NCBI GenBank assembly: GCA_016223245.1
Contig: JACRPL010000006.1
Coordinates: 85,417-149,416, forward strand
Direction: 5' to 3'
From: Candidatus Saganbacteria bacterium
GTDB lineage: Bacteria > Margulisbacteria > WOR-1 > XYC2-FULL-46-14 > XYC2-FULL-37-10
DNA: 64,000 nt
This document shows positions 1 through 64,000 of this stretch, piece after piece. Position 1 is the first letter of the stretch, and each line of letters begins with the position of its first letter. The position numbers and the translations under genes were made by a program. The notes beneath the pieces were generated by a model that worked only from the letters and a program-made list of their open reading frames with translations, was not told the origin of the DNA and did not search any database.

Positions 1-1284
1 GGAGCTTTCTGTTTCTCTGCATGCGCGATATGGGACATACCACAAACTGGTTGCTGCCATGGCGATAACTGTCCCGAGCGCGACCCCAAATACGCCAAAT
101 TGGGCCGCCAAGACTATCGAAAGCCCGAGATTAATTGCCGCCTCCGCAATGTTAAAGCCCACTACCGATTTAATTTTGCCCATTCCCTGCAAAACTACCG
201 CAGGCAAATGCACCAAACTGCTCATAAGGACGATCAAGGCTAAAAGGAAAAATACAGGCCGGCCAATAAAATTTTCATGGCCTAACCACAGGGTGATCAT
301 TGTTTTCCCCCAAAAAGCCATAAAAATAAATATAAAAAAAGAAATTATCGCCGAAAACTGGGAACTTTCAAAAAGGTATATGCGAAGTTTTTCGCGATCG
401 CCAAGAGCGTGCAGTTCCGCATAAAAGGGAAAGAATGTATCCGCCAATTTATTTATGAACGAAACCGCGACTTGATTGACGCGGAATGCTATAGCGTAGG
501 ATGCTACAAGGCCAAGTCCCAAGAACTTGGCGATAACGATATTGTCGGTATTGAAAATGATCTGACCTCCTACTCCAAGGATGAACATCATCGATCCGAA
601 AAATAGTATTTGGCGTAAAAGAGTTGGTTCGAATTCCCTAATGCTAAGAGATAATCCGGGAAGAGTTTTAATTACAAAAAATATCCGGATCACAGAAACT
701 ATAACATTCGCCGCTAATAAAGCCAAAGCTACTCCGATCAACCCATACCCAAGCTTTAGGGTTATAAGAGTCCCTGCGAATCCTAATAAAATATTCAGGG
801 CATTAAAGATATTGTAAGCGACTACCTGTTTCCTGCCAAAAATGATCCCGCTAAAAACATTGAAAATAAAAGTTAAGGCCAAGTTAATGCCGATCATCAC
901 GAAGGCGACCGTCGCTTCGCTTGCCAATATGCCACTTAGCGAGAATCCCGAAGCTATAAAGAAACTTAACCCAATAGTTATGGACAATACGGCAAGCCCT
1001 AGCCCAAAATATATAAGTAATGCTGTCGACAATAGGCGGCTTAGTTTCTTGTTTTGATCAGAGCCTTGCGTATCGGCAGTATACTTGCTTATAGTGAAGG
1101 TGCTCCCCATATCCATGATCCCAATATATCCTATAACCGACAAGAGGGTCAGCCATAAACCGTATCTCATATTGCCTAAATAATGCAGCATCAACGGGAT
1201 CATCGCCAAATTGACGATAAAATTTATACCGAACAAAATATAGCTCGTTACTATCCCTAAAATAAGTTCTGCTGATCGCTTCAC
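1..1284 (-). CDS. Polysaccharide flippase (Wzx/MATE-like membrane protein), partial
   Basis: The reading frame runs open from a GTG at 1284 to the window edge without a stop, so 428 codons are visible and the C-terminus is missing. Translation gives a very hydrophobic protein with many membrane helices. It begins with a short basic segment and a first helix near residues 5-30, and loop segments such as LGNMRYGLWLTLLS resemble oligosaccharide flippases of the Wzx/RfbX class. Such proteins move lipid-linked sugar repeat units across the inner membrane. The GTG overlaps the TGA of the upstream glycosyltransferase (GTGA), so translation is probably coupled. The neighbourhood (two glycosyltransferases, UDP-galactopyranose mutase) supports an O-antigen or exopolysaccharide role. 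The exact substrate cannot be told. Confidence 0.8.
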   Translation of the reverse strand, partial: MKRSAELILGIVTSYILFGINFIVNLAMIPLMLHYLGNMRYGLWLTLLSVIGYIGIMDMGSTFTISKYTADTQGSDQNKKLSRLLSTALLIYFGLGLAVLSITIGLSFFIASGFSLSGILASEATVAFVMIGINLALTFIFNVFSGIIFGRKQVVAYNIFNALNILLGFAGTLITLKLGYGLIGVALALLAANVIVSVIRIFFVIKTLPGLSLSIREFEPTLLRQILFFGSMMFILGVGGQIIFNTDNIVIAKFLGLGLVASYAIAFRVNQVAVSFINKLADTFFPFYAELHALGDREKLRIYLFESSQFSAIISFFIFIFMAFWGKTMITLWLGHENFIGRPVFFLLALIVLMSSLVHLPAVVLQGMGKIKSVVGFNIAEAAINLGLSIVLAAQFGVFGVALGTVIAMAATSLWYVPYRACRETESS

Positions 1285-2312
1285 GGCGTCCTCTCTTGGA
1301 TTTGCTCGCCCGGTACCATTGCGCGGCCAAATTTCTTTTGATACCCGTAATAACCGGTACGATCAAAAACGTACGAAATAACAGTTCCAACCAAACCTAA
1401 GGTTGGTCTTATAATATTTTTTGATAAAATGGAGCTGAATAGATGCTTTGTGAGGAGAATATATTCCCTTATTTTCCCAAAAAGCAAATATTTGGCGGAT
1501 AATTTAAAATAACGAATAATTAATCTTAGAAAGACGCGGTTAATCAAACGTTTAAATGTATTCCTATCAAGTTTTTTAGATAAGATGCCGCTTGAAAGGT
1601 TTGCGATCATGACGCTCAACCATTCATTGAATTCTGCGGGCGTGTTTGTATATAGTTCCGAGGCAGTCGCGCTTTTATCGTGGATCCTATAATCAACAAG
1701 CGGTTGGGAGATATATGCTACCTTACCGACGGAGATCTCGAGCCTTAACCACATATCCCAGTCAAGAAGATGCCGCAAGCCGCCGTGAAACGATCCGACC
1801 TTGGCATAGGCGCTCTGCCGGACAATTACTGATGGGCAAAAAATATAATTTCCCAATATATGCTTTTGGAACTCGTAAACACCTGGGACAATATAGTTAT
1901 TCGGAAAAGGAATGCTTCGCGACACGATATGAGAGACCCGATCTATAATATTCGATGCCGAGAAAGCAAAACCGATCTCAGGATCGTTTTCCATTATATC
2001 GACCATAACTTTTAAATAATCGGCCTGCAAACGATCATCGGCATGCAATAGGCAAATATATTTACCTGAACTTAGAGAAAGGCATTCATCCCAATTCGCG
2101 GCCATATTAAGAGTGGAAGGATTTTTATGGTAATGCATGCGTTCATCGATATACCGCTTAACTATAGGACCGGTGCCATCGGTTGAATTATTATCAACAA
2201 TAATAAGCTCGAAATCCTTAAATGATTGGTTAAGCACGCTATCAATAGCCTGCGAAAGATATTGCGCCCCATTAAAGGCCGGGATGCAAACTGTGGCCAT
2301 GGGCTGTGCCAT
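1281..2312 (-). CDS. Family 2 glycosyltransferase
   Basis: The 343-residue protein has an N-terminal GT-A fold: the start motif VCIPAFNGAQYLSQAIDS, then IIVDNNSTDGT near residue 37, and a DxD-like metal/nucleotide-sugar motif HADD near residues 90-93. Family 2 enzymes transfer a sugar from a nucleotide donor to an acceptor at the inner face of the membrane. The C-terminal 100 residues are basic and may contact the membrane. It lies one base after the glf stop codon and overlaps the flippase start, so it belongs to the same surface-polysaccharide operon. No Shine-Dalgarno sequence is evident, and Met5 is an alternative start. A galactofuranosyl donor is possible given glf next door, but that is inference. 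Confidence 0.85.
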   Translation of the reverse strand: MAQPMATVCIPAFNGAQYLSQAIDSVLNQSFKDFELIIVDNNSTDGTGPIVKRYIDERMHYHKNPSTLNMAANWDECLSLSSGKYICLLHADDRLQADYLKVMVDIMENDPEIGFAFSASNIIDRVSHIVSRSIPFPNNYIVPGVYEFQKHILGNYIFCPSVIVRQSAYAKVGSFHGGLRHLLDWDMWLRLEISVGKVAYISQPLVDYRIHDKSATASELYTNTPAEFNEWLSVMIANLSSGILSKKLDRNTFKRLINRVFLRLIIRYFKLSAKYLLFGKIREYILLTKHLFSSILSKNIIRPTLGLVGTVISYVFDRTGYYGYQKKFGRAMVPGEQIQERTP

Positions 2313-2313
2313 A

Positions 2314-3429
2314 TTAATTTACCGCGCAGTAATTGAAGGCTTCGATCGCCTTTAATACAACTTCGTCCATATTGTAATATTTATACTCGGCAAGCCTGCC
2401 CAAGAATACGACATTCTCCAATTTATCGGCTTCGGACTTATATTTCTCGTATAATTCATGATTTTCGCCCTTGGGGATAGCATATGATGGGGTATTTTTT
2501 CCAAATTCATAGTTTTCAGGATATTCCCTAAGAATAACGGTCTTATCCGATCTATGATCGTCAAAATGCTTAAACTCGGTTATGCGCGTGAATGGCTCGT
2601 TTCCCGAATAATTTATGACTGAATTTGCTTGGAACCATTCGGTATTCAGCGTTTCAAATTCGTATCGTAACGCCCTGTAAGGCAGTTTACCGAATTTATG
2701 ATTAAAAAAATGATCGATCGGGCCTGTATAGAACATTTTGTCGTATTGCAGGTTCCCGATTATATTTTTATAATCTTGACCGACCAATATTTTTACGTTC
2801 GGCTTATTTATCATGTTCTCTATTATCCGTGTATATCCATCTTTTGGTATTCCTTGATAAACGTCATTAAAATAATAATCGCCGTAATTGGTCCAAATAG
2901 GCACCCTATTCAGGATCGAATGGTCAAGCCCTCTAGGGTCCTCGCCCCATTGTTTAAGGCTGTAGCCAAGATAAATCTTTTCAAATATTTCTTTTGCAAG
3001 ATCTTTAAGCTCAGAGTCTTTATCATTTAAAAGATCAATTATCGATATTTTAACGCCGCTTCCAAACGAATCATTTAGTTTTATTTTCAAAGATGCGGCT
3101 TTTGAAGCAGGGTATATTTGATCAATTGACTTAAAACTTATCGGAAGCGATACATTTATGTCCCCCCGATTCGAAAGGACTTTGTGTTTATACGGAAGCC
3201 ATTCGGTGAATTGCGAAAGATAGGCCCAGACCTCAATGCTTTTTGTATGGAAAATATGCGGGCCATATTTATGGACCGTTATCCCATTTTCGTCTTTATA
3301 ATCAAAGCAATTCCCGCCGACATGGTCTCTTTGTTCGATCATCAATACGGATTTTCCTTGGGCTGCCAACCTTTCGGCGACCGTAGCGCCTGAAAATCCT
3401 GCGCCGACAACAATGTAATCATATTTCAT
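2314..3429 (-). CDS. glf: UDP-galactopyranose mutase
   Basis: This enzyme converts UDP-galactopyranose to UDP-galactofuranose, the donor for Galf residues in surface glycans. The N-terminus YIVVGAGFSGATVAERLA is the FAD-binding glycine-rich motif. It is followed by GGNCFDY and GPHIFHT, the signature segments of the family, and later by PYRALRYEFE and LAEYKYYNMDEV near the C-terminus, also typical of Glf. The start chosen is the ATG at 3429, which has GGTGAGGG a few bases upstream. The ATG five codons earlier would add residues encoded by the adjacent repeat element. The ~371-residue length fits the family. The neighbouring glycosyltransferases are likely users of the product. Confidence 0.95.
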   Translation of the reverse strand: MKYDYIVVGAGFSGATVAERLAAQGKSVLMIEQRDHVGGNCFDYKDENGITVHKYGPHIFHTKSIEVWAYLSQFTEWLPYKHKVLSNRGDINVSLPISFKSIDQIYPASKAASLKIKLNDSFGSGVKISIIDLLNDKDSELKDLAKEIFEKIYLGYSLKQWGEDPRGLDHSILNRVPIWTNYGDYYFNDVYQGIPKDGYTRIIENMINKPNVKILVGQDYKNIIGNLQYDKMFYTGPIDHFFNHKFGKLPYRALRYEFETLNTEWFQANSVINYSGNEPFTRITEFKHFDDHRSDKTVILREYPENYEFGKNTPSYAIPKGENHELYEKYKSEADKLENVVFLGRLAEYKYYNMDEVVLKAIEAFNYCAVN

Positions 3430-3595
3430 AAAACCCTCACCCATCTATTCCTAGATCGAAAACATTTTCTATCCCACCCTCTCCCAAAGGGAGAGGGATT
3501 ATTGGTTTTACGGATATCAATAAGTCCTTCTCCCTCTGGGAGAAGGTGATTATGAAAAAATATATTGAAAGATAAAGCCGGATGAGGGCAAGTGG
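3430..3595. repeat. Degenerate REP/MITE-like palindromic element
   Basis: The stretch between the two glycan gene groups starts with CCCTCACCC and ends near GATGAGGGC. Inside are two hairpins: CCCTCTCCC-AAA-GGGAGAGGG at about 3478-3498 and CTTCTCCCTCTGGGAGAAGG at about 3522-3541. It shares the inner hairpin and the outer CCCTCACCC/GGGTGAGGG ends with the intact copy at 57663-57781. It supplies the ribosome binding site of glf. It is probably a non-autonomous repeat; no gene is visible in it. Confidence 0.75.
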
Positions 3596-3601
3596 ATGTT
3601 T

Positions 3602-4303
3602 TCATAATTTACTTTGAAAACCTATAAGCTGGATAAAGGATATTATACAGAACTTCACGAGTTTCAACCTTAATATCGTTGATTTGCCGTAAAGCCTTGG
3701 CAAATGAGCCACTTCCGTTTCCCTGAAATGATAATGGTTTCGTTTCGCGAATATTCCAAGAGCTACCGAAGGCATCAAGAAGTCATTCGGGATGGTTTTG
3801 AGCGCCTCTTTTAACATTCCGGCCTTCATCAGCTTGAATGGCGAATTGATGTCTTTTATCTTTAAATTAAAAAAAAGAAATATTATCGATCTCAAAATAT
3901 TACTTATTATTAATCTATTTATTGGATCTTTCCTGCGGCTTCTACATCCTAGGATATAATCACTTGTATTGATATCTTTGTATAGGCCCCAAAAAGCTTC
4001 GGGCGGGATCTGGTAGTCGCTGTCGGCATGAAAGACATAATCGCCTTTTGCGCAATGTAATCCTTTTAATAGAGATGGCCCATGCCCCAAATTTTCTTTG
4101 TTATTTATTATGGTCAAGCTAATTTCTTTTTTAAGGTCGTTCAATGCTTTTGAGGTTTTATCAGTACTGCAGTCATTAACAACAATGAATTCCCAATCGA
4201 TGAAGTTTATTAGCACCTTGCCGTAAAAACCTCTAACACTTTTTTCAATGATTTTTTCTTCGTTAAAAACAGGCATAACAATGCTTAGTTTTTTATTTTC
4301 CAA
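3602..4303 (-). CDS. Family 2 glycosyltransferase, dolichol-phosphate mannosyltransferase-like
   Basis: The 233 residues form a compact GT-A domain: SIVMPVFNEEKIIEKSV at the start, VVNDCSTDKT near residue 41, and HADSDYQIP with the DxD at residues 94-96. This resembles DPM1/GtrB-type polyprenyl-phosphate glycosyltransferases, which load a sugar on undecaprenyl phosphate. A hydrophobic stretch near the C-terminus (IISFIQLIGF) is too short for the two-helix anchor of GtrB, so it may be peripheral. The start overlaps the end of the HAD gene by 11 bases. It is the last gene of the long recG-to-sugar run before a repeat interrupts it. Confidence 0.82.
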   Translation of the reverse strand: MENKKLSIVMPVFNEEKIIEKSVRGFYGKVLINFIDWEFIVVNDCSTDKTSKALNDLKKEISLTIINNKENLGHGPSLLKGLHCAKGDYVFHADSDYQIPPEAFWGLYKDINTSDYILGCRSRRKDPINRLIISNILRSIIFLFFNLKIKDINSPFKLMKAGMLKEALKTIPNDFLMPSVALGIFAKRNHYHFRETEVAHLPRLYGKSTILRLKLVKFCIISFIQLIGFQSKL

Positions 4304-4808
4304 CCTGTTTCTCCAATATCTTTCTTGTGACTTCGAGCAAGTTTTCTGTGCTTTTAAGCTGATAAGTCCTGCATTTTACAGCCGATCCCGCAGCAACATC
4401 CGATCCCGAATCGCCAATAAACCAAGAGTTTATAAATTCAATTTCGGGATGTTTTTTCTTGGCCTGCAGGAGCAACCCGGGTTTAGGTTTCCTGCAATCG
4501 CAATTTTCATCGGGAGCGTGGGGACAAACAAAAATATCATCCAGATGAGCGCCTTCGGCCGACAAAAATTCGGTCATTATCCTGTGGATTTTTTCAAGAT
4601 CATTATGGCTCATTATTCCTCGGCCAATACCGGATTGGTTTGATATTAAATAGACGGGGATTTTCTTGTCATTTAATAATTTGATAGCTGAAGCTGTGTC
4701 AGGTAGGAATTTGAATTCATCCCAAACTTTGACGAAGCCGCCTTCGATCTTTTCATTTATTACCCCATCTCTATCTAAAAAGACGGCAGATATCTTTCTA
4801 TTTGTCAT
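4293..4808 (-). CDS. HAD-IIIA phosphatase, heptose 1,7-bisphosphate 7-phosphatase (GmhB)-like
   Basis: FLDRDGVIN at residues 10-18 is the HAD nucleophile motif (Asp12, Asp14). [10 protein letters not shown] is motif II, and CPHAP...[10 protein letters not shown] is the zinc-binding loop shared by GmhB and the HisB N-domain. IGDSGSD is the last acidic motif. GmhB removes the 7-phosphate in ADP-heptose or GDP-heptose synthesis for the LPS core. The start [10 protein letters not shown] at 4808 is preferred because the residues upstream look non-coding and overlap the UXS gene more. The sugar-nucleotide context supports this over HisB, but the rest of the heptose pathway is not in the window. Confidence 0.85.
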
Positions 4809-5730
4809 TTTGTTTGAAATACTCCATAGTTTTTCTGATGCCTTCTTCCAATTGGACTTTTGGCTCCCATCCAAATTCTTTTCTGGCTTTTGTTATGTCG
4901 GGACACCTTTGCTTCGGATCGTCTTGCGGCAATGGCTTTGATATTGTTTTTAAACGTATTCCCGCGACTTTTGAAACAACTTGAGCCAATTCGATCATTG
5001 TAAATTCATATGGGTTTCCAAGGTTTATAGGGGTATCGAAGTTTGAAGCCATTACTTTATATATTCCATCAATCATGTCTGAAACATAGCAGAAACTTCG
5101 GGTTTGCTTTCCATCCCCATAAATTGTGAATGGCTCATTTTTTAAAGCTTGGTTTATGAAGTTTGGAACAACACGGCCGTCATTCTTACGCATCCTCGGC
5201 CCATAGGTATTAAAAATACGGATGATCCTAGTATCGAGCTTATTATGCCTTTTATAGGCCATGACAGTTGCTTCCGAAAATCGTTTTGCCTCATCATATA
5301 CGCTTCTAGGGCCAATTGGATTTACATGTCCCCAGTAATCTTCTTTCTGCGGAGAAACTTCTGGATCGCCATATACTTCTGACGTAGAAGCGAATAATAG
5401 CTTCGCGCGGTGCTTTAAAGCCAATTCTAACGCATTAAATGTACCGAGCGACCCGACTTCCAATGTTTCGATCGGAAGTTCAAGATAATCAATAGGGCTT
5501 GCAGGCGACGCCATATGAAGCACATAATCTATCTTGTCTTTGTGATCTAGATAGCTGGAAATATCATGCTCAATGAATTTATATCTTTTGTTTCCCTCAA
5601 GATGTTTAATGTTATGAAGCGACCCGGTAATAAGATTATCAACGCATATTACTTCATGCCCTTCTTTAAGCAAAAGGTCGGTCAAATGCGAAGCAATAAA
5701 ACCGGCCCCGCCGGTAATTAATATTTTCAT
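4798..5730 (-). CDS. UDP-glucuronate decarboxylase (UDP-xylose synthase), SDR family
   Basis: The 310-residue extended SDR has [11 protein letters not shown] at residues 6-16 for NAD binding. [11 protein letters not shown] is a segment close to the HLASPASP signature of UDP-xylose synthases. It also has the YDEAK catalytic Tyr-Lys pair and the late motif NTYGPRM. The enzyme makes UDP-xylose from UDP-glucuronate. Its start overlaps the end of ugd by four bases, and Ugd supplies the UDP-glucuronate, so the pair is a two-step pathway from UDP-glucose. A plain UDP-glucose epimerase is the alternative but fits the ASPASP motif less well. Confidence 0.9.
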
Positions 5731-7037
5731 CGCCCAATTCCGATATATTTGAATCCGGCCTCTGTTACTTTTTTTGGCTCGTAAATATTACGCCCATCGA
5801 AAATAATCCTTGTTTTTACGAGTTTTTTTGCGCGGTCAAGATCGATCTCCTTGAATTCTGCCCATTCGGTTACGACAACTATTGCATCGGCATTTTTTAG
5901 GGCATCATAAACATTGTCCGCGAAATAAAGATAATTCAGCTGTTTTTTGGAATTTTCGGAAACCGCCGGGTCATAAACATTTATCTTTGCGCCTTTTTTT
6001 ACCAAAGAATCGATTACTTTAAGGGATGGAGCTTCTCTTAAGTCATCGGTTTCGGGTTTGAAGGATAATCCAAGCATTGCTATTTGTTTTCCTTTGACGC
6101 TTTTTAAAGTTTTGATTATTTTCCCCACGAACGCATCGATCTGGAAATCGTTAACTTCTGTTACCGAAGACAATATTTGAGGATCGTACCCTTGTTCACG
6201 GGCAAGATGCATCAGGGCAAGAACATCTTTAGGGAAGCAGCTCCCTCCATATCCTATCCCAGCATTTAAAAATGCGCGGCCGATGCGTTTGTCCAGACCC
6301 ATCGCGTTTGCAACTTCGTTGACATCCGATCCCACGCGTTCGCAAATATTTGCTATCTCATTGATGAAAGAGATCTTTGTTGCCAAGAATGCGTTTGATG
6401 CATACTTAATAAGCTCGGCGCTTTTAACCGTAGTGAACAAGATATGAGCATTCAATGGCCTATAAAGCTCTGTGATCACATTGAAAGCGCGATTATTGGA
6501 AGCTCCAACGACGATCCTGTCGGGATTTAAAAAGTCGGCGATAGCGGATCCTTCTCTTAAGAATTCAGGATTTGAAACTACGGAAAATTTCTTCTCCGAC
6601 ACTTCGCTGTCGATCAGGATCTTCGTTACTATGTCTCCCATGCCGACAGGCACTGTGCTTTTGTTGACAATTACCTTAAATTTACCATTCGACGATTTCA
6701 TGGCTTTAATGGCTTTGGCTATGGTTTTCGCAACGTCAACGACGGATGAAACATCAGCTTGGCCGTTTGATCTTGACGGAGTACCAACAGCGATAAATAT
6801 AATATCCGATCTTTGCAGCGCAGGAATAATATTAGAAGTAAATGTTATGCGGCCGGCCTGATGGTTCTTTGCGACCATTTCCGGAAGACCGGGTTCATAA
6901 AATGGAACCTTGCCTTTTTCCAAAACTTCAAGCCTTTTTTGGTCCTTATCTACACATATGACCTCATTTCCAAGATTTGCAAAACAGGCGCCAGTTACCA
7001 ATCCGACATAACCCGTGCCAATTACAGCTAATTTCAT
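5727..7037 (-). CDS. ugd: UDP-glucose 6-dehydrogenase
   Basis: It oxidises UDP-glucose to UDP-glucuronate with two NAD. The N-terminus [16 protein letters not shown] is the Rossmann motif. [12 protein letters not shown] carries the catalytic cysteine, and the C-terminal UDP-binding domain begins after [17 protein letters not shown]. Length about 436 residues is normal. The ATG at 7037 is used because it forms an ATGA overlap with the rfbB stop and has GAGGG upstream. An in-frame TTG three codons earlier is less likely. Confidence 0.96.
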
Positions 7038-8011
7038 ACATTCCAACCCTCTTTATTTTTGATCTTTTTCCACCAATCTTGATTATTTTTATACCAATTA
7101 ATAGTATCAATTAGTCCCTGTTCAAACTTAGCCTTTGGCTCCCACCCCAGTTCTTTTTTGATCTTTTCGATGCTTAGCGAATATCTCCTGTCATGCCCCG
7201 GCCTATCTTTTACATATTCAAGAATGCTTTGGCTTAGTCCTAATTCCGATAAGATAATGTTTACGATCTCTATATTTTGCTTTTCGTTGCCGCCGCCGAT
7301 ATTATAGACCTCGCCTTCCCTGCCTTTGTGAAGTACAAGATCCAACCCCTCGCAGTTGTCCAATACATAAAGCCAATCACGGACATTTTTTCCGTCCCCG
7401 TACAATGGAAGCTTTTTGCCCTCTAATGCATTTGTAATAAATAGAGGAATGAATTTTTCAGGGTATTGGCAGGGGCCATAATTATTTGAAGATCGCGTGA
7501 TTATCAGTGGGAGATCGAAAGTTTTAAAATATGACCTGACGATAAGGTCTCCGCCTGCTTTACTCGCGGCATAGGGGCTGTTCGGGCTTATCGTATGGGA
7601 TTCGGTGAACGAACCTTCTTTAATGCTCCCGTAAACTTCATCTGTTGAAATATGGAGAAATCGGCCTATTTTATGTTTTTTTACGGCTTCGAGCAAAATG
7701 TATGCGCCATAAACGTCAGTTTGAATAAATGATCCGGCAGATGCAATTGACCTGTCAACATGGGATTCCGCGGCAAAGTTCACTATCGCATCAACGCCCG
7801 ATATTGCCGATTCGACATCTTCCGCATTGCAAATATCGCCTTTTACGAATGAATAATTGGGATTGCTGTCGATGTCTTTTAGGTTATCAAGATTCCCCGC
7901 ATAAGTTAAAGAATCAAAATTGATCACTTTGTAGTCGGGGTGTTTTGATAATATATACCGGATAAAATTGCTTCCGATAAAACCTGCTCCGCCTGTTACC
8001 AATAGCTTCAT
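7034..8011 (-). CDS. rfbB: dTDP-glucose 4,6-dehydratase
   Basis: This extended SDR of 325 residues converts dTDP-glucose to dTDP-4-keto-6-deoxyglucose. It has TGGAGFIGSNF near residue 6, STDEVYG with the catalytic Thr-Asp-Glu of the dehydratase subgroup, and YAASKAGGD with the Tyr/Lys pair. It ends in an ATGA overlap with ugd and starts in a four-base overlap with rfbA, which makes its substrate. The later rhamnose genes rfbC and rfbD are not in the window, so the final dTDP-sugar is unknown. Confidence 0.95.
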   Translation of the reverse strand: MKLLVTGGAGFIGSNFIRYILSKHPDYKVINFDSLTYAGNLDNLKDIDSNPNYSFVKGDICNAEDVESAISGVDAIVNFAAESHVDRSIASAGSFIQTDVYGAYILLEAVKKHKIGRFLHISTDEVYGSIKEGSFTESHTISPNSPYAASKAGGDLIVRSYFKTFDLPLIITRSSNNYGPCQYPEKFIPLFITNALEGKKLPLYGDGKNVRDWLYVLDNCEGLDLVLHKGREGEVYNIGGGNEKQNIEIVNIILSELGLSQSILEYVKDRPGHDRRYSLSIEKIKKELGWEPKAKFEQGLIDTINWYKNNQDWWKKIKNKEGWNV

Positions 8012-8727
8012 AACTTGATCTTCCCTTCCACCAATAAAGTTGATCTTTCAAGCGATTCAAAAGTCCCTGCGTCAGACCACCAGCCGGATAAAATATCGTA
8101 TTCAAGTTGTTTTCTTTTAAGATAAGCGGAATTAACATCCGAGATCTCAAGCTCTCCACGTCCTGAAGGCTTTAATCCCCGAACTATGCCGAATACTTGC
8201 GGGTCATAAAAATAAATGCCGGTAACGGCATACTTGCTTTTTGGTTTCTTGGGTTTTTCTTCAATGCTTGTAACTTTGCCGTTATTAAATGCGACTACGC
8301 CAAATCGTTTAGGATCCTCAACTTCTTTGACTAGTATCCTGGCGCCTTGTTTTTGTCTCTTAAATCTTTCGACAAATGGCTTCAGGTCGTCTTGAAAAAT
8401 ATTGTCGCCTAAGATGATCACCATTTTGTCGTTTCCGGCGAAATCTTCGGCTAAAGCTAGAGCTTGAGCGATGCCTCCGGCCTCATCTTGTACTTTATAG
8501 GTAAATCTGCAGCCAAAATCTTTGCCTGATCCCAAAAGCGTCACTATATCCCCCATATGCTCGACACCGGTGACGATCAATATATCAACGATCCCAGCTT
8601 TTGTCAGTTTTTCTATCGGATGGAAGATCATCGGTTTTCGCCCGACAGGCAGCAAATGCTTATTTGTCACCTTGGTTAAAGGAAAAAGCCTCGATCCGGT
8701 GCCTCCGGCAAGTATTATTCCTCTCAT
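8008..8727 (-). CDS. rfbA: Glucose-1-phosphate thymidylyltransferase, short form
   Basis: The protein starts with [21 protein letters not shown] and has [15 protein letters not shown], and [13 protein letters not shown] near the end, all features of RmlA-type nucleotidyltransferases. It joins dTTP and glucose-1-phosphate. At 239 residues it is about 50 shorter than E. coli RmlA and lacks the C-terminal dimer/allosteric extension, as in short RmlA forms. Four-base overlaps with rph upstream and rfbB downstream show it is in the middle of the operon. Confidence 0.92.
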
Positions 8728-9440
8728 AGGTTTAAGGCTCCTTTTTGTAGTTTGATCATTTGAGATATCCCGATCTTTGAAAGGTCCAACAATTTGTCCA
8801 ATTCTTCTTTGCTGAAAGGCTCGTCTTCGGCTGTTCCCTGGACTTCCACGAATTTCCCCGATTCGGTCATTACGATATTCATGTCGACGGATGCTGCAGA
8901 ATCTTCAGAATAATCAAGATCGATGACTGATTCATTTTTCACGATCCCGACCGATACCGCCGCAATAAATTCGGTAATTGGGATTTTTGTTATTTTTCCC
9001 GAAGCTTTCAATTTTAATAATGCGTCATACATTGCGACAAAAGCCCCAGTGATCGAAGCTGTCCTTGTCCCGCCATCCGCTTGAATAACATCGGTATCTA
9101 TCAAGATCGATCTTTCACCAAGCTCCGAAAAATTAACGATCGATCTTAAAGCTCGGCCGATCAAGCGCTGTATCTCTTGCGTCCTGCCGTTTATTTTTCC
9201 TCCGCGATCGCGCTGAGTCCTTTGCGTTGTCGCGCGGGGCAGCATTGAATATTCGGCGGTAACCCAACCTAAACCGGAGTTTTTCCTATGGGGCGGGACT
9301 GATTCTTCTACAGTCGCGTTGCAGATAACTTTGGTATCGCCAACCTCGATCAATACGGAACCTTCCGCAAATTTGACAAAATTTCTTGTGATCTTTAGAG
9401 GTCTTAGGCCATCGGATCTTCGATTGTAGCTTCTAGACAT
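8724..9440 (-). CDS. rph: Ribonuclease PH
   Basis: The 238-residue protein is a phosphate-dependent 3'-5' exoribonuclease that trims tRNA 3' ends. The start [16 protein letters not shown], the segment [16 protein letters not shown] with its RNA-binding arginines, and [18 protein letters not shown], which forms the phosphorolytic site, are all intact. It overlaps the preceding small gene by eight bases and rfbA by four. It is a housekeeping gene embedded in the sugar-nucleotide run. Confidence 0.97.
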
Positions 9441-9855
9441 TGGAAACTTCAGCGCCTTGTACGTTTTTCTTTAAACGGTCGCGGCCTGCTTTGACAGTCC
9501 TTAATACGCGGCTGGATGTAAGCTCAAGGTTTGAAAGTATCTCGTCCGCGTATTTGTCCGCGCCTTCGCGGACTTCTTTTGCTATCTGGTATGCCTGTTC
9601 GATGATCTCGGACGCGTTATTCTTTCCGGGCAAGGGTTCAAGGTTAATTTCATTTTCTTGCTGTTCGAGGGGCTTGCTTCGATCTTTATCTATAGCTCTT
9701 TTTGCAAAATCGGAGCCTCCTTGTGCGGCCATCCTGATCTTGTCAATAAGTATCAAGACCTGCTCCTCATTTATAAGAAGCCTTTTTGTCAAAGGGATCT
9801 TAAAACCATCCAATATCGCGGCCTCCAAACTGTCAAGCAATCCTAATATTTCCAT
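9433..9855 (-). CDS. Conserved hypothetical coiled-coil protein
   Basis: The 140 residues begin [17 protein letters not shown] and continue [23 protein letters not shown]. This resembles a short protein often found beside coaD in Firmicutes, Chloroflexi and Actinobacteria, sometimes annotated as ATPase or DivIVA-like. The rest is helical and rich in Glu, Lys and Ala, and probably forms a coiled coil ([24 protein letters not shown]). No catalytic motif is seen. It sits nine bases after coaD with GGAGGAT just upstream of its ATG. Function unknown. Confidence 0.7.
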
Positions 9856-9864
9856 GACATCCTC

Positions 9865-10338
9865 CTATTTCCGGACTTTAAGCATTTTTTCGACATTTTT
9901 TGGGACAAGGCCGTAAATATCGCCTTTTAGGCTGGCGATCTGCTTAACTATGCTTGAGCTCAAATATGAATATTTATAATCCGTCATCAAAAAAACAGTC
10001 TCGATTTCGGGCGCCATTTTCCTGTTGGTAAGCGCCATTTGGAACTCGTAATCAAAGTCCGAGACGGCCCTTAATCCCCGGATGATCGATGACGCCTTAA
10101 CCTTTTTTATGTAATCGACAAGCAGGCCGTTAAAACTATCAACCTTGATTCTTTTAAAGCCTTTAACAGCTTCTTTCAGCATGCCTATCCTATCGCGGAG
10201 CGGGAAAAAAGGCTTTTTTTCAGGGTTTGAAATTACCGCAACATAGACTTCGTCGAAAAGGTTTTCCGCCCGCTTGATCACGTCGAGATGGCCCATTGTG
10301 ACTGGATCGAAGCTTCCCGGGTATACTGCGCGCCTCAT
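9865..10338 (-). CDS. coaD: Phosphopantetheine adenylyltransferase
   Basis: CoaD catalyses the fourth step of coenzyme A synthesis, adenylating 4'-phosphopantetheine. AVYPGSFDPVTMGHLDVI at residues 4-21 carries the (T/S)xGH nucleotidyltransferase signature. RGLRAVSDFDYE and YLSSSIVKQIA are the other conserved blocks. Length 157 residues is typical. It overlaps rsmD by four bases; rsmD-coaD is a common pairing in bacteria. Confidence 0.97.
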   Translation of the reverse strand: MRRAVYPGSFDPVTMGHLDVIKRAENLFDEVYVAVISNPEKKPFFPLRDRIGMLKEAVKGFKRIKVDSFNGLLVDYIKKVKASSIIRGLRAVSDFDYEFQMALTNRKMAPEIETVFLMTDYKYSYLSSSIVKQIASLKGDIYGLVPKNVEKMLKVRK

Positions 10339-10886
10339 GATTCCACCTTATAGAAAGAGAATACGGTATCTCCGTATCTCTCCTCCCTAAACTTTACTAA
10401 TGTCCCGAAATTATCTTTCAATAATGATTTAAACCTGTGTTCGGCAATAATAATGCCGTTAGGGTTCAACAGATCGGATCCCCCTAAATACGCGAGCGAT
10501 CTTGAAAGCTCGGGACTTCCGTATGGAGCCCCGATGAATATTATATCAAATTTAGCGCCGTTTTTTTGGAATATTTTTAGCGCCTGCTTTGCCTCGAGCG
10601 AGTAGGTTTCTGCCTTATCAATAAATCCAAGGTCAGCCAGGTTCTGCCTGATGACTAAAGCCGATCTCCGATCTTTTTCGACAAAGAATGCAAGTTTTGC
10701 GCCGCGAGACAATGCTTCAAGCCCGACCGAACCTGAACCCGCAAAAATATCGAGAAAATTGCTTTCGGGCGTTTTAGCGGCAAGAATATTAAAAAGGGCT
10801 TCTCGGGCCTGGTCGCTTAAAGGCCTCAAGCTGCCTGGCGGGACTTTTATTCTTCTTCCTTTGGCGGATCCTGCAATTATTCTCAT
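10335..10886 (-). CDS. rsmD: 16S rRNA (guanine-N2)-methyltransferase RsmD, altered catalytic motif
   Basis: RsmD methylates G966 of 16S rRNA. The start MRIIAGSAKGRRIKVP, LRPLSDQAREALFNIL and the SAM-binding FLDIFAGSGSVGLEALSRGA are typical, as is the coaD neighbour. The catalytic motif, normally (D/N)PP(Y/F), reads GAPY here (IIFIGAPYGSP, about residues 124-134), so the acidic or amide residue and one proline are replaced. The DNA reads ATC GGG GCT CCA TAC with no frameshift. Either the enzyme is impaired or the substitution is tolerated in this lineage. Confidence 0.88.
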   Translation of the reverse strand: MRIIAGSAKGRRIKVPPGSLRPLSDQAREALFNILAAKTPESNFLDIFAGSGSVGLEALSRGAKLAFFVEKDRRSALVIRQNLADLGFIDKAETYSLEAKQALKIFQKNGAKFDIIFIGAPYGSPELSRSLAYLGGSDLLNPNGIIIAEHRFKSLLKDNFGTLVKFREERYGDTVFSFYKVES

Positions 10887-12943
10887 TAATATCCTAAGAA
10901 TTTACCGTAACGTTTAAATAATTTGGCTTTTAATTCCGGGGAATTTGCCAAGTTGGGATCGGTTTTAATGAATTCAAAAGCCTCATTTCGCGCAATATCC
11001 AAGGTATTTTCATCTCTTATTATATCAGCCATGTGAAATTCGGGCAAACCCGATTGCCTTGCGCCGTAAAAGTCACCGGGCCCCCGCAGTTTAAGGTCTG
11101 CTTCAGCGATTTTGAATCCGTCATTGGTATTAATCATCGCCTTGATCCGAGTTTTGGCCTCGGGAGTTTTTGGATCGCCCATTAGGAAGCAATACGATTC
11201 ATTTTGCCCCCTGCCAACCCTACCCCTCAATTGATGAAGCTGTGAAAGCCCGAATCGCTCTGAATGCTCAATGACCATTATTGACGCGTTAGGAATATCG
11301 ATGCCGACTTCAATAACTGTTGTCGAAACTAATATATGTATCTTCTTGTTGCGGAACTGTTCCATAACTTCATCCTTATCTTTTGGCTTCATTTTCCCAT
11401 GGACAAGGCCGACTATAAATTCGGGGAATATTTCTTTTTGCAAAAGCTCCGCCTCGTCGACAGCAGCTTTTAGATCTAACGTTTCCGACTCTGAAACAAG
11501 CGGACAAACAATGAATATTTGCTGTCCTTCGCTTATCTTGCTTCGCATGAAATCATACGAATTTTTTCTTTTTTGATTTGGAACAAAATGTGTTTTGACC
11601 GGCGTCCTTCCCGGAGGCATTTCATCGATTATCGACCTATCAAGATCGCCGTATAAAGTTAAAGCCAATGATCTTGGAATGGGAGTTGCAGTCATGAATA
11701 GAAAATGCGGATTAATGCCTTTTTCTTTTAGCGCCGATCTTTGCAGGACTCCAAACCTGTGCTGTTCATCGATCACAGCGATCCCTAATTTATTGAATTT
11801 GATCTTATCTTCAATTAAGGCATGGGTCCCTATTACCAGATCATCATCGAGATATTCCTGCCTGCCGGCAGGCACGGCTTTTTTTGCGGCTCTCTGGGAA
11901 GTGCCTGTTAATAATCTAACTTTATGCGTCTTGAACCATTTCGACATCTTTTCAAAATGCTGCTGCGCCAATATTTCCGTTGGAGCGAGGACGGCCGCTT
12001 GAAATCCATTCTTAATTACAGCAAAACAGGCAAGAGCCGCAACCACAGTTTTACCGGACCCAACATCCCCTTGCAGCAGCCTATGCATGGAAAGCCCCGA
12101 TGATAGATCGCTGAATATATCTGAAAGCACTTTATTCTGCGCTCTTGTCAATTCAAAATCGATCGGAAATGCGTCGATGATTTCATGTTTGATCTTGAAT
12201 TGAATGCATTTTCCCCTGGAAAAATCTTTCTTTCTCATTCCGAGGCCGAGCTGGAACAAGAAGAGATCTTCGAATATTATCCGGTTCTTATATGTTCCAA
12301 TATTATTTAGGTCCTTTGGAAAATGAAGGTTCTTTATGGATTCTTGGATATTTTGAAGGCCATATTTTTTAAGTATGCTTCCAGGGATTACATCAGTTAT
12401 ATCGTTTAGATGGAGATCAATCGCGTTGCTTATTATTTTTCTTAAAGTTTTGGCATAAAGGGACTCGGTTAAATGGTAAATGGGAACGATTGCCAAGGTC
12501 TTTCCGGTATCTAACTCCCACTCTTTTGGTATCACTTGCAATCCGCCTTGGAAATGGTTCATTTCGGACCTTCCGGTGATTATAAGTTTTACTCCGGGCT
12601 TGAATTGCCTGTCTAAAAATGGCTGATTAAAAAAAACGGCCTTAATATCCCCTGTCTTATCATTTAGCGTGACCTTGAGTATGGAAAATCGATTTTTGGT
12701 CTGTTGCTTCTCAACATGCGTGATCTCGCCTTTGATAACTATCCTGTCTTGAGGACATTTGATAGAACCGATCCTTGTTGCAACACTGCGATCCTCATAT
12801 TCATAGGGAAAATAATAGATGAGGTCTTCTATGGAAAATATTCCGATCTTGGAAAGGATATTCGCCAAAGCTGGCCCCACGCCTTTCAAGTATTGGACTG
12901 GATTTTGAAGTTTGCCGCTTATCATTATTTGACATTTTAACAT
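10886..12943 (-). CDS. recG: ATP-dependent DNA helicase RecG, with repeat insertion
   Basis: RecG remodels stalled replication forks and branched DNA. The wedge domain occupies roughly residues 60-160. Helicase motifs follow: LLQGDVGSGKTVVA (I), LAPTEILAQQ (Ia), IDEQHRFGV (II), MTATPIPRSL (III), TTVIEVGIDIP and QLRGRVGRG (V, VI). Between motifs Ia and II, at about residue 357, the segment AVPAGRQE is encoded by a palindromic repeat at 11857-11874 inserted in frame. Total 685 residues is normal. ATG at 12943 and Met7 are both possible starts and neither has a good Shine-Dalgarno. The stop overlaps the rsmD start by one base. Confidence 0.95.
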   Translation of the reverse strand: MLKCQIMISGKLQNPVQYLKGVGPALANILSKIGIFSIEDLIYYFPYEYEDRSVATRIGSIKCPQDRIVIKGEITHVEKQQTKNRFSILKVTLNDKTGDIKAVFFNQPFLDRQFKPGVKLIITGRSEMNHFQGGLQVIPKEWELDTGKTLAIVPIYHLTESLYAKTLRKIISNAIDLHLNDITDVIPGSILKKYGLQNIQESIKNLHFPKDLNNIGTYKNRIIFEDLFLFQLGLGMRKKDFSRGKCIQFKIKHEIIDAFPIDFELTRAQNKVLSDIFSDLSSGLSMHRLLQGDVGSGKTVVAALACFAVIKNGFQAAVLAPTEILAQQHFEKMSKWFKTHKVRLLTGTSQRAAKKAVPAGRQEYLDDDLVIGTHALIEDKIKFNKLGIAVIDEQHRFGVLQRSALKEKGINPHFLFMTATPIPRSLALTLYGDLDRSIIDEMPPGRTPVKTHFVPNQKRKNSYDFMRSKISEGQQIFIVCPLVSESETLDLKAAVDEAELLQKEIFPEFIVGLVHGKMKPKDKDEVMEQFRNKKIHILVSTTVIEVGIDIPNASIMVIEHSERFGLSQLHQLRGRVGRGQNESYCFLMGDPKTPEAKTRIKAMINTNDGFKIAEADLKLRGPGDFYGARQSGLPEFHMADIIRDENTLDIARNEAFEFIKTDPNLANSPELKAKLFKRYGKFLGY
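11857..11874. repeat. Palindromic CCTGCCTGCCGGCAGGCA repeat inside recG
   Basis: An 18-base element with a perfect 16-base palindrome core (TGCCTGCCGGCAGGCA) lies in the helicase part of recG and is translated as part of AVPAGRQ. The same core occurs at about 35007, 40830, 43382, 44869 and 46813. Its length is a multiple of three in effect, because the recG frame continues. Confidence 0.9.
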
Positions 12944-12957
12944 AATTTTGATAAGAT
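12929..12957 (+). promoter_or_regulatory. Sigma-70 promoter of rpmB (leaderless)
   Basis: TTGACA (12929-12934), a 17-base spacer and TAAGAT (12952-12957) precede the rpmB ATG by only nine bases. A start site 6-7 bases after the -10 box would give a leader of about three bases and no Shine-Dalgarno. The promoter overlaps the start of recG on the other strand. Confidence 0.75.
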
Positions 12958-12966
12958 ATTTTTATA

Positions 12967-13158
12967 ATGAGCAGAAAATGCTATGTTTGCGGCAAATCTC
13001 CGAATTACGGCGAAAATGTCAGCCATAGCCACAAAAAAACAAAGCGCGTATTTTTGCCGAATATCCAAAGGATATATATTATGGAAGGCAAGAAAAAACT
13101 GCGCGAAAACGTCTGCACAAAATGCATTAAAGCTCACAAGATCGTAAAGGCGGCTTAA
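12967..13158 (+). CDS. rpmB: 50S ribosomal protein bL28, zinc-ribbon form
   Basis: The 63-residue protein [20 protein letters not shown] is bL28. Two cysteine pairs, CYVC and CTKC, show that it is the zinc-binding (C+) paralogue. The central block [11 protein letters not shown] is the conserved RNA-binding part. It is transcribed alone, opposite to its neighbours, from a near-consensus promoter. Its TAA overlaps the TAA of the fliI/J gene on the other strand through the palindrome TTAA. Confidence 0.97.
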
Positions 13159-14951
13159 TCCTCTCTCTTTTCCCTTTGAAACCTTTGGGTCGCGATCTCG
13201 TCCAAAAACTTCAGTTCAAGGTCTTGCATCAGCTTTTTGTATTTTTCAAGCGTCTTTTCTTTGTCTTTTTCGATGATTTTCTTGTCTTTCATTGATGATA
13301 CAAGCTTTTCGCGCTGGTCTTCCAGCACCCGGCTTGCTTCTATCACTTTTTCCACCTGTTCTTTAATGTCTTCCTTCAGTATCCCCAGATGCGCATGCCT
13401 GCGGAGGACTTTTTCAAAATCGGACACCGCGCCTTTCTTGAAGACTTGCCTTATATCTTCTTCTTCTTTCCTTTTTTTGGATTTTAATTTTTCTTCCTCT
13501 TCTTTTTCCTTGAGATATTCCCTCTTTTTTTCGGCAAATTTTTCCTGTTCTTTTTTTTCGCGGATCCCGCGGACCTTGAGCACTGCTTCCAAATTATATT
13601 TGAATTTCCCGGCCTTTACTTTTCGCGCCATATATTGCTCCAAAATAAAAATGCCTATCAATCTGTTGACAGTTTCTTCAAAATCAATATGCTCAAATGT
13701 CCCTTGCTTCAAGAAGTCATTGACTTCATCGATCTTTGAAAGAGCATAATCGATCTTCGGGTTGCTTCCTTTGACGTATGCCCCGATATTTATCAGGTCC
13801 TCGGCCTCGGCATAGCGCGCCAAAACTTCCCTTAATTTCCCGGCCGCTTCCCTCTGTTCGTCAGACACGAGATTAGACATGAGCCTCGAAACGCTATGTG
13901 GAACTTCAATTGAAGGATAATGGTTGCGTGCCGCCAGGTCCCTTGAAAGGATAATATGCCCGTCTAAGATCGACCGGCATTGGTCGGCTATAGGCTCGTT
14001 GAAATCATCGCCTTCAACAAGTATAGTGTAAAATGCAGTGATCGACCCGACAACTGACGTTCCCGACCGCTCCATTAATTTCGGCAGGAGCGCAAAAACA
14101 GACGGAGTATATCCCCTGGTCGTGGGAGGCTCTCCGGCCGCAAGCCCGACCTCGCGCTGGGCCATTGCAAAACGCGTTACCGAATCCATCATTAGAATAA
14201 CTTTGTTCCCAAGGTCCCTGAAATATTCGGCAATAGCTGTTGCGACAAAGGCGGCTTTTAGCCTGATGAGAGGAGGCTGGTCGGATGTTGCGACCACGAC
14301 AACCGATTTTTTAAGGCCTTCCTCTCCCAACGATTCTTCAATAAAATCCCTGACCTCGCGTCCGCGCTCGCCAACCAGAGCGATAACGTTGACTTCCGCT
14401 TCGGCGTTCCTTGCTATCATGCCCATAAGAGTGGATTTCCCAACGCCTGACCCTGCAAAGATACCCATCCTTTGGCCGCGGCCAATTGTAAGCAACCCAT
14501 CAATAGCCCTAACCCCAACGCGCAATATTTCTGCAACCCTGGGTCTTTTTACTGGATCCGGAGGCTCGGCGTAAAGAGGCCTTTCTTCATTAAAAGAAAT
14601 TGGTCCCTTGCCGTCAATCGGCTCGCCTAATCCGCTTAAGACCCTGCCTAGGATACTATGGCCTGTTTTGATCATAAGAGGTTTTCCTGCCGCAAACACT
14701 TGGGACCCAGGCGAAATGCCCGATGTAGATCCAAGAGGCATAAGCAGCACCCTTTGCTCTTTGAAGCCCACAACCTCGGCTAATGCTTCTCTTCCCTCTT
14801 TTTCTATCTTTATTGCGCATAGGTCGCCAACTGAAACACCGCCGACCTGGGCTTCAATAATAAGCCCTACAACCTGGACGATCTTTCCTATTACTTTTAC
14901 AAGGTCGGCTTTTTCAATAGCGCGATGGTATTTATCAAGATCGACTGGCAT
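13155..14951 (-). CDS. fliI: Flagellar export ATPase FliI fused to FliJ
   Basis: This single uninterrupted frame of 598 residues is far longer than FliI (about 440). Residues 1-435 are FliI, the hexameric ATPase of flagellar protein export: Walker [11 protein letters not shown], Walker [11 protein letters not shown], and the FliI/SctN block [20 protein letters not shown]. From about residue 441 ([19 protein letters not shown]) the sequence is FliJ-like: a basic start, then about 150 residues of charged coiled coil with [18 protein letters not shown]. FliJ is normally a separate stalk protein resembling the F1 gamma subunit. The fusion replaces the usual fliI-fliJ gene pair after fliH. The internal ATG at 13631 still has a ribosome binding site, so free FliJ may also be made. 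A sequencing error removing a stop is possible but no frameshift is needed. Confidence 0.92.
13629..13643 (-). promoter_or_regulatory. fliJ: Internal ribosome binding site and start codon for FliJ inside fliI-fliJ
   Basis: On the minus strand TTGGAG is followed by six bases and an in-frame ATG (13631-13629). This is exactly where the FliJ-like part begins ([11 protein letters not shown]). Translation from here would give a 158-residue FliJ ending at 13155, the usual FliJ size. This suggests that the fusion arose from a fliI-fliJ pair by loss of the fliI stop codon while the fliJ start remained. Confidence 0.6.
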
Positions 14952-15635
14952 TTACTCGCCTTCTTCTTTGTTTTCTTTTTTAAAAGCGTCTTCTATAGCC
15001 TGTAATTTTGTGGAGATCCTGGCATCGACATATCCAAGGTTTGTTTCGATAACGCAGCCCCCGGGCTCGATCTGGCTGTCTTCAAGTATAGAGAAGCTTT
15101 TCACCCCATCGACGATCCCCATTAATTTATCCTTATACTTTTTTATATAATCCGCATCCTCGCGGTTTACGCGGATAATGACCTGTTCGCGGTCAGACAC
15201 CCTGTTTATTGCGTCTGATACGATATTCAAGCAGACATCGCGGTGGAGTGAAACTTCAGACCTTATTATTTGCTCGGAAGCTTTGATCGCCAGGCGCAAT
15301 ATTTCGCTTTCGGCGTCTTTTATTATTTTTTTTCTTTCGATTACGGCCTCGTTTAACGTTTGGAGCGATTGTTTGATATTTTCTGCGGCCTGATTCTTGC
15401 CCTGTTCTATCCCTTCCTCAAATGCCTGATCCCTGATCGATTTTGACTCTGACCTGGCTTCAGCAATTAGCTCGCTTGCTTTTTGCTCTGCCTCGGAAAG
15501 GTCAAGCCTTTCTCCGCCGGAATTTTCAGGTTCTATGGGCGATAGCGCATCAGGCTCCACATGAACTTGGACCGGCTTTGTCTTTATTAATATCTCGCCT
15601 GTTTCTTTGATCTTTGAATGCTTTATTAAAGCCAT
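14952..15635 (-). CDS. fliH: Flagellar assembly protein FliH
   Basis: FliH tethers and regulates FliI at the export gate. The protein has a variable N-terminus, a charged coiled coil (LSEAEQKASELIAEARSES, residues ~50-110, including the EGIEQGKNQA segment) and a C-terminal domain similar to the V/F-ATPase stator (EILRLAIKASEQIIRSE; IEPGGCVIETNLGYVDARI). GGAG lies eight bases before the ATG at 15635, which shares a base with the fliG stop (TGATG). About 227 residues is normal. Confidence 0.93.
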   Translation of the reverse strand: MALIKHSKIKETGEILIKTKPVQVHVEPDALSPIEPENSGGERLDLSEAEQKASELIAEARSESKSIRDQAFEEGIEQGKNQAAENIKQSLQTLNEAVIERKKIIKDAESEILRLAIKASEQIIRSEVSLHRDVCLNIVSDAINRVSDREQVIIRVNREDADYIKKYKDKLMGIVDGVKSFSILEDSQIEPGGCVIETNLGYVDARISTKLQAIEDAFKKENKEEGE

Positions 15636-16162
15636 CAAAGCTTCTCCGAAAAATGCTCGATCAATTTATCTTTTAATTCGTCGCTAAGCGGGGTCGGTTT
15701 GATATCGCTCAAAATATCGTCTATTTGGTCGCGTGAAACAGTTATGTTCATCAATACTTCTTCGCGCTGCATTGGCGGAAGTTTTGAAAGCATAAATGCG
15801 GCGATCTGCGGGCGCTCGCTTGAAAGCAAATATGCTATTTTCTTGCTGCTCGAATGGTATATCCTATCCTTATCTCCAGGCGCTTTCGGCCCCGAGTAAT
15901 CAATGCCTGTTTTTCTGAATTCTTCCGGTATTTCAAAAGCAGGTTTTTCCGATGCCTTAGATTTTGGAGGGAGCGCAACATAACTGTTAAAATCAGCAAA
16001 AACTTCGCCGAGCGCTTCAGGGGTTGGCGTCGGAAGATGATTTATAGAGGATGCGATTATATCCGCAAGTTCTTCGGGAAGATATCTAAGGATCGCGGAC
16101 GAAGTTTCGGATCCTAAAATAGAAAGAAAAATAGTCGCTTTTTCCCGCCCCGAAAGCTTCAT
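15635..16162 (-). CDS. fliG: Truncated flagellar motor switch protein FliG (no torque domain)
   Basis: The start MKLSGREKATIFLSILG matches the FliG N-terminal domain that binds FliF. The segment SSERPQIAAFMLSKLPP corresponds to the EHPQ motif of the FliG middle domain, which contacts FliM. The protein then ends after about 175 residues, whereas FliG is usually 330-345. The C-terminal domain with the charged torque helix that meets the stator is absent, and the next gene, fliH, starts at once with no remnant in between. The start at 16162 has GGAGG seven bases upstream and forms ATGA with the fliF stop. The missing part may be encoded elsewhere or replaced by a second FliG. Confidence 0.85.
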   Translation of the reverse strand: MKLSGREKATIFLSILGSETSSAILRYLPEELADIIASSINHLPTPTPEALGEVFADFNSYVALPPKSKASEKPAFEIPEEFRKTGIDYSGPKAPGDKDRIYHSSSKKIAYLLSSERPQIAAFMLSKLPPMQREEVLMNITVSRDQIDDILSDIKPTPLSDELKDKLIEHFSEKL

Positions 16163-17769
16163 TGGTCTTCCTCCGTAAGCCATTTTTTCAATAGATTGGC
16201 CAGCCTTTCAGGATTGTCATGCGCTATATCCTGTATTTGTTTTACAGTAGTTGTAGCTTCAGATTCGGACGGAACGCTTGGAGCGCTTGATTCAGCCGCA
16301 TGTTCAAATGGCATGTTTATTTGCTTTCGTTTTGCAAATCTCCCCGCAATAAAGAATATTGCAATAACAATTATTGCCCCTGACGCCCAAAGAAAATAAT
16401 TCAGAAGATTTATCTGAAAAGGCTTTTTTGGGCTTATCGGCTGGACGGAAGCGTAATGGAACGGAACTTGCTTTAATATCATCCTGTCGCCGCGCAGTTT
16501 GTTGTAAGAGATCGCAAGAGCAATAGTTTGGTAGGTGGATTTTTTCAGCTTGTATGAAAGCGGAAAACTGTTATCGATCAGTACAATTGTCGTAATTTTA
16601 CGGATCGGCGCAATAATGAAGCCTGCATCCGATCTGATCTTTAATTTGGTGGCTTTCTGCCAAGAGCCTGAATCGCCAAACATTACATTGACCCTAACAA
16701 TCACTCCGTTTTGCGGATAGAACTGGCTTAATAGCTCCTGTACCTTAGAGGTCAATTGCCTTTCGTACTCTTCTTTCGCCTTCAGCTTGAGCAAAGCCTT
16801 TTCTTCGGCGGATAATTTTGCTGGTTTTTCGATTTGTTTTTCAACCGGTTTTTCGATGGGTTTTTCTGCGGCGGCTTCCTTTTGTTTATTTATCGGCCAA
16901 ATATTGAACGGCAGGGAAAATTTTGCCTTTACTTCGGATTTTACAGGCCCTTCAACTTTTTCTGTTATTTTTTCCTCCGTCTTTTTTGCTTCCTCTTGTT
17001 CTTCTGCGATTTCCGGCCCAACTTTCTTTTTAACTTCTTTTTCTATTTCCTTTTGAGGCATCGTTTCCCTAATGATCGGCTTTTGCTGGAACTCTTCCAC
17101 TGCATTCAAGGCTTTGCTGCTTAAAATATTGCCCATGTCATCAACGATCGTTACGTTTTCGGCCTTCAAGTTCTCGACACTGCTTGCAACAAGATGGATG
17201 ATCCCGTTTATTTGTTCGAGACGAAGGTATACTCCGGGCATCATCTTCAAAAGGACAGCCGCAGTTACAGGAGCTTTTGTAACTTCAAACAACCTGGTTT
17301 CCGGAAGCACTATTTGGACCCGAACATCATCTACTCCTTCGATTCTTCGTATCGTACGCGACAATTCTCCAGATATCGCGCGTATTAATTGGATCCTTCG
17401 GTCAAAGTCGGTGGCTCCCATCCTTGTTTCATTGAATATTTCCCAGCCGACGGCGCCGCCTTGCGGCAGGTTTTTTTCCGCGAGACCAAGCCGCGCGTCA
17501 TCCGCTTTTTCTTTCGGGACACTGATCGCCGACCCGTCTTGTTCAATTTTGTAGGGAATTTTCAGCTCTTTTAGCCTGGTAATAACGTTTGCCGCGTCTT
17601 TAAGGTCTAAATTGGTGTAAATCCTGACATCTGAAGGCCCTTTGCTTGCGGACATCGGCATGCACCCGCGGAAATTCCATAACAGGAACAGAGAGATGGC
17701 GATTACAACTACCGAAATAGCTATAATTAATCTTTGGTTGCTAACGATCGGTTGGTTTTCCTCCGCCAT
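16159..17769 (-). CDS. fliF: Flagellar MS-ring protein FliF
   Basis: FliF forms the membrane ring on which the flagellum is built. One helix at residues ~13-32 is followed by the periplasmic ring-building domains (IEGVDDVRVQIVLPETRLF; VNGII-like block), a low-complexity Glu/Lys/Pro stretch at ~240-310 (repeats of EKPIEKPVEKQ), a second helix at ~455-480 and a short cytoplasmic tail. The tail NPERLANLLKKWLTEED is the conserved FliG-binding end. 536 residues is normal. It overlaps fliG by four bases. Confidence 0.95.
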   Translation of the reverse strand: MAEENQPIVSNQRLIIAISVVVIAISLFLLWNFRGCMPMSASKGPSDVRIYTNLDLKDAANVITRLKELKIPYKIEQDGSAISVPKEKADDARLGLAEKNLPQGGAVGWEIFNETRMGATDFDRRIQLIRAISGELSRTIRRIEGVDDVRVQIVLPETRLFEVTKAPVTAAVLLKMMPGVYLRLEQINGIIHLVASSVENLKAENVTIVDDMGNILSSKALNAVEEFQQKPIIRETMPQKEIEKEVKKKVGPEIAEEQEEAKKTEEKITEKVEGPVKSEVKAKFSLPFNIWPINKQKEAAAEKPIEKPVEKQIEKPAKLSAEEKALLKLKAKEEYERQLTSKVQELLSQFYPQNGVIVRVNVMFGDSGSWQKATKLKIRSDAGFIIAPIRKITTIVLIDNSFPLSYKLKKSTYQTIALAISYNKLRGDRMILKQVPFHYASVQPISPKKPFQINLLNYFLWASGAIIVIAIFFIAGRFAKRKQINMPFEHAAESSAPSVPSESEATTTVKQIQDIAHDNPERLANLLKKWLTEEDQ

Positions 17770-17788
17770 TTCGCCTCCTTGCCTTATT

Positions 17789-18142
17789 TTATACCTGCAT
17801 CTGCGTTATTTCTTTGAATGTGCTGACAGCCGAATTTATTGTTGTTATCGCAAGTTGTATCAATACGCTCGATTTTGATGTCGCGATCATAACATCCTGC
17901 AAGTCGGCTTTCCCATGTATATAATCCCCTATCAATTGGTTCGCCCGCATTTCTGTTTTTGAGATATTATCCAACGCATTTACCGCTTTCGCAAGCACAT
18001 CTTCGAAAGGATTGCTCGAAACAAACGGGGAACTGCCTATCTGCGGCGTAATCTGTACTGAACTCGGTCTTGATGATTGAGGGATATCATCTTCTAACAG
18101 CTGCGCCAGCCTCAATTGCAATTTGTCGATCGGTTCAACCAT
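17789..18142 (-). CDS. fliE: Flagellar hook-basal body protein FliE
   Basis: FliE joins the MS ring to the rod. The C-terminal half is diagnostic: NPFEDVLAKAVNALDNISK and GKADLQDVMIATSKSSVLIQ. The protein is 117 residues long, with an extra Ser/Pro-rich N-terminal 40 residues. It lies between flgC and fliF as in most flgBC-fliE-fliFGHIJ operons. Confidence 0.93.
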   Translation of the reverse strand: MVEPIDKLQLRLAQLLEDDIPQSSRPSSVQITPQIGSSPFVSSNPFEDVLAKAVNALDNISKTEMRANQLIGDYIHGKADLQDVMIATSKSSVLIQLAITTINSAVSTFKEITQMQV

Positions 18143-18159
18143 TTAATATCCTCCCCAAA

Positions 18160-18597
18160 TTACGGGATCTGCAAAGTATCCTGCATCATTTTTTTTGTGG
18201 TATTATAAGCCGTAATATTCGCCTCATACATTTTAGACGATTCGACCATATCAACCATTTCTTTAGAAAGCTTTACGTTCGGCATTTGGACCATCCCATT
18301 CTTATCGGCATCCGGATGCGTGGGATTATAAACTTTTTGAAGCGGCGTCTTATCCTCAACAATTTCCGCGACCTTGACCCCGCCTGTCTTTTTTTCTATC
18401 TTATTGTTCGCAATATATAATTCCTCGTCAAAAGAAAGAGGTTTTTCCAAAAATAAGACTTCACGCCTCTTATACGGGCCGCCATCCAATGTTCTTGTGG
18501 TATTGACATTCGCGATATTTGAAGATATCGCTTCCATCCGAAGCTTTTCAGCTTCAATAGCCGAAATGCTTATCTCAAGCGCGCGCGAGATCCCCAT
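18160..18597 (-). CDS. flgC: Flagellar proximal rod protein FlgC
   Basis: FlgC is one of the rod proteins. The N-terminus has the rod/hook signature EKLRMEAISSNIANVNTTRT. The C-terminus VDMVESSKMYEANITAYNTTKKMM is typical FlgC. Length 145 residues is normal. It lies four bases after flgB. Confidence 0.95.
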   Translation of the reverse strand: MGISRALEISISAIEAEKLRMEAISSNIANVNTTRTLDGGPYKRREVLFLEKPLSFDEELYIANNKIEKKTGGVKVAEIVEDKTPLQKVYNPTHPDADKNGMVQMPNVKLSKEMVDMVESSKMYEANITAYNTTKKMMQDTLQIP

Positions 18598-18600
18598 AAA

Positions 18601-18906
18601 TTATTTTCTCCCCTGCGAAGCTATTGACTTAATAATATTGATTTTTTGGGTCAATAGCTTCACATAAGCGGAATATTTTGTTGAATTTTCGGAAAGTTTT
18701 GACATTTCTTCTTCCAGGTTAACCTTTTTTCCATCCAGCCTTTTTTGCGCCCGCCCAAGCTCGCTATTGAATTCCAGCGGCTCAAAACCCGGAGTATTGA
18801 TATTCGCGAGATTATGCGCGTGGACAGCCTGGATCTCGGCAGACTTTTTCATAGCAGTCTCAAGCCCAAGATACGCATCATCGAACATTCCGATATTTTC
18901 AACCAT
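18601..18906 (-). CDS. flgB: Flagellar proximal rod protein FlgB
   Basis: The 101-residue protein has the rod signature HAHNLANINTPGFEP at about residues 29-43 and an amphipathic helical C-terminus. It starts within the last codons of the sigma-factor gene (eight-base overlap), with GGAGGAG about nine bases upstream. It is somewhat shorter than the usual 110-135 residues. Confidence 0.93.
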   Translation of the reverse strand: MVENIGMFDDAYLGLETAMKKSAEIQAVHAHNLANINTPGFEPLEFNSELGRAQKRLDGKKVNLEEEMSKLSENSTKYSAYVKLLTQKINIIKSIASQGRK

Positions 18907-19621
18907 GTTTAAGCTCCTCCTGCAGCAGCCTAACGCCGCGGTCTATCAGGCGGCATACTTTCGGCCGGGAAAGCTTGAGCTTTGCTGCGATAGTTTTTTG
19001 GTTCAGGCCTTTGTTATAAAACAGGTCCATTACATCCCTCTGGAGAGAAGGAAGTTTTTGCATGGAAGCTCCAAGTTTTTCCCGAAGCTCCGAAAATTCT
19101 ACGTCATGCTCCGGGCCGCGCTCACCGGCAACCTGGACCTCGGTCCTTGTGACTATCTCTTCCAAGGACAGTAAATACATCAGTGCGGATGCCGCAACGA
19201 TCTTTTTTATCTTCTTTACCGCAGACTTGAACTCGCTTTCGGATAGGTCCTTCTTTTCCAGCTCTTTTTCTTCTTTTTCCATTTTCTTCGCAACGGTCGC
19301 CTTATATCCCTTTTTTGCCAGGTCCCTTATCATGACTTGTATGCGATAAGGGACAGGGCTGTAATTTTTAAGGCCGTCCAATATCTCTCCCCTGACCCTG
19401 TATGAGGCATATGTTTCAAATTTTACTCCTCGGTTCACGTCAAAATTTTCCCATGCCTTCATAAGCCCGATAGTGCCGTCAGAGACAAGATCATTGTAAT
19501 CAACAGATGGCGGCAATCCTTTGCCAGACACCATCGAAGCGATCGAATGCACAAGAGGCATATATGCCTCGAGGGACTTGGGCAGAATTTTCTTTTCTTT
19601 AGATCTTTTTAGTATTGTCAC
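18899..19621 (-). CDS. fliA: RNA polymerase sigma factor, FliA/WhiG type
   Basis: The protein has sigma region 2 (PSVDYNDLVSDGTIGLMKAWENFD; KFETYASYRVRGEILDGL), region 3 and region 4 (LPSLQRDVMDLFYNKGLNQKTIA; KLKLSRPKVCRLIDRGV). This layout, with NFD...RGVKFETYA, marks sigma-28, which reads late flagellar and chemotaxis promoters. The GTG start at 19621 lies inside the flgJ gene (23-base overlap), with GGAG nearby. 240 residues is typical. No anti-sigma FlgM is visible in the window. Confidence 0.92.
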   Translation of the reverse strand: MTILKRSKEKKILPKSLEAYMPLVHSIASMVSGKGLPPSVDYNDLVSDGTIGLMKAWENFDVNRGVKFETYASYRVRGEILDGLKNYSPVPYRIQVMIRDLAKKGYKATVAKKMEKEEKELEKKDLSESEFKSAVKKIKKIVAASALMYLLSLEEIVTRTEVQVAGERGPEHDVEFSELREKLGASMQKLPSLQRDVMDLFYNKGLNQKTIAAKLKLSRPKVCRLIDRGVRLLQEELKHG

Positions 19622-19823
19622 TTAGCTCCTTCGATAATTTTTCGATAAAAACATCTTTTGTCATTTGCGAAAACTGCGAGCCCTCGTTCATCCCCATAAA
19701 CTCGCCGCTAAAGCCTTCTTTAAGTATCTCTTTGTAGAACATCGCGAGGAATTCTTTGTTAACGCTGGAAGCCTGTTTGATATTAGGAATTGCGCCATGG
19801 TTGATATATGGATTTACTTCCAT
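19599..19823 (-). CDS. flgJ: Rod-binding protein, FlgJ N-terminal domain only
   Basis: The 74 residues match the FlgJ rod-binding domain (NKEFLAMFYKEILKEGFSG; FSQMTKDVFIEKLSKEL). The C-terminal muramidase domain found in E. coli FlgJ is absent, as in many phyla where a separate hydrolase opens the wall. It lies between flgI and the sigma factor, where flgJ is expected. The ATG shares a base with the flgI stop. Confidence 0.85.
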   Translation of the reverse strand: MEVNPYINHGAIPNIKQASSVNKEFLAMFYKEILKEGFSGEFMGMNEGSQFSQMTKDVFIEKLSKELSDNTKKI

Positions 19824-20941
19824 TATATTATCTCCAGGTCAGCTTTAAGCGCACCGACTTTCTTTAATGCCTGAAGTATGGCTATCAGCTCCTGCGGAGT
19901 AGCCTTAATCCTGTTCAATGCGCGTACCAGGTCTACAAGCCTTGCCGCTTGCGGGACATATGTCAAGGCCTTTTGAGATTTCTTGAAATTTGCGTTGGTT
20001 TGCGTCCTCAAAGTGTTAATTTCTGATTTGTCGATCGAACTTCCTTCAGAATAAAGCTTTACAGGGCCGATCGAAACATTGATCCCGCTGAAGCTCACTG
20101 CGGAGGCCGCGATCTTAACATTCTCTCCCATAACTATTGTACCCGTTCGTTCATTAATGACAACTTTTGCGACCGAATCAGGAACAATTGTCAGATTTTC
20201 GACTTTTTGAATGACAGCCAGCGCATCTTCCTGGCTAAAAACCGTAACTTTAACGGTCCCAGCATCAAAAGTCCTCGCATCATACCCCGCAGCAGCAATA
20301 GCGTCCGCGATCCTTCCCGCAGTCGTAAAATCAGGTGAATCAAGCACTATTGATAATCCGCCCTTTTCGCTGAACGTAACAGGGACTTCTTTTTCGACAA
20401 GCCCTCCGCCCGGAACCCGCCCGGCGGTCGATCTGCTGTTCCTTATCGGCGGAAGGTTCGGGATAAGGATATCCTGGTCAACGGTAATATTCCCCTGCGC
20501 CGAGGCGTAAACTGCCGAATCGGGCCCTTGAAGGGGAGTCAATAAAAGAGTTCCTCCTGCAAGGCTTGTCGCATCACCCATCGAAGAAACAGTAATGTCG
20601 ATCTTTTGGCCGGATTTTACGAACGGGGGAAGGGTTGCTGTGACCATTACTGCGGCAATATTCCTGCTGTTAAAGTCCAATTGCGGGGCAACGCCCATTT
20701 TGGAGAGCAGGTTTGTCATTGCTTGTTTGGTGAACCCTGTTTGCTGCGTATCGCCTGTGTTCCTAAGCCCTACGACCAGCCCAAAACCCATCAATTGGTT
20801 TTCGCGCGCCCCGAGAACATGCGCGATATCCTTGATCCTGACAGAAGGCGTTCCATAACAAGGAAAACTTATGGTCAGAATCAAAATCCCAATGACCAAA
20901 TCCCAAATCCCAACTTGGTAATTATTTTTTAGAAAAGCCAA
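19823..20941 (-). CDS. flgI: Flagellar P-ring protein FlgI
   Basis: FlgI forms the periplasmic P-ring bushing around the rod. VRIKDIAHVLGARENQLMGFGLV follows the signal peptide (split here by residue ~32), and the conserved GLRNTGDTQQTGFTKQ and LLTPLQGPDS blocks are present. The signal peptide core VGIWDLVIGILIL is encoded by a word-like repeat (20881-20920). 372 residues is normal. It overlaps flgH by 13 bases. Presence of FlgI and FlgH indicates a diderm envelope. Confidence 0.96.
   Translation of the reverse strand: MAFLKNNYQVGIWDLVIGILILTISFPCYGTPSVRIKDIAHVLGARENQLMGFGLVVGLRNTGDTQQTGFTKQAMTNLLSKMGVAPQLDFNSRNIAAVMVTATLPPFVKSGQKIDITVSSMGDATSLAGGTLLLTPLQGPDSAVYASAQGNITVDQDILIPNLPPIRNSRSTAGRVPGGGLVEKEVPVTFSEKGGLSIVLDSPDFTTAGRIADAIAAAGYDARTFDAGTVKVTVFSQEDALAVIQKVENLTIVPDSVAKVVINERTGTIVMGENVKIAASAVSFSGINVSIGPVKLYSEGSSIDKSEINTLRTQTNANFKKSQKALTYVPQAARLVDLVRALNRIKATPQELIAILQALKKVGALKADLEII
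20881..20920. repeat. Word repeat encoding the FlgI signal peptide
   Basis: On the minus strand the bases read as tandem words of the GGGATTTG / GGTCATTG type (TTGGGATTTGGGATTTGG and onward). The same words appear upstream of pta at 61990-62023. In the flgI frame they translate to a hydrophobic run that forms the signal peptide core. Confidence 0.75.
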
Positions 20942-21522
20942 TTGAGCAACCTCGAAAGCCAGCCCGGGCTTTCTGCTTCCTGTATAACGCCAGTGCCTTT
21001 GATCGATACCTGCGCATCTGCGACTTGATACGAAAAGATTGTATTGCTCCCGCTTATATCTTTCGACCGCACAACCCCGGAAATATATATTTCCTGGCTT
21101 TCATCATTGATATCCAGGGTGCGATGGCCTTCGACCCTTAAATTCCCGCTGTCTAATACTTCCGTTACTGTTGATGCTATTTTTGAAGTCACACTTGACG
21201 CCCTTTGCGTCGATCCTGCCCCGGAATATTTATTGCTGTTGCCGAATGCAATATCATTGCTCGTCCCGACCAAAGGCGTCAGGCGCTGGAGCGTATGCGT
21301 CAACTTTATCCCAAGATCGTCTTTTACGTTAGTGTCGGTGCCAGCTTTCTGCTGGGCATTCGTGCTTTCTAAAATAATTATTGTTATGATATCCCCGACC
21401 TTATAGCCCTTTTCAGGCGAATACGGCGATGATGAATTTTTGTTCCATAATGAATCGGCGTGGGACGAAATAACCAAGATACAAGATACAAGCAACAAAC
21501 AAATCCCAACATTATATTTCAT
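20929..21522 (-). CDS. flgH: Flagellar L-ring protein FlgH
   Basis: FlgH makes the outer-membrane L-ring. GYKVGDIITIIILESTNAQQKA and the late block GNLRVEGHRTLDINDE followed by GVVRSKDI are characteristic. The 197-residue length is normal. FlgH is usually a lipoprotein. Here the only Cys residues lie inside the hydrophobic core (CLLLVSCILVISSHA), with more hydrophobic residues after them, so cleavage after SHA by signal peptidase I looks more likely than lipidation. Part of the core is repeat-encoded (21473-21510). Confidence 0.94.
   Translation of the reverse strand: MKYNVGICLLLVSCILVISSHADSLWNKNSSSPYSPEKGYKVGDIITIIILESTNAQQKAGTDTNVKDDLGIKLTHTLQRLTPLVGTSNDIAFGNSNKYSGAGSTQRASSVTSKIASTVTEVLDSGNLRVEGHRTLDINDESQEIYISGVVRSKDISGSNTIFSYQVADAQVSIKGTGVIQEAESPGWLSRLLNWLF
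21473..21510. repeat. Word repeat encoding the FlgH signal peptide
   Basis: The plus strand reads ACCAAGATACAAGATACAAG followed by CAACAAACAAATCCCAAC. These are the words of a family seen again inside thiL (35618-35665, GTATCTTG units). In the flgH frame they encode a V-S-C-I-L type hydrophobic segment. Confidence 0.72.
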
Positions 21523-22247
21523 AGTTTAACCTCGACTTCTCCCTGGGCATTTACTACTGCATCCAAACTTTTGCTTGAATCTAAACGTTTGACCTTAATT
21601 GTATCACCAATCCGCCCATCCTCAAGCGCAATTCCAGAAACATCTATCACAATGCCGTCGCTTGATGATTTGATATTGACTTTTGCGCCTTTGGCAACGT
21701 CCGGTTTTGTTTTAACCATCGCTTCAAAAATCACAGCCCCTTTTTCGATGTTAATCTTTGCGACTTTGCCGATGATGTCATTTTTTCTTTCATAATAATT
21801 CATCGGGAGAAGCGCGACTTCCTTGTTTGAAATGGAAAGGTCATCATCTTTTATAACGGCATTTCGTTTTATTCTTTCCTTAGCCGTTGCTATTTCCTTG
21901 AAAACTTCAAGCCTTACCCACAAATTAACGTTCTCGATCTTGCCGCCCCCCTTAAAGATCAGCGGAATAAGCATCCGGGGCGTGATCTTTGAAAGATTGT
22001 AATTTTCGGAAACTTTAACCTGGACATTTTGGTCGTTTAAATATTTATCGGTCATATTCTCGGCCCCGGAGAACGATACCTTAATATTGTCGTCCTCCCA
22101 GTCAGACCTTTCGGACATGACATAATCTTTTATGGCATTCTCGATCTTGTCGTTTATCGAATCGGCATGGACAGGGGCAGCAAATGATAATATCCCAAAT
22201 ACCAAAACCAAGACCCAATTTGTCATTTGAAATTTGTCATTTGTCAT
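21519..22247 (-). CDS. flgA: Flagellar P-ring assembly chaperone FlgA
   Basis: FlgA helps FlgI polymerise in the periplasm. The C-terminal 130 residues contain the SAF-type domain (IKRNAVIKDDDLSI; IIGKVAKINIEKGAVIFEAM; VKTKPDVAKGAKVNI). The N-terminus MTNDKFQMTNWVLVLVFGIL is a signal peptide, cleaved after PVHA, and its n-region and core come from a word repeat. 242 residues. It overlaps flgH by four bases. Confidence 0.93.
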   Translation of the reverse strand: MTNDKFQMTNWVLVLVFGILSFAAPVHADSINDKIENAIKDYVMSERSDWEDDNIKVSFSGAENMTDKYLNDQNVQVKVSENYNLSKITPRMLIPLIFKGGGKIENVNLWVRLEVFKEIATAKERIKRNAVIKDDDLSISNKEVALLPMNYYERKNDIIGKVAKINIEKGAVIFEAMVKTKPDVAKGAKVNIKSSSDGIVIDVSGIALEDGRIGDTIKVKRLDSSKSLDAVVNAQGEVEVKL

Positions 22248-22248
22248 T
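22193..22248. repeat. Word repeat encoding the FlgA N-terminus
   Basis: The plus strand reads CCAAATACCAAAACCAAGAC then CAATTTGTCATTTGAAATTT followed by TGTCATTTGTCATT. The TTTGTCATT word also occurs at 39771-39815 (leuC) and 43928-43962. It encodes MTNDKFQMTN and the start of the hydrophobic core. Confidence 0.78.
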
Positions 22249-22254
22249 AATATA

Positions 22255-23055
22255 TTACGCTTTCATCCTTTCAAGGGCCGTAAGCATGCCTTCATAGGTT
22301 GAGACCGCTTTTGTGATAGTGTCAAAAACCCTTTGCACCATTACCATCCGCATCATTTCGGAGATGACATCGACATTCGATGATTCCAGGGCATATTGCG
22401 TTATGGCCCCAAAACCAGGATCAAGCGGATATCCGACAATCGGGTCGCCGGAAGAATCTGTCGCTGAATATAAATTTTGGCCCATGCTCCTCAATCCTTC
22501 CGGGTTGGAAAATCTTGACAATGTTATTTGGCCGATAGAGGCCAATGACGTGCTGTTGTTTATAGAAACAAGCATTGTCCCATTCTGCTGGATTACGACG
22601 CCGGTCGTGCCTGAAGGAAGAATAACCGCAGGATCGACCAAATGGCCGTTTGAATCGACAAGATTGCCGTCATTGTCGGCATGCAAATTCCCGGCGCGCG
22701 TATATCCTATTGACCCGTCAGGCATTTTTACCTGCAAAAACCCGGCGCCTTGGACTGCTATATCCAATGGGTTTGAAGTATTCTCAAGCGTTCCCTGCGA
22801 AAAATCCTTTAGAGTGGCTGCAACTTTGACCCCTGTGCCGAATTCAGGGAAAACGGAAGGCACCGATTTGTCAGCCTGCATGGCCCACGCCAGCTCATCC
22901 TTAAAAGACCTTTGGACATATGGCAAGCTTTCCATTTGGGAATCGGATTTTTTGAATCCGACTGTCTTTGAATTTGAAACATTATTTGTGATATTAAGCA
23001 ATTCATCTTCGAATGCGTTTAGGCCCGTTGCTGCAACATATAACGGTTGGAACAT
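22255..23055 (-). CDS. flgG: Flagellar distal rod protein FlgG
   Basis: The start MFQPLYVAATGLNAFEDELL at 23055 has GGAGG seven bases upstream; earlier in-frame codons are non-coding. The N-terminal NITNNVSNSKTVGFKKSD and C-terminal SSNVDVISEMMRMVMVQRVF blocks are typical of FlgG. Length 266 residues matches FlgG. It follows flgF by 13 bases. Confidence 0.95.
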   Translation of the reverse strand: MFQPLYVAATGLNAFEDELLNITNNVSNSKTVGFKKSDSQMESLPYVQRSFKDELAWAMQADKSVPSVFPEFGTGVKVAATLKDFSQGTLENTSNPLDIAVQGAGFLQVKMPDGSIGYTRAGNLHADNDGNLVDSNGHLVDPAVILPSGTTGVVIQQNGTMLVSINNSTSLASIGQITLSRFSNPEGLRSMGQNLYSATDSSGDPIVGYPLDPGFGAITQYALESSNVDVISEMMRMVMVQRVFDTITKAVSTYEGMLTALERMKA

Positions 23056-23068
23056 AAAATTACCTCCT

Positions 23069-23803
23069 TTACTGGGACTTGCCCATTTCGATCGCCCTGG
23101 ACATGCTGGCATCGCGCGTTGAAATAACTTTTGTATTAAGGTTATAAAGATGGCTTAAGCTTATAAGCTCAACCATCTGGTCGACAGCCTTTGCGTTCGA
23201 TGATTCAATGAACCCTTGGAGGATTTTTGGTGTTTCAACTTCTTTAACAGGCTGCAAATTAGAGCTTTGTTTAAAAATAATCCCGTTTATAGAAGAGAGC
23301 GACGCCTTATCTTCAAAATCAACAACTCTGATCTTGTCAATTGTAACTTTATCCGCCCGGATCTCCCCATTTTCCAAAACAACTATGCCGGAGTTTAAAG
23401 GAATAGATATAGGCCCGTTCTGCCCTAATAGAGGAAGATTCCCGGTCGTAGTAACAAGCCTTCCTTCGGAATTTACAGTAAACCTGCCGTCGCGCGTATA
23501 TCCCTCGCCCCACTCCCCAAGGACTACAAAAAATCCCGAACCTGCGATTGAAAGATCCGTATTTTTCCCAGTCCTGATCAATGATCCTTGGTCGAAGTTG
23601 TAAAATGTCCCGTCGACCTGGGGTTTTTGCGTTTTGATCTTTTTTTCGGCCGCATCAAGCTCCATAGGGAATGACCTGACCGTGACATCGGAGCTCTTAA
23701 AGCCCGGGGTATCAGCGTTTACCATGCGGTTAATGAGGCTTTTTACCTTTTCGTCTGTGGTTTCAAGACCGCTGTTCCCGATCTCCAAAATCGAATCGGA
23801 CAT
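23069..23803 (-). CDS. flgF: Flagellar rod protein FlgF (FlgF/FlgG family)
   Basis: The 244-residue protein has the rod signature MVNADTPGFKSSDV, the central GSGFFVVLGEWGEGYTRDGRF and the C-terminal SSNAKAVDQMVELISLSHLYN. It is the first gene of the basal-body operon, with GAGGAGG four bases before the ATG and a sigma-70-like promoter upstream. FlgF and FlgG are hard to separate; the second copy downstream is the better FlgG. Confidence 0.9.
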   Translation of the reverse strand: MSDSILEIGNSGLETTDEKVKSLINRMVNADTPGFKSSDVTVRSFPMELDAAEKKIKTQKPQVDGTFYNFDQGSLIRTGKNTDLSIAGSGFFVVLGEWGEGYTRDGRFTVNSEGRLVTTTGNLPLLGQNGPISIPLNSGIVVLENGEIRADKVTIDKIRVVDFEDKASLSSINGIIFKQSSNLQPVKEVETPKILQGFIESSNAKAVDQMVELISLSHLYNLNTKVISTRDASMSRAIEMGKSQ

Positions 23804-23835
23804 AGCCCCTCCTCATGGGAATAATTATTGAACAA

Positions 23836-23863
23836 ATTATAACACTAAGGCAAACAAAATCAA
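23836..23863 (-). promoter_or_regulatory. Promoter of the flagellar basal-body operon
   Basis: On the minus strand TTGATT, a 16-base spacer and TATAAT end 32 bases before the flgF ATG. This leaves a leader of about 25 bases with the Shine-Dalgarno GAGGAGG. The 77-base gap 23804-23880 holds nothing else. The box looks like the housekeeping sigma rather than sigma-28, consistent with flgF-fliJ being an early operon. Confidence 0.65.
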
Positions 23864-23880
23864 TAAAAAAATTATTTATT

Positions 23881-24210
23881 TTATTTCTTTTCCTGGTCTC
23901 TCATCCTGGTTATAAGCCTCTCGCGTTTTTCAGCCATGCGGTCAAGCTGAAAGACGAAAAAAAGCACTTCAGCAACGAGAACGTAAAGTTCCGGAGGGAT
24001 CTCGGTATCAAGCTCTAGCTTTCCTAATAATTTTGCAAGCTCCGGGTCGGCATAAAGAGGTATCTTGTTTTCGTCCGCGATCCTTAATATCTCATCGGCG
24101 ATCGGCCCGCGGCCCGATGCTAATATCAACGGGGCCTTGTCTTTTTCGACATCGTAGCGTATAGCAATTGCCGTTTTGCGCGGGACCTCGATTTTTTCCG
24201 GTTCAGCCAA
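23881..24210 (-). CDS. FlhB C-terminal-domain-like protein (FhlB/YlqH family)
   Basis: The 109-residue protein resembles only the cytoplasmic end of FlhB: AIAIRYDVEKDKAPLILASGRG and IADENKIPLYADPELAKLL. The N(P)TH self-cleavage motif is missing because the protein begins just after that point. Such stand-alone FhlB proteins can partly replace the FlhB C-domain at the export gate. It follows the FliK-like gene by one base, as ylqG-ylqH do in Bacillus. Confidence 0.85.
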   Translation of the reverse strand: MAEPEKIEVPRKTAIAIRYDVEKDKAPLILASGRGPIADEILRIADENKIPLYADPELAKLLGKLELDTEIPPELYVLVAEVLFFVFQLDRMAEKRERLITRMRDQEKK

Positions 24211-24211
24211 T

Positions 24212-25486
24212 TTAAGCCTCCAGGTCGATCTTTTTTAACTGATCGCCCAATTTTGCGAGCATTGGAATCAAATATGGTTTAACTGAACACATGGCGGGAT
24301 CGATCTTAACTTGGTATCCTGAAACTGCAAAATTCTTGCCGGAAAGTTTTTTTTGCAGCTCGGAAAATTCTTTTGCGATAAGCTCCCTGGCTTCGTCGCC
24401 ATATTGCTTTTCATTAAATACGAATACGACATAAACCCGTTTGCCTTTGATATAGACTGAACACACCATTTTTCCCAGGTTTGCGGTCTGCAGGGAAAGG
24501 ATAACTTGCGTATTCTCATAATCTATTTCGGATTGGGGCCCGTGGCCATCCCTTTTTACGACAATTTCAACGTCCTTGGGCGGAGCGACAGAAGTGTTTG
24601 GGACCTGCTTATATAAATAATTTACTTCTTCCCTGCCTTTCTGCGAAAGCAAAGCTTGCGCGACAAGGTTATCCATCGCGGAATTCATCTTGCCGAGCGT
24701 CGACATTAGATTTGCCTGGAGTACCTGCGCTTCCGCGGAATCAGATGCCTGGGCTTGCGCTTGGACGCCTTCAAGAAGCGATTTTAATCCCGAAAGGTCG
24801 TTCAGCAATTTTAAATTGTTCCCGCTTATTTGCGTCTTTTGGTTCAATTCCTTGATCACGCTGTCAAATTGGCTAAGCAGCGCCCCAAGCTGTGCTACAA
24901 GTTTTGGATTGAGCAGTCCTTGGCTTACGCTTAGGGCGGTTGAAAGGTTGCCTAGGCCTTCAAGAAGGGCTGTGAGCTGTGCGGCGATCTGCGGGTTTTC
25001 TGAAAAGAATTTTCCGAGTATTTGCAAAGCTTCAGGGGATTCGATGCCTTTCATTAAAAGCATTATTGCGGCTTCCTGCATGTTCAAGCTTTTATCCGTC
25101 CCCGTAAGCATTGATAAAAGAGCAATAAAATTCGTCCTGGATATTTCCATGCCGTCTTTTATCATTAAAGACGCAAGGGTAACATTAAAATCCGAATCCG
25201 GCACCTGCAGCTGTGTTAAATGCTGTTTTATATCAGCCATAGTAAGGGCGCGCGCGATATTTACTGCGGCTTTTGGCGCGGAGACTGCGGGCGCCATTTG
25301 TGCTTGGGCAGGAGCTGTTACTCCTGCAGTTTTTGCCCCCGCTGAAGGGCGCACCCCGCCGGCAGTTTGTGTTGTTTGCGCTTGTTTAACGGATTCTGAT
25401 TGGGCCGAGCTTTTTCCCGAAGGCCAAATGATCGGCTTCCCGGGATGAATGCCAGACGATGAAGTATTTAGATCTGAACCAGCCAT
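24212..25486 (-). CDS. FliK/YlqG-like protein, hook-length-control candidate
   Basis: The 424 residues have a Gln/Ala/Ser/Pro-rich N-terminal 80, a helical middle (residues ~90-300) and a C-terminal globular part (QVILSLQTANLGKMVCSVYI; KRVYVVFVFNEKQYGDEA) that resembles the FliK C-domain fold. FliK-type proteins measure hook length and switch the export gate by touching FlhB. The direct neighbour fhlB supports this role. A TATAAT-like box (25501-25506) lies 14 bases before the ATG. Assignment rests mainly on context. Confidence 0.6.
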   Translation of the reverse strand: MAGSDLNTSSSGIHPGKPIIWPSGKSSAQSESVKQAQTTQTAGGVRPSAGAKTAGVTAPAQAQMAPAVSAPKAAVNIARALTMADIKQHLTQLQVPDSDFNVTLASLMIKDGMEISRTNFIALLSMLTGTDKSLNMQEAAIMLLMKGIESPEALQILGKFFSENPQIAAQLTALLEGLGNLSTALSVSQGLLNPKLVAQLGALLSQFDSVIKELNQKTQISGNNLKLLNDLSGLKSLLEGVQAQAQASDSAEAQVLQANLMSTLGKMNSAMDNLVAQALLSQKGREEVNYLYKQVPNTSVAPPKDVEIVVKRDGHGPQSEIDYENTQVILSLQTANLGKMVCSVYIKGKRVYVVFVFNEKQYGDEARELIAKEFSELQKKLSGKNFAVSGYQVKIDPAMCSVKPYLIPMLAKLGDQLKKIDLEA

Positions 25487-25536
25487 AATAATTACCAGTA
25501 ATTATATCGTAGTGCGGCGAGAAAATCTTGTGGAGT

Positions 25537-26241
25537 TTATTTTTTGGCTTCAGGTTTTTTAGCTTCGGGCTTTGCGGCAGGCGCGACGGGTGCAACGGCT
25601 TTTGCGGCGCCTTCAACCGGGACAGCGGCTCCAGCTTCAGGAGTAACTGCGGCTCCGGCTTCAGGAGCAGGAGCAATTTCTTCTTCTTTGGCAGGTATCG
25701 CGACATTTGCGATCGCTTCATTCGCTGGAGTTATAAATTCTATGCCTTCAGAAGCCTTAATGTCCGAGACCAAAAGGCTCTCGCCTAATTTTAATCCTGT
25801 CACATCAACTTCAAATTTTTCGGGGATATTAGACGGAAGGCATTTGACCTCAATTTCCCTTAATTTAAGAACTAAGATGCCGCCATCGTCTTTTACGCCA
25901 GTCGGAACGCCTTTTAATTCAATATGGACCTTGGCCTTGATCGCTTCGTCCATGTTGATCTTAAAGAAATCAACATGAAGGATATGGTCGTTTGTCGCGT
26001 CTTTTTGGACCTCATGGGTTATAACAGGATAATTATCCTTGCCGACCTTAAGCGTGATGATCGCGTTTGACCCGGCTTTCGTCCCTATGGTCTTTAGGAA
26101 GGACTTCCATTCAATAGCTATAGCACGGGACTTTATCCCATGGCCGTAAATAACAGCAGGGATAACCCCCTTTTTCCTTAGGGACTTATTTTTATTGCCT
26201 AATTCAACCCTATCCTGCGCTTCGAGATCTAATTTTTCCAT
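25537..26241 (-). CDS. rplY: 50S ribosomal protein bL25 (CTC form)
   Basis: The N-terminal 90 residues bind 5S rRNA (LRKKGVIPAVIYGHGIKS; HEVQKDATNDHILHVDFFK), followed by the CTC beta domain (LKGVPTGVKDDGGILV). A C-terminal tail of about 50 residues is rich in Ala, Pro, Glu and Lys and ends in repeated PEAKK. 234 residues is usual for the CTC form. A promoter with TATAAT 11 bases before the ATG lies in the short gap after mrdA. Confidence 0.96.
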   Translation of the reverse strand: MEKLDLEAQDRVELGNKNKSLRKKGVIPAVIYGHGIKSRAIAIEWKSFLKTIGTKAGSNAIITLKVGKDNYPVITHEVQKDATNDHILHVDFFKINMDEAIKAKVHIELKGVPTGVKDDGGILVLKLREIEVKCLPSNIPEKFEVDVTGLKLGESLLVSDIKASEGIEFITPANEAIANVAIPAKEEEIAPAPEAGAAVTPEAGAAVPVEGAAKAVAPVAPAAKPEAKKPEAKK

Positions 26242-26252
26242 AACAGTTATTA

Positions 26253-26281
26253 ATTATACCAAACAAATCAATTGCTGTCCA
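26253..26281 (-). promoter_or_regulatory. Promoter of rplY
   Basis: On the minus strand TGGACA, 17 bases and TATAAT precede the ATG by 11 bases, with no Shine-Dalgarno. The leader would be about five bases. The -35 box overlaps the end of mrdA. Confidence 0.68.
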
Positions 26282-27995
26282 GGATGATTTTTTTGGCACT
26301 TAATCGGTTTTTTCTATACCACTCTAATATATCATGCGTGATCATTGCAGAAACACGATCCCCATGTTCCCCATGCGACACAAAAGTCGCGACAGCTACT
26401 TCAGGCGTTGCTGCCGGCGCATAGCTTAAAAACCAAGCATGCGGAAGCCCAGGATTTTCTGCTGTGCCTGTTTTTCCGGCGGCTTCGTTCCCTGGAACAT
26501 AAGCCGCAATTCCAGTGCCGCGGAACACAACGTCCATTAATGCGCTTTTTATCAAGTCGAGGAATCTTTTCGCGATCGGGATCTCGGAAACAATTATCGG
26601 CTTGTTTTCAAATAATATTTTCCCGTTATTATCAATGATTTTTTTTACGACATACGGCTTGAACCTTTTACCGGCAGCGATTTCTCCAAATAAGGAAGCC
26701 ATTTGGAGGGGCGTTACCTGCGTGTATCCCTGCCCTATACCGAGGTTGATCGAGTCGCCGTCATACCAATCCTCATTAAACCGTTCCTTTTTCCATTTGG
26801 ACGACGGCACAAAGCCTCTTTTCTCCTGCGGAAGATCGATCCCTGTCTTCTGCCCAAGACCGTAACTTTGCGCAAACTCATGCAATATATCAGGCCCCAA
26901 TCGTTTGCCAAGCTCGTAAAAAACAACATCGCATGACCAGACAAGCCCTTCGATAGGCGTTATCCTCCCATGTCCGCTCTCCTTCCAGCATTTTGCGATC
27001 CTATGTCCAAGCCTGTATACGCCGGAACATTTGAATATTTCATTTTCGGTCGTTTTGCCGGTTTCAAGCGCGGCGGAAAGGGTCACAGGCTTAAAGATCG
27101 ATCCCGGCGGATAGCTCGAAAGAGCCCTGTTCATAAAAGGATGGTTCCTCGTGCCCTGTGCATCCCAATTTGAAGGGTCATATGCAGGATGCGACGACAT
27201 CGCCAAAATTTCCCCGCTATTGGGGTCAATAACCACAACTGCCCCTTCCCTGTTGCCCAATGCTTCATCGACCTTTTTTTGCAAGTCGAGGTCCACCGTC
27301 AAAATGATGTTGCTGCCCGGGACCGGATCGACAATATCCAACACTCTCATGGGGTTTCCCAGGGCATCAACTTCGATCTTCTTTCCGCCTGAAACGCCCC
27401 TCAAATATTTATCATAAGATTTTTCGACGCCGTCTTTGCCGATAAGATCCCCGAGCTTAAAACCTTCATTTTTGAGGGCTCGAAGTTCATTCTTGTCTAT
27501 CTCACCGACAAAGCCCAAAATGTGGGATGCAACCTTTTTATACGGATATGACCTAAGAGGGAAACAGATGACCTCGACCCCTGGAAGCCCGTCCCTGTCT
27601 TCTTCGATCCTTGAAACAACAGAAGTCGGAAGATTAGAAGCGATAAGAATGCCTTCGGATAAAGGCGTTTTTCTTTCAATGTATTTTTTATGGATTTTCC
27701 CGGGATCCATTTTTAAAATTTCGCCCAGCTTGTGTAAAACATTTTTGGGGTCGTCCGGCAATAGATGGGGACGAAGATATGCCATAAAAACGGGATGGTT
27801 TTTCAGCATTACTTTGCCGTATTTATCAAAAATTATACCTCGAGGCGCAAGTATCGGGGTCGTGTGGGCAGCATTGTCCATTGACAACCGTTTATATTTT
27901 TCATTTTCTACCAATTGGAGGCCTATAAGCCTCAAAATAAAAAAAGCAAGCATCACATTCAAAGCGATAATAAATACTTGGGACCTATTGTTCAT
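26268..27995 (-). CDS. mrdA: Penicillin-binding protein 2 (peptidoglycan transpeptidase)
   Basis: PBP2 cross-links wall peptidoglycan during elongation with RodA and MreB. One membrane helix at residues 6-24, the class B dimer domain (ILAPRGIIFDKYGKVM), then the transpeptidase with SxxK as SIFK (YPPGSIFKPVTL), a SCD second motif (VWSCDVVFYELG), and KTGTAENPG. 575 residues. It overlaps mreD by 11 bases and ends the mreBCD operon. RodA is not in the window. Confidence 0.95.
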   Translation of the reverse strand: MNNRSQVFIIALNVMLAFFILRLIGLQLVENEKYKRLSMDNAAHTTPILAPRGIIFDKYGKVMLKNHPVFMAYLRPHLLPDDPKNVLHKLGEILKMDPGKIHKKYIERKTPLSEGILIASNLPTSVVSRIEEDRDGLPGVEVICFPLRSYPYKKVASHILGFVGEIDKNELRALKNEGFKLGDLIGKDGVEKSYDKYLRGVSGGKKIEVDALGNPMRVLDIVDPVPGSNIILTVDLDLQKKVDEALGNREGAVVVIDPNSGEILAMSSHPAYDPSNWDAQGTRNHPFMNRALSSYPPGSIFKPVTLSAALETGKTTENEIFKCSGVYRLGHRIAKCWKESGHGRITPIEGLVWSCDVVFYELGKRLGPDILHEFAQSYGLGQKTGIDLPQEKRGFVPSSKWKKERFNEDWYDGDSINLGIGQGYTQVTPLQMASLFGEIAAGKRFKPYVVKKIIDNNGKILFENKPIIVSEIPIAKRFLDLIKSALMDVVFRGTGIAAYVPGNEAAGKTGTAENPGLPHAWFLSYAPAATPEVAVATFVSHGEHGDRVSAMITHDILEWYRKNRLSAKKIILDSN

Positions 27996-28446
27996 TATTT
28001 TGGATCCGGTCGAGGATATTATAAAATATCGGCGCGCAGATGGAATTCACAACAAGGATATAGAAAAAATTAAATATCGAGAAGCTTTGGTGGAAATCAG
28101 GGATAAAAAAACTCGATGCCAAGCTCGACAGGAGCATTGAAACAGGCGTCATGATGGCCGCTAGGACGATACAAAGCCTATCCGCATTAAGCGTTAGAAG
28201 TGATCTGATGGACGCGGATAAGATCGCAACCGAAACTTTGACAAGCGTATTAATAAACGAGCCCGAATAGGCCGCGTCCTCAAAAAAACCGATCGTAAAT
28301 GAATAGGCAGCCGATTGCGTTTCCCGCATTTTTACGGCGGCCGCGATCACAAGCGCAAGACTAAGGTCCGGAAAACCAAAAGCCCTTAATTGCCCCTGCA
28401 GGACAAGTGTTAATGCCGATAAAACTATTAAAGCTATGGCTTGCAT
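27985..28446 (-). CDS. mreD: Rod-shape protein MreD
   Basis: A 153-residue membrane protein with about five helices and few charged residues (LIVLSALTLVLQGQLRAFGF; SAAYSFTIGFFEDAAYSG). MreD works with MreC and MreB in the elongasome. Identity rests on hydropathy, the GFFxD-like loop and its place between mreC and mrdA. Confidence 0.88.
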   Translation of the reverse strand: MQAIALIVLSALTLVLQGQLRAFGFPDLSLALVIAAAVKMRETQSAAYSFTIGFFEDAAYSGSFINTLVKVSVAILSASIRSLLTLNADRLCIVLAAIMTPVSMLLSSLASSFFIPDFHQSFSIFNFFYILVVNSICAPIFYNILDRIQNNEQ

Positions 28447-29231
28447 ATAAAAACGACCCCCAATTTCGAAAAATCCGTTGCCGGCTCAACATGGATCTTT
28501 TGGAAAATATCGTCGATATTTCTTTCAACCTTTAAAACCTTGCCGATAAGCACTCCCTGGACGAATGAATCGCTCACCGATGAAACAATTACAGGCGTTG
28601 TTGTTTCGACAGAAATGTTTTCGCCGATGTATTCAAGCTCAAGCCTGTTCCCCCCGTTCCCTTTTATGACCCCAAATGCGTTTACATGCGGAAGATATGC
28701 CGAGATCGAGCTTTGGGGGGAAGTAACAAGAATGATTTTTGAAGTGAACTTGGAAACCTCTGCCACGCGCCCGACCAGGCCATAGCTTGAAACAACTGTC
28801 ATTCCAGGAGTTATTTGTTTTAGCGACCCGGCATCAATTATCATTATTTGCGAAAAATTCTTATTCTCTCGCGCGAGAACATTCGCCGGTATAAGCTTTC
28901 GGCCAAAAAACCCGGTCTCGGAAAACTTTAAAGCCTCCTTAAGTCTTTGATTCTCCTCTTTCAAGCTCGCGCTAGACGATAGCTCCGCTTTTGTAGTTTT
29001 TAAGACGAGCTCCAATTCTTTGATGCGGGATTGAGCCCTGAATGAATTCGCAAAGAAAAGGGTCGCGCCCTTTCCCGCCCTAATGACAATTGAAAAACCA
29101 ATTTCAAAGGGATAAAGGGAATAATGCGCGCCTTGTCTTAACATTACAACCGACGGAAATTCCGCAACCTGCTTAAAATTCAAGGCAAACGACAATGCAA
29201 GTATTAAAAATGCAACGAAGCTGTAACGCAC
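28434..29231 (-). CDS. mreC: Rod-shape protein MreC
   Basis: A membrane anchor at residues 3-20, a coiled coil (residues ~65-105, ELVLKTTKAELSSSASLKEE) and two periplasmic beta domains (GLVGRVAEVSKFTSKIILVT; GVIKGNGGNRLELEYIGEN) match MreC. It links MreB to PBP2 in the periplasm. 265 residues. It lies 18 bases after mreB. Confidence 0.94.
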   Translation of the reverse strand: MRYSFVAFLILALSFALNFKQVAEFPSVVMLRQGAHYSLYPFEIGFSIVIRAGKGATLFFANSFRAQSRIKELELVLKTTKAELSSSASLKEENQRLKEALKFSETGFFGRKLIPANVLARENKNFSQIMIIDAGSLKQITPGMTVVSSYGLVGRVAEVSKFTSKIILVTSPQSSISAYLPHVNAFGVIKGNGGNRLELEYIGENISVETTTPVIVSSVSDSFVQGVLIGKVLKVERNIDDIFQKIHVEPATDFSKLGVVFICKP

Positions 29232-29249
29232 GCTATTTTTTCGGTTCTT

Positions 29250-30293
29250 CTAGGAGGTTTTTTTGGGCATGATCAGGACTTTTTTCAAAATATCTATCTC
29301 TTCCAATATTTTGCCCGTTCCGTACGCGACGCATGATATCGGGTCGTCGACGACGTAAACAGACATATCCGTTTCCTGTGACAAATGCTTGTCTAAACCT
29401 CTTAAAAGAGATCCGCCTCCTGCCATAACGATCCCACGGTCCATGATATCAGCCGCAAGCTCCGGCGGGGTTTTTTCGAGCGTGATCCTTACTGCATCAA
29501 CAACTGTTGCGACGGGTTCGGCCAAAGCATCCCTTATTTCAGATGATGTTAAAGTTAGGGTTTTTGGAAGTCCTGTCACGAGGTCGCGGCCGCGGACTTC
29601 AACTGTTCTTTCTTCAGGTAATGGATAAGCGGACCCGATATCGATCTTTATTTGTTCTGCGGTGCGTTCCCCGATAAGCAAATTATAATTTTTTCTGCAG
29701 TGTGAAACGATAGCTTCATCCATTTCATCGCCTGCAACCCTTATTGATTTGCTGACAACAATTCCGCCTAAAGCCAAGACCGCAACTTCGGTCGTACCGC
29801 CTCCGATATCAACGATCATTGAACCAGCGGCTTCGGAAACAGGAAGATTGGCGCCGATCGCGGCGGCCATCGGTTCTTCGACCAAATAGGCTTCGCGTGC
29901 GCCGGCATGCATTGCCGCATCGAGCACCGCTCTCTTTTCAACGCCTGTAATTCCCGATGGAACACCGACAACTATTCGAGGCCTAACAAACGCGGACCTT
30001 TGGTGGCTTTTGTTAATGAAATGCCTAAGCATCATTTCGGTTATTTCGAAATCGGCAATGACGCCGTCCCTCATGGGCCTAACAGCTACAATATTTGCAG
30101 GTGTGCGGCCAAGCATTCCCTTTGCTTCGTTCCCGATCGCTAATGCCTTGTTCGTGTTCTTGTCTATCGCGACAACCGATGGCTCGCAAAGGATTATCCC
30201 TTCGCCTCTTGCAAAAACAAGAGTTGTTGCCGTCCCAAGATCTATGCCCAAGTCTCTAGAAAACTTCCCGAAAACCATATCGTATAAACTCAT
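29250..30293 (-). CDS. mreB: Rod-shape actin MreB
   Basis: The protein has the actin ATPase phosphate loops [11 protein letters not shown] and [18 protein letters not shown], and the adenosine motif [15 protein letters not shown]. MreB filaments guide wall synthesis. 347 residues is normal. GGGAGG lies 11 bases before the ATG. It follows a SPOR-domain gene and leads mreC-mreD-mrdA. Confidence 0.98.
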
Positions 30294-30298
30294 TTAAC

Positions 30299-30841
30299 TT
30301 ATTTCCTCCCTGCCTGCCTATTGGCATGGCTTATGATCGCTTCGTATCCTTTAGCTCTGATGGTCCTTGATATTAGCCTTGCCTCATTCAAGCTCTCGGC
30401 AGGAACAAATACCCTGAAATATTTCCCAGCACTGTCGAACTGCGCATCATATCCCAAATTCTTGATTTTTTGCACCATTGTGTTGGCGTTTGCTTTTAGA
30501 GAAAACAAGCCAGATTGCACCCTGTAAACGGCTTGTTTTTGCTTGCCGCCGATTATTATTTTAGGAGCTAAAAGGTCGGCATTTGTTTTAACATCCGGTT
30601 CAGCAGGAACCGTCTCGACTTCAAACGAGATCTTAACTTGTTTTTCCGATGAAGCAGCCTGTGTTGCGGGATTGGCGGCTAATTTATCCATATCCGCGGG
30701 CTTTATTGTCAACAGATCGGCTGTAGTCGTTTTTTTTGCTGAAACAAGAAGATTTTTGCTTAATTTAAAACTGACCCAAAAACTCAATATTATTACCGCG
30801 AGAAGAAGCGTCAATAAGAATAGGTTTTTAATGATTTTCAT
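30299..30841 (-). CDS. SPOR-domain membrane protein
   Basis: An N-terminal helix (residues 5-28, LFLLTLLLAVIILSFWVSF), a Thr/Ala/Lys-rich linker, then a SPOR domain at ~107-173 (YRVQSGLFSLKANANTMVQK; AKGYEAIISH). SPOR domains bind denuded glycan at division sites. Being first in the mre operon it probably acts in wall growth or division. The last residues NRQAGRK echo the PAGRQ repeat translation. Exact role unknown. Confidence 0.85.
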   Translation of the reverse strand: MKIIKNLFLLTLLLAVIILSFWVSFKLSKNLLVSAKKTTTADLLTIKPADMDKLAANPATQAASSEKQVKISFEVETVPAEPDVKTNADLLAPKIIIGGKQKQAVYRVQSGLFSLKANANTMVQKIKNLGYDAQFDSAGKYFRVFVPAESLNEARLISRTIRAKGYEAIISHANRQAGRK

Positions 30842-30858
30842 GGATACAAAATTTTACA

Positions 30859-32025
30859 TTATATGGCGAGCGTAGTCAAGGCTTCGGCGGCAAGAAATAA
30901 CGATCCAGCGACAACTATCGGATTGCCAATTTTTCTAGCTTTTTTAACCGCTTCGGCTACAGGCAAATAATTCGGCAGATCAGCCGCTTGAGGATGGGAA
31001 GATTTTGCAAGAATAATATTCTTTGAAAATGATCCATAAATTCCAAGCATTGATCCAATGTCCTTATCCTCTTGGAATCCCAGTATAAAAGTAAAAGGCT
31101 TATTGATATTTAATTCTTTAAGAGACTCGATAAGGGCTTTCGCGCCGGCTGGATTATGCGCCCCGTCCACTATAATGAAAGGATCGTTAGAAACAATTTG
31201 GAACCGGCCCGGCCATTTTACCTTTCTCAATCCGGCTTCGATATGCTCACGGCTTACGGCTAACAGCTGGGCTACTTTTACTGCAACAGCTTCGTTTATT
31301 CTTTGAAAGGAGCCTTTTAACCCCCTCTCATTCTCCCCCTTGGTAAGGGGGAGATGTCCCGAGTCCTGAGCGAAGTCGAAGGGTCGAGGGACAGAGGGGG
31401 TGACCATTTCGCATTTCGCATCTCGCATCTCGCATCTCGATTTTATTACATCCAAAGCTTCAGGTTTGTTCTCAGCTGTCACCAAAGGAACTCCCTCTTT
31501 AATGATCCCAGCTTTCTCAAAAGCAATATCTTTCAAGGTCTTCCCAAGATACTCTGTATGATCGAAGTCAACATTAGTAATGACGGAAATTTGAGGGATA
31601 ATGACATTTGTCGCATCAAGCCTTCCGCCCAGCCCAACTTCAACGATTGCGATATCAATTTTCTGTTCGGCAAAATATTTGAACGCAATGCATACGATGA
31701 TCTCAAACTGAGTTAGTTCCAGATCTAGACTTTTTGAAATTCTTTGGATGTTTGAGGTTTGATGTTGGAGGTTATCATCTAATATTTCGTCACCATCAAC
31801 CTTAATTCGCTCATTCCATTTATATAGATGTGGAGAAGTAAAAAGCCCTACTTTTTGGCCGGATTCTTTGAGGATTGAAGCAAGCATTGCACAGACAGAA
31901 CCTTTGCCGTTAGTGCCAGCTACATGGATCGATTTGAATTTTACGTGCGGATCCCCAAGTTCTTTTAAGACGGCAGATACTCGTTCAAGCCCAAGGTTAA
32001 TATTTAGCGTATCGAAATCGAGCAT
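30859..32025 (-). CDS. folC: Folylpolyglutamate synthase / dihydrofolate synthase, with repeat insertions
   Basis: FolC adds glutamate to folates. IHVAGTNGKGSVCAMLASIL at ~34 is the P-loop, ITNVDFDHTEYLG the second metal/ATP motif and IIVDGAHNPAGAKALI the late motif. Three repeat-encoded stretches interrupt it: LQHQTSNIQRISK (~83-96), CEMRDAKCEM (~195-207), and VPRPFDFAQDSGHLPLTKGE with neighbours (~208-235). All keep frame, and core motifs are intact. A TATAAT box six bases before the ATG suggests a leaderless mRNA. Confidence 0.92.
   Translation of the reverse strand: MLDFDTLNINLGLERVSAVLKELGDPHVKFKSIHVAGTNGKGSVCAMLASILKESGQKVGLFTSPHLYKWNERIKVDGDEILDDNLQHQTSNIQRISKSLDLELTQFEIIVCIAFKYFAEQKIDIAIVEVGLGGRLDATNVIIPQISVITNVDFDHTEYLGKTLKDIAFEKAGIIKEGVPLVTAENKPEALDVIKSRCEMRDAKCEMVTPSVPRPFDFAQDSGHLPLTKGENERGLKGSFQRINEAVAVKVAQLLAVSREHIEAGLRKVKWPGRFQIVSNDPFIIVDGAHNPAGAKALIESLKELNINKPFTFILGFQEDKDIGSMLGIYGSFSKNIILAKSSHPQAADLPNYLPVAEAVKKARKIGNPIVVAGSLFLAAEALTTLAI
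31321..31400. repeat. CCCCCTCT...AGAGGGGG palindromic element in folC
   Basis: The ends CCCCCTCT and AGAGGGGG are complementary. Inside are the hairpin TCTCCCCCTTGGTAAGGGGGAGA and the word CCTGAGCGAAGTCGAAGG. It is translated in folC as a polar Pro/Gly loop. A shorter relative is at 34403-34450. Confidence 0.8.
31406..31441. repeat. Tandem TCGCAT word repeat in folC
   Basis: Five near-identical units of about seven bases (TTTCGCA / TCTCGCA) lie directly beside the palindromic element. The minus strand translation is RCEMRDAKCEM. It belongs to the same style of short-word repeats found in thiL, leuC and the flg genes. Confidence 0.75.
31737..31775. repeat. Word repeat in folC (TTTGAGGTTTGATGTTGGAGG type)
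   Basis: The plus strand reads TTTGGATGTTTGAGGTTTGA followed by TGTTGGAGG. The words recall GGAAGTTGGATGTTTGAATTT in thiL (36088-36181). It is translated on the minus strand as LQHQTSNIQ. Confidence 0.65.
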
Positions 32026-32031
32026 GTGGAA

Positions 32032-32037
32032 ATTATA
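32032..32037 (-). promoter_or_regulatory. -10 box of folC (leaderless)
   Basis: TATAAT on the minus strand ends six bases before the folC ATG. No Shine-Dalgarno fits between. The -35 box is weak. Confidence 0.55.
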
Positions 32038-32040
32038 ACA

Positions 32041-32559
32041 TCACGCATATTGAATTTCATAATAGAATTCGAGAACTGCATGTTTGTTCCCGTCTGATCT
32101 TAGTTCGGCTTTTGCAATAACTCTTCCGCAAGGGCCTGAACCATGCAGATCCGTTTCGAAATAATAAGAAAAATCCATCTTAATGGGTTTGCTTGGAATG
32201 CCATTTGAAGCCAGCTCCCTAAAGGCGATCTTCAATGCAGTTGTAAAAGCATGGCTTGGCCTTTCAATATAACCATAATGCAATATCGGAGCATCGTTCA
32301 CTTTAATGCTTAAGGAATCTACATTTGCTTCATACATTACGCCACTAATCGTCTTAGGAATTATTATTTCATCTTTAGGCCGAATAGATAAAAAGTCCAG
32401 TATGGCAACCGGACTTTGTGAAGGATTATCTACATATATTTTATCCCTGACTTTTGAAACAAGATGCCCCAATCCCCACATTACCTGTTTCCCTCTATAA
32501 ACATGGGGAACCCGCCCGGCAACACTAACAAGATTTCTAAAAGCATTAACATAAACCAT
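32041..32559 (-). CDS. Hypothetical protein
   Basis: A soluble 172-residue protein that I do not recognise. It starts MVYVNAFRNLVSVAGRVPH and ends with an alternating beta pattern (GRVIAKAELRSDGNKHAVLEFYYEIQ), suggesting a beta-rich or swapped-hairpin fold. AAGGGGG lies about eight bases upstream of the ATG, which supports translation. It lies between folC and a HepT/MntA pair and could be accessory. No signal peptide or membrane segment. Confidence 0.6.
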   Translation of the reverse strand: MVYVNAFRNLVSVAGRVPHVYRGKQVMWGLGHLVSKVRDKIYVDNPSQSPVAILDFLSIRPKDEIIIPKTISGVMYEANVDSLSIKVNDAPILHYGYIERPSHAFTTALKIAFRELASNGIPSKPIKMDFSYYFETDLHGSGPCGRVIAKAELRSDGNKHAVLEFYYEIQYA

Positions 32560-32656
32560 TTCAATCGCCCCCTTAATTTAAGACTCTGCTTTTACTATAT
32601 CCATAATAAAAAGATGGGATTTCAGTTTTGGGATTCCTTTTTTAGAAGGTGGGATT

Positions 32657-33088
32657 TTAGATATATCGCTTCTTCTTCAAATATTTGGTGATATTCAGCA
32701 TAAAAGCTTCAAGTTCAGGTATTTTTGAGTTCAAAATATTGTAAACTTTCGACCTGTCTATCTTGACATATTCATGGACTAAAAGGTTCCGAAATCTTGC
32801 AATACCCGAAAGCCTTGTGGCCAAGATTGAAGGGACAATTTTAACTTCTTCTAAAATATCTATTACTTCCTGTTTGTCCGATGGTTTTCTAAGGTCCAAG
32901 CTTACTATTAGCATATTCCCGACATCAAGCATGCATTCGATGGACAGCTGAAGATATCTTTCCGCGAGGCCAAAATAATGGTAATCATCAATAAAAATAT
33001 TTTTCTTTATTCTCTTAAGCTCATTTAATACTTTTAAATATTCTTTAAGATGCTTAAACCTGGTCGCGATCGATTCGGTATCAACCAT
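32657..33088 (-). CDS. HepT-like HEPN ribonuclease toxin
   Basis: This 143-residue helical protein carries the HEPN motif Rx4HxY as RNLLVHEY at about residues 107-114. The start (ATRFKHLKEYLKVLNELKRI) and YHYFGLAERYLQLSIECMLDVGN match the DUF86/HepT family. These toxins cut RNA and are silenced when the partner MntA attaches AMP to the tyrosine. The partner lies directly upstream (TAA-ATG adjacent). Confidence 0.85.
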   Translation of the reverse strand: MVDTESIATRFKHLKEYLKVLNELKRIKKNIFIDDYHYFGLAERYLQLSIECMLDVGNMLIVSLDLRKPSDKQEVIDILEEVKIVPSILATRLSGIARFRNLLVHEYVKIDRSKVYNILNSKIPELEAFMLNITKYLKKKRYI

Positions 33089-33490
33089 TTATGCAGCCTC
33101 CAAAATGCCTTTGAAGACACCTTTAGCAAAAGACATTTCGTATTCTTTTTCATCAAGATAATTGATCAAAATAGATGTTTCAAATCGGATCCTTTTCAAT
33201 TGTGCCCTGCAAAATAATATTTTTCTGTCACGGATGATCCGGTGTTTCAACAGGAGCGGAGCTTCATTGATTATTACAACGTCTACACTGTCGGTCCTTA
33301 AAGCGTCGCATAAGTCGCCGACTAACGCCAGTTTTAAGTCTGTATATCCGGCTTTAGGCAAATTATCGTCCGCCTGGACGGCAAAATCGTAATCGGAAAC
33401 AGGAGAAAAATCCCCTCTTGCCCTTGAACCAAAGAGATAGGCGGACACTATATGCTTATGCTTTTTAAAAATATTCCTGTAATCCATCAT
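33089..33490 (-). CDS. MntA-like nucleotidyltransferase antitoxin
   Basis: The 133-residue protein has the minimal nucleotidyltransferase motif GSRARGDFSPVSDYDFAV (GSx10DxD) at residues ~21-38. A further aspartate, in VDVVII, completes the metal site. MntA AMPylates HepT. The order antitoxin-toxin and the tight spacing fit a MntA/HepT module. Confidence 0.86.
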   Translation of the reverse strand: MMDYRNIFKKHKHIVSAYLFGSRARGDFSPVSDYDFAVQADDNLPKAGYTDLKLALVGDLCDALRTDSVDVVIINEAPLLLKHRIIRDRKILFCRAQLKRIRFETSILINYLDEKEYEMSFAKGVFKGILEAA

Positions 33491-33532
33491 TCTGAATTAT
33501 CCCATAGAAGCAAATTCCATGCAATCGTAAAA

Positions 33533-34390
33533 TCAGGCGCGGGGGTGGAATTTTAGATAGATTTTCTTTAGCCTTTCGCGGGAAACGGACGTATATATTT
33601 CAGTGGTCGAAATATTGGAATGCCCCAGCATCTCTTGGACAGTTCTAAGATCCGCTCCATGCTCAAGCAAATGGGTTGCAAATGAGTGGCGAAGGGTATG
33701 GGTCGATGTTTTGGAACGAACTCCCGACTTGATAACGTATTTTTTAACGATATCCCATAGCGCTTGCCTGGACATCTTTGTCCCATTCCGATCAAGAAAT
33801 AACGCTGTTTGCGATTCGTTTCGAAGCATTTTCGGCCTTTCTTCCTTTATATAGTGCTCTAGAGCATTTTTCGCCATTTCGCCTATTGGTACGATCCTTT
33901 CCTTTTCGCCCTTCCCCATGCATTTTACAAACCCGGCATCCAAATTCACGTCGTTCAATTCAAGCGAAATAAGCTCGGATGCCCGAAGCCCCGCCGCATA
34001 AAGCATTTCAAGTATTGCAGTATCTCTCATATTTTTTGAAGCGGACTTGAGCAGCGAATATATATCGTTCAAAGATAAAGCTTTTGGAAGCCTGATCGGA
34101 AGCTTCGGCAGCTTAAAGTCAGCGGTCGGATCAACTTTTGTTTTGCCTTCCGCCAAGAGATAATGGAAGTAAGCTTTCATTGCGGCTTGTTTGCGCATCC
34201 TGGTCGCAGGAGAAAATCCGATGTTTTCGAGATGATCCAAATATTTTTTAAAAGTCTCCCTGTTCAGTTCGTCTCCTTTTATGAACTTGAAGAATTGTTG
34301 GATGTCCCTTTTATAATTAGAAAGCGTATGTTTGGAGAAGCCTTTTTCGAAGTTTAGATAATCTAAAAATTCCTGCAGATATTGGATCAT
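33533..34390 (-). CDS. Tyrosine recombinase, XerC/XerD type
   Basis: The 285-residue protein has the N-terminal SAM-like core-binding domain (EFLDYLNFEKGFSKHTLSNY) and the catalytic domain with Arg (LYAAGLRASELI), Lys (CMGKGEKERIVPIG), HxxR (THTLRHSFATHLLEHG), His (MLGHSNISTTEIY) and the nucleophile Tyr in TEIYTSVS. Length and lack of extra domains match XerC/D, which resolves chromosome dimers. Whether it is XerC or XerD, or a phage-type relative, cannot be decided here. Confidence 0.9.
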   Translation of the reverse strand: MIQYLQEFLDYLNFEKGFSKHTLSNYKRDIQQFFKFIKGDELNRETFKKYLDHLENIGFSPATRMRKQAAMKAYFHYLLAEGKTKVDPTADFKLPKLPIRLPKALSLNDIYSLLKSASKNMRDTAILEMLYAAGLRASELISLELNDVNLDAGFVKCMGKGEKERIVPIGEMAKNALEHYIKEERPKMLRNESQTALFLDRNGTKMSRQALWDIVKKYVIKSGVRSKTSTHTLRHSFATHLLEHGADLRTVQEMLGHSNISTTEIYTSVSRERLKKIYLKFHPRA

Positions 34391-34394
34391 GCAG

Positions 34395-34973
34395 CTATTT
34401 ACCCCCCCCTCTCTTTCTCCCCCTTAACAAGGGGGAGATGTAAGTGGGGGTCAGAATTTTATTGGCCATCAATATCCCAACAATAGTTTTCCCGTCAACG
34501 ATCTTTTTATCAATAATCATTTTGGCCGCTTTTTTGATCGGAACGACCTCAACCTCGATATGCTCGTCTTCTTCATAGCTTTGTTCGGTCAATTCAAGCC
34601 CTGTCGCAAGAAAGATATGCAATAATTCGGTTGAATAACCAGGCGTTGTATAGATCGACGTAAGATGTTTTATTTTCTTTGAGACAAAGCCCGTTTCTTC
34701 TCTAAGCTCTCTTTTCGCGGCGGCTTTGTAAGCTTCTCCCTTTTCAAATAATCCGGCAGGTATTTCATACAATACTTTTTCAGCAGGCTTTCTAAATTGC
34801 CTGATCAAAACAACTTCTTTTTTATCGGTTATAGCAACAACAGCGACGGCGCCCGGGTGTTCGCATATTTCCCTATGGGAGATCCTGCCTGTCGCCATTT
34901 GAACCGTATCATCTCGCATACCGATCATACGGCCTTTATATATCCTCTTGCTTTTGATCGTCTTTTCAAACAT
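34395..34973 (-). CDS. NUDIX hydrolase, ADP-ribose pyrophosphatase-like
   Basis: The NUDIX box is complete: GLFEKGEAYKAAAKRELREE followed by TGF (Gx5Ex7RELxEExGF). FEKTIKSKRIYKGRMIGM at the start and the hydrolase fold length of ~190 residues fit the ADP-ribose pyrophosphatase group. The start MFEKTI at 34973 is chosen because codons further upstream come from the 45-bp hairpin repeat. The C-terminus SPLLRGRKRGGGK is encoded by another repeat (34403-34450). Confidence 0.88.
   Translation of the reverse strand: MFEKTIKSKRIYKGRMIGMRDDTVQMATGRISHREICEHPGAVAVVAITDKKEVVLIRQFRKPAEKVLYEIPAGLFEKGEAYKAAAKRELREETGFVSKKIKHLTSIYTTPGYSTELLHIFLATGLELTEQSYEEDEHIEVEVVPIKKAAKMIIDKKIVDGKTIVGILMANKILTPTYISPLLRGRKRGGGK
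34403..34450. repeat. CCCCC...GGGGG palindromic element at the NUDIX gene end
   Basis: CCCCCCCCTCTCTTTCTCCC is followed by CCTTAACAAGGGGGAGATG and GTGGGGG. The inner hairpin CTCCCCCTTAACAAGGGGGAG is nearly identical to that of the folC element at 31321. It supplies the last 13 or so codons of the NUDIX protein. Confidence 0.78.
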
Positions 34974-34986
34974 GTTGTCAACCTCG

Positions 34987-35071
34987 GCTAACCTGCGAGT
35001 AAACCCTGCCTGCCGGCAGGCACGGCTCGCGGTTAGCAATTTCTCATAACCGCGGCGTTCAGCCGCAGGTA
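34987..35071. repeat. Composite hairpin element (45-bp A unit plus B unit)
   Basis: Unit A (34990-35034) begins AACCTGCGAGTAAACCC, contains the TGCCTGCCGGCAGGCA palindrome and ends CTCGCGGTT. It is identical in four places in the window. Here the flanks GCT/AGC extend the stem. Unit B (35046-35071) is a second hairpin, AACCGCGGC-GTTCA-GCCGCAGGT, with CTCAT/ATGAG flanks. It lies just upstream of the NUDIX gene. Confidence 0.85.
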
Positions 35072-35234
35072 CTATGAGCTACTATCTCTAACAGATATTT
35101 AACCCCATTTTTCAGATCTTTAACTTTTTTTAGCGCAGATCCATTTTCTATTAATATTCCTCTGCAAAAGCCTGTTCCTTACCCGATGGGCTGGATATCT
35201 TCACATATTTAATAAATCGATCAACAATTCTTTG
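35059..35234 (-). pseudogene. Remnant of an M20-type peptidase (PepT-like), head and tail only
   Basis: The minus strand codes QRIVDRFIKYVKISSPSGKE then QAFAEEY and a stop. This resembles the first 30 residues of PepT-like tripeptidases. After a shift of frame the bases code IENGSALKKVKDLKNGVKYL then LEIVAHS, similar to the C-terminal end of the same family. Everything between (about 350 codons) is missing. No start codon is in frame. The family call is by pattern only. Confidence 0.45.
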
Positions 35235-35262
35235 TTCGGATTTTGAATTTCTGATTTTGGTT

Positions 35263-36291
35263 TTATTTTTTAAAATGCTCATAGCCGCCTTTAGAAATAG
35301 AAATATCCCCTTTTGAGTCAATAAGCTTTACACCAAACGACTTTGGAAAGATCTCTCCAACAATCGTCACCTTACCTATTAATTCTTTCGGCAACTTATC
35401 TATCTTGTTTATTGGGACTGTAAAAACCAATTCATATTCTTCTCCGCCGTAAAGAGCATTTTCAAGCGTTGCGCCTTTTGCTTTTGGGACATGGTCGGAA
35501 TTGATCAAAGCGCCGACTGAACTTGCCTTGCAAACTTCCAAGACGGATCGTACAAGTCCGTCGCTTGAGTCTATCATTGAGGAAACAATCCCGGATTTAG
35601 CTAAAATTCTCGCTTCAGTGTTTCTCGATTTGTATCTTGTATTTTGTATCTTGTATCTTGCGGCGGCTTCTCCTCCAAATTTCCCAGTCACACATATTAA
35701 GTCGCCAGGCTTCGCTCCTGAACGAGTCAAAAGATATTCTTTTTCGACTTCACCTAATAGAGTGATCGATATGAACATTGATCTTGGCGACGCGACCGTA
35801 TCGCCACCGACAATGTCGATCTTATGCTTCTTGGCAGAGGAGTTCATACCATTATAGATTTCCAGAGCATCTTTAGCCTCTAAGTTTTCAGGAAATCCGA
35901 CAGTTACAACTGCATGGGTTGGAAGTCCACCCATAGCTGAAATATCAGATATGTTGGAAAAAAGAGCTTTGCAGCCCAGATGGAAAAAGGGGCCACTCCT
36001 GTCCCGATGAACATCGGGGCGGTTCCTCCCACTTTTTTCTAATTTGAAATGCACTCCTTCAACCATAGTATCAGTAGTAATTAATTGATATTTTTGAATA
36101 TTTGAATTTTGAACTTTGGATTTGTTTGGATATTTGGATTTGGAAGTTGGATGTTTGAATTTGGAAGTTGGATGTTGTATTACGGCGCAGTCATCCCCAA
36201 TTCCTATAACGGTATCCGACCGTTTGTTCTTTTTTTCGGCTTTTTTGAGAAGTTCGATAAGTCCAAATTCGCCAAGCTGGGATAGTTTCAT
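35263..36291 (-). CDS. thiL: Thiamine-monophosphate kinase with repeat insertions
   Basis: ThiL phosphorylates thiamine monophosphate to the cofactor. Core motifs are DTVIGIGDDCAVI (~26-38), TTDTMVEGVHF (~73), LFSNISDISAMGG (~108-120), IDIVGGDTVASPR (~150) and SSMIDSSDGLVRSV (~233). Three inserts are repeat-derived: a Ser/Lys/Pro/Asn-rich run at ~37-68, RNRPDVHRDRSGPFFH at ~85-102, and KIQNTRYKSRNTEAR at ~209-222. All keep frame, giving 342 residues against the usual ~320. TATAAT lies six bases before the ATG. Confidence 0.93.
   Translation of the reverse strand: MKLSQLGEFGLIELLKKAEKKNKRSDTVIGIGDDCAVIQHPTSKFKHPTSKSKYPNKSKVQNSNIQKYQLITTDTMVEGVHFKLEKSGRNRPDVHRDRSGPFFHLGCKALFSNISDISAMGGLPTHAVVTVGFPENLEAKDALEIYNGMNSSAKKHKIDIVGGDTVASPRSMFISITLLGEVEKEYLLTRSGAKPGDLICVTGKFGGEAAARYKIQNTRYKSRNTEARILAKSGIVSSMIDSSDGLVRSVLEVCKASSVGALINSDHVPKAKGATLENALYGGEEYELVFTVPINKIDKLPKELIGKVTIVGEIFPKSFGVKLIDSKGDISISKGGYEHFKK
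35618..35665. repeat. GTATCTTG word repeat inside thiL
   Basis: The plus strand reads CTCGATTTGTATCTTGTATT then TTGTATCTTGTATCTTG. The same words build the FlgH signal peptide on the opposite reading. In thiL they encode KIQNTRYKSRN. Confidence 0.8.
36000..36035. repeat. CCCGATGAACATCGGG hairpin inside thiL
   Basis: TGTCCCGATGAACATCGGGG is a short perfect hairpin translated as RPDVHRDR. Related CCCGATnnnCATCGGG-type hairpins occur in the composite elements at 43443-43463 and 44811-44830. Confidence 0.7.
36088..36181. repeat. Long word repeat inside thiL
   Basis: The plus strand has tandem words such as ATTTTTGAATATTTGAATTT and GGAAGTTGGATGTTTGAATT, then TGGAAGTTGGATG again. Two 14-base GGAAGTTGGATGTT copies are about 24 bases apart. 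It encodes a hydrophilic HPTSKFKHPTSKSK-type run. Confidence 0.82.
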
Positions 36292-36297
36292 GGGAGA

Positions 36298-36303
36298 ATT
36301 ATA
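36298..36303 (-). promoter_or_regulatory. -10 box of thiL (leaderless)
   Basis: GATATAAT ends six bases (TCTCCC) before the thiL ATG on the minus strand. No Shine-Dalgarno is possible in this space. Confidence 0.6.
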
Positions 36304-36340
36304 TCATGAGTTGCTAGAGAGAATCCTGATCAAGCTCGGA

Positions 36341-36463
36341 TCAATTTCCTGCCTTTTCAAGCTTCTCTATAACGAGCCTTGCGGCTTCCCGCACATCTGG
36401 GTTTGCGTCTTTTTCCATGACAATTTTTAGGGCGGGAATTGCGCTTTTATCTTTTATCACCAT
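36341..36463 (-). CDS. Small HEAT-repeat-like protein or fragment
   Basis: A 40-residue frame in the thiL-thiC gap: MVIKDKSAIPALKIVMEKDA then NPDVREAARLVIEKLEKAGN. The pattern AIPAL...D.NPDVREAA is one HEAT repeat, as in phycobilin-lyase-type HEAT proteins. No Shine-Dalgarno is seen, so it may be the tail of a lost larger gene. Confidence 0.4.
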   Translation of the reverse strand: MVIKDKSAIPALKIVMEKDANPDVREAARLVIEKLEKAGN

Positions 36464-36503
36464 GAATATCAATATAATGAAAAATTTCAATAAAAAAGAA
36501 ATA

Positions 36504-37793
36504 TTATTTTAAAGCTTCAGTTGAAACCTTATACGCGCAGAAGTCTCCGCACATGGAGCAGACATTATCCTCGCACTTTGATTTGCGTAGATCGTGGATC
36601 TTCTTGGCTTTAATTGGATCGATCGCCAGTTCTATTTGTTTTTTCCAATCAAGGGATTTGCGGGCTTTAGACATTTTCTTGTCCCAGTCCCTAGCGCCCT
36701 GCACACCTTTAGCTACATCGGCACAATGTGCGGCAATGCGTGAAGCCATTATCCCTTCTCTTACATCATTAGGCTGCGGCAGTCCCAAATGCTCCGTTGG
36801 TGTTACATAACAGAGAAAATCGGCGCCGGAAACTGCGGCAAGAGTTCCACCGATCGCGGCTGTAATATGATCATATCCTGGTGCGATATCTGTTGGAAGA
36901 GGCCCTAGGACATAAAATGGCGCGTTATAGCAATATTTTTTTTGCATTTTCATTTGGTCTACTATTTCATTATATGGAACATGTCCCGGCCCTTCTATTA
37001 TTACCTGAACACCAGCTTTCCACGCCCTCTTTGTCAATTGTCCCAATATTTTAAGTTCTTTTATTTGAGCTGGATCCCCTGCGTCAATAATTGATCCTGG
37101 TCTCATGCCATCACCCAAAGACATAGTAATATCGTATTTTGCGGCAATTTCTAGCAATCGATCATAATGTTCATAAAATGGATTCTCTTGGTCGTTATCG
37201 ATTATCCACTTAACTAGCATCGATCCTCCGCGGCTCACTACCCCCATCAATCTTGGTTTTTTTATTAATGCTTTGATAGATTCTCTATTCACGCCGCAAT
37301 GGATCGTCATAAAATCGACGCCTTGTTTTGCCTGTTCTTCAACAACCGCAAACATGCCATCAACGGTCATCTTTTTCTGAACAACGGCTTGGTATATCGG
37401 AACAGTACCAAGGGGCAAGGAGCAAGCGGCAAGGATAGTTTTTCGGATATTTGTTAGATCTCCGCCCGTAGACAGGTCCATAACTGTATCGGCTTTTGCA
37501 TCAATGCAAACTTTGAGTTTTTTTAATTCCTCATCTATATTTGGAAAATCAGCGGAAGTCCCAATATTTGCATTTATTTTTGTCCTCAACCCTTTTCCTA
37601 TGCCTACGCCGGAGTTTACCCCGAGCGCAGTCGAGGGACCTATGCCTTTTTTATGGAGAGGATTGAAAGGAATTGCGATTGTCCCATTTGTTAAGCCTTT
37701 TAATATCGCATCGATAGGAACATTTTCAGAACGAGCAACTGATCTTATTTGAGGGGTAATATTCCCTTTTATTGCGGATTGTCTTTGCGTCAT
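36504..37793 (-). CDS. thiC: Phosphomethylpyrimidine synthase ThiC
   Basis: ThiC is the radical-SAM enzyme making the thiamine pyrimidine from aminoimidazole ribotide. GKGLRTKINANIGTS, MDLSTGGDL, GDGMRPGSIIDAGD, EGPGHVPYNEI and PLPTDIAPGYDHI are family signatures. The C-terminal cluster site reads CSMCGDFC, with three rather than four residues between the last two cysteines. The insert PSTALGVNSG near residue 53 derives from a repeat. 429 residues is the short form without the N-terminal domain. It abuts the next gene upstream. Confidence 0.96.
   Translation of the reverse strand: MTQRQSAIKGNITPQIRSVARSENVPIDAILKGLTNGTIAIPFNPLHKKGIGPSTALGVNSGVGIGKGLRTKINANIGTSADFPNIDEELKKLKVCIDAKADTVMDLSTGGDLTNIRKTILAACSLPLGTVPIYQAVVQKKMTVDGMFAVVEEQAKQGVDFMTIHCGVNRESIKALIKKPRLMGVVSRGGSMLVKWIIDNDQENPFYEHYDRLLEIAAKYDITMSLGDGMRPGSIIDAGDPAQIKELKILGQLTKRAWKAGVQVIIEGPGHVPYNEIVDQMKMQKKYCYNAPFYVLGPLPTDIAPGYDHITAAIGGTLAAVSGADFLCYVTPTEHLGLPQPNDVREGIMASRIAAHCADVAKGVQGARDWDKKMSKARKSLDWKKQIELAIDPIKAKKIHDLRKSKCEDNVCSMCGDFCAYKVSTEALK
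37611..37640. repeat. CCCGAGCGCAGTCGAGGG-type repeat in thiC
   Basis: GAGTTTACCCCGAGCGCAGT followed by CGAGGGACC lies in the early part of thiC and is translated as GPSTALGVNSG, not present in typical ThiC at this point. A related GAGCGAAGTCGAAGGGTCGA word is in folC. Confidence 0.6.
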
Positions 37794-38315
37794 TTATGAT
37801 TGGTATTCTTTCTGCTCTTCGGGCGCTTTTGCTTCTTTTGCGAGTTTTAACGCCGTTTCAACGGCTTCTTTTGGAGAATTAACGTAATGGACTTCTTTGT
37901 CCATTTGGCCGCTATGGTGGATAAATTGCCAAGTTTTAAGCCCGACGACAGGAATTTTGTAACCCAAAGCAAAAGCTATTTCAGAAAGTGTTCCATGGCT
38001 GCCGCCAACGGCAATTACCGCATGCCCTGACTTTACGACTAATTTATTTCTAGCATATCCAATTCCTGTAACGATCGGGTAATCGATATAAGGATTTGCG
38101 TCCTCACGCCTGCTGCCCGGCAAAATTCCGATCGTTGTTCCCCCTGCAGATTTTGCACCTTTACATGCAGATTCCATAACGCCTTTTAATGCGCCGCAGA
38201 CAAGGACTGCTCCTGCTTTTCCTATTGCAAATCCAACTTCTTCGGCAAGTTTTGCGATATTCGGCGACGCATGGCTTTCGCCGATGACCGAAATGAATAT
38301 TTTTTTATCTGGCAT
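37794..38315 (-). CDS. TIGR00725/LOG-like Rossmann protein
   Basis: The 173-residue protein has ISVIGESHASPN at the start and AVGGSHGTLSEIAFAL near residue 112, a variant of the PGGxGTxxE motif of LOG/SLOG phosphoribohydrolase-like proteins. RKIVVK-like and GIGYARNKLVV segments fit the TIGR00725 group. The biochemical role of that group is unclear; nucleotide binding is likely. It directly precedes thiC in the transcript. Confidence 0.8.
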   Translation of the reverse strand: MPDKKIFISVIGESHASPNIAKLAEEVGFAIGKAGAVLVCGALKGVMESACKGAKSAGGTTIGILPGSRREDANPYIDYPIVTGIGYARNKLVVKSGHAVIAVGGSHGTLSEIAFALGYKIPVVGLKTWQFIHHSGQMDKEVHYVNSPKEAVETALKLAKEAKAPEEQKEYQS

Positions 38316-38324
38316 ATTTCACTC

Positions 38325-38702
38325 CTAGCTTATTTCTTTAATAAAATCTTTCACTAAAGGAAGATATTTAGGAAAATTAGAATAAATCTCATCGGCCATC
38401 GCTTCATTGTACATGTGAGTTGTCTTATTTCTTGTATCAAGCATATCTAGCCAAACCATATCCCTTCCGATAATTCCGTTTTGAAATGCAGCTTTAATCA
38501 CATCTTTTGGCGAATAAAGCTCTTTTACTCCTTTTTCTTCAAGTATCGCTTTCATTGTTTTCCAAGCCAGTTCAAAAGTAAATTCAAAACGCTTTATAGC
38601 CGAATCGCGGACGACAGGATCTTTTTTTTCGCGCATTATTTCCTTGAACCTTTCTGCCGCTTTTTTAAGTTGTTTAACAAGTTCATCCCTTTTACTGTTC
38701 AT
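38325..38702 (-). CDS. HI0074-type nucleotidyltransferase partner (HEPN-like)
   Basis: The 125-residue helical protein contains DSAIKRFEFTFELAWKTMKA and LDMLDTRNKTTHMYNE, the signature of the HI0074 substrate-binding family. It overlaps the nucleotidyltransferase gene by 11 bases. Such pairs resemble MNT/HEPN toxin-antitoxin modules. Confidence 0.88.
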   Translation of the reverse strand: MNSKRDELVKQLKKAAERFKEIMREKKDPVVRDSAIKRFEFTFELAWKTMKAILEEKGVKELYSPKDVIKAAFQNGIIGRDMVWLDMLDTRNKTTHMYNEAMADEIYSNFPKYLPLVKDFIKEIS

Positions 38703-38997
38703 AGATCACCTCGAAATGTTGGAGTGCTACATCTTTAAAATCATCCGAAACCGTTTTAAAATCAACGAAATCAAATTTATTCAGGGTCCTAATGCTTTCA
38801 AGATCAGCCTGGACATCAAGTTTTTCCGCGGCTGAAAGCTTTTTTTTTGCCTCTATCCCGATATCAATATCCGATTTTGCAGTTGCATTGCCGCTTGCCC
38901 GTGAACCAAAAAAGAAAATCTTATAGTGATCAGCTTTTATGTTCTTCTTAATGATTTCAATAATTTTTTCTTTGATCCTTTGATGTTCTTGGTCCAT
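38692..38997 (-). CDS. HI0073-type minimal nucleotidyltransferase
   Basis: FFGSRASGNATAKSDIDIGI at residues ~29-48 is the GSx10DxD motif, and FDFVDFKTV supplies the third acidic residue. 101 residues. It pairs with the HI0074-type gene after it. A TATAAT-like box lies ten bases before the ATG, back to back with the leuC promoter. Confidence 0.87.
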   Translation of the reverse strand: MDQEHQRIKEKIIEIIKKNIKADHYKIFFFGSRASGNATAKSDIDIGIEAKKKLSAAEKLDVQADLESIRTLNKFDFVDFKTVSDDFKDVALQHFEVIYEQ

Positions 38998-39002
38998 ACT
39001 TT

Positions 39003-39031
39003 TTGCAATTATATCATATTTTTGATAGAAT
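39003..39031 (+). promoter_or_regulatory. leuC promoter overlapping a divergent promoter
   Basis: TTGCAA (39003-39008), 17 bases and TAGAAT (39026-39031) end nine bases before the leuC ATG. On the other strand TATAAT at 39013-39008 serves the nucleotidyltransferase gene (38997). The two promoters overlap, so they probably compete. Both genes lack Shine-Dalgarno sequences. Confidence 0.65.
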
Positions 39032-39040
39032 CTTTAAAAC

Positions 39041-40324
39041 ATGGCGCAAACGATAACACAAAAAATATTAGCCAAACACGCAGGGTTAAAGACCGTTGGA
39101 CCAGGGCAACTGATCAACTGCAAAGTCGATCTAGTACTTGGAAATGATATCACCGCCCCTCCGGCTATAAATGAATTTGAAAAGATCGGGGTCACAAAAG
39201 TTTTCGATAAAAAGAAGATATATCTTGTACCCGACCATTTCGCTCCCGCAAAAGATATCAAATCCGCGCAACAGATAAAAATGATGCGCGAATTTGCCCA
39301 TAAATACGGCATCGTAAATTTCTTCGATATCGGCTGTATGGGAATTGAACACGCGCTCCTTCCTGAAATGGGCGCAATTAAAGCAGGCGATCTTGTCATC
39401 GGCGCCGATTCGCACACATGCACTTACGGCGCGCTGGGAGCATTTTCAACAGGCGTCGGATCAACCGATATGGCATCCGCAATGGCAACAGGTGAAGTCT
39501 GGTTCAAAGTCCCGGAACAACTAAAATTCATCTTCCGCGGAAAACTTCAAAAATGGGTTGAGCCCAAAGACCTTATACTCTATACGATTGGACAGATCGG
39601 CGTCGATGGCGCCCGATACATGTCCATGGAATTTACAGGCCCTGTGATCGATAAAATGTCTGTTGAAGGCAGATTGACGATGGCTAATATGGCGATCGAA
39701 GCCGGCGCCAAGAACGGGATCTTCGCTCCCGACAAGAAAGTTGTCGAATATTTAAAAAATAAAATATCGAACATTAATTTGTCATTTATCATTAGACATT
39801 TGTCATTACTACGATCGGACGCCGATGCAAAATATGCAAACATTTTTGATTGGGATGTTGCAAAGATCGAGCCGCAGGTCGCATTCCCCCATCTTCCAAG
39901 CAATACTCATCCGGTAAGCAAATGCAAACATATCAAACTCAACCAATCGGTGATCGGTTCATGTACAAATGGCCGCATCGAAGATATGCGTATCGCGGCA
40001 AAGATCCTTAAAGGCAAGAAAGTCCATCCAGACCTTAGATTAATTATTCTTCCAGCAACCCAGAATATTGAACTTCAGATGATAAAAGAAGGTTTGATGG
40101 AGATATTTATAAAAGCAGGAGCGGCAGTCTCTACCCCTACTTGCGGCCCTTGCCTTGGCGGACATATGGGAATTTTAGCCGAAGGCGAAAGATCAATTGC
40201 CACGACTAACAGGAATTTTGTTGGCAGAATGGGACATCCAAAATCGGAAGTTTATCTGTCAAACGTTGCGGTCGCCGCGGCATCGGCTGTTGCCGGAAGA
40301 ATTATTAGTCCGGAGGTTTTATAA
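39041..40324 (+). CDS. leuC: 3-isopropylmalate dehydratase large subunit (LeuC/HacA type)
   Basis: This aconitase-family subunit acts in leucine synthesis, and possibly on citramalate in isoleucine synthesis. [32 protein letters not shown] and [11 protein letters not shown] hold the three 4Fe-4S cysteines. At about residues 243-258 the run [14 protein letters not shown] comes from a word repeat (39771-39815) in frame. 427 residues fits the archaeal/bacterial LeuC2 class. leuD follows after one base. Confidence 0.94.
39771..39815. repeat. TTTGTCATT word repeat inside leuC
   Basis: The plus strand reads ACATTAATTTGTCATTTATC then ATTAGACATTTGTCATT. The words match those at 22193-22248 and 43928-43962. 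In leuC it encodes a hydrophobic loop placed between the SDADAKY region and the preceding helix. Confidence 0.78.
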
Positions 40325-40325
40325 A

Positions 40326-40814
40326 ATGAAAGGCAGTGCTTGGAAATTCGGGAATAATATCGATACAGATATGATCATTCCCGCTCGTTATTTAAATACA
40401 TCGGATCCAGCCGAGCTTGCAAAACACTGCATGGAAGATGCCGATCCAACTTTTGTCAATAAAGTAAAGCTCGGTGATTTCATTGTTGGCGGAGAGAACT
40501 TCGGATGCGGATCATCAAGAGAACACGCACCGATCGCAATCAAAGCCGTTGGAGTTTCCGCGGTTATCGCGAAATCATTTGCCAGGATATTTTACAGAAA
40601 CGCCATAAATATCGGGCTTCCGATCTTGGAATCGGTTGAAGCTGCGGAACAAATCAAAGAAGGCGACGAAATCGAAGTTGAATTATCCACGGGTACTATC
40701 AAAAACCTGTCATCGGGAAAGTATTACAAAGCGCAGCCTTTTCCGGAATTTATGCAGAAGATTATCGACAAAGGCGGCCTCATCAACTACTTGAGATCAA
40801 AGGCGAAGAACTAA
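40326..40814 (+). CDS. leuD: 3-isopropylmalate dehydratase small subunit
   Basis: The 162-residue swivel domain has [15 protein letters not shown] and [16 protein letters not shown]. The ATG at 40326 has GGAGG about nine bases upstream and follows the leuC stop by one base. The stop codon TAA lies at the edge of the hairpin repeat (40811), so the repeat begins exactly at the gene end. Confidence 0.96.
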
Positions 40815-40893
40815 CCTGCGAGTAAACCCTGCCTGCCGGCAGGCACGGCTCGCGGTTAGAATTATTTCATAACCGCGGCGTTAAGCCGCAGGT
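40811..40893. repeat. Composite hairpin element (A plus B) between leuD and the convergent gene
   Basis: Unit A at 40813-40857 is identical to the copy at 34990. The flanks CT/AG extend the stem to CTAACC...GGTTAG. Unit B at 40871-40893 (AACCGCGGC-GTTAA-GCCGCAGGT) is read as the last codons of the deoxyhypusine-synthase-like gene. The hairpin may act as a two-way terminator. Confidence 0.85.
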
Positions 40894-41974
40894 GAATGAG
40901 TTCATCGCCGTCCCATTTGTAAACCAAACGCTTTCTTTTATTTCCCAACTTCTTCTCAAGCGCGTATTTTACGATCAGGGGAAAAGAAACAGATGGTTCA
41001 ATAAAAGCCATTGCGCGAGTAGCGGTTTTGTTTATCTTGCCCCAAGAAGTGGCTTCCTTAAGTGTTGAACCCGAAAGCCCGCCCCAATGAGGCGAATCGG
41101 CAGTTACTTGAAGCGCATATTTATGCCCCTGCGAATAATTGCCAAAAATATAGCTCATAACGACCGAATCATTGATAAAGTTCTTGGGAACGCCGCCGGC
41201 AACATAGAATGCCGCGGTTTTCTTGCTTTTGACGACTATTTGAGTTAATTCATAATTATCGCGGATTGCATCTAATATTATACCAGCATTTCCTGTTTTT
41301 TTCTGCCAATAATAATGTTCCGTCAAGCCAATTCCTATTGAGCTATCGTTCAATGCGGGGCAAAATATCGGGATCCCTCTTTTTCTGGCGGTTACAAGAA
41401 TTGATTGGTCGTCTTTTACAGTTTCGCTCAATAGAGAAAGGAATTCACGGCTTGAATACCTTTTTGGAGGCAGATTGCACGCGAATTTCGCAATATGAGA
41501 ATCCACTTCCGCGAATTTTTCTTCATCAACATAAGTATCGTATATCCTGTCGATATATAAGTCGCGCAAGGCCGAATCGTCCGCATCGGGAGTTCCTTTA
41601 TAATGATTATGGCCCAAAGCTTGATAATAATCCTGGTACATAATGGCACCGGTTGAAACTATCGCATCGACGAGGTTGTACTCGATCATATCTCTAATTA
41701 CTTTTCTAAGCCCTGCGGCAATTAAAGGTCCGGCCAAGCCTAATATGATCGTAGGCCTTTCTTTATCTTTTAGCATTGCCTCGAACACCGATGCGCATTC
41801 GCCAAGATTTCGCGCTTGTATGGAAGCATTTTTGAACTGGCTTAATAGATCCGACACCGAATTCGACTTAAGTAGATCGATCTGCAAAACTGGGGTCTTT
41901 AATATTTTTTTCTTTTTGGACTTTGACCTTTGATCTTTGAGTTTTAACTTATAGTAGCCCATTTCATTTTGCAT
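40862..41974 (-). CDS. Deoxyhypusine synthase-like (bacterial homospermidine-synthase-type) enzyme
   Basis: Motifs of the DHS family are visible: LAGPLIAAGLRKVI, IVSTGAIMYQDYYQALGHNH, GGVPKNFIND, and EATSWGKI, whose lysine aligns with the catalytic Lys of eukaryotic DHS. Bacteria lack eIF5A, and bacterial DHS-like proteins usually make homospermidine from putrescine and a spermidine-like donor, so that is the likely job. The ATG at 41974 has AAAGG seven bases upstream. The N-terminal YKLKLKDQRSKSKKKK and the C-terminal HLRLNAAVMK are repeat-encoded. About 370 residues. Confidence 0.88.
   Translation of the reverse strand: MQNEMGYYKLKLKDQRSKSKKKKILKTPVLQIDLLKSNSVSDLLSQFKNASIQARNLGECASVFEAMLKDKERPTIILGLAGPLIAAGLRKVIRDMIEYNLVDAIVSTGAIMYQDYYQALGHNHYKGTPDADDSALRDLYIDRIYDTYVDEEKFAEVDSHIAKFACNLPPKRYSSREFLSLLSETVKDDQSILVTARKRGIPIFCPALNDSSIGIGLTEHYYWQKKTGNAGIILDAIRDNYELTQIVVKSKKTAAFYVAGGVPKNFINDSVVMSYIFGNYSQGHKYALQVTADSPHWGGLSGSTLKEATSWGKINKTATRAMAFIEPSVSFPLIVKYALEKKLGNKRKRLVYKWDGDELIHLRLNAAVMK
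41911..41950. repeat. Word repeat encoding the N-terminus of the DHS-like protein
   Basis: TTTGGACTTTGACCTTTGAT followed by CTTTGAGTTTTAA is made of CTTTGA words. It is translated on the minus strand as LKLKDQRSKSKK. Confidence 0.7.
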
Positions 41975-41994
41975 TTTATAACCTTTGATATTTG

Positions 41995-42093
41995 GGAAAC
42001 CTGCGAATAAATTCACCCTTCGCAGTAGCACTGCTACGGAGAACGAGCTTCGCGGTTTCCAACTTTATTTTATCCGCGACGTTCAGTCGTAGG
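41995..42093. repeat. Diverged composite hairpin element
   Basis: GGAAACCTGCGAATAAATTC begins a unit A relative that ends CTTCGCGGTTTCC, with an inner hairpin GCAGTAGCACTGCTACGG in place of the usual palindrome. A unit B relative CCGCGACGTTCAGTCGTAGG follows at ~42072-42091. The GGAAACC/GGTTTCC ends pair. It fills the leuB-to-DHS gap. Confidence 0.75.
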
Positions 42094-42096
42094 ATA

Positions 42097-43254
42097 CTAA
42101 AGAAATAATAGAACTTTTTCTCCCATATCTTTTGTTCCCAATCGTTTTTTTGGATCGTCCGAATCAGAAAAAAGATCTCCCGTCCTGTAGCCATCGGATA
42201 AAACCTTATTAACAGCATGTTCAATTGCATCAGCGCCTTTAATGGCTCCAATATGACGAAGCATTAATGCGGCAGTCAATATCCTGCCAAGAGGGTTGGC
42301 CTTGTCCTGACCTGCCAGAGTTGGGGCAGTTCCTGCCCCGCTTTCGAACATCGCGGCGCCTGTATCAGGGTTTATCGATGAACTAGCCATTAGTCCCATG
42401 CTTCCCATGGCTGAAGCGGCACCATCCGATAGAATGTCGCCATGCTCGTTGCCGCAGGCAATAACACCATTGAGTTTGGCTGGTGTAAAAAGAAGCGCGT
42501 TGGCTGAATCAACCAACTGATGAGTCAATGGAACATCAGGAAATTCCTTTTGTCCGATCTCTGTTGCGATCTTTCTCCAATAATCATATCTAGGCATGAC
42601 GTTTGCCTTATCAATTGAGATCAATGGAAGTTTTAGCATTAAGGCATACGTAAAAGCGGCGCGCATATATTTCTCGATCGTGTTCTTTTTATAATACGCC
42701 AGGTCCGTAACAATTTCTTCTGACCCATTTACATCTTTCTTGAGTTTTACGCCTATCTTATTTCGAACATTTTCGGGTATGTCATTCATTAGATCGACAT
42801 TTCCAAAATAACTGTCTTCCAGCAAGAACCGGATCCATATCTGCTTAATGCCCTCGTCGGGGATCCTATCCGGTTTGATGTTTGAAAGATTAGCCAAAGC
42901 TTTATAATAGATGATCGGCCTGAAATTAAGAAGAAGCCCCATCTTCTTTCGTAATGCAAGAAGAACCTTTGATTCGGGCTTCATTTCAGGATATTTTGCG
43001 CCGATCGTCGAATCGTTCGCGAAGTCGCCCACCCCGCCAAAAAAGATCAAACCAAGTTCAATCGCTTTTATTAATGAATCTTCGGGTAAAGTGTCTTTGT
43101 GTTTTTGGTAAGCATTCCAGCCCATTGGGGTTTCGACAAATTCAATATTGATATTATCAAGCTTTGCAGCAGCAATAGCAATTTTTACGGCTTGGGCCAT
43201 CATTTCTGGCCCAGAACCATCCCCCATTACAAGCGCGATTTTAACTGTTCCCAT
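42097..43254 (-). CDS. leuB: Isopropylmalate/isocitrate dehydrogenase family enzyme
   Basis: MGDGSGPEM at the start, SIDKANVMPRYDYWRKI, and GDILSDGAASAMGSMGLMAS are hallmarks of the beta-decarboxylating dehydrogenases. With leuCD next door LeuB is the best guess. The protein is 385 residues and has unusual segments (GGVGDFANDSTIGAKYPEMK; KKDVNGSEEIVTDL), so substrate choice is uncertain, and isocitrate or methylmalate is possible. TATAAT lies eight bases before the ATG with TTAATA 17 bases further up. Confidence 0.8.
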   Translation of the reverse strand: MGTVKIALVMGDGSGPEMMAQAVKIAIAAAKLDNINIEFVETPMGWNAYQKHKDTLPEDSLIKAIELGLIFFGGVGDFANDSTIGAKYPEMKPESKVLLALRKKMGLLLNFRPIIYYKALANLSNIKPDRIPDEGIKQIWIRFLLEDSYFGNVDLMNDIPENVRNKIGVKLKKDVNGSEEIVTDLAYYKKNTIEKYMRAAFTYALMLKLPLISIDKANVMPRYDYWRKIATEIGQKEFPDVPLTHQLVDSANALLFTPAKLNGVIACGNEHGDILSDGAASAMGSMGLMASSSINPDTGAAMFESGAGTAPTLAGQDKANPLGRILTAALMLRHIGAIKGADAIEHAVNKVLSDGYRTGDLFSDSDDPKKRLGTKDMGEKVLLFL

Positions 43255-43262
43255 ATGCTGTA

Positions 43263-43291
43263 ATTATACAACTAAAATACAGAATTATTAA
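43263..43291 (-). promoter_or_regulatory. Promoter of leuB (leaderless)
   Basis: TTAATA, 17 bases, TATAAT, then eight bases to the ATG on the minus strand. No Shine-Dalgarno. Confidence 0.6.
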
Positions 43292-43335
43292 ATGAAATTT
43301 ACGCCCCAAATCAAAGATATTTAAATCGCGATTTT

Positions 43336-43511
43336 GATAATGATTATCATTGAGACTAGTTAGGAACCTGCGAGTAAACCCTGCCTGCCGGCAGGCACGG
43401 CTCGCGGTTCCTAAAATCTACGAGGAAACCGCGATGCTTGTCCCGATTCCCACATCGGGATTTAGTCGCTGGTTTCCGAGTTGCTAACTGGTCTCATCAT
43501 TATCAATTGCA
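43336..43511. repeat. Composite hairpin element inside an outer inverted repeat
   Basis: The outer arms TGATAATGATTATCATTGAG (43336 on, continuing ACTAGTTAGGAAC) and GTTGCTAACTGGTCTCATCA followed by TTATCA are imperfect complements. Inside lie unit A (43365-43409, identical to the others, stem extended by TAGG/CCTA) and a unit B relative AACCGCGATGC...GTCGCTGGTTT with the hairpin CCCGATTCCCACATCGGG. No gene is present in 43255-43530. Confidence 0.85.
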
Positions 43512-43530
43512 TGATTTGAACAAATAAATC

Positions 43531-43947
43531 CTAAACCCTTAAGATAAGCCTTTTTTCTAGCTCATAAATATTAAAGCGGATGGATTTAAAAGTTTTCCCG
43601 ATACTTGGATCGACCAATTTACCGAATTCTTCAAGCACCCTTATCGCCTCTTCGGCCCGTTTTATATTTGATTTAAAAACGCTTTTTAAAGTGCTTCTTT
43701 TCCCTTCTTCTTTTGTATAAAGCTTTCCGCCGACATCAGTTAATGAATTTCTAGCTCTTAGCAATTCTTTGCGCGGAAGTTTGCCAGTGGCCTTTTTAAG
43801 TTGATTTCTTAACGATTTAATGGTCAGAGTTGCTTTTTTGTCATCCAAAATAAATCGAGCGAATTCTTCAGTAACGCGTAATCCCTCCATCGCCCTATTT
43901 ACGTTCGCATCTAGAATTCTGTATATTTTTAATTTGTCATTTGTCAT
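43531..43947 (-). CDS. Stand-alone ThiE N-terminal-extension-like protein
   Basis: The start IYRILDANVNRAMEGLRVTE is like the N-terminal extension found in cyanobacterial and other long ThiE (thiamine phosphate synthase) proteins. Here it stands alone: about 138 helical residues with EEAIRVLEEFGKL repeating the pattern, and no TIM-barrel ThiE domain. Its function in thiamine synthesis is unknown. The first codons (MTNDK) come from a TTTGTCATT word repeat, so the true start may have been moved by it. Confidence 0.6.
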   Translation of the reverse strand: MTNDKLKIYRILDANVNRAMEGLRVTEEFARFILDDKKATLTIKSLRNQLKKATGKLPRKELLRARNSLTDVGGKLYTKEEGKRSTLKSVFKSNIKRAEEAIRVLEEFGKLVDPSIGKTFKSIRFNIYELEKRLILRV

Positions 43948-43962
43948 TTGAAATTTGTTATT
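43928..43962. repeat. TTTGTCATT word repeat at a gene start
   Basis: AATTTGTCATTTGTCATTTG then AAATTTGTTATTA lies over the start codon of the ThiE-related gene and is nearly the same as the repeat over the flgA start. Confidence 0.78.
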
Positions 43963-43966
43963 ACCG

Positions 43967-44905
43967 TCATGGCATGACGGTTGTGACCCACTGCTTGGGT
44001 TCGACCCTGATATTGTGAACCGACATTCCCCAATGAAGATGGGGACCAGATGATATCCCCGTATTTCCGGATAATCCCAAAAGATCGCCGGTTGATACTT
44101 CCTGTCCCACTTTTGCAAGCACTTTTGAAAAATGGAAATAAAGAGTATTAACGCCTTGGCCATGATCTATTACAACTGTCCCTCCAAATGCTTTCAAGAA
44201 GTCCGCAAAAACAACTATTCCACTGTTTGGCGCCAATATTCTGGTCCCTGCCGCCGCTCTCATATCCCAGCCCCGATGCCGGCTTCGGGGCTTGTTGTTT
44301 ACAAATTCTCTGGTACCGAACGGCATAGTTGTTATCCCGGGAACAGGTTTTGCAAACAGGCCATCCCACAATTTTTTTGGGCTTTCTTTTGTCAATAAAG
44401 CTTCGATCGACGCCCATTCATTGTTCACGATCGAGGGAGCTCGCAGTTTGCTTTTGCTTGGCTTCAGGAAAAATTTCTCTATGGGGTATTTGAACTGGCT
44501 GACATAGATCGATGAATCAAAAGTTTCCGTTTCCCCGTTCTTTAAATACGCCTCTACATTGACAGGATATACGCCGATCTTTTCTTCCGGCATGGTCCCT
44601 ACTATCGCTCTTAATCCGTCTTCGTATTGGTACAATTTGTAAGCGCGGCCGTTGAATTTTACTATCCCGCTTTCAACTTCAGGGCTGCCTGAAACAAAGA
44701 CTATAAAACATCTGCCTTGGAATACTTCAGAATGCGCGACGACGTTTAGGGTGGCAGATGAAGGAAATGCACAAAGTGAAAGAAAAAAGATTATAGACCA
44801 GCGGCTAAATCCCGATGTGGGAATCGGGACAAGCGTCGCGGTTATTAAACTTTTGGAACCGCGAGCCGTGCCTGCCGGCAGGCAGGGTTTACTCGCAGGT
44901 TCCAC
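43967..44905 (-). CDS. M23 (LytM-type) metallopeptidase with repeat-encoded N-terminus
   Basis: The C-terminal peptidase has RHRGWDMRAAAGTRI with the metal His and Asp, and GPHLHWGM with HxH, so an active zinc endopeptidase acting on peptidoglycan is expected. The GTG at 44905 has AAGGAG eight bases upstream and overlaps the panD stop (TAGTG). The next 100 bases are a composite hairpin repeat, giving MEPASKPCLPAGTARGSK at the front. Only after about 37 residues comes the hydrophobic signal core SIIFFLSLCAFPSSA. The element seems to have entered just behind the start codon. Confidence 0.88.
   Translation of the reverse strand: MEPASKPCLPAGTARGSKSLITATLVPIPTSGFSRWSIIFFLSLCAFPSSATLNVVAHSEVFQGRCFIVFVSGSPEVESGIVKFNGRAYKLYQYEDGLRAIVGTMPEEKIGVYPVNVEAYLKNGETETFDSSIYVSQFKYPIEKFFLKPSKSKLRAPSIVNNEWASIEALLTKESPKKLWDGLFAKPVPGITTMPFGTREFVNNKPRSRHRGWDMRAAAGTRILAPNSGIVVFADFLKAFGGTVVIDHGQGVNTLYFHFSKVLAKVGQEVSTGDLLGLSGNTGISSGPHLHWGMSVHNIRVEPKQWVTTVMP
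44800..44903. repeat. Composite hairpin element (inverted orientation) inside the M23 gene
   Basis: Unit A on the minus strand spans 44901-44857 and is identical to the other three copies. The flanks GG/CC extend the stem (GGAACC...GGTTCC). Unit B with the CCCGATGTGGGAATCGGG hairpin follows at ~44800-44842. The whole element is translated in frame without stops. Confidence 0.87.
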
Positions 44906-45255
44906 TATTTTATCTCCTTAACGGAATTCCCTTCACCAACTTTTACGATCTTTGGCTTGTGAGTTTTTATTTCATCGGGTGTCAGAAGAGCATAAGCTAA
45001 AATAATTACTTTATCCCCTACTGCGCCAAGCTTTGCGGCAGGGCCTCGCAAACCGATCTCCTCTTTTTCCCCTTTGATAGTATAGGTTTCCAGCCTGTGG
45101 CCATTAGTAAAATTAAGGACCGCGACCTTTTCGCCAATAAATAATCCGGCTGCGTCCAATAATTTTGGATCGACTGCAATACTTCCTTCATAGTTTATTT
45201 CACTCGAGGTAACGGTCGCCATATGGAGTTTTGACTTTAACATTGAGATAAGCAT
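44905..45255 (-). CDS. panD: Aspartate 1-decarboxylase (pyruvoyl enzyme)
   Basis: PanD makes beta-alanine for pantothenate. MLISMLKSKLHMATVTSSEI and the self-cleavage site YEGS (Gly-Ser at ~24-25) match, as do GLFIGEKVAVLNFTNGHRLE and NDKVIIL-like AVGDKVIILAYA. 116 residues. TATAAT six bases before the ATG suggests a leaderless mRNA. panB lies elsewhere in the window (53200). Confidence 0.95.
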   Translation of the reverse strand: MLISMLKSKLHMATVTSSEINYEGSIAVDPKLLDAAGLFIGEKVAVLNFTNGHRLETYTIKGEKEEIGLRGPAAKLGAVGDKVIILAYALLTPDEIKTHKPKIVKVGEGNSVKEIK

Positions 45256-45261
45256 AATAAG

Positions 45262-45267
45262 ATTATA
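45262..45267 (-). promoter_or_regulatory. -10 box of panD (leaderless)
   Basis: GATATAAT ends six bases (CTTATT) before the panD ATG. It overlaps the end of the preceding nucleotidyltransferase gene, so panD can be transcribed separately from it. Confidence 0.55.
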
Positions 45268-46371
45268 TCATAGGGCTTCGCGAGGATTAAGAGTAGTACC
45301 CTTTGGGAGCAAGTTTCCGCGCCTTACAAGAGACCTATTGCTTATTACGCAATTTTCTTCGATAGTAACATCTTCTTCGATGCGGCACCAATTTCCGATT
45401 ATGCTCTTTTTGACGCTTGTTCCCTTTGAAATATAAGAATCGGACCAAATAGAGCTTTCAGAAATATTCACTCCCACACCTATCACGCACATATCGCCAA
45501 CGATCGCATCTTTGAGTATGACATCCTTTCTTATCTCACAGCGATCACCGATAATTACACATCCCTCGAATTTAACGGATGGATCGATCCTGCAATGCTT
45601 GCCGACCCAAACGCAAGACGACACTTTTTTTCCCGGTATCAGGGTGCGAACCCTTCCCTGCATCGCATCATGATTTGCCCTCATGTATGCGGAAATTGTG
45701 CCGACATCGGACCAATATTCGACCATCCTATATCCAAAGATCGGGATCCCTTGTTCGATCAAAATAGGGAAAAGTTCTTTCCCGAAATCATAGAATTTAT
45801 CTTTTGGGATCAGGTCCAGTATCTCGGGCTCAAAAACATAAATGCCTGTATTTACCAAATTGCCCGAAACTTCATGAGCCTTTGGTTTCTCCTTGAACTG
45901 CAAGATTTCTCCGTTCCCTCCTACTTCAACAACACCAAAGCCTTCTATATCATCGACCGGACATAGAGCCAATGTCGCTTTGGACTTTTTCTTTTTATGG
46001 AATTCGATCAATTTCCTTAGGTTTATATCGGTTAAAGCGTCGGACGAAAGTACGACAAAAGTGCCGTCGATCTGTGCTATGTCGCAAGCCATTCGTTTTA
46101 CTCCGCCCGCCGTTCCCATCAGCGTTTCTTCGTAAGAATAATTAAGATCAATCCCGTAATTATTGCCGTCGGAGAAATAATTCATTATCTGTTCTGGATG
46201 ATAATGTATGTTAGCAACGATCTGCCTTATGCCATGCCTGCGGAGAAGCTCGATGTTATGTCGCATTGTGGGCTTATTGACTATCGGGACCATTGGTTTT
46301 GGTATCGCCAAAGTTAAAGGCTCAAGTCTTGTTCCGTAACCTGCAGCCATAATGAGAGCTGTTTTAACCAT
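45268..46371 (-). CDS. Sugar-1-phosphate nucleotidyltransferase with left-handed beta-helix (mannose-1-P guanylyltransferase-like)
   Basis: Residues 1-235 form the nucleotidyltransferase domain (LIMAAGYGTRLEPLTLAIPK; LSSDALTDINL; YWSDVGTISAYMRAN). Residues ~250-350 carry hexapeptide repeats (VKFEGCVIIGDRCEIRKDVI; GNWCRIEEDVTIEENC). This is the GDP-mannose pyrophosphorylase/GlmU-like arrangement. The base used cannot be told. It starts in the rpiB stop (TAATG). Confidence 0.85.
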   Translation of the reverse strand: MVKTALIMAAGYGTRLEPLTLAIPKPMVPIVNKPTMRHNIELLRRHGIRQIVANIHYHPEQIMNYFSDGNNYGIDLNYSYEETLMGTAGGVKRMACDIAQIDGTFVVLSSDALTDINLRKLIEFHKKKKSKATLALCPVDDIEGFGVVEVGGNGEILQFKEKPKAHEVSGNLVNTGIYVFEPEILDLIPKDKFYDFGKELFPILIEQGIPIFGYRMVEYWSDVGTISAYMRANHDAMQGRVRTLIPGKKVSSCVWVGKHCRIDPSVKFEGCVIIGDRCEIRKDVILKDAIVGDMCVIGVGVNISESSIWSDSYISKGTSVKKSIIGNWCRIEEDVTIEENCVISNRSLVRRGNLLPKGTTLNPREAL

Positions 46372-46802
46372 TATTTTTCGATCTTTCCGATTCTTCTTTT
46401 GTGGCGGGGATCATCGGTGAATGGTGTTGCAAGAAATGCGGCCACTATCTTTTTCGCGTTTTCAAGATCGACATATCTTCCGCCCAAAGCCAAAACATTG
46501 CAGTTGCCGTGCTCACGGCTTTGACGAGCTATTTCAACGCTTTGTGCGTTTACGGCCCTTATTCCTGGGACTTTGTTCGCGACAATTGTGACCCCGACAC
46601 CGGATCCGCAAAAAAGAACGCCAAAATCAAATTCTTTCGCGGCTACGGCTTTCGCGGCGGGATACGCAAAATCTGGATAATCACAAGATTCCATGGAATT
46701 TGTCCCGAAATCTTTTACTTCGTGCTTTTGTTCCAACAAAAAGCTCTTGATCTTTTCTTTTAGTTCAAAGCCGCCGTGATCGGACCCAATTGCTATTTTC
46801 AT
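46371..46802 (-). CDS. rpiB: Ribose-5-phosphate isomerase B
   Basis: RpiB interconverts ribose 5-phosphate and ribulose 5-phosphate. IAIGSDHGGFELK at the start and VLFCGSGVGVTIVANK with the active Cys are diagnostic, and NVLALGGRYV follows. The start MKIAIG at 46802 is used; codons before it translate the palindromic repeat (PAGRQG). It overlaps the pdxJ stop by four bases. Confidence 0.95.
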   Translation of the reverse strand: MKIAIGSDHGGFELKEKIKSFLLEQKHEVKDFGTNSMESCDYPDFAYPAAKAVAAKEFDFGVLFCGSGVGVTIVANKVPGIRAVNAQSVEIARQSREHGNCNVLALGGRYVDLENAKKIVAAFLATPFTDDPRHKRRIGKIEK

Positions 46803-47533
46803 TTTGACACCCTGCCTGCCGGCAGGCAAGGCATTAAAGCCTTCATTTCGGAAACCGCTTGCTTCATGCCGACAATAACCGACCGTGCAACTACGCTGAA
46901 TCCGATATTTAATTCTTCGATCCCAGAAAGAACCACGATCTTTGGAGTATTATTGTAATCAAGGCCATGGCCTGCATTTATTTTAAGGCCGATCCATTGG
47001 GCTTTCTCGATCATACTCGATATTTTTCCAAGTTCTTGGGCGCGTTTAGTTTCAGTTTTGGCGTTAGCAAAAGCCCCTGTGTGGATCTCAATAAAATAAG
47101 CGCCAAGGACGGCGGCTTCCTCGATCTGCTCTTTGATCGGATCGATGAAAAGGCTAACTTTGATCCCCTTTCCCTGCAATTTATCGACAACGGGCTTTAG
47201 TTTCTTTCTGTTGCGTACGACATCCAAACCGCCTTCGGTCGTCAATTCTTTTCTCTTTTCCGGAACCAGCGTTACATAATCAGGTTTGATATTTAATGCA
47301 AAATCGACCATTTCGGGGGTTGCGGCCATTTCGAGATCAAGGCGCGTATTTAATGCTCGAAGCCTTTTAACATCATCGTCCTGGATATGCCGTCTGTCTT
47401 CGCGAAGATGGCAAACAATGCCGTCAGCTCCGCCCTCGATGGCTTGAATTGCGGCAACAACTGGATCGGGAAATTTATCAAGGCGAGCTTGCCTCAATGT
47501 TGCGATATGGTCGACATTTACTCCCAGTTTCAT
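46799..47533 (-). CDS. pdxJ: Pyridoxine 5'-phosphate synthase
   Basis: PdxJ closes the pyridoxine ring. LGVNVDHIATLRQARLDKFP, GADGIVCHLREDRRHI, and NIGFSVVARSVIVGM near the end are classic. The start MKLGVNVDH at 47533 is clear; TATAAT lies six bases upstream. The final ten residues are repeat-encoded. About 244 residues. Confidence 0.96.
   Translation of the reverse strand: MKLGVNVDHIATLRQARLDKFPDPVVAAIQAIEGGADGIVCHLREDRRHIQDDDVKRLRALNTRLDLEMAATPEMVDFALNIKPDYVTLVPEKRKELTTEGGLDVVRNRKKLKPVVDKLQGKGIKVSLFIDPIKEQIEEAAVLGAYFIEIHTGAFANAKTETKRAQELGKISSMIEKAQWIGLKINAGHGLDYNNTPKIVVLSGIEELNIGFSVVARSVIVGMKQAVSEMKALMPCLPAGRVSK
46810..46830. repeat. TGCCTGCCGGCAGGCA palindrome at the pdxJ-rpiB junction
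   Basis: The palindrome (46813-46828) lies within the last codons of pdxJ, which read PCLPAGRVSK, and just before the rpiB start. It could pair and cover or space the rpiB start. Confidence 0.82.
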
Positions 47534-47539
47534 ACTTTC

Positions 47540-47562
47540 ATTATAACAAATCATGTTATAAT
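47540..47562. promoter_or_regulatory. Mirrored divergent promoters of pdxJ and the serine hydrolase
   Basis: An inverted repeat TTATAAC-N7-GTTATAA contains a TATAAT box on each strand: minus 47545-47540, six bases before pdxJ, and plus 47557-47562, eight bases before the ATG at 47571. Each polymerase footprint would cover the other -10 box, so use should be mutually exclusive. Confidence 0.6.
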
Positions 47563-47570
47563 AATCGACC

Positions 47571-48416
47571 ATGATTAAGAAAATCTCTGCAATACTTATA
47601 ATTGCTCTGCTTGCATCTCCATGTAACGCGATCACAAAAGCAAAAATCAATCAGCTTGGCATCAGATTAACAAAGCTTGCCGCCCCATACCAAAACAAAG
47701 TCGGCGTATGCATAATCGACCTGAAAACCGGCTTAAAGCTTACTATTAACGGCAAGATGCTGTTCCCGGCGGCTTCCGTCGCCAAAGTCCCTGTTATGGC
47801 TGCGGCATACCACATTTCAGAGGCAGGATCAATCGAGCTTTCCGAAAAATTATTATTCACTGAAAAAGACAAGCTCGGCGGGTCCGGCGTCCTCCAATGG
47901 ATGAAAGGGAACCGCGAATACACATTGAAGAACCTTATCCGCTTAATGATAGTCCTATCGGACAATACCGCGACAAAAATGGTTATCGACCGCTTAGGCA
48001 CAAATGAAGTCAACAGTTACATAAAAAATGCCGGCCTTAATAATACAAATATTGTTGATGCAACCTGCCTGAATGAAAAGCCAAACCCCGATATGAACAT
48101 GACAACACCCGAAGATATGGCGATAATGATGGTCATCCTGCAATCAAATAAGTTTACAAAACAATCGCGCAATGAAATGCTTGATTTCATGAAAAAGCAA
48201 AGATATAGATGGGGGATTTGGAAAGGCGTGCCGCGCGGGATAGTTGTTGCTGATAAAACAGGGAATGTTGAAGGCGTGTTAAATGATGTTGGGATCGTCT
48301 ACAAGAAAAAAGGTTCATATGTGATCTCTATATTCACGAACGGCTTTAAAAAGAAAAGGGACGCGAGAAAGATAATAAATAAGATCTCGGAGATAACATA
48401 TGGATTTTCAAACTAA
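47571..48416 (+). CDS. Class A beta-lactamase-like serine hydrolase
   Basis: A signal peptide (residues 1-20, ISAILIIALLASPCNA) is followed by the serine hydrolase fold: SVAK (SxxK), SDNTA (SDN) and ADKTGN (KTG). The omega loop where class A enzymes have ExxLN reads CLNEKPNPDMN, so the deacylating Glu is not obvious. It may be a weak lactamase or a peptidoglycan peptidase. 281 residues, periplasmic. The mRNA looks leaderless. Confidence 0.85.
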   Translation: MIKKISAILIIALLASPCNAITKAKINQLGIRLTKLAAPYQNKVGVCIIDLKTGLKLTINGKMLFPAASVAKVPVMAAAYHISEAGSIELSEKLLFTEKDKLGGSGVLQWMKGNREYTLKNLIRLMIVLSDNTATKMVIDRLGTNEVNSYIKNAGLNNTNIVDATCLNEKPNPDMNMTTPEDMAIMMVILQSNKFTKQSRNEMLDFMKKQRYRWGIWKGVPRGIVVADKTGNVEGVLNDVGIVYKKKGSYVISIFTNGFKKKRDARKIINKISEITYGFSN

Positions 48417-48810
48417 AGAAAAACAGCTGGAATTGCGCTTGAAGAGCCTTGGCATCGGCAAAAATGATGTCGCCCAAAAATTTATTCGCTCAAGCGGTAA
48501 AGGCGGCCAAAACGTCAATAAAGTATCAACCGCAGTTTACCTAAAACATATCCCATCCGGTATTGAAGTCAAGATGTCGCAAGAACGCTCACAAGCGCTG
48601 AACCGATTCCTTGCATGGAGACTATTAGCCGACAAGATAGAAGAAAAGATATTGGGGTTAAAAAGCAAGCATAGGCAGGAGGTCGAAAAAATAAGAAGAC
48701 AGAAGAGAAAGAGAAGCAGGCGATCGAAAGAGAAGATGCTAAAAAACAAGAAAATGGTTTCGGAGAAGAAGCAGTCAAGAAAAGCACCAAAACTTATTAA
48801 CAACTCTTAA
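48400..48810 (+). CDS. Release-factor-like GGQ protein (ribosome rescue)
   Basis: The 136-residue protein has SSGKGGQNVNKVSTAVYLKH, the GGQ peptidyl-tRNA hydrolysis loop, without the codon-recognition domains of RF1/RF2. A long basic tail (RRQKRKRSRRSKEKMLKNKK) resembles mitochondrial mtRF-R/C12orf65 and ArfB, which free stalled ribosomes. It overlaps the preceding gene by 17 bases. Its last codons overlap the broken hicA on the other strand. Confidence 0.85.
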   Translation: MDFQTKEKQLELRLKSLGIGKNDVAQKFIRSSGKGGQNVNKVSTAVYLKHIPSGIEVKMSQERSQALNRFLAWRLLADKIEEKILGLKSKHRQEVEKIRRQKRKRSRRSKEKMLKNKKMVSEKKQSRKAPKLINNS

Positions 48811-48846
48811 TAATTCTTTTGCGGTAATTGCGGGGAAATGGTTCAT
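48775..48846 (-). pseudogene. hicA remnant (toxin N-terminus only)
   Basis: Directly after hicB, with ATGA overlap, an ATG opens a frame of 23 codons: MNHFPAITAKELLRVVNKFW then CFS and stop. FPAITAKELLRVVNKF matches the beginning of HicA mRNA interferases, but the glycine and catalytic His (GSH) part is missing. The DNA beyond belongs to the rescue-factor gene on the other strand. Confidence 0.6.
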
Positions 48847-49076
48847 GACATTGAAAGTTCTAGTTTGATCTCGCCAATAAGCAGGTCGTTTTCCAGAGGG
48901 ATCGGTTCTCCGCTTTTTTTCAAGCTTTCAATAAACGCTTCGATAGCTTCCTTAATATTATTCTTTGCCTCTTCAACCGTGTCGCCAAAAGAATGGCCCC
49001 CTGCCAAACTTGGGCAATAAACGTGATATCCGCCTTCGATTTCAGGCTCCATAATTACGGTAAAATTATAAGTCAT
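48843..49076 (-). CDS. HicB-family antitoxin
   Basis: The 77-residue protein (FTVIMEPEIEGGYHVYCPSL; GGHSFGDTVEEAKNNIKEAI) is the RNase-H-like HicB fold. It has no DNA-binding domain. A box TATAAT at 49098-49093 and GAGGTG before the ATG give a normal leader. Its toxin partner hicA is truncated, so it now appears orphaned. Confidence 0.88.
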   Translation of the reverse strand: MTYNFTVIMEPEIEGGYHVYCPSLAGGHSFGDTVEEAKNNIKEAIEAFIESLKKSGEPIPLENDLLIGEIKLELSMS

Positions 49077-49120
49077 TCAACACCTCAATATAATTATAAC
49101 ACTCGAAATGCGATATTCAA

Positions 49121-49597
49121 CTAAACCTTCTTATGGATCAAAGCAATAGCGTATGCGGAAATGCCTTCTTTGCGTCCTGTAAAGCCCATTTTTTCTTCGG
49201 TTTTACCCTTGATATTTATCTTGCCTTCCTCAATATTTAGGATCCTCGCTATGTTCTCTTTTATCTGGTTAACATAAGGCTTGATCTTTGGTTCTTCGCA
49301 AACAAGAGTCGTATCAATATTATTAATGAGCATCTCTGATTTTGCCAAGGCTTCTCCAACTTTTGACAGCAAGACAAGGCTAGAAATCCCTTTATATTTT
49401 GGATCGGTATCAGGAAAGAAATCACCAATAGCTCCCTCACCCATCGCACCGATCAATGCGTCAATAATTGCATGCAAAAGGACATCGGCATCAGAGTGGC
49501 CTAGTAGGCCCTTTTCATTTGGGATCTCAACTCCACCTAAGATAAGCTTACGTCCTGCGGCTAATTTATGCGCATCATATCCAAATCCTATTCGCAT
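49121..49597 (-). CDS. ispF: 2-C-methyl-D-erythritol 2,4-cyclodiphosphate synthase
   Basis: IspF acts in the MEP isoprenoid pathway. [11 protein letters not shown] and [21 protein letters not shown] hold the zinc ligands (DxH...H), and [12 protein letters not shown] is the flexible loop. 158 residues. It overlaps the tyrS end by ten bases. Confidence 0.97.
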
Positions 49598-50757
49598 ATA
49601 ACCTTCACAAATTTTCTTTTCCCGGCTTGAATGATTTTTTCAGTTGAAAGGTCAATTATCGCTTTTGCATCTTTAACTACTTCGGAATCAACTCTAACTC
49701 CGCCTTGCTCTATCAATCGTTTTGCATCCGAATTTGATTGCGCCATTTTTGCTTCAATCAATATCGATAACAGGGTCGACTTTTTTTCTTTTAGTTTAAG
49801 GAGTTCTATATCTTCCGGCAGTTTCCCTTTTGAAAACACGGATTCAAATCTTACTTGCGCGGCATCGGCTTCTTTTTTTGAATAGAATCTTGCAACGATA
49901 ATCTTCGCTAATCGTTTTTTAGCCTCCATAGGATGCATAGCTTTTACTTCATCCATTGGCACATCAGTTAATAATTCATAATATCGAAGCATCAGAACAT
50001 CGGATACCGACATTATTTTTCCGAATATTTCGGACGGCGGCTCGTTAATGCCGATATAATTGCTAAGAGATTTACTCATTTTTTGCACGCCGTCCAGGCC
50101 TTCGAGTATCGGCAAGGTGATGATTACTTGCGCTGGGACATTGTAGCCTCTTTGCAGCTCTCGTCCGACAAGCATATTAAATTTTTGGTCGGTACCGCCG
50201 ATCTCGACATCATTTTCAAGCTCTACCGAATCATAACCTTGCATTAGAGGATAGAGAAATTCATGAACTGATATTGAATCTCCTTTCTTGAATCTCTTAG
50301 AAAAATCATCCCTTTCAAGCATTCTTGCAACATTGTACTTTGCGGCTAAATTGATTGTGTCCTGCAATTTCAACTTCGAAAGCCATGAACTGTTGAAAAC
50401 CACTTTTGTCTTGTTTTTATCCAATATTTTGAAAATCTGTACAAGATAGGTCCTTGAATTATTCTCAATATCCTCAAAAGAAAGAGGTTTTCTTGTTTCC
50501 GATTTCCCTGTGGGATCCCCTATTTGCGCCGTAAAATCCCCGATTATAAAAACAACTTCATGCCCCAAGTCCTGAAGCTGCCTTAATTTGTTAAGCACAA
50601 CAGTGTGCCCCAAATGTATATCTGGCGCGGATGGGTCGGCGCCGAACTTTATGAGGAGCTTCCTGCCCGACCTTAATTTTTCCAATAGCTCATCTTCTGG
50701 TATGATCTCGGCTGTGCCGCGTTTGAATATCTTAAATTGTTCTTCTGCTTCCATCAT
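49588..50757 (-). CDS. tyrS: Tyrosyl-tRNA synthetase
   Basis: Class I synthetase: [20 protein letters not shown] (HIGH-like), [14 protein letters not shown], and [11 protein letters not shown] (KMSKS). The C-terminal S4 RNA-binding domain runs from [20 protein letters not shown]. This is the TyrZ-like form of ~390 residues. The ATG at 50757 forms ATGA with the aroB stop. Confidence 0.96.
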
Positions 50758-51821
50758 CTGCATCCGATCTCTTTTAACGCTAGTTTTATTTTACCCGCCG
50801 GTATATTGTTTCGAACAGCGGTTTTCCCGATGCCGTTCGGCAATACCAATACAACTTTGCCGTCCATCACTTTTTTATCAAGCGCTAATTTGCCGATTAT
50901 TAGATCCGCCCTTAATTTGCAAACGACAGGAAGTTTGAATTTTGAAAGGAGGCTTGTTATCCTATTAAGGTCGATCTTGCTCAAAAGCTTCAACCTGCGC
51001 GCTAAATGCGCCGAAGCCGCGATCCCTGCCGAAACGGCTTCGCCATGCGTATATTTTGAATAAGAAGTTAAGGATTCAATAGCATGGCCGAATGTATGGC
51101 CAAGGTTCAAAATCATACGGAGGCCTGTTCTTTCATATTCGTCGCGCGATACAACATCTGCTTTAATCTTTGCGCATTTAGCGATGATCGTTTCCCAAAA
51201 TTTCGGGTCAACTACAGGGTTTCTTTCCAATAATCTGAATATCGAAGCATCTTTTATGATGCCGTATTTAACAACCTCGGCAAGACCGGTTTTAATTTCG
51301 CGCGGCGGAAGCGTTTTTATAAGTTCGGGATCTATAACCACAAGCTTCGGCTGGTAGAAAGCGCCTATTAAATTTTTGCCTTTTTCATGGTCGACGCCGG
51401 TTTTTCCGCCGATCGAAGCGTCAACCTGCGCAAGAAGCGTCGTTGGCACATTGACAAGAGGCAAGCCCCTCATATAGGTCGCGGCAACAAACCCGGCCAG
51501 ATCGCAGACAACGCCTCCTCCAAAAGCTATAAGGAGGGAATCCCTGTGAATATTTGAAACAACCATCTGGTCGTAAACAGCCGCAGCAGTATAAAGCGTT
51601 TTATGTTTTTCGCCGGCGGGAACTTTGATTATTGTTGTCTGGTACTGTTTCAGTATCTCCCTTATTATCGAACCGTAAAGAGAATCCACATTGGTATCCG
51701 TGATGAGGAGAATGCTCGAGGATTTGATGTTCTTTATAAGGCCAGCGAGCTTATAAAGCGCCCCGCTCCCAACTAAAACATCGTAGCTTCTTTCTTTCAG
51801 GCTAACTTTGACCTTTTGCAT
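50754..51821 (-). CDS. aroB: 3-dehydroquinate synthase
   Basis: AroB makes the first ring of the shikimate pathway. [40 protein letters not shown], and [14 protein letters not shown] (zinc site) are diagnostic. 355 residues. It overlaps aroK by 20 bases. Confidence 0.97.
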
Positions 51822-52311
51822 ATTTGATTATCTCCTCGGCTACGGAATCAACATCTTTTTTTGTGGTATCGATCTTATGATCGGCTGAACTATTATATAT
51901 TGGATCCCTTTTTTGTAAAATCTCTTTTATTTTTTGGGCTTTCTCCCCATCTTCTAGAAGCGGCCTGTTCTTCATGGAACCTATGCGGCTTAAGATCGTA
52001 TCAGTTGCGGCAGTTAAGAGGATCACTTTCCCGATCTCATGCAGCAGTTTCACATTTTCTTCCCTTAAAATTATCCCGCCTCCGGTCGCAAGCACAAAAT
52101 CGTCAAAATCAACCAGGGTCTTCAATGATTCGGTTTCGAGGTCCCTGAAATATTTTTCGCCTTCTTTTTCAAACATTTCGGATATTTTTCTTCCTTCGAT
52201 TTTTTCGATGAGCTCGTCGGTATCAAGAAAATTGTACCCAAGCCGTGACGCCGCCCTTTTCCCAACCTCCGACTTGCCAACTCCCATGAAACCGATTAGA
52301 ATGATATTCAT
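51802..52311 (-). CDS. aroK: Shikimate kinase
   Basis: IILIGFMGVGKSEVGKRAA is the P-loop, followed by FLDTDELIE, the shikimate-binding FRDLETESL and LATGGGIIL. 169 residues. It forms ATGA with the upstream acetyltransferase gene and precedes aroB in the transcript. Confidence 0.95.
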   Translation of the reverse strand: MNIILIGFMGVGKSEVGKRAASRLGYNFLDTDELIEKIEGRKISEMFEKEGEKYFRDLETESLKTLVDFDDFVLATGGGIILREENVKLLHEIGKVILLTAATDTILSRIGSMKNRPLLEDGEKAQKIKEILQKRDPIYNSSADHKIDTTKKDVDSVAEEIIKYAKGQS

Positions 52312-52847
52312 GACTTTATTGTTTTTGCCAATCTTAATTCATACGGCTTGAGGTCAAACTTCATTGCTCTTGTTTCATTATTAATGTCATTTGTCAAAAA
52401 ACTAAACCCATTATTCTTATAAAACTTCAATGTCAGAGAATTGTTATAGGCATCCGCCAGCAGAAATCGGCAACCCGTCTTATTGTTATATATAAACCAA
52501 TACTTTATAAAATCAATGATCTGGCTGCCAAGTTTTCCTCCCTGATATTTCGCGCAAACCGCCAAACGGCCAATTTTCACAGCAGGGATCTTTTCATGCC
52601 GCTTTTGATTTGGGATTTTCCTGTTAAGCTTGTTTGAAGCCTTGATCCCATCATTTAATACCGTAAAATAAGCGGCTATTTCTCTGGAATTTTTGGAGCG
52701 AAAAAGATAAGTAACGCCTAGGAGCTCGTGCTGGTATGGCAAAGAATCTTTTAGCAAAAATTCATTCAAATCCGGGTCGCCACAGTCAAATTCGTTATCG
52801 TTTAAATATGAGGAGATTCTCTCGCGAAATAGTTCATCGATATGCAT
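52308..52847 (-). CDS. GNAT acetyltransferase, possibly a toxin of a TA pair
   Basis: The ~179-residue protein has FDCGDPDLNEFLLKDSLPYQ at the start, PAVKIGRLAVCAKYQGGKLG (acetyl-CoA loop) and FYKNNGFSF near the end. This layout matches TacT/AtaT-like toxins that acetylate aminoacyl-tRNA, although plain GNAT enzymes are possible. It overlaps a 58-residue gene by 14 bases, which looks like an antitoxin. The downstream overlap with aroK is unusual for a toxin module. Confidence 0.75.
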   Translation of the reverse strand: MHIDELFRERISSYLNDNEFDCGDPDLNEFLLKDSLPYQHELLGVTYLFRSKNSREIAAYFTVLNDGIKASNKLNRKIPNQKRHEKIPAVKIGRLAVCAKYQGGKLGSQIIDFIKYWFIYNNKTGCRFLLADAYNNSLTLKFYKNNGFSFLTNDINNETRAMKFDLKPYELRLAKTIKS

Positions 52848-53010
52848 TTTTAAGATCAGCGGTATTCCTTTCAATTATTTCAAAAATCTTCTTGCCGCGC
52901 AAAACATCCTCTTTAGTTACGTTTTCCATTTTTGGATAACTAACTTCTTTGAGAAATTTTTCCGCTTCTTTCCCCTTTAAATCAGGAGTTGGTGCAATCG
53001 GTTTCGCCAT
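52834..53010 (-). CDS. Small antitoxin-like protein paired with the GNAT gene
   Basis: The 58 residues begin MAKPIAPTPDLKGKEAEKFL and end KKIFEIIERNTADLKNAYR. APTPxLxGKxAxxFL recalls small prelink antitoxins of GNAT or Fic systems. GGAGGG lies about seven bases before the ATG at 53010. No DNA-binding motif is visible. The assignment is by context and the PTP-LKG-EA start. Confidence 0.65.
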   Translation of the reverse strand: MAKPIAPTPDLKGKEAEKFLKEVSYPKMENVTKEDVLRGKKIFEIIERNTADLKNAYR

Positions 53011-53117
53011 CTTTATCCCTCCGCACAATATATTGAATAAATGATGAGATGATTTCAGTTGACGCATCTTAGTATGGCATTGGCACGCCATATTGTCAAC
53101 AATCCAAGCAAAGAAAG

Positions 53118-53191
53118 TGCCCCCGATCCGGATCGAACGGACGACCTAGCGTTTAGGAAACGCTCGCTCTATCCAACTGAGCTACGGGGGC
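53118..53191 (-). tRNA. tRNA-Arg (anticodon CCU)
   Basis: The minus strand folds as a cloverleaf: acceptor GCCCCCG/CGGGGGC, D-arm GCTC-AGTTGGATA-GAGC, anticodon arm AGCGT-TTCCTAA-ACGCT with anticodon CCT, T-arm GTCCG-TTCGATC-CGGAT, discriminator A. It is 74 bases long and the CCA end is not encoded. It follows the small antitoxin gene region and precedes nothing on its strand until 53010. Confidence 0.95.
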
Positions 53192-53199
53192 ACGCAATT

Positions 53200-53964
53200 T
53201 TACTTTTTGACATCGTTTATATATTTTTCGACCGCTTGGGTAATCGTTTTTCCAATGTCTGCGTATTTTTTCACAAAAGATGGAGCGTTCTTGTATATCC
53301 CAAGCATGTCGTACGAAACCAATACTTGACCGTCGCATTTACTGCCGGCACCGATACCAATGACCGGTATCTTAAGCGACTTTGCGATCTTTGCAGCGAG
53401 ATCTTCCGGCACCATCTCAAGGATGAGCGCAAAACATCCGGTTTTCTCCAATGCCTTTGCATCTTTAATGATTTTTAGTTTTGATTTATGATCTTTACCC
53501 TGGACCTTGTATCCCAAAATATTGACAGATTGCGGAGTAAAACCTAAATGTCCCATAACAGGGATGCCCGCTTTAATGATCTTCTTGATCGCGCTTTTAT
53601 AATTGACCCCTTCAACCTTTACCGCGTTCGCTCCGGATTTAATAAGATCTACCGCATTTGAAACTGCTTCTTCATCATTTTTTTGAAAAGTCCCGAACGG
53701 CATATCGGATACAACCATTGCCCGATTAACCGCGCGGGAAACCGCCTGTGTGTGGATTATCATTTCGATCAAGGTCACAGGAAGAGTGTTTTTATAGCCG
53801 AGCATGACATTGCCAAGCGAATCCCCGACCAGAATAATATCGATATTTGATCCGTCCAAGATCTTAGCTATCGCCGAATCATAAGCCGTTAGCATTGCTA
53901 TTTTTTTGCCAAGTTTTTTTGAGGAGATAAGTGAATTACTGGTTATTTTTTCTTTTTGGGCCAT
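53200..53964 (-). CDS. panB: 3-methyl-2-oxobutanoate hydroxymethyltransferase
   Basis: PanB makes ketopantoate. IAMLTAYDSAIAKILDGSNI, LVGDSLGNVMLG, GIPVMGHLGFTPQSVN and IGIGAGSKCDGQVLV are family motifs. 254 residues. It overlaps cdaA by 22 bases. Together with panD (44905) it covers part of pantothenate synthesis; panC is not seen. Confidence 0.96.
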   Translation of the reverse strand: MAQKEKITSNSLISSKKLGKKIAMLTAYDSAIAKILDGSNIDIILVGDSLGNVMLGYKNTLPVTLIEMIIHTQAVSRAVNRAMVVSDMPFGTFQKNDEEAVSNAVDLIKSGANAVKVEGVNYKSAIKKIIKAGIPVMGHLGFTPQSVNILGYKVQGKDHKSKLKIIKDAKALEKTGCFALILEMVPEDLAAKIAKSLKIPVIGIGAGSKCDGQVLVSYDMLGIYKNAPSFVKKYADIGKTITQAVEKYINDVKK

Positions 53965-54740
53965 GGGAGTCCTATTTCGATCTTTGAGAATTGTTCGCGA
54001 TATAAAGAGAAAAGTTTTTCTTCAAGCATTTCGCGGGTCAAGAAGCGCGTCAAATATCCTTCTTCCGCGATCGACAAAGTTCCCGTGCTTTCGGATATGA
54101 CGATAACTATCGCATCGGTAAGCTCGGTCAAACCTACGGCCGCCCTGTGCCTGGTCCCAAGCCTTTTATCGAGGAGTTTTGATTCCGACAGAGGCAGCAG
54201 GCAACCCGCCGAAAGTATCCTGTCGCCCATAATGATCACGGCGCCATCGTGCAATGGCGAAGCGTGGTTGAAAACAGAAACCAACAATTCTGAAGAAAGA
54301 ACCGCATCAAGCTTTGTGCCTGATTCCAAATATTCATTGAGGCCGGTGTTCCTTTCAAGGACGATCAAGGCGCCGGTTTTTTCGTCCGCAAGCTGCTCTA
54401 TTCCGCGCACCAATGTGCGGATGAACCATGAAGATGGCTTCTGGACAAAACCAAATCTGGAAAAAATGCGTCCGCGGCCAAGCTGTTCTAGGGCTCTGCG
54501 CAGTTCCGGCTGGAAAACAATGATCAGTACAACAAGGATCGCCGCGGCGAATTTTTCAAACAGCCAATTTATCGTATAAAGTCCCAGTAGTTTTGCGCTG
54601 ATATAAACCATCAAGAGGACGATTATCCCGCGCAGGAGGTTGACGGCCTTGGTCCCGCGAAGCCAAATCAAGATATAATACAAAAATACCGCGACAGCAA
54701 TGATATCAAAAACATCGAGAGCAAACCTAATGTACGCCAT
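53943..54740 (-). CDS. cdaA: Diadenylate cyclase CdaA
   Basis: CdaA makes c-di-AMP from two ATP. Three N-terminal helices (residues ~8-75) anchor it. The DAC domain has LHDGAVIIMGDRILSAG (DGA) and GTRHRAAVGLTE (RHR). 265 residues. In Firmicutes cdaA pairs with cdaR and glmM; here it sits between lysA and panB, and no cdaR is present. Confidence 0.95.
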   Translation of the reverse strand: MAYIRFALDVFDIIAVAVFLYYILIWLRGTKAVNLLRGIIVLLMVYISAKLLGLYTINWLFEKFAAAILVVLIIVFQPELRRALEQLGRGRIFSRFGFVQKPSSWFIRTLVRGIEQLADEKTGALIVLERNTGLNEYLESGTKLDAVLSSELLVSVFNHASPLHDGAVIIMGDRILSAGCLLPLSESKLLDKRLGTRHRAAVGLTELTDAIVIVISESTGTLSIAEEGYLTRFLTREMLEEKLFSLYREQFSKIEIGLPWPKKKK

Positions 54741-54757
54741 TGTAATCCTTCTCCCGC

Positions 54758-56056
54758 CTAAGCCGGCAGAATATCATTTTGGACCAATTCATCATATGAT
54801 TCCCTTTTAACAATCAAAGTCCCGGAACCATTATTAACCAAAACCATGGCCGGCCGCGGGACGCGATTATAATTGCTTGCCATGGAATAGCAGTACGCTC
54901 CGGTACAAAAGACCGCCAAAATATCGTTTGCTTCCGATCTTTGGAGATCATAATCGATAATGAGTTTGTCTCCAGATTCGCAAAATCTTCCGGCTACGGT
55001 CACTTTCTCTGTTTTTTTATCGTTTGCTTTATTGGCGATCGTTGCTTCGTATTTTGCCTGATAAAGGATCGGCCTCGGATTATCGGACATTCCGCCATCA
55101 ACAGCAACATATTTCCTTATACCTGTAATTTCTTTAACAGAACCGATCTTATAAAGTGTAACTCCCGCATTACCGACAATAGATCTTCCAGGTTCTAGAA
55201 CAAGTTTTGGCTCTAAAAGATCTTCTTTAGCCAGATTTGTTTTTAATCTATCAACGATCTCTTTTGCGAAAGAATCAACAGAAGTTACATCATCGGCTCC
55301 CGAATAATCGATGCCGAGGCCGCCGCCGATATTTATTTCTTCAACCCTTATCTGCACAGCCTTAAATATCTGCGAAGCAATATCAGTCAAAACATCGATC
55401 TCTGCAAGGAAAGGCTTAACATCGAATATTTGCGATCCAATATGCGCGTGAAGCCCGACAAAATCGACAAAATTCATTTTTTGGGTCAGTTTAACCGCAT
55501 CGACGATATTTTCTTTTGCCATGCCGAACTTCGAATCGATCTGTCCCGTTTGAATAAATTCATGGGTGTGGGCGTCAATTCCGGGATTCACCCTGAACAA
55601 TATCTTGGTCTTCTTTTTTAATTTTTCAGTTATTTTATCTAGGTTTACCAGTTCTTGCAGGTTATCAACAACGATCCTTCCAATACCGGCTTCGATCGCT
55701 TCTTCAAGTTCTTTTTCGGGCTTATTGTTGCCATGGAAGTAAATATTCGATAAATTGCAGCCGGCATTCCGCGCCGTAAAGAATTCCCCTCCCGATGAAA
55801 CATCAACGCCTAAACCTTCATCATTTATTATCCTCAACAAAGCTGTCGTGCAAAGAGCTTTGCTGGCATAAATGATCAAAGTATTTTGATATCTGTCTTT
55901 AAATGCAGTCCGGTACTCTCTGCATTTTCCTCTTAAAGTCACTTCATCGATCACATACAATGGGGTGCCGAATTCCGATGCCAGATCGACGCAATCGCAC
56001 CCTCCGACCTCGAAATGGCCCTTTGCATTTATTTTAGATGTTATCGGCTGGTTCAT
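54758..56056 (-). CDS. lysA: Diaminopimelate decarboxylase
   Basis: This PLP enzyme makes lysine from meso-diaminopimelate. IIYASKALCTTALL holds the Schiff-base Lys, IGGGLGIDY the phosphate site, EPGRSIVGNAGV and GRFCESGD the substrate residues. 432 residues. It overlaps cimA by four bases. Confidence 0.96.
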   Translation of the reverse strand: MNQPITSKINAKGHFEVGGCDCVDLASEFGTPLYVIDEVTLRGKCREYRTAFKDRYQNTLIIYASKALCTTALLRIINDEGLGVDVSSGGEFFTARNAGCNLSNIYFHGNNKPEKELEEAIEAGIGRIVVDNLQELVNLDKITEKLKKKTKILFRVNPGIDAHTHEFIQTGQIDSKFGMAKENIVDAVKLTQKMNFVDFVGLHAHIGSQIFDVKPFLAEIDVLTDIASQIFKAVQIRVEEINIGGGLGIDYSGADDVTSVDSFAKEIVDRLKTNLAKEDLLEPKLVLEPGRSIVGNAGVTLYKIGSVKEITGIRKYVAVDGGMSDNPRPILYQAKYEATIANKANDKKTEKVTVAGRFCESGDKLIIDYDLQRSEANDILAVFCTGAYCYSMASNYNRVPRPAMVLVNNGSGTLIVKRESYDELVQNDILPA

Positions 56057-57618
56057 TTTTTTTCTCTCAATAATTTATACTCGAGCGAATCAACCAAAGC
56101 CAAATATGAAGCCTCAACGACATTGGTCGAAACGCCGACCGTTCCCCAGCATTTGCTGTCATCGCATGATTCGATTATAACCCTAACTCTGGCGGCAGTC
56201 CCCGCCTTTGAATCAAGCACGCGGACTTTATAATCGGCCAGTTTGATTGTTTTAATAGCCGGATAAATATCTTCAAGAACCTTTCTCAATGCGCCATCCA
56301 AAGCGTTGATCGGGCCGTCGCCTATCGCTTTTGATTCGTAAGTTTTGCCTTTAACAATAATCTTAATATTAGCATTCACGATAAAATTTTCTTCCGTATT
56401 CTGGACAATTTCAATCGAATACTTTTGCAGTTCAAAAGAAGGCCTATGCAAGCCGAAAGATCGCTTGAGAAGCAATTCGAAACTTGCTTCACCCTCTTCA
56501 AATTGATAACCTTCATGCTCCAATTGTTTTAATTTCTTAATGATATCTTTAGCGCTTGCGGAATCTCTATCAATATCGACTCCGTATTCTTTTGCTTTAA
56601 AAAGAAGATTTGAAATGCCGGAAAGCTCGGACACTGTTGCTCTGCGCTCATTTCCAACCGATTCCGGAGCAATATGTTCGTATGTCCCGGGATTTTTTAG
56701 CACCGCAGAAACATGTATCCCGCCTTTGTGGGCGAACGCGGACCTGCCGACAAATGGCTGATGTGCCGATTGGGGAAGGTTTGCTATTTCTGAAACATGT
56801 CTTGAGAGTTCGGTCAAACTGTTTAAGTTTTTCCCTGCGGAACAGTCGAACTTCATCTTGAGATTGATGATCGGGATTATCGAGCAAAGGTTTGCATTCC
56901 CGCACCTTTCCCCATAGCCATTAATAGTTCCCTGTACCTGATTTGCTCCGCAATATACCGCCATTCCCGAAACAGAAACAGCACATTCCGAATCATTATG
57001 CGCATGTATGCCAATAGGCGCTATTAATTTCGTTTTTATTTCATTGATTATCTTTTGGGCCTCAAATGCAAGCGTCCCGCCGTTCGTATCGCAAAGGCAT
57101 AAAACATCCGCTCCGGCCTCTTCTGCCGTTTTTAAACACTTTAAGGCGTATGACGGATTCTTCTTATAGCCATCAAAGAAATGTTCGGCATCAAAAACAA
57201 CTTCTTTGCCTTTAGATTTTATATAAGCGATAGTATCTTTTATCATCAAAAGATTTTCATCAAGCGACACTTTTAGAGCTTCGGCAACGTGAAAGTCCCA
57301 TGTTTTACCGAAGATCGCGACAACAGGAGTCCCAGCTTCGATAAGTGTTGCAATGTTTTTGTCGTCTTCGACCTTGATATTTCCGCGCCTTGTCGAGGAG
57401 AATGCGGATAGTTTGGCGTGCTTAAGTTTTAGGTCTTTTGCTTTCTTGAAAAATTCGATATCCTTGGGATTGCTCCCCGGCCAGCCGCCTTCGATATAGT
57501 CGATCCCAAATCCATCAAGCAGATAGGTGATTTTTAGCTTGTCTTCCACGGAAAACGATATGCCCTCTGTTTGTGCGCCATCGCGGAGGGTAGTATCGTA
57601 TATTGATATTTTTGGCAT
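56053..57618 (-). CDS. cimA: (R)-citramalate synthase
   Basis: CimA condenses pyruvate and acetyl-CoA to citramalate, the first step of the threonine-independent isoleucine route. YDTTLRDGAQTEGISFSVED is at the start, IGIHAHNDSECAVS holds the metal histidines, and the C-terminal LeuA-type regulatory domain covers ~400-515 (AIGDGPINALDGAL). The long 521-residue form with the GGWPGSNPKD segment is CimA rather than LeuA. TTGAAG-17-TATAAT ends eight bases before the ATG. Confidence 0.93.
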   Translation of the reverse strand: MPKISIYDTTLRDGAQTEGISFSVEDKLKITYLLDGFGIDYIEGGWPGSNPKDIEFFKKAKDLKLKHAKLSAFSSTRRGNIKVEDDKNIATLIEAGTPVVAIFGKTWDFHVAEALKVSLDENLLMIKDTIAYIKSKGKEVVFDAEHFFDGYKKNPSYALKCLKTAEEAGADVLCLCDTNGGTLAFEAQKIINEIKTKLIAPIGIHAHNDSECAVSVSGMAVYCGANQVQGTINGYGERCGNANLCSIIPIINLKMKFDCSAGKNLNSLTELSRHVSEIANLPQSAHQPFVGRSAFAHKGGIHVSAVLKNPGTYEHIAPESVGNERRATVSELSGISNLLFKAKEYGVDIDRDSASAKDIIKKLKQLEHEGYQFEEGEASFELLLKRSFGLHRPSFELQKYSIEIVQNTEENFIVNANIKIIVKGKTYESKAIGDGPINALDGALRKVLEDIYPAIKTIKLADYKVRVLDSKAGTAARVRVIIESCDDSKCWGTVGVSTNVVEASYLALVDSLEYKLLREKK

Positions 57619-57626
57619 ATTTTGAA

Positions 57627-57655
57627 ATTATATCAGCTATTGCAATCGTCTTCAA
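57627..57655 (-). promoter_or_regulatory. Promoter of cimA-lysA-cdaA-panB (leaderless)
   Basis: TTGAAG (57655-57650), 17 bases, TATAAT (57632-57627), then eight bases to the cimA ATG. No Shine-Dalgarno sequence is present. Confidence 0.68.
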
Positions 57656-57662
57656 TGAAGAA

Positions 57663-57781
57663 AATAGCCCTCACCCAACTATTTGTTTTATATAAACAAA
57701 TTGAAAATCCACCCTCTCCCACAGGGAGAGGGGTTGCAAGAAATACGTTTTCAATTATAATGAAACTGGGTGAGGGCTATT
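57663..57781. repeat. MITE-like element with 15-bp perfect terminal inverted repeats
   Basis: The ends AATAGCCCTCACCCA (57663-57677) and TGGGTGAGGGCTATT (57767-57781) are perfect complements. An inner hairpin CCCTCTCCC-ACA-GGGAGAGGG and a second short stem TTTGTTTTATATAAACAAA lie within. It fills the gap between cimA and the subtilase gene. A degenerate relative is at 3430-3595. No transposase is seen. Confidence 0.85.
57734..57761 (+). promoter_or_regulatory. Repeat-borne promoter of the subtilase gene
   Basis: Inside the MITE-like element TTGCAA (57734-57739), 16 bases and TATAAT (57756-57761) point toward the subtilase ATG at 57786. The right terminal repeat would then form the start of the mRNA and contains GAGGG as a possible Shine-Dalgarno. 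Confidence 0.6.
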
Positions 57782-57785
57782 CACA

Positions 57786-59546
57786 ATGATAAAAAAAGTT
57801 ATTATATATTTAATAATACTGTCAGTTCCAGCATTTGCTTCTGGCCTTATAAAGATCGAACAGGTCCAAGACCCTGTAACTTTAAGGTCAGCCGATGCTG
57901 TCCAAGGCGAAGTCCTTGTCAAATTCAAACCTGCAATTTCCACAAAATCAATTTCAGCTTTAAGCTTGAATGTATTGGAAGTTTCGCTAAGCACTCAAGT
58001 TTATAAACTTGCGGTCCCACCGGGAAGAACCATATCGGAATATTTGACGGAGCTATCAAACGATAAGAATATAATTTATGCTGAACCAAACTATATTATC
58101 CGCGCCCATGCAACGACGCCGAATGATACTTCTTACGACTTACAATGGAATCTCCCGTTGATCAAAGCTCCGGAAGGTTGGGACATATCAACCGGAGATG
58201 CGACAGTTGTAATCGCAGATATCGATTCAGGGTGCGATACGACCCATCCGGACCTGTCGGACAAGATCACAAGCAATAGCAAAAATTTTCAAGGAGCCGG
58301 AAGCTCGATAACAGATCTTAACAGCCATGGGACCCATACCGCGGGAATATTGGCCGCAGTTACAAATAATAGTGTTGGGGTCGCTGGCGTCGCTTGGAAT
58401 TGCAAGATCATGGTATTGAGAATGCTTGATGCCGCGGGGACCGGTGAAGTTTTCGATTTTAATAATGCTGTGGTCTATGCGGCAGACAAAGGGGCTAAAG
58501 TCATCAACATGAGTTTGGGGACTTTGAATTTTTCCCAAAGTATGGCGGATGCGGTAGCATATGCGTACGGCAAAAATTGCGCAATGTTTTCATCGAGCGG
58601 CAACGAATCTTCTTTAACTGTTGATTATCCCGCAAAATTAGCAGGTGTAATTGCAGTAAGCGCAGTCGATAAAAATAAAAATATCACGCCATATTCAAAC
58701 AGCGGGCCGGAAATTTCGGTTTGCGCGCCGGGGGGAACATCCGATAGTGCAATTTACAGCACGATACCAAGCAGTACGTACGGATATAAATATGGCACTT
58801 CAATGGCCGCACCGCTTGTTTCAGGATTGGCCGCGCTTTTATTTTCAAAATTCCCAAGCATCACCCGCGACCAGGTTTATTACAGGATAACGTCCGAAGC
58901 TGAAGACCTTGGGACTGCCGGAAAAGACAATTTTTACGGCTATGGGATAATAAATATTGTAGAAACACTTGGAGATATTATTGCCCCCACGGTAGAAGTT
59001 ATTTCGCCAGCCGGCGGGGAAAGGATGACAATGGGTGGGGCATTGAATATTAGGTGGAGCGCATCGGATACGGGCATCGGATTATCGGCAACGCCTATTG
59101 CATTATATTATTCTTTGGATAACGGCGCATCATATTCAACTATAGCGGCCGCAAGTTCAAACAGCGGAACTTATAGTTTTACACTTCCACAAACTCCTAC
59201 AGCTGAAGCAAAGATAAAAATTTCTGTGGCCGACCTTAGCGGCAATATCGCGACCGCGGAATCTAAATCTTTTACGATCCTTAATCTTGCAGCAGGAATA
59301 TATCCATACCCTATCCCCGCAAGAAATCATGAAAGCATCTATTTCCTCGGAGCCTCCGGCGGAGACACCTTAAGGATCTTCGATGCAAACGGAGATACTG
59401 TAAGGACAATTTATAATGCCTCCGACCCGCAGATCGTTTGGGACCAAAAAAACAGCGATGGCTCATACTGTTCGCCGGGCATCTATTTCTATGTCATATC
59501 TTCATCCACAAGTAAAAAGACAGGAAAGCTTATAATATTAAAATGA
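57786..59546 (+). CDS. Secreted subtilisin-like serine protease (S8) with C-terminal Ig-like and sorting-like domain
   Basis: Signal peptide at residues 1-18. A fervidolysin-type propeptide (GEVLVKFKPAIS) precedes the S8 domain with Asp (VIADIDSGCDTTHPDL), His (NSHGTHTAGILAA) and Ser (YGTSMAAPLVSGLAALL). After ~residue 400 come an Ig-like beta domain (VEVISPAGGERMTMGGALNI) and a C-terminal ~75-residue module, YPYPIPARN...PGIYFYVISS...GKLIILK. That module resembles FlgD-Ig/T9SS type A sorting domains. 586 residues. It overlaps the PorV-like gene by four bases, suggesting joint export. Confidence 0.9.
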   Translation: MIKKVIIYLIILSVPAFASGLIKIEQVQDPVTLRSADAVQGEVLVKFKPAISTKSISALSLNVLEVSLSTQVYKLAVPPGRTISEYLTELSNDKNIIYAEPNYIIRAHATTPNDTSYDLQWNLPLIKAPEGWDISTGDATVVIADIDSGCDTTHPDLSDKITSNSKNFQGAGSSITDLNSHGTHTAGILAAVTNNSVGVAGVAWNCKIMVLRMLDAAGTGEVFDFNNAVVYAADKGAKVINMSLGTLNFSQSMADAVAYAYGKNCAMFSSSGNESSLTVDYPAKLAGVIAVSAVDKNKNITPYSNSGPEISVCAPGGTSDSAIYSTIPSSTYGYKYGTSMAAPLVSGLAALLFSKFPSITRDQVYYRITSEAEDLGTAGKDNFYGYGIINIVETLGDIIAPTVEVISPAGGERMTMGGALNIRWSASDTGIGLSATPIALYYSLDNGASYSTIAAASSNSGTYSFTLPQTPTAEAKIKISVADLSGNIATAESKSFTILNLAAGIYPYPIPARNHESIYFLGASGGDTLRIFDANGDTVRTIYNASDPQIVWDQKNSDGSYCSPGIYFYVISSSTSKKTGKLIILK

Positions 59547-60433
59547 CAAACCACGTTACCCGTTACGCGTTACTAATAATTGGATTTTGGATTTTGCATA
59601 TTCCTTGTTTTGCGGCAGGAAGCGAGGGTTTTGCGTTTACGAAAATACCTCAAGGCGTGAAAGCCGTTTCAATGGGCGGATCGTTTACGGCTATAGCCGA
59701 TGACCCGTCAGCAATATATTGGAATCCTGCAGGCCTCGCGCAGTTAACGGAAAGCAGGATATATTCGTCTTTTTCAAGTTGGCTGCAAAATACGGGCATT
59801 TCATACTGGGCTTCGAACTTAATCCGATATCCCCATACTTTCGGCGTTTCATTCTATAATTTGGATTATGGCGTAATAAATGAAACAACTTACGCTTCGC
59901 CGCAAGGCACGGGAAAAGCTGTTAATCCTTTTGAGAATTTGCTTTCTTTTACATATGCCAGAAGCTTCCATGACACGGCATTCGCAGGGATAAATCTTAA
60001 TTTTGGCTCGCAAAACCTGGGTTATTCATCGGCTTCATTTAATTCCATAGATGCCGGGCTCCTGTACAAATATAATAATATCGAAGGTTTATCTTTCGGC
60101 TTGGCTTTCAAGAATTATAGCTTGGCTGATAGGCTGCCAACAAGCTTAAGGGCGGGAGTTGCATATAGGACAATAATTGATAACCCGGAATATCCCATAA
60201 GCAGCAGCGCATTAAGCCTTGATCTCAACTCGACTTCCGGGAACAATCTGGCGGTAAATTCCGGAGCAGAATATATTTTCAACAAGACGCTCGCGTTAAG
60301 GGCGGGATTAAATTCCAGGAATTACACGCTGGGATTGGGACTGATGCTGAATAATTTCATATTTGATCTTGCCTACGCGCCTTATGAAGACCTGGGAAAT
60401 ACTTATCGTGTTGCTTTAAACTACACGCTTTGA
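59543..60433 (+). CDS. PorV/PorQ-family outer-membrane beta-barrel protein
   Basis: After the signal peptide (ALLIIGFWILHIPCFA) comes AVSMGGSFTAIADDPSAIYW then NPAGLA, the signature of the PorV/PorQ (UPF0164) family, and then alternating beta strands ending YRVALNYTL with a final aromatic/Leu pattern for BAM insertion. PorV is the shuttle protein of the type IX secretion system in Bacteroidota, but the family is wider. 296 residues. ATGA overlap with the protease gene. Confidence 0.85.
   Translation: MTNHVTRYALLIIGFWILHIPCFAAGSEGFAFTKIPQGVKAVSMGGSFTAIADDPSAIYWNPAGLAQLTESRIYSSFSSWLQNTGISYWASNLIRYPHTFGVSFYNLDYGVINETTYASPQGTGKAVNPFENLLSFTYARSFHDTAFAGINLNFGSQNLGYSSASFNSIDAGLLYKYNNIEGLSFGLAFKNYSLADRLPTSLRAGVAYRTIIDNPEYPISSSALSLDLNSTSGNNLAVNSGAEYIFNKTLALRAGLNSRNYTLGLGLMLNNFIFDLAYAPYEDLGNTYRVALNYTL
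59569..59600. repeat. Short word repeat over the PorV-like signal peptide
   Basis: AATAATTGGATTTTGGATTT then TGCATATTCC contains two TTGGATTT words and encodes the hydrophobic core IIGFWILHI. It resembles the flgI and pta-upstream words, but with only two units it could be chance. Confidence 0.4.
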
Positions 60434-60439
60434 TAAAAT
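60411..60439 (+). promoter_or_regulatory. Promoter of the uracil-DNA glycosylase gene (leaderless)
   Basis: TTGCTT (60411-60416), 17 bases, TAAAAT (60434-60439), then seven bases to the ATG at 60447. It overlaps the end of the PorV-like gene. No Shine-Dalgarno. Confidence 0.6.
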
Positions 60440-60446
60440 ATTTCCA

Positions 60447-61058
60447 ATGGATCCTTCCTTAAAAGAACTAGAGTTTTCAGCGTCAACCTGCACAAGATGT
60501 CCGCTCGCAAAAACCCGCACAAAAGTAGTTTTCGGCAATGGCCCTGTCCCATCCGATATTATGCTTATCGGTGAAGCCCCAGGAGCTGATGAAGATGCGC
60601 AAGGCTTGCCTTTCGTGGGAAAGTCGGGAAAATTACTAACTCAAATATTGGCTTCGGTCGGGATCAATCGTCCTGATGATATTTATATCTCGAATACAGT
60701 TAAATGCAGGCCTCCCGAGAATCGTGCGCCATTAGCCTCCGAACAAGAAGCCTGCTACCCGTATCTTCATGCGCAAATATTCCAATTTGTTAAACCTAAG
60801 ATATTATTGCTGGTCGGGGCCCCTGCTGTAAAAGATATATTAAAAACCGATGAACCAATTTCAAAGATCAGGGGAAAATGGTTCAACCTACCAAATACCG
60901 AAATATCCGTAATGCCGATATTCCACCCATCTTATCTTCTCCGCTATGCAAGCAAAGAAAAAGGCTCCCCTAAGTGGCTTACCTGGCAGGATATGCTGGA
61001 AGTAAGGAACGCACTTGATTTTATAAAGAAAGTTAAAGAGCTCGAAGGGAAAAAATGA
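60447..61058 (+). CDS. Family 4 uracil-DNA glycosylase (4Fe-4S)
   Basis: It removes uracil from DNA. CTRCPLAKTRTKVV supplies two cluster cysteines. LIGEAPGADEDAQGLPFVGK is the active motif, SNTVKCRPPENR and EQEACYPYL add the other cysteines, and FHPSYLLR is motif II. 203 residues. The stop overlaps the start of an alanine dehydrogenase remnant. Confidence 0.95.
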   Translation: MDPSLKELEFSASTCTRCPLAKTRTKVVFGNGPVPSDIMLIGEAPGADEDAQGLPFVGKSGKLLTQILASVGINRPDDIYISNTVKCRPPENRAPLASEQEACYPYLHAQIFQFVKPKILLLVGAPAVKDILKTDEPISKIRGKWFNLPNTEISVMPIFHPSYLLRYASKEKGSPKWLTWQDMLEVRNALDFIKKVKELEGKK

Positions 61059-61242
61059 AAGTTTCCATCCTTAAAGAATCAAAATTAGACGATAAAGAAA
61101 GAGAAGTAGAGAGCCGCGTTGTATTGACTCCCGGAATCGCCTTCGAATTAAGAAGGCTGCGGAACAGAATTCAGCCATAAGATCGGGGATCAATATTGAA
61201 AATGGAAGAATTGCGCATGAAGGATTGGCTTCGGTGTTTTAA
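61055..61242 (+). pseudogene. Alanine dehydrogenase/PNT-type remnant, head and tail only
   Basis: From the ATG at 61055 the frame gives MKVSILKESKLDDKEREVES then RVVLTPGIAFELRRL, matching the N-terminal domain start of alanine dehydrogenase/transhydrogenase alpha proteins (ENRVALTP). It stops after 41 codons. In another frame the bases 61157-61242 give AEQNSAIRSGINIENGRIAH then EGLASVF, similar to the C-terminal end of the same family. About 300 codons are missing between. Confidence 0.55.
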
Positions 61243-61270
61243 ATTTTACATTGGCCCTTGACAGCCGTTG

Positions 61271-61276
61271 TATAAT
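61271..61276 (+). promoter_or_regulatory. -10 box of the exonuclease gene (leaderless)
   Basis: TATAAT ends six bases before the ATG at 61283. The -35 region is weak (ACATTG at 61248). A Shine-Dalgarno cannot fit. Confidence 0.5.
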
Positions 61277-61282
61277 TTCTTC

Positions 61283-61915
61283 ATGATCGATCTTTTGGAA
61301 GATAAAGAATTCCAGCGCCTCGAAAAGATATACCCTTTTCTTTCCCGCGCGCGCGAAGAAGTCTGCGGTATGGAAAAAGAGACTTTTTCAATCGTAGACA
61401 TTGAAACAACAGGCCTCGATTATACGAAATCCGAAATTATAGAAATTGCGGCGATAAAAGTCCAGAACGGCGATGTAAAGGATATTTATAATACCTTGAT
61501 AAAACCTGCTGCCGAAATCACGCCCAATATTGAACGCTTGACCGGAATTAATAATGATCTAGTATTAGGAAGCCCTGTAATTTCTGATGTCGCCCCAAAA
61601 TTCTTGTTTTTTATCGAGAACACGATCCTCGTTGCCCATAACAGCGATTTTGACATCCCATTCTTGAAACATCATCTTCAAAATAAATTTACCAATCAAA
61701 TATTATGCACTTTAAAGGCTTCAAGATATTTGCTCCCGAATCTTGCAAATCATAAGCTCCACACAGTCGCCAAATATTTCAATATCGATGCTCAAAACAG
61801 GCATAGAGCTCTTGGCGATGTTGAAACAACGCTTGGAATGTTTTTAAAAATGATCCCTCTGCTTCAGTCAAAGGGAATTTACAAAAAAGAAGATTTGCAG
61901 AAAATACCGGGTTGA
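61283..61915 (+). CDS. DnaQ-like 3'-5' exonuclease (DEDDh)
   Basis: FSIVDIETTGLDYTKSEIIE holds the first Asp/Glu pair, LVAHNSDFDIPFLKHH the next Asp, and NRHRALGDVETT the His and last Asp. It is a single exonuclease domain of 210 residues, like Pol III epsilon-type or RNase T-like proofreaders. It may repair or proofread DNA; without a fused polymerase or GIY-YIG domain its partner is unknown. ATG at 61283 chosen because codons upstream overlap the -10 box. Confidence 0.9.
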   Translation: MIDLLEDKEFQRLEKIYPFLSRAREEVCGMEKETFSIVDIETTGLDYTKSEIIEIAAIKVQNGDVKDIYNTLIKPAAEITPNIERLTGINNDLVLGSPVISDVAPKFLFFIENTILVAHNSDFDIPFLKHHLQNKFTNQILCTLKASRYLLPNLANHKLHTVAKYFNIDAQNRHRALGDVETTLGMFLKMIPLLQSKGIYKKEDLQKIPG

Positions 61916-61917
61916 GA

Positions 61918-62025
61918 TATGATAATGACCAATGACCAATTTCCAATGACCAACATTGTATCGCTTCGCGATAATTATAATAAATACATTGTTGGGATTT
62001 GGTCATTGGGATTTGGGATTTTATA
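61918..62025. repeat. Inverted word-repeat element upstream of pta
   Basis: The left arm AATGACCAATGACCAATTTC then CAATGACCAACATTGTA and the right arm TACATTGTTGGGATTTGG then TCATTGGGATTTGGG are inverted relatives, able to form a hairpin with a loop holding TCGCTTCGCGATAATTATAA. The right arm carries the same words as the flgI signal peptide. It lies directly before the pta start. Confidence 0.75.
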
Positions 62026-62028
62026 TAT

Positions 62029-63024
62029 ATGGACTTTATCTCCGATATTTGGAACAAAGCAAAAAAACTGAACAAACGGATCGTTCTGCCAGAAACTAAC
62101 GATATCCGCGTACTAAAAGCCACAGAGTTCATAATAAAAAGCAAACTAGCGCAAGTTATCCTTATTGGGAACGAAAACGATATTGCAAGGCTTGCTCAAA
62201 TGCACAGCATTAATCTAACCGGCTCAGCTATAATCGATCCAAAGAAATCGCCGCAGTTGCCGGAATTCGCTCAAAGCTTTAAGGTTAAACGCGAAAAAAA
62301 AGGAATGGTCTACGAAAAAGCACTCGAAATATTGACCACAAATTATCTTTTCTTCGGCGCTATGCTTGTTGACTCGGGAAATGCAGACGGAATGGTATCA
62401 GGTGCTGTACATACCACAGCCGGCACTATGAGAGCTCTTTTGCAGTGTGTTGGAGTCGCGGACGGCGCATCTATTGTTTCAAGCTTCTTTGCTATGATAA
62501 GCCCTAAAAAAGAATTTGGCGAAGAAGGGCTGATATTTTTCGCCGATTGTGCGGTAAACCCGAATCCGACATCGGAACAGCTAGCACAGATCGCTATTCA
62601 AACTTCTGATTCTTTCTCTCGCCTAACATCAAAGTCGCCCAGGGTCGCAATGCTTTCGTTCTCTACAAAAGGATCGGCTTCGCACCCTGATGTTGCAAAA
62701 GTTACGAATGCGGTTGAGATCGCAAAAAAAATGAGGCCAAATCTTGTCGTGGACGGTGAAATGCAATTGGACGCGGCTATTATCCCAATTATCGGGAACA
62801 GGAAAGCGCCAGGGAGCGAGGTCGCGGGCTACGCAAATATATTGATCTTCCCTACCCTTGATGCCGGAAATATCGGATATAAATTGACCGAAAGATTAGG
62901 TGGCGCACTTGCCTTGGGTCCGATCCTCCAAGGCGCGAAAAAACCGATAAATGACCTCTCTCGCGGATGTTCGGTCGATGACATAGTAAACGTTTCAGCC
63001 ATAACCGCGATACAAGCATCGTAG
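62029..63024 (+). CDS. pta: Phosphate acetyltransferase
   Basis: Pta converts acetyl-CoA and phosphate to acetyl phosphate. RIVLPETNDIRVLKATEFI, GMVSGAVHTTAGTMRALLQ, MLSFSTKGSASHPDVAKVT, and GYKLTERLGGALALGPILQG are family motifs. It is the ~330-residue short form without DRTGG domain. The ATG at 62029 has no Shine-Dalgarno and follows the TATATAT end of the repeat. Ack is not in the window. Confidence 0.94.
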   Translation: MDFISDIWNKAKKLNKRIVLPETNDIRVLKATEFIIKSKLAQVILIGNENDIARLAQMHSINLTGSAIIDPKKSPQLPEFAQSFKVKREKKGMVYEKALEILTTNYLFFGAMLVDSGNADGMVSGAVHTTAGTMRALLQCVGVADGASIVSSFFAMISPKKEFGEEGLIFFADCAVNPNPTSEQLAQIAIQTSDSFSRLTSKSPRVAMLSFSTKGSASHPDVAKVTNAVEIAKKMRPNLVVDGEMQLDAAIIPIIGNRKAPGSEVAGYANILIFPTLDAGNIGYKLTERLGGALALGPILQGAKKPINDLSRGCSVDDIVNVSAITAIQAS

Positions 63025-63028
63025 AGAC

Positions 63029-64000
63029 ATGAAAAAACTGCTAGATATTGCAAAACAAAATAACGCTGAAATAGAGATCTACAAGATTATTTCTAATTCC
63101 ACAACGGTCGATGTTAGAAACAAAGAAGTAGAATCGATCGACGCAGTCCAAGAAGGCGGCCTATCTATTAAGGTCATCAAAGACCACAAGCTCGGTTTTG
63201 CGTATACAACCGATTTTGAAGATGAAGCATTGGAATTATCTTTTCAAAAAGCACTGGATAGTTCAAAATATACAATAGAAGACCCAAATTATTCTATTCC
63301 TACCTCCGAAAAATACGAACCACTCGCAACTTTTGACAGGGAAATTCTTGATCTTTCGATCGAGAAAAAAATAGATTATGCAAAACAAATGGAATCGGCG
63401 GCATACTCGGCGGATAATAGAGTTAAAAAGACAGAGAAGATATCTTTCTCAACTTCAGAAACAAAGATCACTATCCTAAATTCCAATGGTATCGACATCA
63501 CATATCATGCAAACCATTGCGGGGGGATATGCGAAGTGATTGCCGAAGCCGGATCAGAGCAGGAAAGCGGATTTGGAATGAGCTTTGTGACGAGGCTTTG
63601 GGATTTCAACAGCAATAATGTCGGCATCGAATCCGCGCAGCGCGCGAGCGAATTGCTGCTATCAAAACCAATATCGCCAAAAATCATGCCATTAATTTTG
63701 GACCCATACGTTGGGGCCCAATTGCTAGGCGCGATATCAAATCTTTTTTCTTCGGATGCCGTCCAAAAAAATAAATCCCTTTTTGCGCATAAAATAGGAC
63801 AAACGGTCGCTTCGAGCTGTATTAATATTATTGACGATGGCAGGCTAAAGAATGGGGTATCGAGCTCGCCTGTCGACGATGAAGGCGTTCCAACAAAAAA
63901 AACGACGCTTATTGAAAAGGGAAAGCTCATGAATTATCTCTATAATACATACACTGCAAAAAAAGAAGGAAAGCCATCAACTGGCAGCGGAAGAAGGGCT
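63029..64000 (+). CDS. pmbA: TldE/PmbA-family metalloprotease subunit, partial
   Basis: The frame opens at ATG 63029, four bases after pta, and runs through the window edge (324 codons seen). MKKLLDIAKQNNAEIEIYKI, STTVDVRNKEVESIDAVQEG and GFAYTTDFEDEALE are typical of TldE/PmbA, as is the later LIEKGKLMNYLYNTYTAKKE. TldD/TldE form a heterodimer that cleaves unfolded peptides and matures some RiPPs. TldE lacks the catalytic zinc motif HExxxH, and none is visible here. TldD is probably just outside the window. Confidence 0.9.
   Translation, partial: MKKLLDIAKQNNAEIEIYKIISNSTTVDVRNKEVESIDAVQEGGLSIKVIKDHKLGFAYTTDFEDEALELSFQKALDSSKYTIEDPNYSIPTSEKYEPLATFDREILDLSIEKKIDYAKQMESAAYSADNRVKKTEKISFSTSETKITILNSNGIDITYHANHCGGICEVIAEAGSEQESGFGMSFVTRLWDFNSNNVGIESAQRASELLLSKPISPKIMPLILDPYVGAQLLGAISNLFSSDAVQKNKSLFAHKIGQTVASSCINIIDDGRLKNGVSSSPVDDEGVPTKKTTLIEKGKLMNYLYNTYTAKKEGKPSTGSGRRA

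Follow-up and report, generated by a model that had tools for sequence, protein, structure and literature searches.

Heptanucleotide repeat arrays appear to remodel signal peptides in the WOR-1/Saganbacteria lineage

Three neighbouring flagellar genes of a Saganbacteria genome carry tandem arrays of seven-nucleotide words in the DNA that encodes their predicted signal peptides (SPs). These arrays belong to real heptad families, which show a strong bias towards SP-coding DNA with a fixed strand, are restricted to one class, and occur in parallel with different words. The best explanation, which we hold with good confidence, is that dispersed heptad arrays persist in coding DNA where protein chemistry permits, and that those in SPs serve as export signals, remodel old ones and are then retained.

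A signal peptide needs a polar, basic n-region and, after it, about ten hydrophobic residues; few other demands are made on its sequence. In the proposed mechanism, heptanucleotide tandem repeats would keep arising or spreading in the genomes of this lineage, and coding copies would survive only where protein chemistry tolerates them, with the strand setting the nature of the peptide. Because so little is required beyond a polar n-region and a hydrophobic stretch, SPs would accept T-rich arrays as the hydrophobic h-region and A-rich arrays as the n-region. Arrays landing there would work as export signals, overwriting or extending the older signal, and the protein's dependence on export would then preserve them. 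Both regions may, in several genomes, come from a single inverted (hairpin) heptad element with its A-rich arm first.

Heptad arrays in the flagellar genes

The window, meaning the whole stretch of DNA that was analysed, spans 64,000 nt (G000:C6:85417-149416) of a 1.65-Mb genome in 24 contigs. The nearest named relatives of its FlgI come from candidate division WOR-1 and Saganbacteria genomes, and the NCBI placement is the Cyanobacteriota/Melainabacteria group. The flgI gene (19823-20941, minus strand; Pfam PF02119, E 1.9e-108, match from residue 35) starts with a TTG codon at 20941, and residues 1-30 form the signal peptide MAFLKNNYQVGIWDLVIGILILTISFPCYG (20852-20941, minus strand). Its h-region is encoded by the T-rich heptad string TTGGGAT-TTGGGAT-TTGGTCA-TTGGGAT-TTTGATT (20873-20917, minus strand), inside which lag-7 self-matching delimits a strict array at 20896-20913; the array DNA is the 7-nt tandem TTGGGATTTGGGATTTGG.

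In flgH (20929-21522, minus strand; PF02107, E 6.2e-48), whose signal peptide is MKYNVGICLLLVSCILVISSHA, the h-region is the T-rich array TTGTTTG-TTGCTTG-TATCTTG-TATCTTG (21475-21502, minus strand; lag-7 score 13.5), a 7-nt tandem with the DNA sequence TTGTTTGTTGCTTGTATCTTGTATCTTG. For flgA (21519-22247, minus strand; PF13144 ChapFlgA, E 1.8e-27; signal peptide MTNDKFQMTNWVLVLVFGILSFAAPVHA), an A-rich TGACAAA array (22218-22248, minus strand; lag-7 score 14; tandem DNA AATGACAAATGACAAATTTCAAATGACAAAT) supplies the start codon and the polar n-region MTNDKFQMTN. The FlgA h-region, WVLVLVFGIL, comes from the T-rich degenerate heptads TTGGGTC-TTGGTTT-TGGTATT-TGGGATA (22190-22222, minus strand), which were recognised by eye in the sequence and fall below the array threshold.

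An earlier note on this DNA had described the three N-termini as built from short repeat words. The words are in place in all three genes, and the observation was, if anything, understated, since they are heptanucleotide tandem arrays dispersed through the genome. The interval 20881-22248 holds three lag-7 arrays, against a mean of 0.003 in 300 dinucleotide-preserving shuffles; for the whole window the count is 14, with 0.25 in shuffles. For FlgA the description needs amending: an array is present, but it encodes the polar n-region and start codon rather than the hydrophobic core, which comes from a similar but looser T-rich string. A suggested fourth case, a PorV/FadL-like outer-membrane protein with signal peptide MTNHVTRYALLIIGFWILHIPCFA (59543-60433, plus strand; weak PF03349 and PF03687 matches), proves correct. 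Two arrays, CGTTACC at 59554-59573 and TTGGATT at 59580-59602 (lag-7 scores 10.5 and 11, plus strand), encode its n- and h-region within 59554-59602.

One peptide per strand

The words TTTGGGA, TTGTATC, TTTGTCA, TTGGTCA and their relatives occur in tandem and are dispersed in this WOR-1/Saganbacteria genome. Plain k-mer enrichment returns chiefly other palindromic repeats, and lag-7 scoring was used instead. In a 0.4-Mb sample of the window's genome, 45 segments match themselves at lag 7, against 3-8 segments at most neighbouring lags; most other lags stay below 10 segments, and those that do not (14, 15, 18, 21, 3 and 9) are for the most part multiples of 7 or 3. Nine genome samples contain 165 arrays in total, dispersed tandem 7-nt units of the type described as heptanucleotide short tandem repeats (STRR-like simple sequence repeats).

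Since 7 and 3 have no common factor, three 7-base units make seven codons, and each strand encodes a single cyclic heptapeptide whichever frame is read. The T-rich strands of TTTGTCA, TTGGTCA, TTTGGGA and TTGTATC give FVICHLS (mean hydropathy 1.97), LVIGHWS, FGIWDLG and LYLVSCI (2.39), and the opposite A-rich strands give the clearly polar *QMTNDK, *PMTNDQ, SQIPNPK and DTRYKIQ. The T-rich sense is hydrophobic and stop-free, and the TGACAAA sense is polar and also brings a stop and an ATG. The idea that the words yield hydrophobic runs when read in one frame is therefore rejected: strand, not frame, sets hydropathy.

Arrays on the polar strand also occur inside FolC-like, MraW and further cytosolic enzymes, as in-frame copies in unrelated genes. 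In the window, lag-7 scoring finds two A-rich arrays in thiL (35263-36291, minus strand), one at 36140-36180 that encodes the loop insert IQHPTSKFKHPTSK and a CAAGATA array at 35630-35660 that encodes RYKIQNTRYK, both on the minus strand. The FolC-like ligase gene (30859-32025, minus strand) likewise holds a CGAGATG array (31405-31439, minus strand, encoding SRCEMRDAKCEM) and a second A-rich array (31744-31773, minus strand, encoding NLQHQTSNIQ). A ThiD2-family gene (43531-43947, minus strand) begins in a TGACAAA array (43925-43957, minus strand), which provides its ATG (MTNDK); TGACAAA/TGACCAA arrays also give the ATG of HisI-type cyclohydrolase, CoaE and HemN-like proteins. Another lag-7 array in the window, TTGGTCA (AATGACC) at 61924-61953, is intergenic. 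In the ThiL loop between GIGDDCAVI and TTDT, the heptad peptides vary by genus (QHPTSKFKHPTSKSKYPNKSK, KVKSQKSKVKS, RMTNDK...). Seen together with these polar-strand arrays in enzyme loops and at gene starts, signal peptides are the hydrophobic case of a wider rule.

Further observations concern the same and other coding repeats. ThiL (the window gene and L207-L214) has two variable loops with genus-specific heptad peptides, a coding-repeat hot spot in a housekeeping enzyme. TGACAAA/TGACCAA heptads lie at or over the starts of the cytosolic genes for ThiD2, HisI-type, CoaE, HemN-like, RlmN and TsaE proteins (the window ThiD2-family gene, L091:9752, L090:11288, L035:9340, L082:11303 and L094:1405), and the unit contains ATGA, a start and a stop joined. 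Beside its heptad arrays, the FolC-like ligase has a second coding repeat at residues ~205-244: this longer segment has matches at several other sites of the genome, some of them in large open frames. The palindrome CCTGCCTGCCGGCAGGCAGG has about 30 copies per 0.4 Mb on both strands, among them copies at window 43967-44905 (minus strand) and in L208 (the G006 ThiL loop), and is also translated within proteins, as PCLPAG. FlgI of G015 (L068) carries an inverted repeat of the CCCTCTCCC type in its N-terminal frame immediately ahead of the signal peptide, a different repeat family at a like site.

Enrichment at signal-peptide gene starts

For the window's genome the survey of gene starts covered about 46%, and for each of eight other class genomes 5-13%; G025 and the out-of-class G034 are not part of the samples. 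Genes came from a simple home-made coding-score caller, start choice and SP class from our own scripts, and an SP call follows a hydropathy rule. The caller scores repeat codons as non-coding, and the FlgH and PorV-like starts were set upstream of the arrays.

Across the nine class genomes, arrays lie within the first 120 nt of 24 of 237 SP-like genes and 11 of 1380 others (odds ratio 14, p 3e-13). The same test gives 14/96 versus 7/562 in the window's genome and 10/141 versus 4/818 in the eight relatives, and the odds ratio stays at 10-14 over thresholds. Control lags give 0-3 arrays at SP starts, and codon-shuffled SP regions give almost none. Orientation follows the coding property: 18 T-rich to 4 A-rich arrays at SP starts, against 9 to 41 among other coding arrays (p 4e-7). 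Copies in these samples are thus enriched at the starts of genes for secreted proteins, where the earlier note had proposed to look for them, and the even spread over frames and gene positions that it had named as counter-evidence is not seen; positions and strands are strongly uneven.

A T-rich array makes an N-terminus hydrophobic and raises its SP score, so the SP class could be self-made. For the named families, though not for every hypothetical protein, the mature domains argue against this, since they point to export independently: FlgI, FlgH, ChapFlgA, PBP_like_2 (phosphate-binding-type), Peptidase_S8 (subtilase) with a fervidolysin prodomain, SLH, Big_5 and FlgD_ig. Array-SP genes have a Sec-type hydrophobic core near the N-terminus of exported protein families, and a simple cleavage-motif test of our own finds a strict A-x-A or lipobox in 18 of 24 array SPs, 138 of 213 other SPs and 303 of 1088 cytosolic proteins. 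The arrays probably function as parts of working signal peptides. Hydrophobicity alone is rejected as the cause: multi-span membrane proteins with an N-terminal hydrophobic segment carry arrays in only 1 of 170 cases, so T-rich hydrophobic coding is not sufficient for arrays.

Array density per kb is 0.98 at SP starts, 0.175 in intergenic DNA, 0.08 at other gene starts and 0.055 in gene interiors. The SP-start density exceeds the intergenic one 5.6-fold overall, 7.4-fold in the window's genome and 4-fold in the other eight (p 8e-4), and the arrays of the nine samples are not predominantly intergenic (44/165). These densities bear on pure tolerance, in which insertion is equal everywhere, SPs are among the few harmless coding sites, and nothing is recruited or favoured. 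Coding permissiveness clearly matters, as the polar-oriented arrays in the ThiL and FolC loops indicate, and MacGregor et al. reached the same reading for TAACTGA repeats at the ends of proteins (PMC4679880). However, tolerance should not raise density above that of the least constrained DNA. Faster decay of intergenic arrays could rescue it, and we regard pure tolerance as a possible but rather unlikely account.

The earlier note had offered a choice between recruitment of ready-made export signals and harmless replacement of old ones. The excess at SP starts means that harmlessness is not the full account, and it does not prove recruitment, since retention that differs between sites would produce an equal excess. 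The excess over intergenic DNA may come from favoured insertion or from retention once the protein depends on the arrays; we tentatively infer retention rather than preferential insertion as its cause.

Class restriction and independent acquisition

Within the class, arrays lie in the SPs of 10 of 28 FlgI, 12 of 27 FlgH and 4 of 23 FlgA proteins (26/78), compared with 0/59 for the same proteins in the rest of the phylum (p 6e-8). Of the 31 class genomes, all but 3 contain TTTGNCA triplets, which are absent from 26 other genomes of the phylum. All out-of-class FlgI and FlgH proteins among the 59 nonetheless begin with signal-peptide-like segments. Export therefore predates the repeats, which did not create it, and comparison with repeat-free sister lineages favours one side of the earlier choice: in FlgI, FlgH and FlgA, the repeats more likely replaced or remodelled old signals.

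Median SP length in FlgI, FlgH and FlgA is 35 aa with an array, 25 without (p 6e-6) and 21 out of class. In the same-genus pair G028 and G022 (DNA 82% identical), the FlgH SP has a 54-residue array form in one and a 20-residue plain form in the other; the block is present or absent between flanks conserved on both sides, and the old signal peptide is not alignable. FlgH words differ by genus (TTGTATC, GTTGTTA, TTTGTTA, CTTCAAA, AAAGTCA, AAATCCA and others), and acquisitions at the same gene therefore look independent. Taken from sequence comparison, the arrays appear to represent repeated remodelling of existing export signals in WOR-1/Saganbacteria, with repetitive DNA as the raw material.

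The use of different words for the same gene in different genera would also suit an origin in place, in which T-rich SP DNA grows heptads by polymerase slippage and words converge without dispersal. Many bacteria have an excess of heptamers, for which slippage linked to the polymerase footprint has been put forward as a model (PMC4692102). We nevertheless consider this origin improbable. SP array words exactly equal those of non-SP arrays in the same genome in 11 of 25 cases, where a letter shuffle predicts 1.1; T-rich first transmembrane segments of multi-span proteins almost never carry arrays; and the paired inverted arms described below are not a product of simple slippage. Under the remodelling explanation, the arrays would move by copying rather than grow in place, and would be translated and act in export.

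Paired arms and a possible cassette

In the FlgI, FlgH and FlgA SPs, n-region arrays are 14 A-rich to 2 T-rich, and h/c-region arrays are 0 A-rich to 19 T-rich. This split is expected once arrays sit in SPs, given the codon logic of a T-rich h-region and an A-rich n-region. Beyond that, 9 of 26 array SPs have n- and h-arms that are reverse complements of each other, far more closely than in codon-shuffled copies, and in 10,000 of 10,000 trials the own halves pair better than permuted partners; most arrays are single-armed. A-first inverted heptad pairs also occur at six intergenic places. The FlgH block of G028 forms a long hairpin that folds better than shuffles (z -4.8). RNA hairpins at the FlgA, FlgI and FlgH starts of the window fold no better than shuffles (z -1.4, 1.5, 1.5), and a role in mRNA structure is not supported for these starts.

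Arm pairing suggests that some signal peptides derive from one inverted element. More speculatively, A-arm-first inverted heptad elements may be portable SP cassettes, so that one insertion near a start codon, in any frame and either orientation, would give both n- and h-region, and the class would have, in its dispersed repeats, a source of export signals always at hand. As a separate observation, G009 has intergenic arrangements of an AAATCCT arm, a loop and an AGGATTT arm at L118:5255-5388 and 15753-15867 (115-134 bp), a possible free-standing form of the element.

The position of a unit not divisible by three within leader-peptide coding sequence, at the 5' end of genes for many surface proteins, also recalls phase variation, in which gain or loss of a 7-nt unit would shift the frame and switch surface proteins on and off, as with CTCTT in Neisseria opa. 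The best candidate is the SP of one Big_5 surface protein, with 4.6 perfect TTTGTCA units (L090:9239-9270). This role is very unlikely for the arrays at large, which are mostly short and imperfect rather than long, perfect and slippage-prone (the longest perfect run is commonly about 2 units and in few cases exceeds 3) and which also sit within housekeeping enzymes. Artefact, through chance periodicity of hydrophobic codons or errors of gene calling or assembly, can practically be dismissed despite the metagenome assemblies and home-made gene calls, as almost no arrays appear in codon shuffles, at other lags or in out-of-class orthologues and the pattern recurs in many separate genomes.

Comparison with known systems

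These genomes offer a lineage in which the raw material of SPs is readable from sequence, with dozens of parallel cases and sister-lineage controls. They also provide a simple rule, that heptads are indifferent to frame and strand sets polarity, and make the question of recruitment versus tolerance testable. In practical terms, the N-termini and loops of these proteins derive from repeats and should not be used to infer homology or start sites. In the open-access literature searched, no paper was found that describes dispersed repeats, heptads or others, supplying signal peptides across a genome.

Heptameric simple sequence repeats are known from cyanobacteria, Xanthomonas (GGGAATC) and Nostoc (GGGGATT), and include the STRR heptanucleotides of Calothrix (PMC4692102). 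Like the present arrays, they are degenerate 7-nt tandem units with few copies each, spread genome-wide and sometimes in inverted pairs. Unlike them, those of Xanthomonas are 89-93% intergenic, whereas density here peaks in SP-coding DNA.

In the TAACTGA direct repeats of Beggiatoaceae, cyanobacteria and Bacteroidetes, one strand gives the single repeating peptide LSVISYQ and the other a stop in every frame, as MacGregor et al. noted (PMC4679880). These repeats share the heptamer and the one-peptide property with the arrays described here, and their coding copies sit at protein ends; they differ in lying mostly just upstream of start codons, and the sections consulted report no use in SPs or as n- and h-regions (PMC4679880).

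The CTCTT repeats of the Neisseria opa leader peptide (PMC3960869) are also short and tandem, with a unit that is not a multiple of three, and form part of a signal peptide. They belong to one gene family and form long perfect arrays with an established phase switch, in contrast to the short imperfect arrays here, which involve many unrelated genes and words. Rickettsia palindromic elements (PMC10969869) are similarly dispersed, palindromic, in-frame in unrelated genes and tolerated by proteins, yet they are about 150 bp long with a family consensus, whereas the present repeats are tandem heptads sorted by strand and hydropathy. Finally, the coding tandem repeats of Borgs (PMC9879509) also lie in genes for extracytoplasmic proteins. 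Their units are all divisible by three and form disordered regions, while the 7-nt units described here form predicted export signals.
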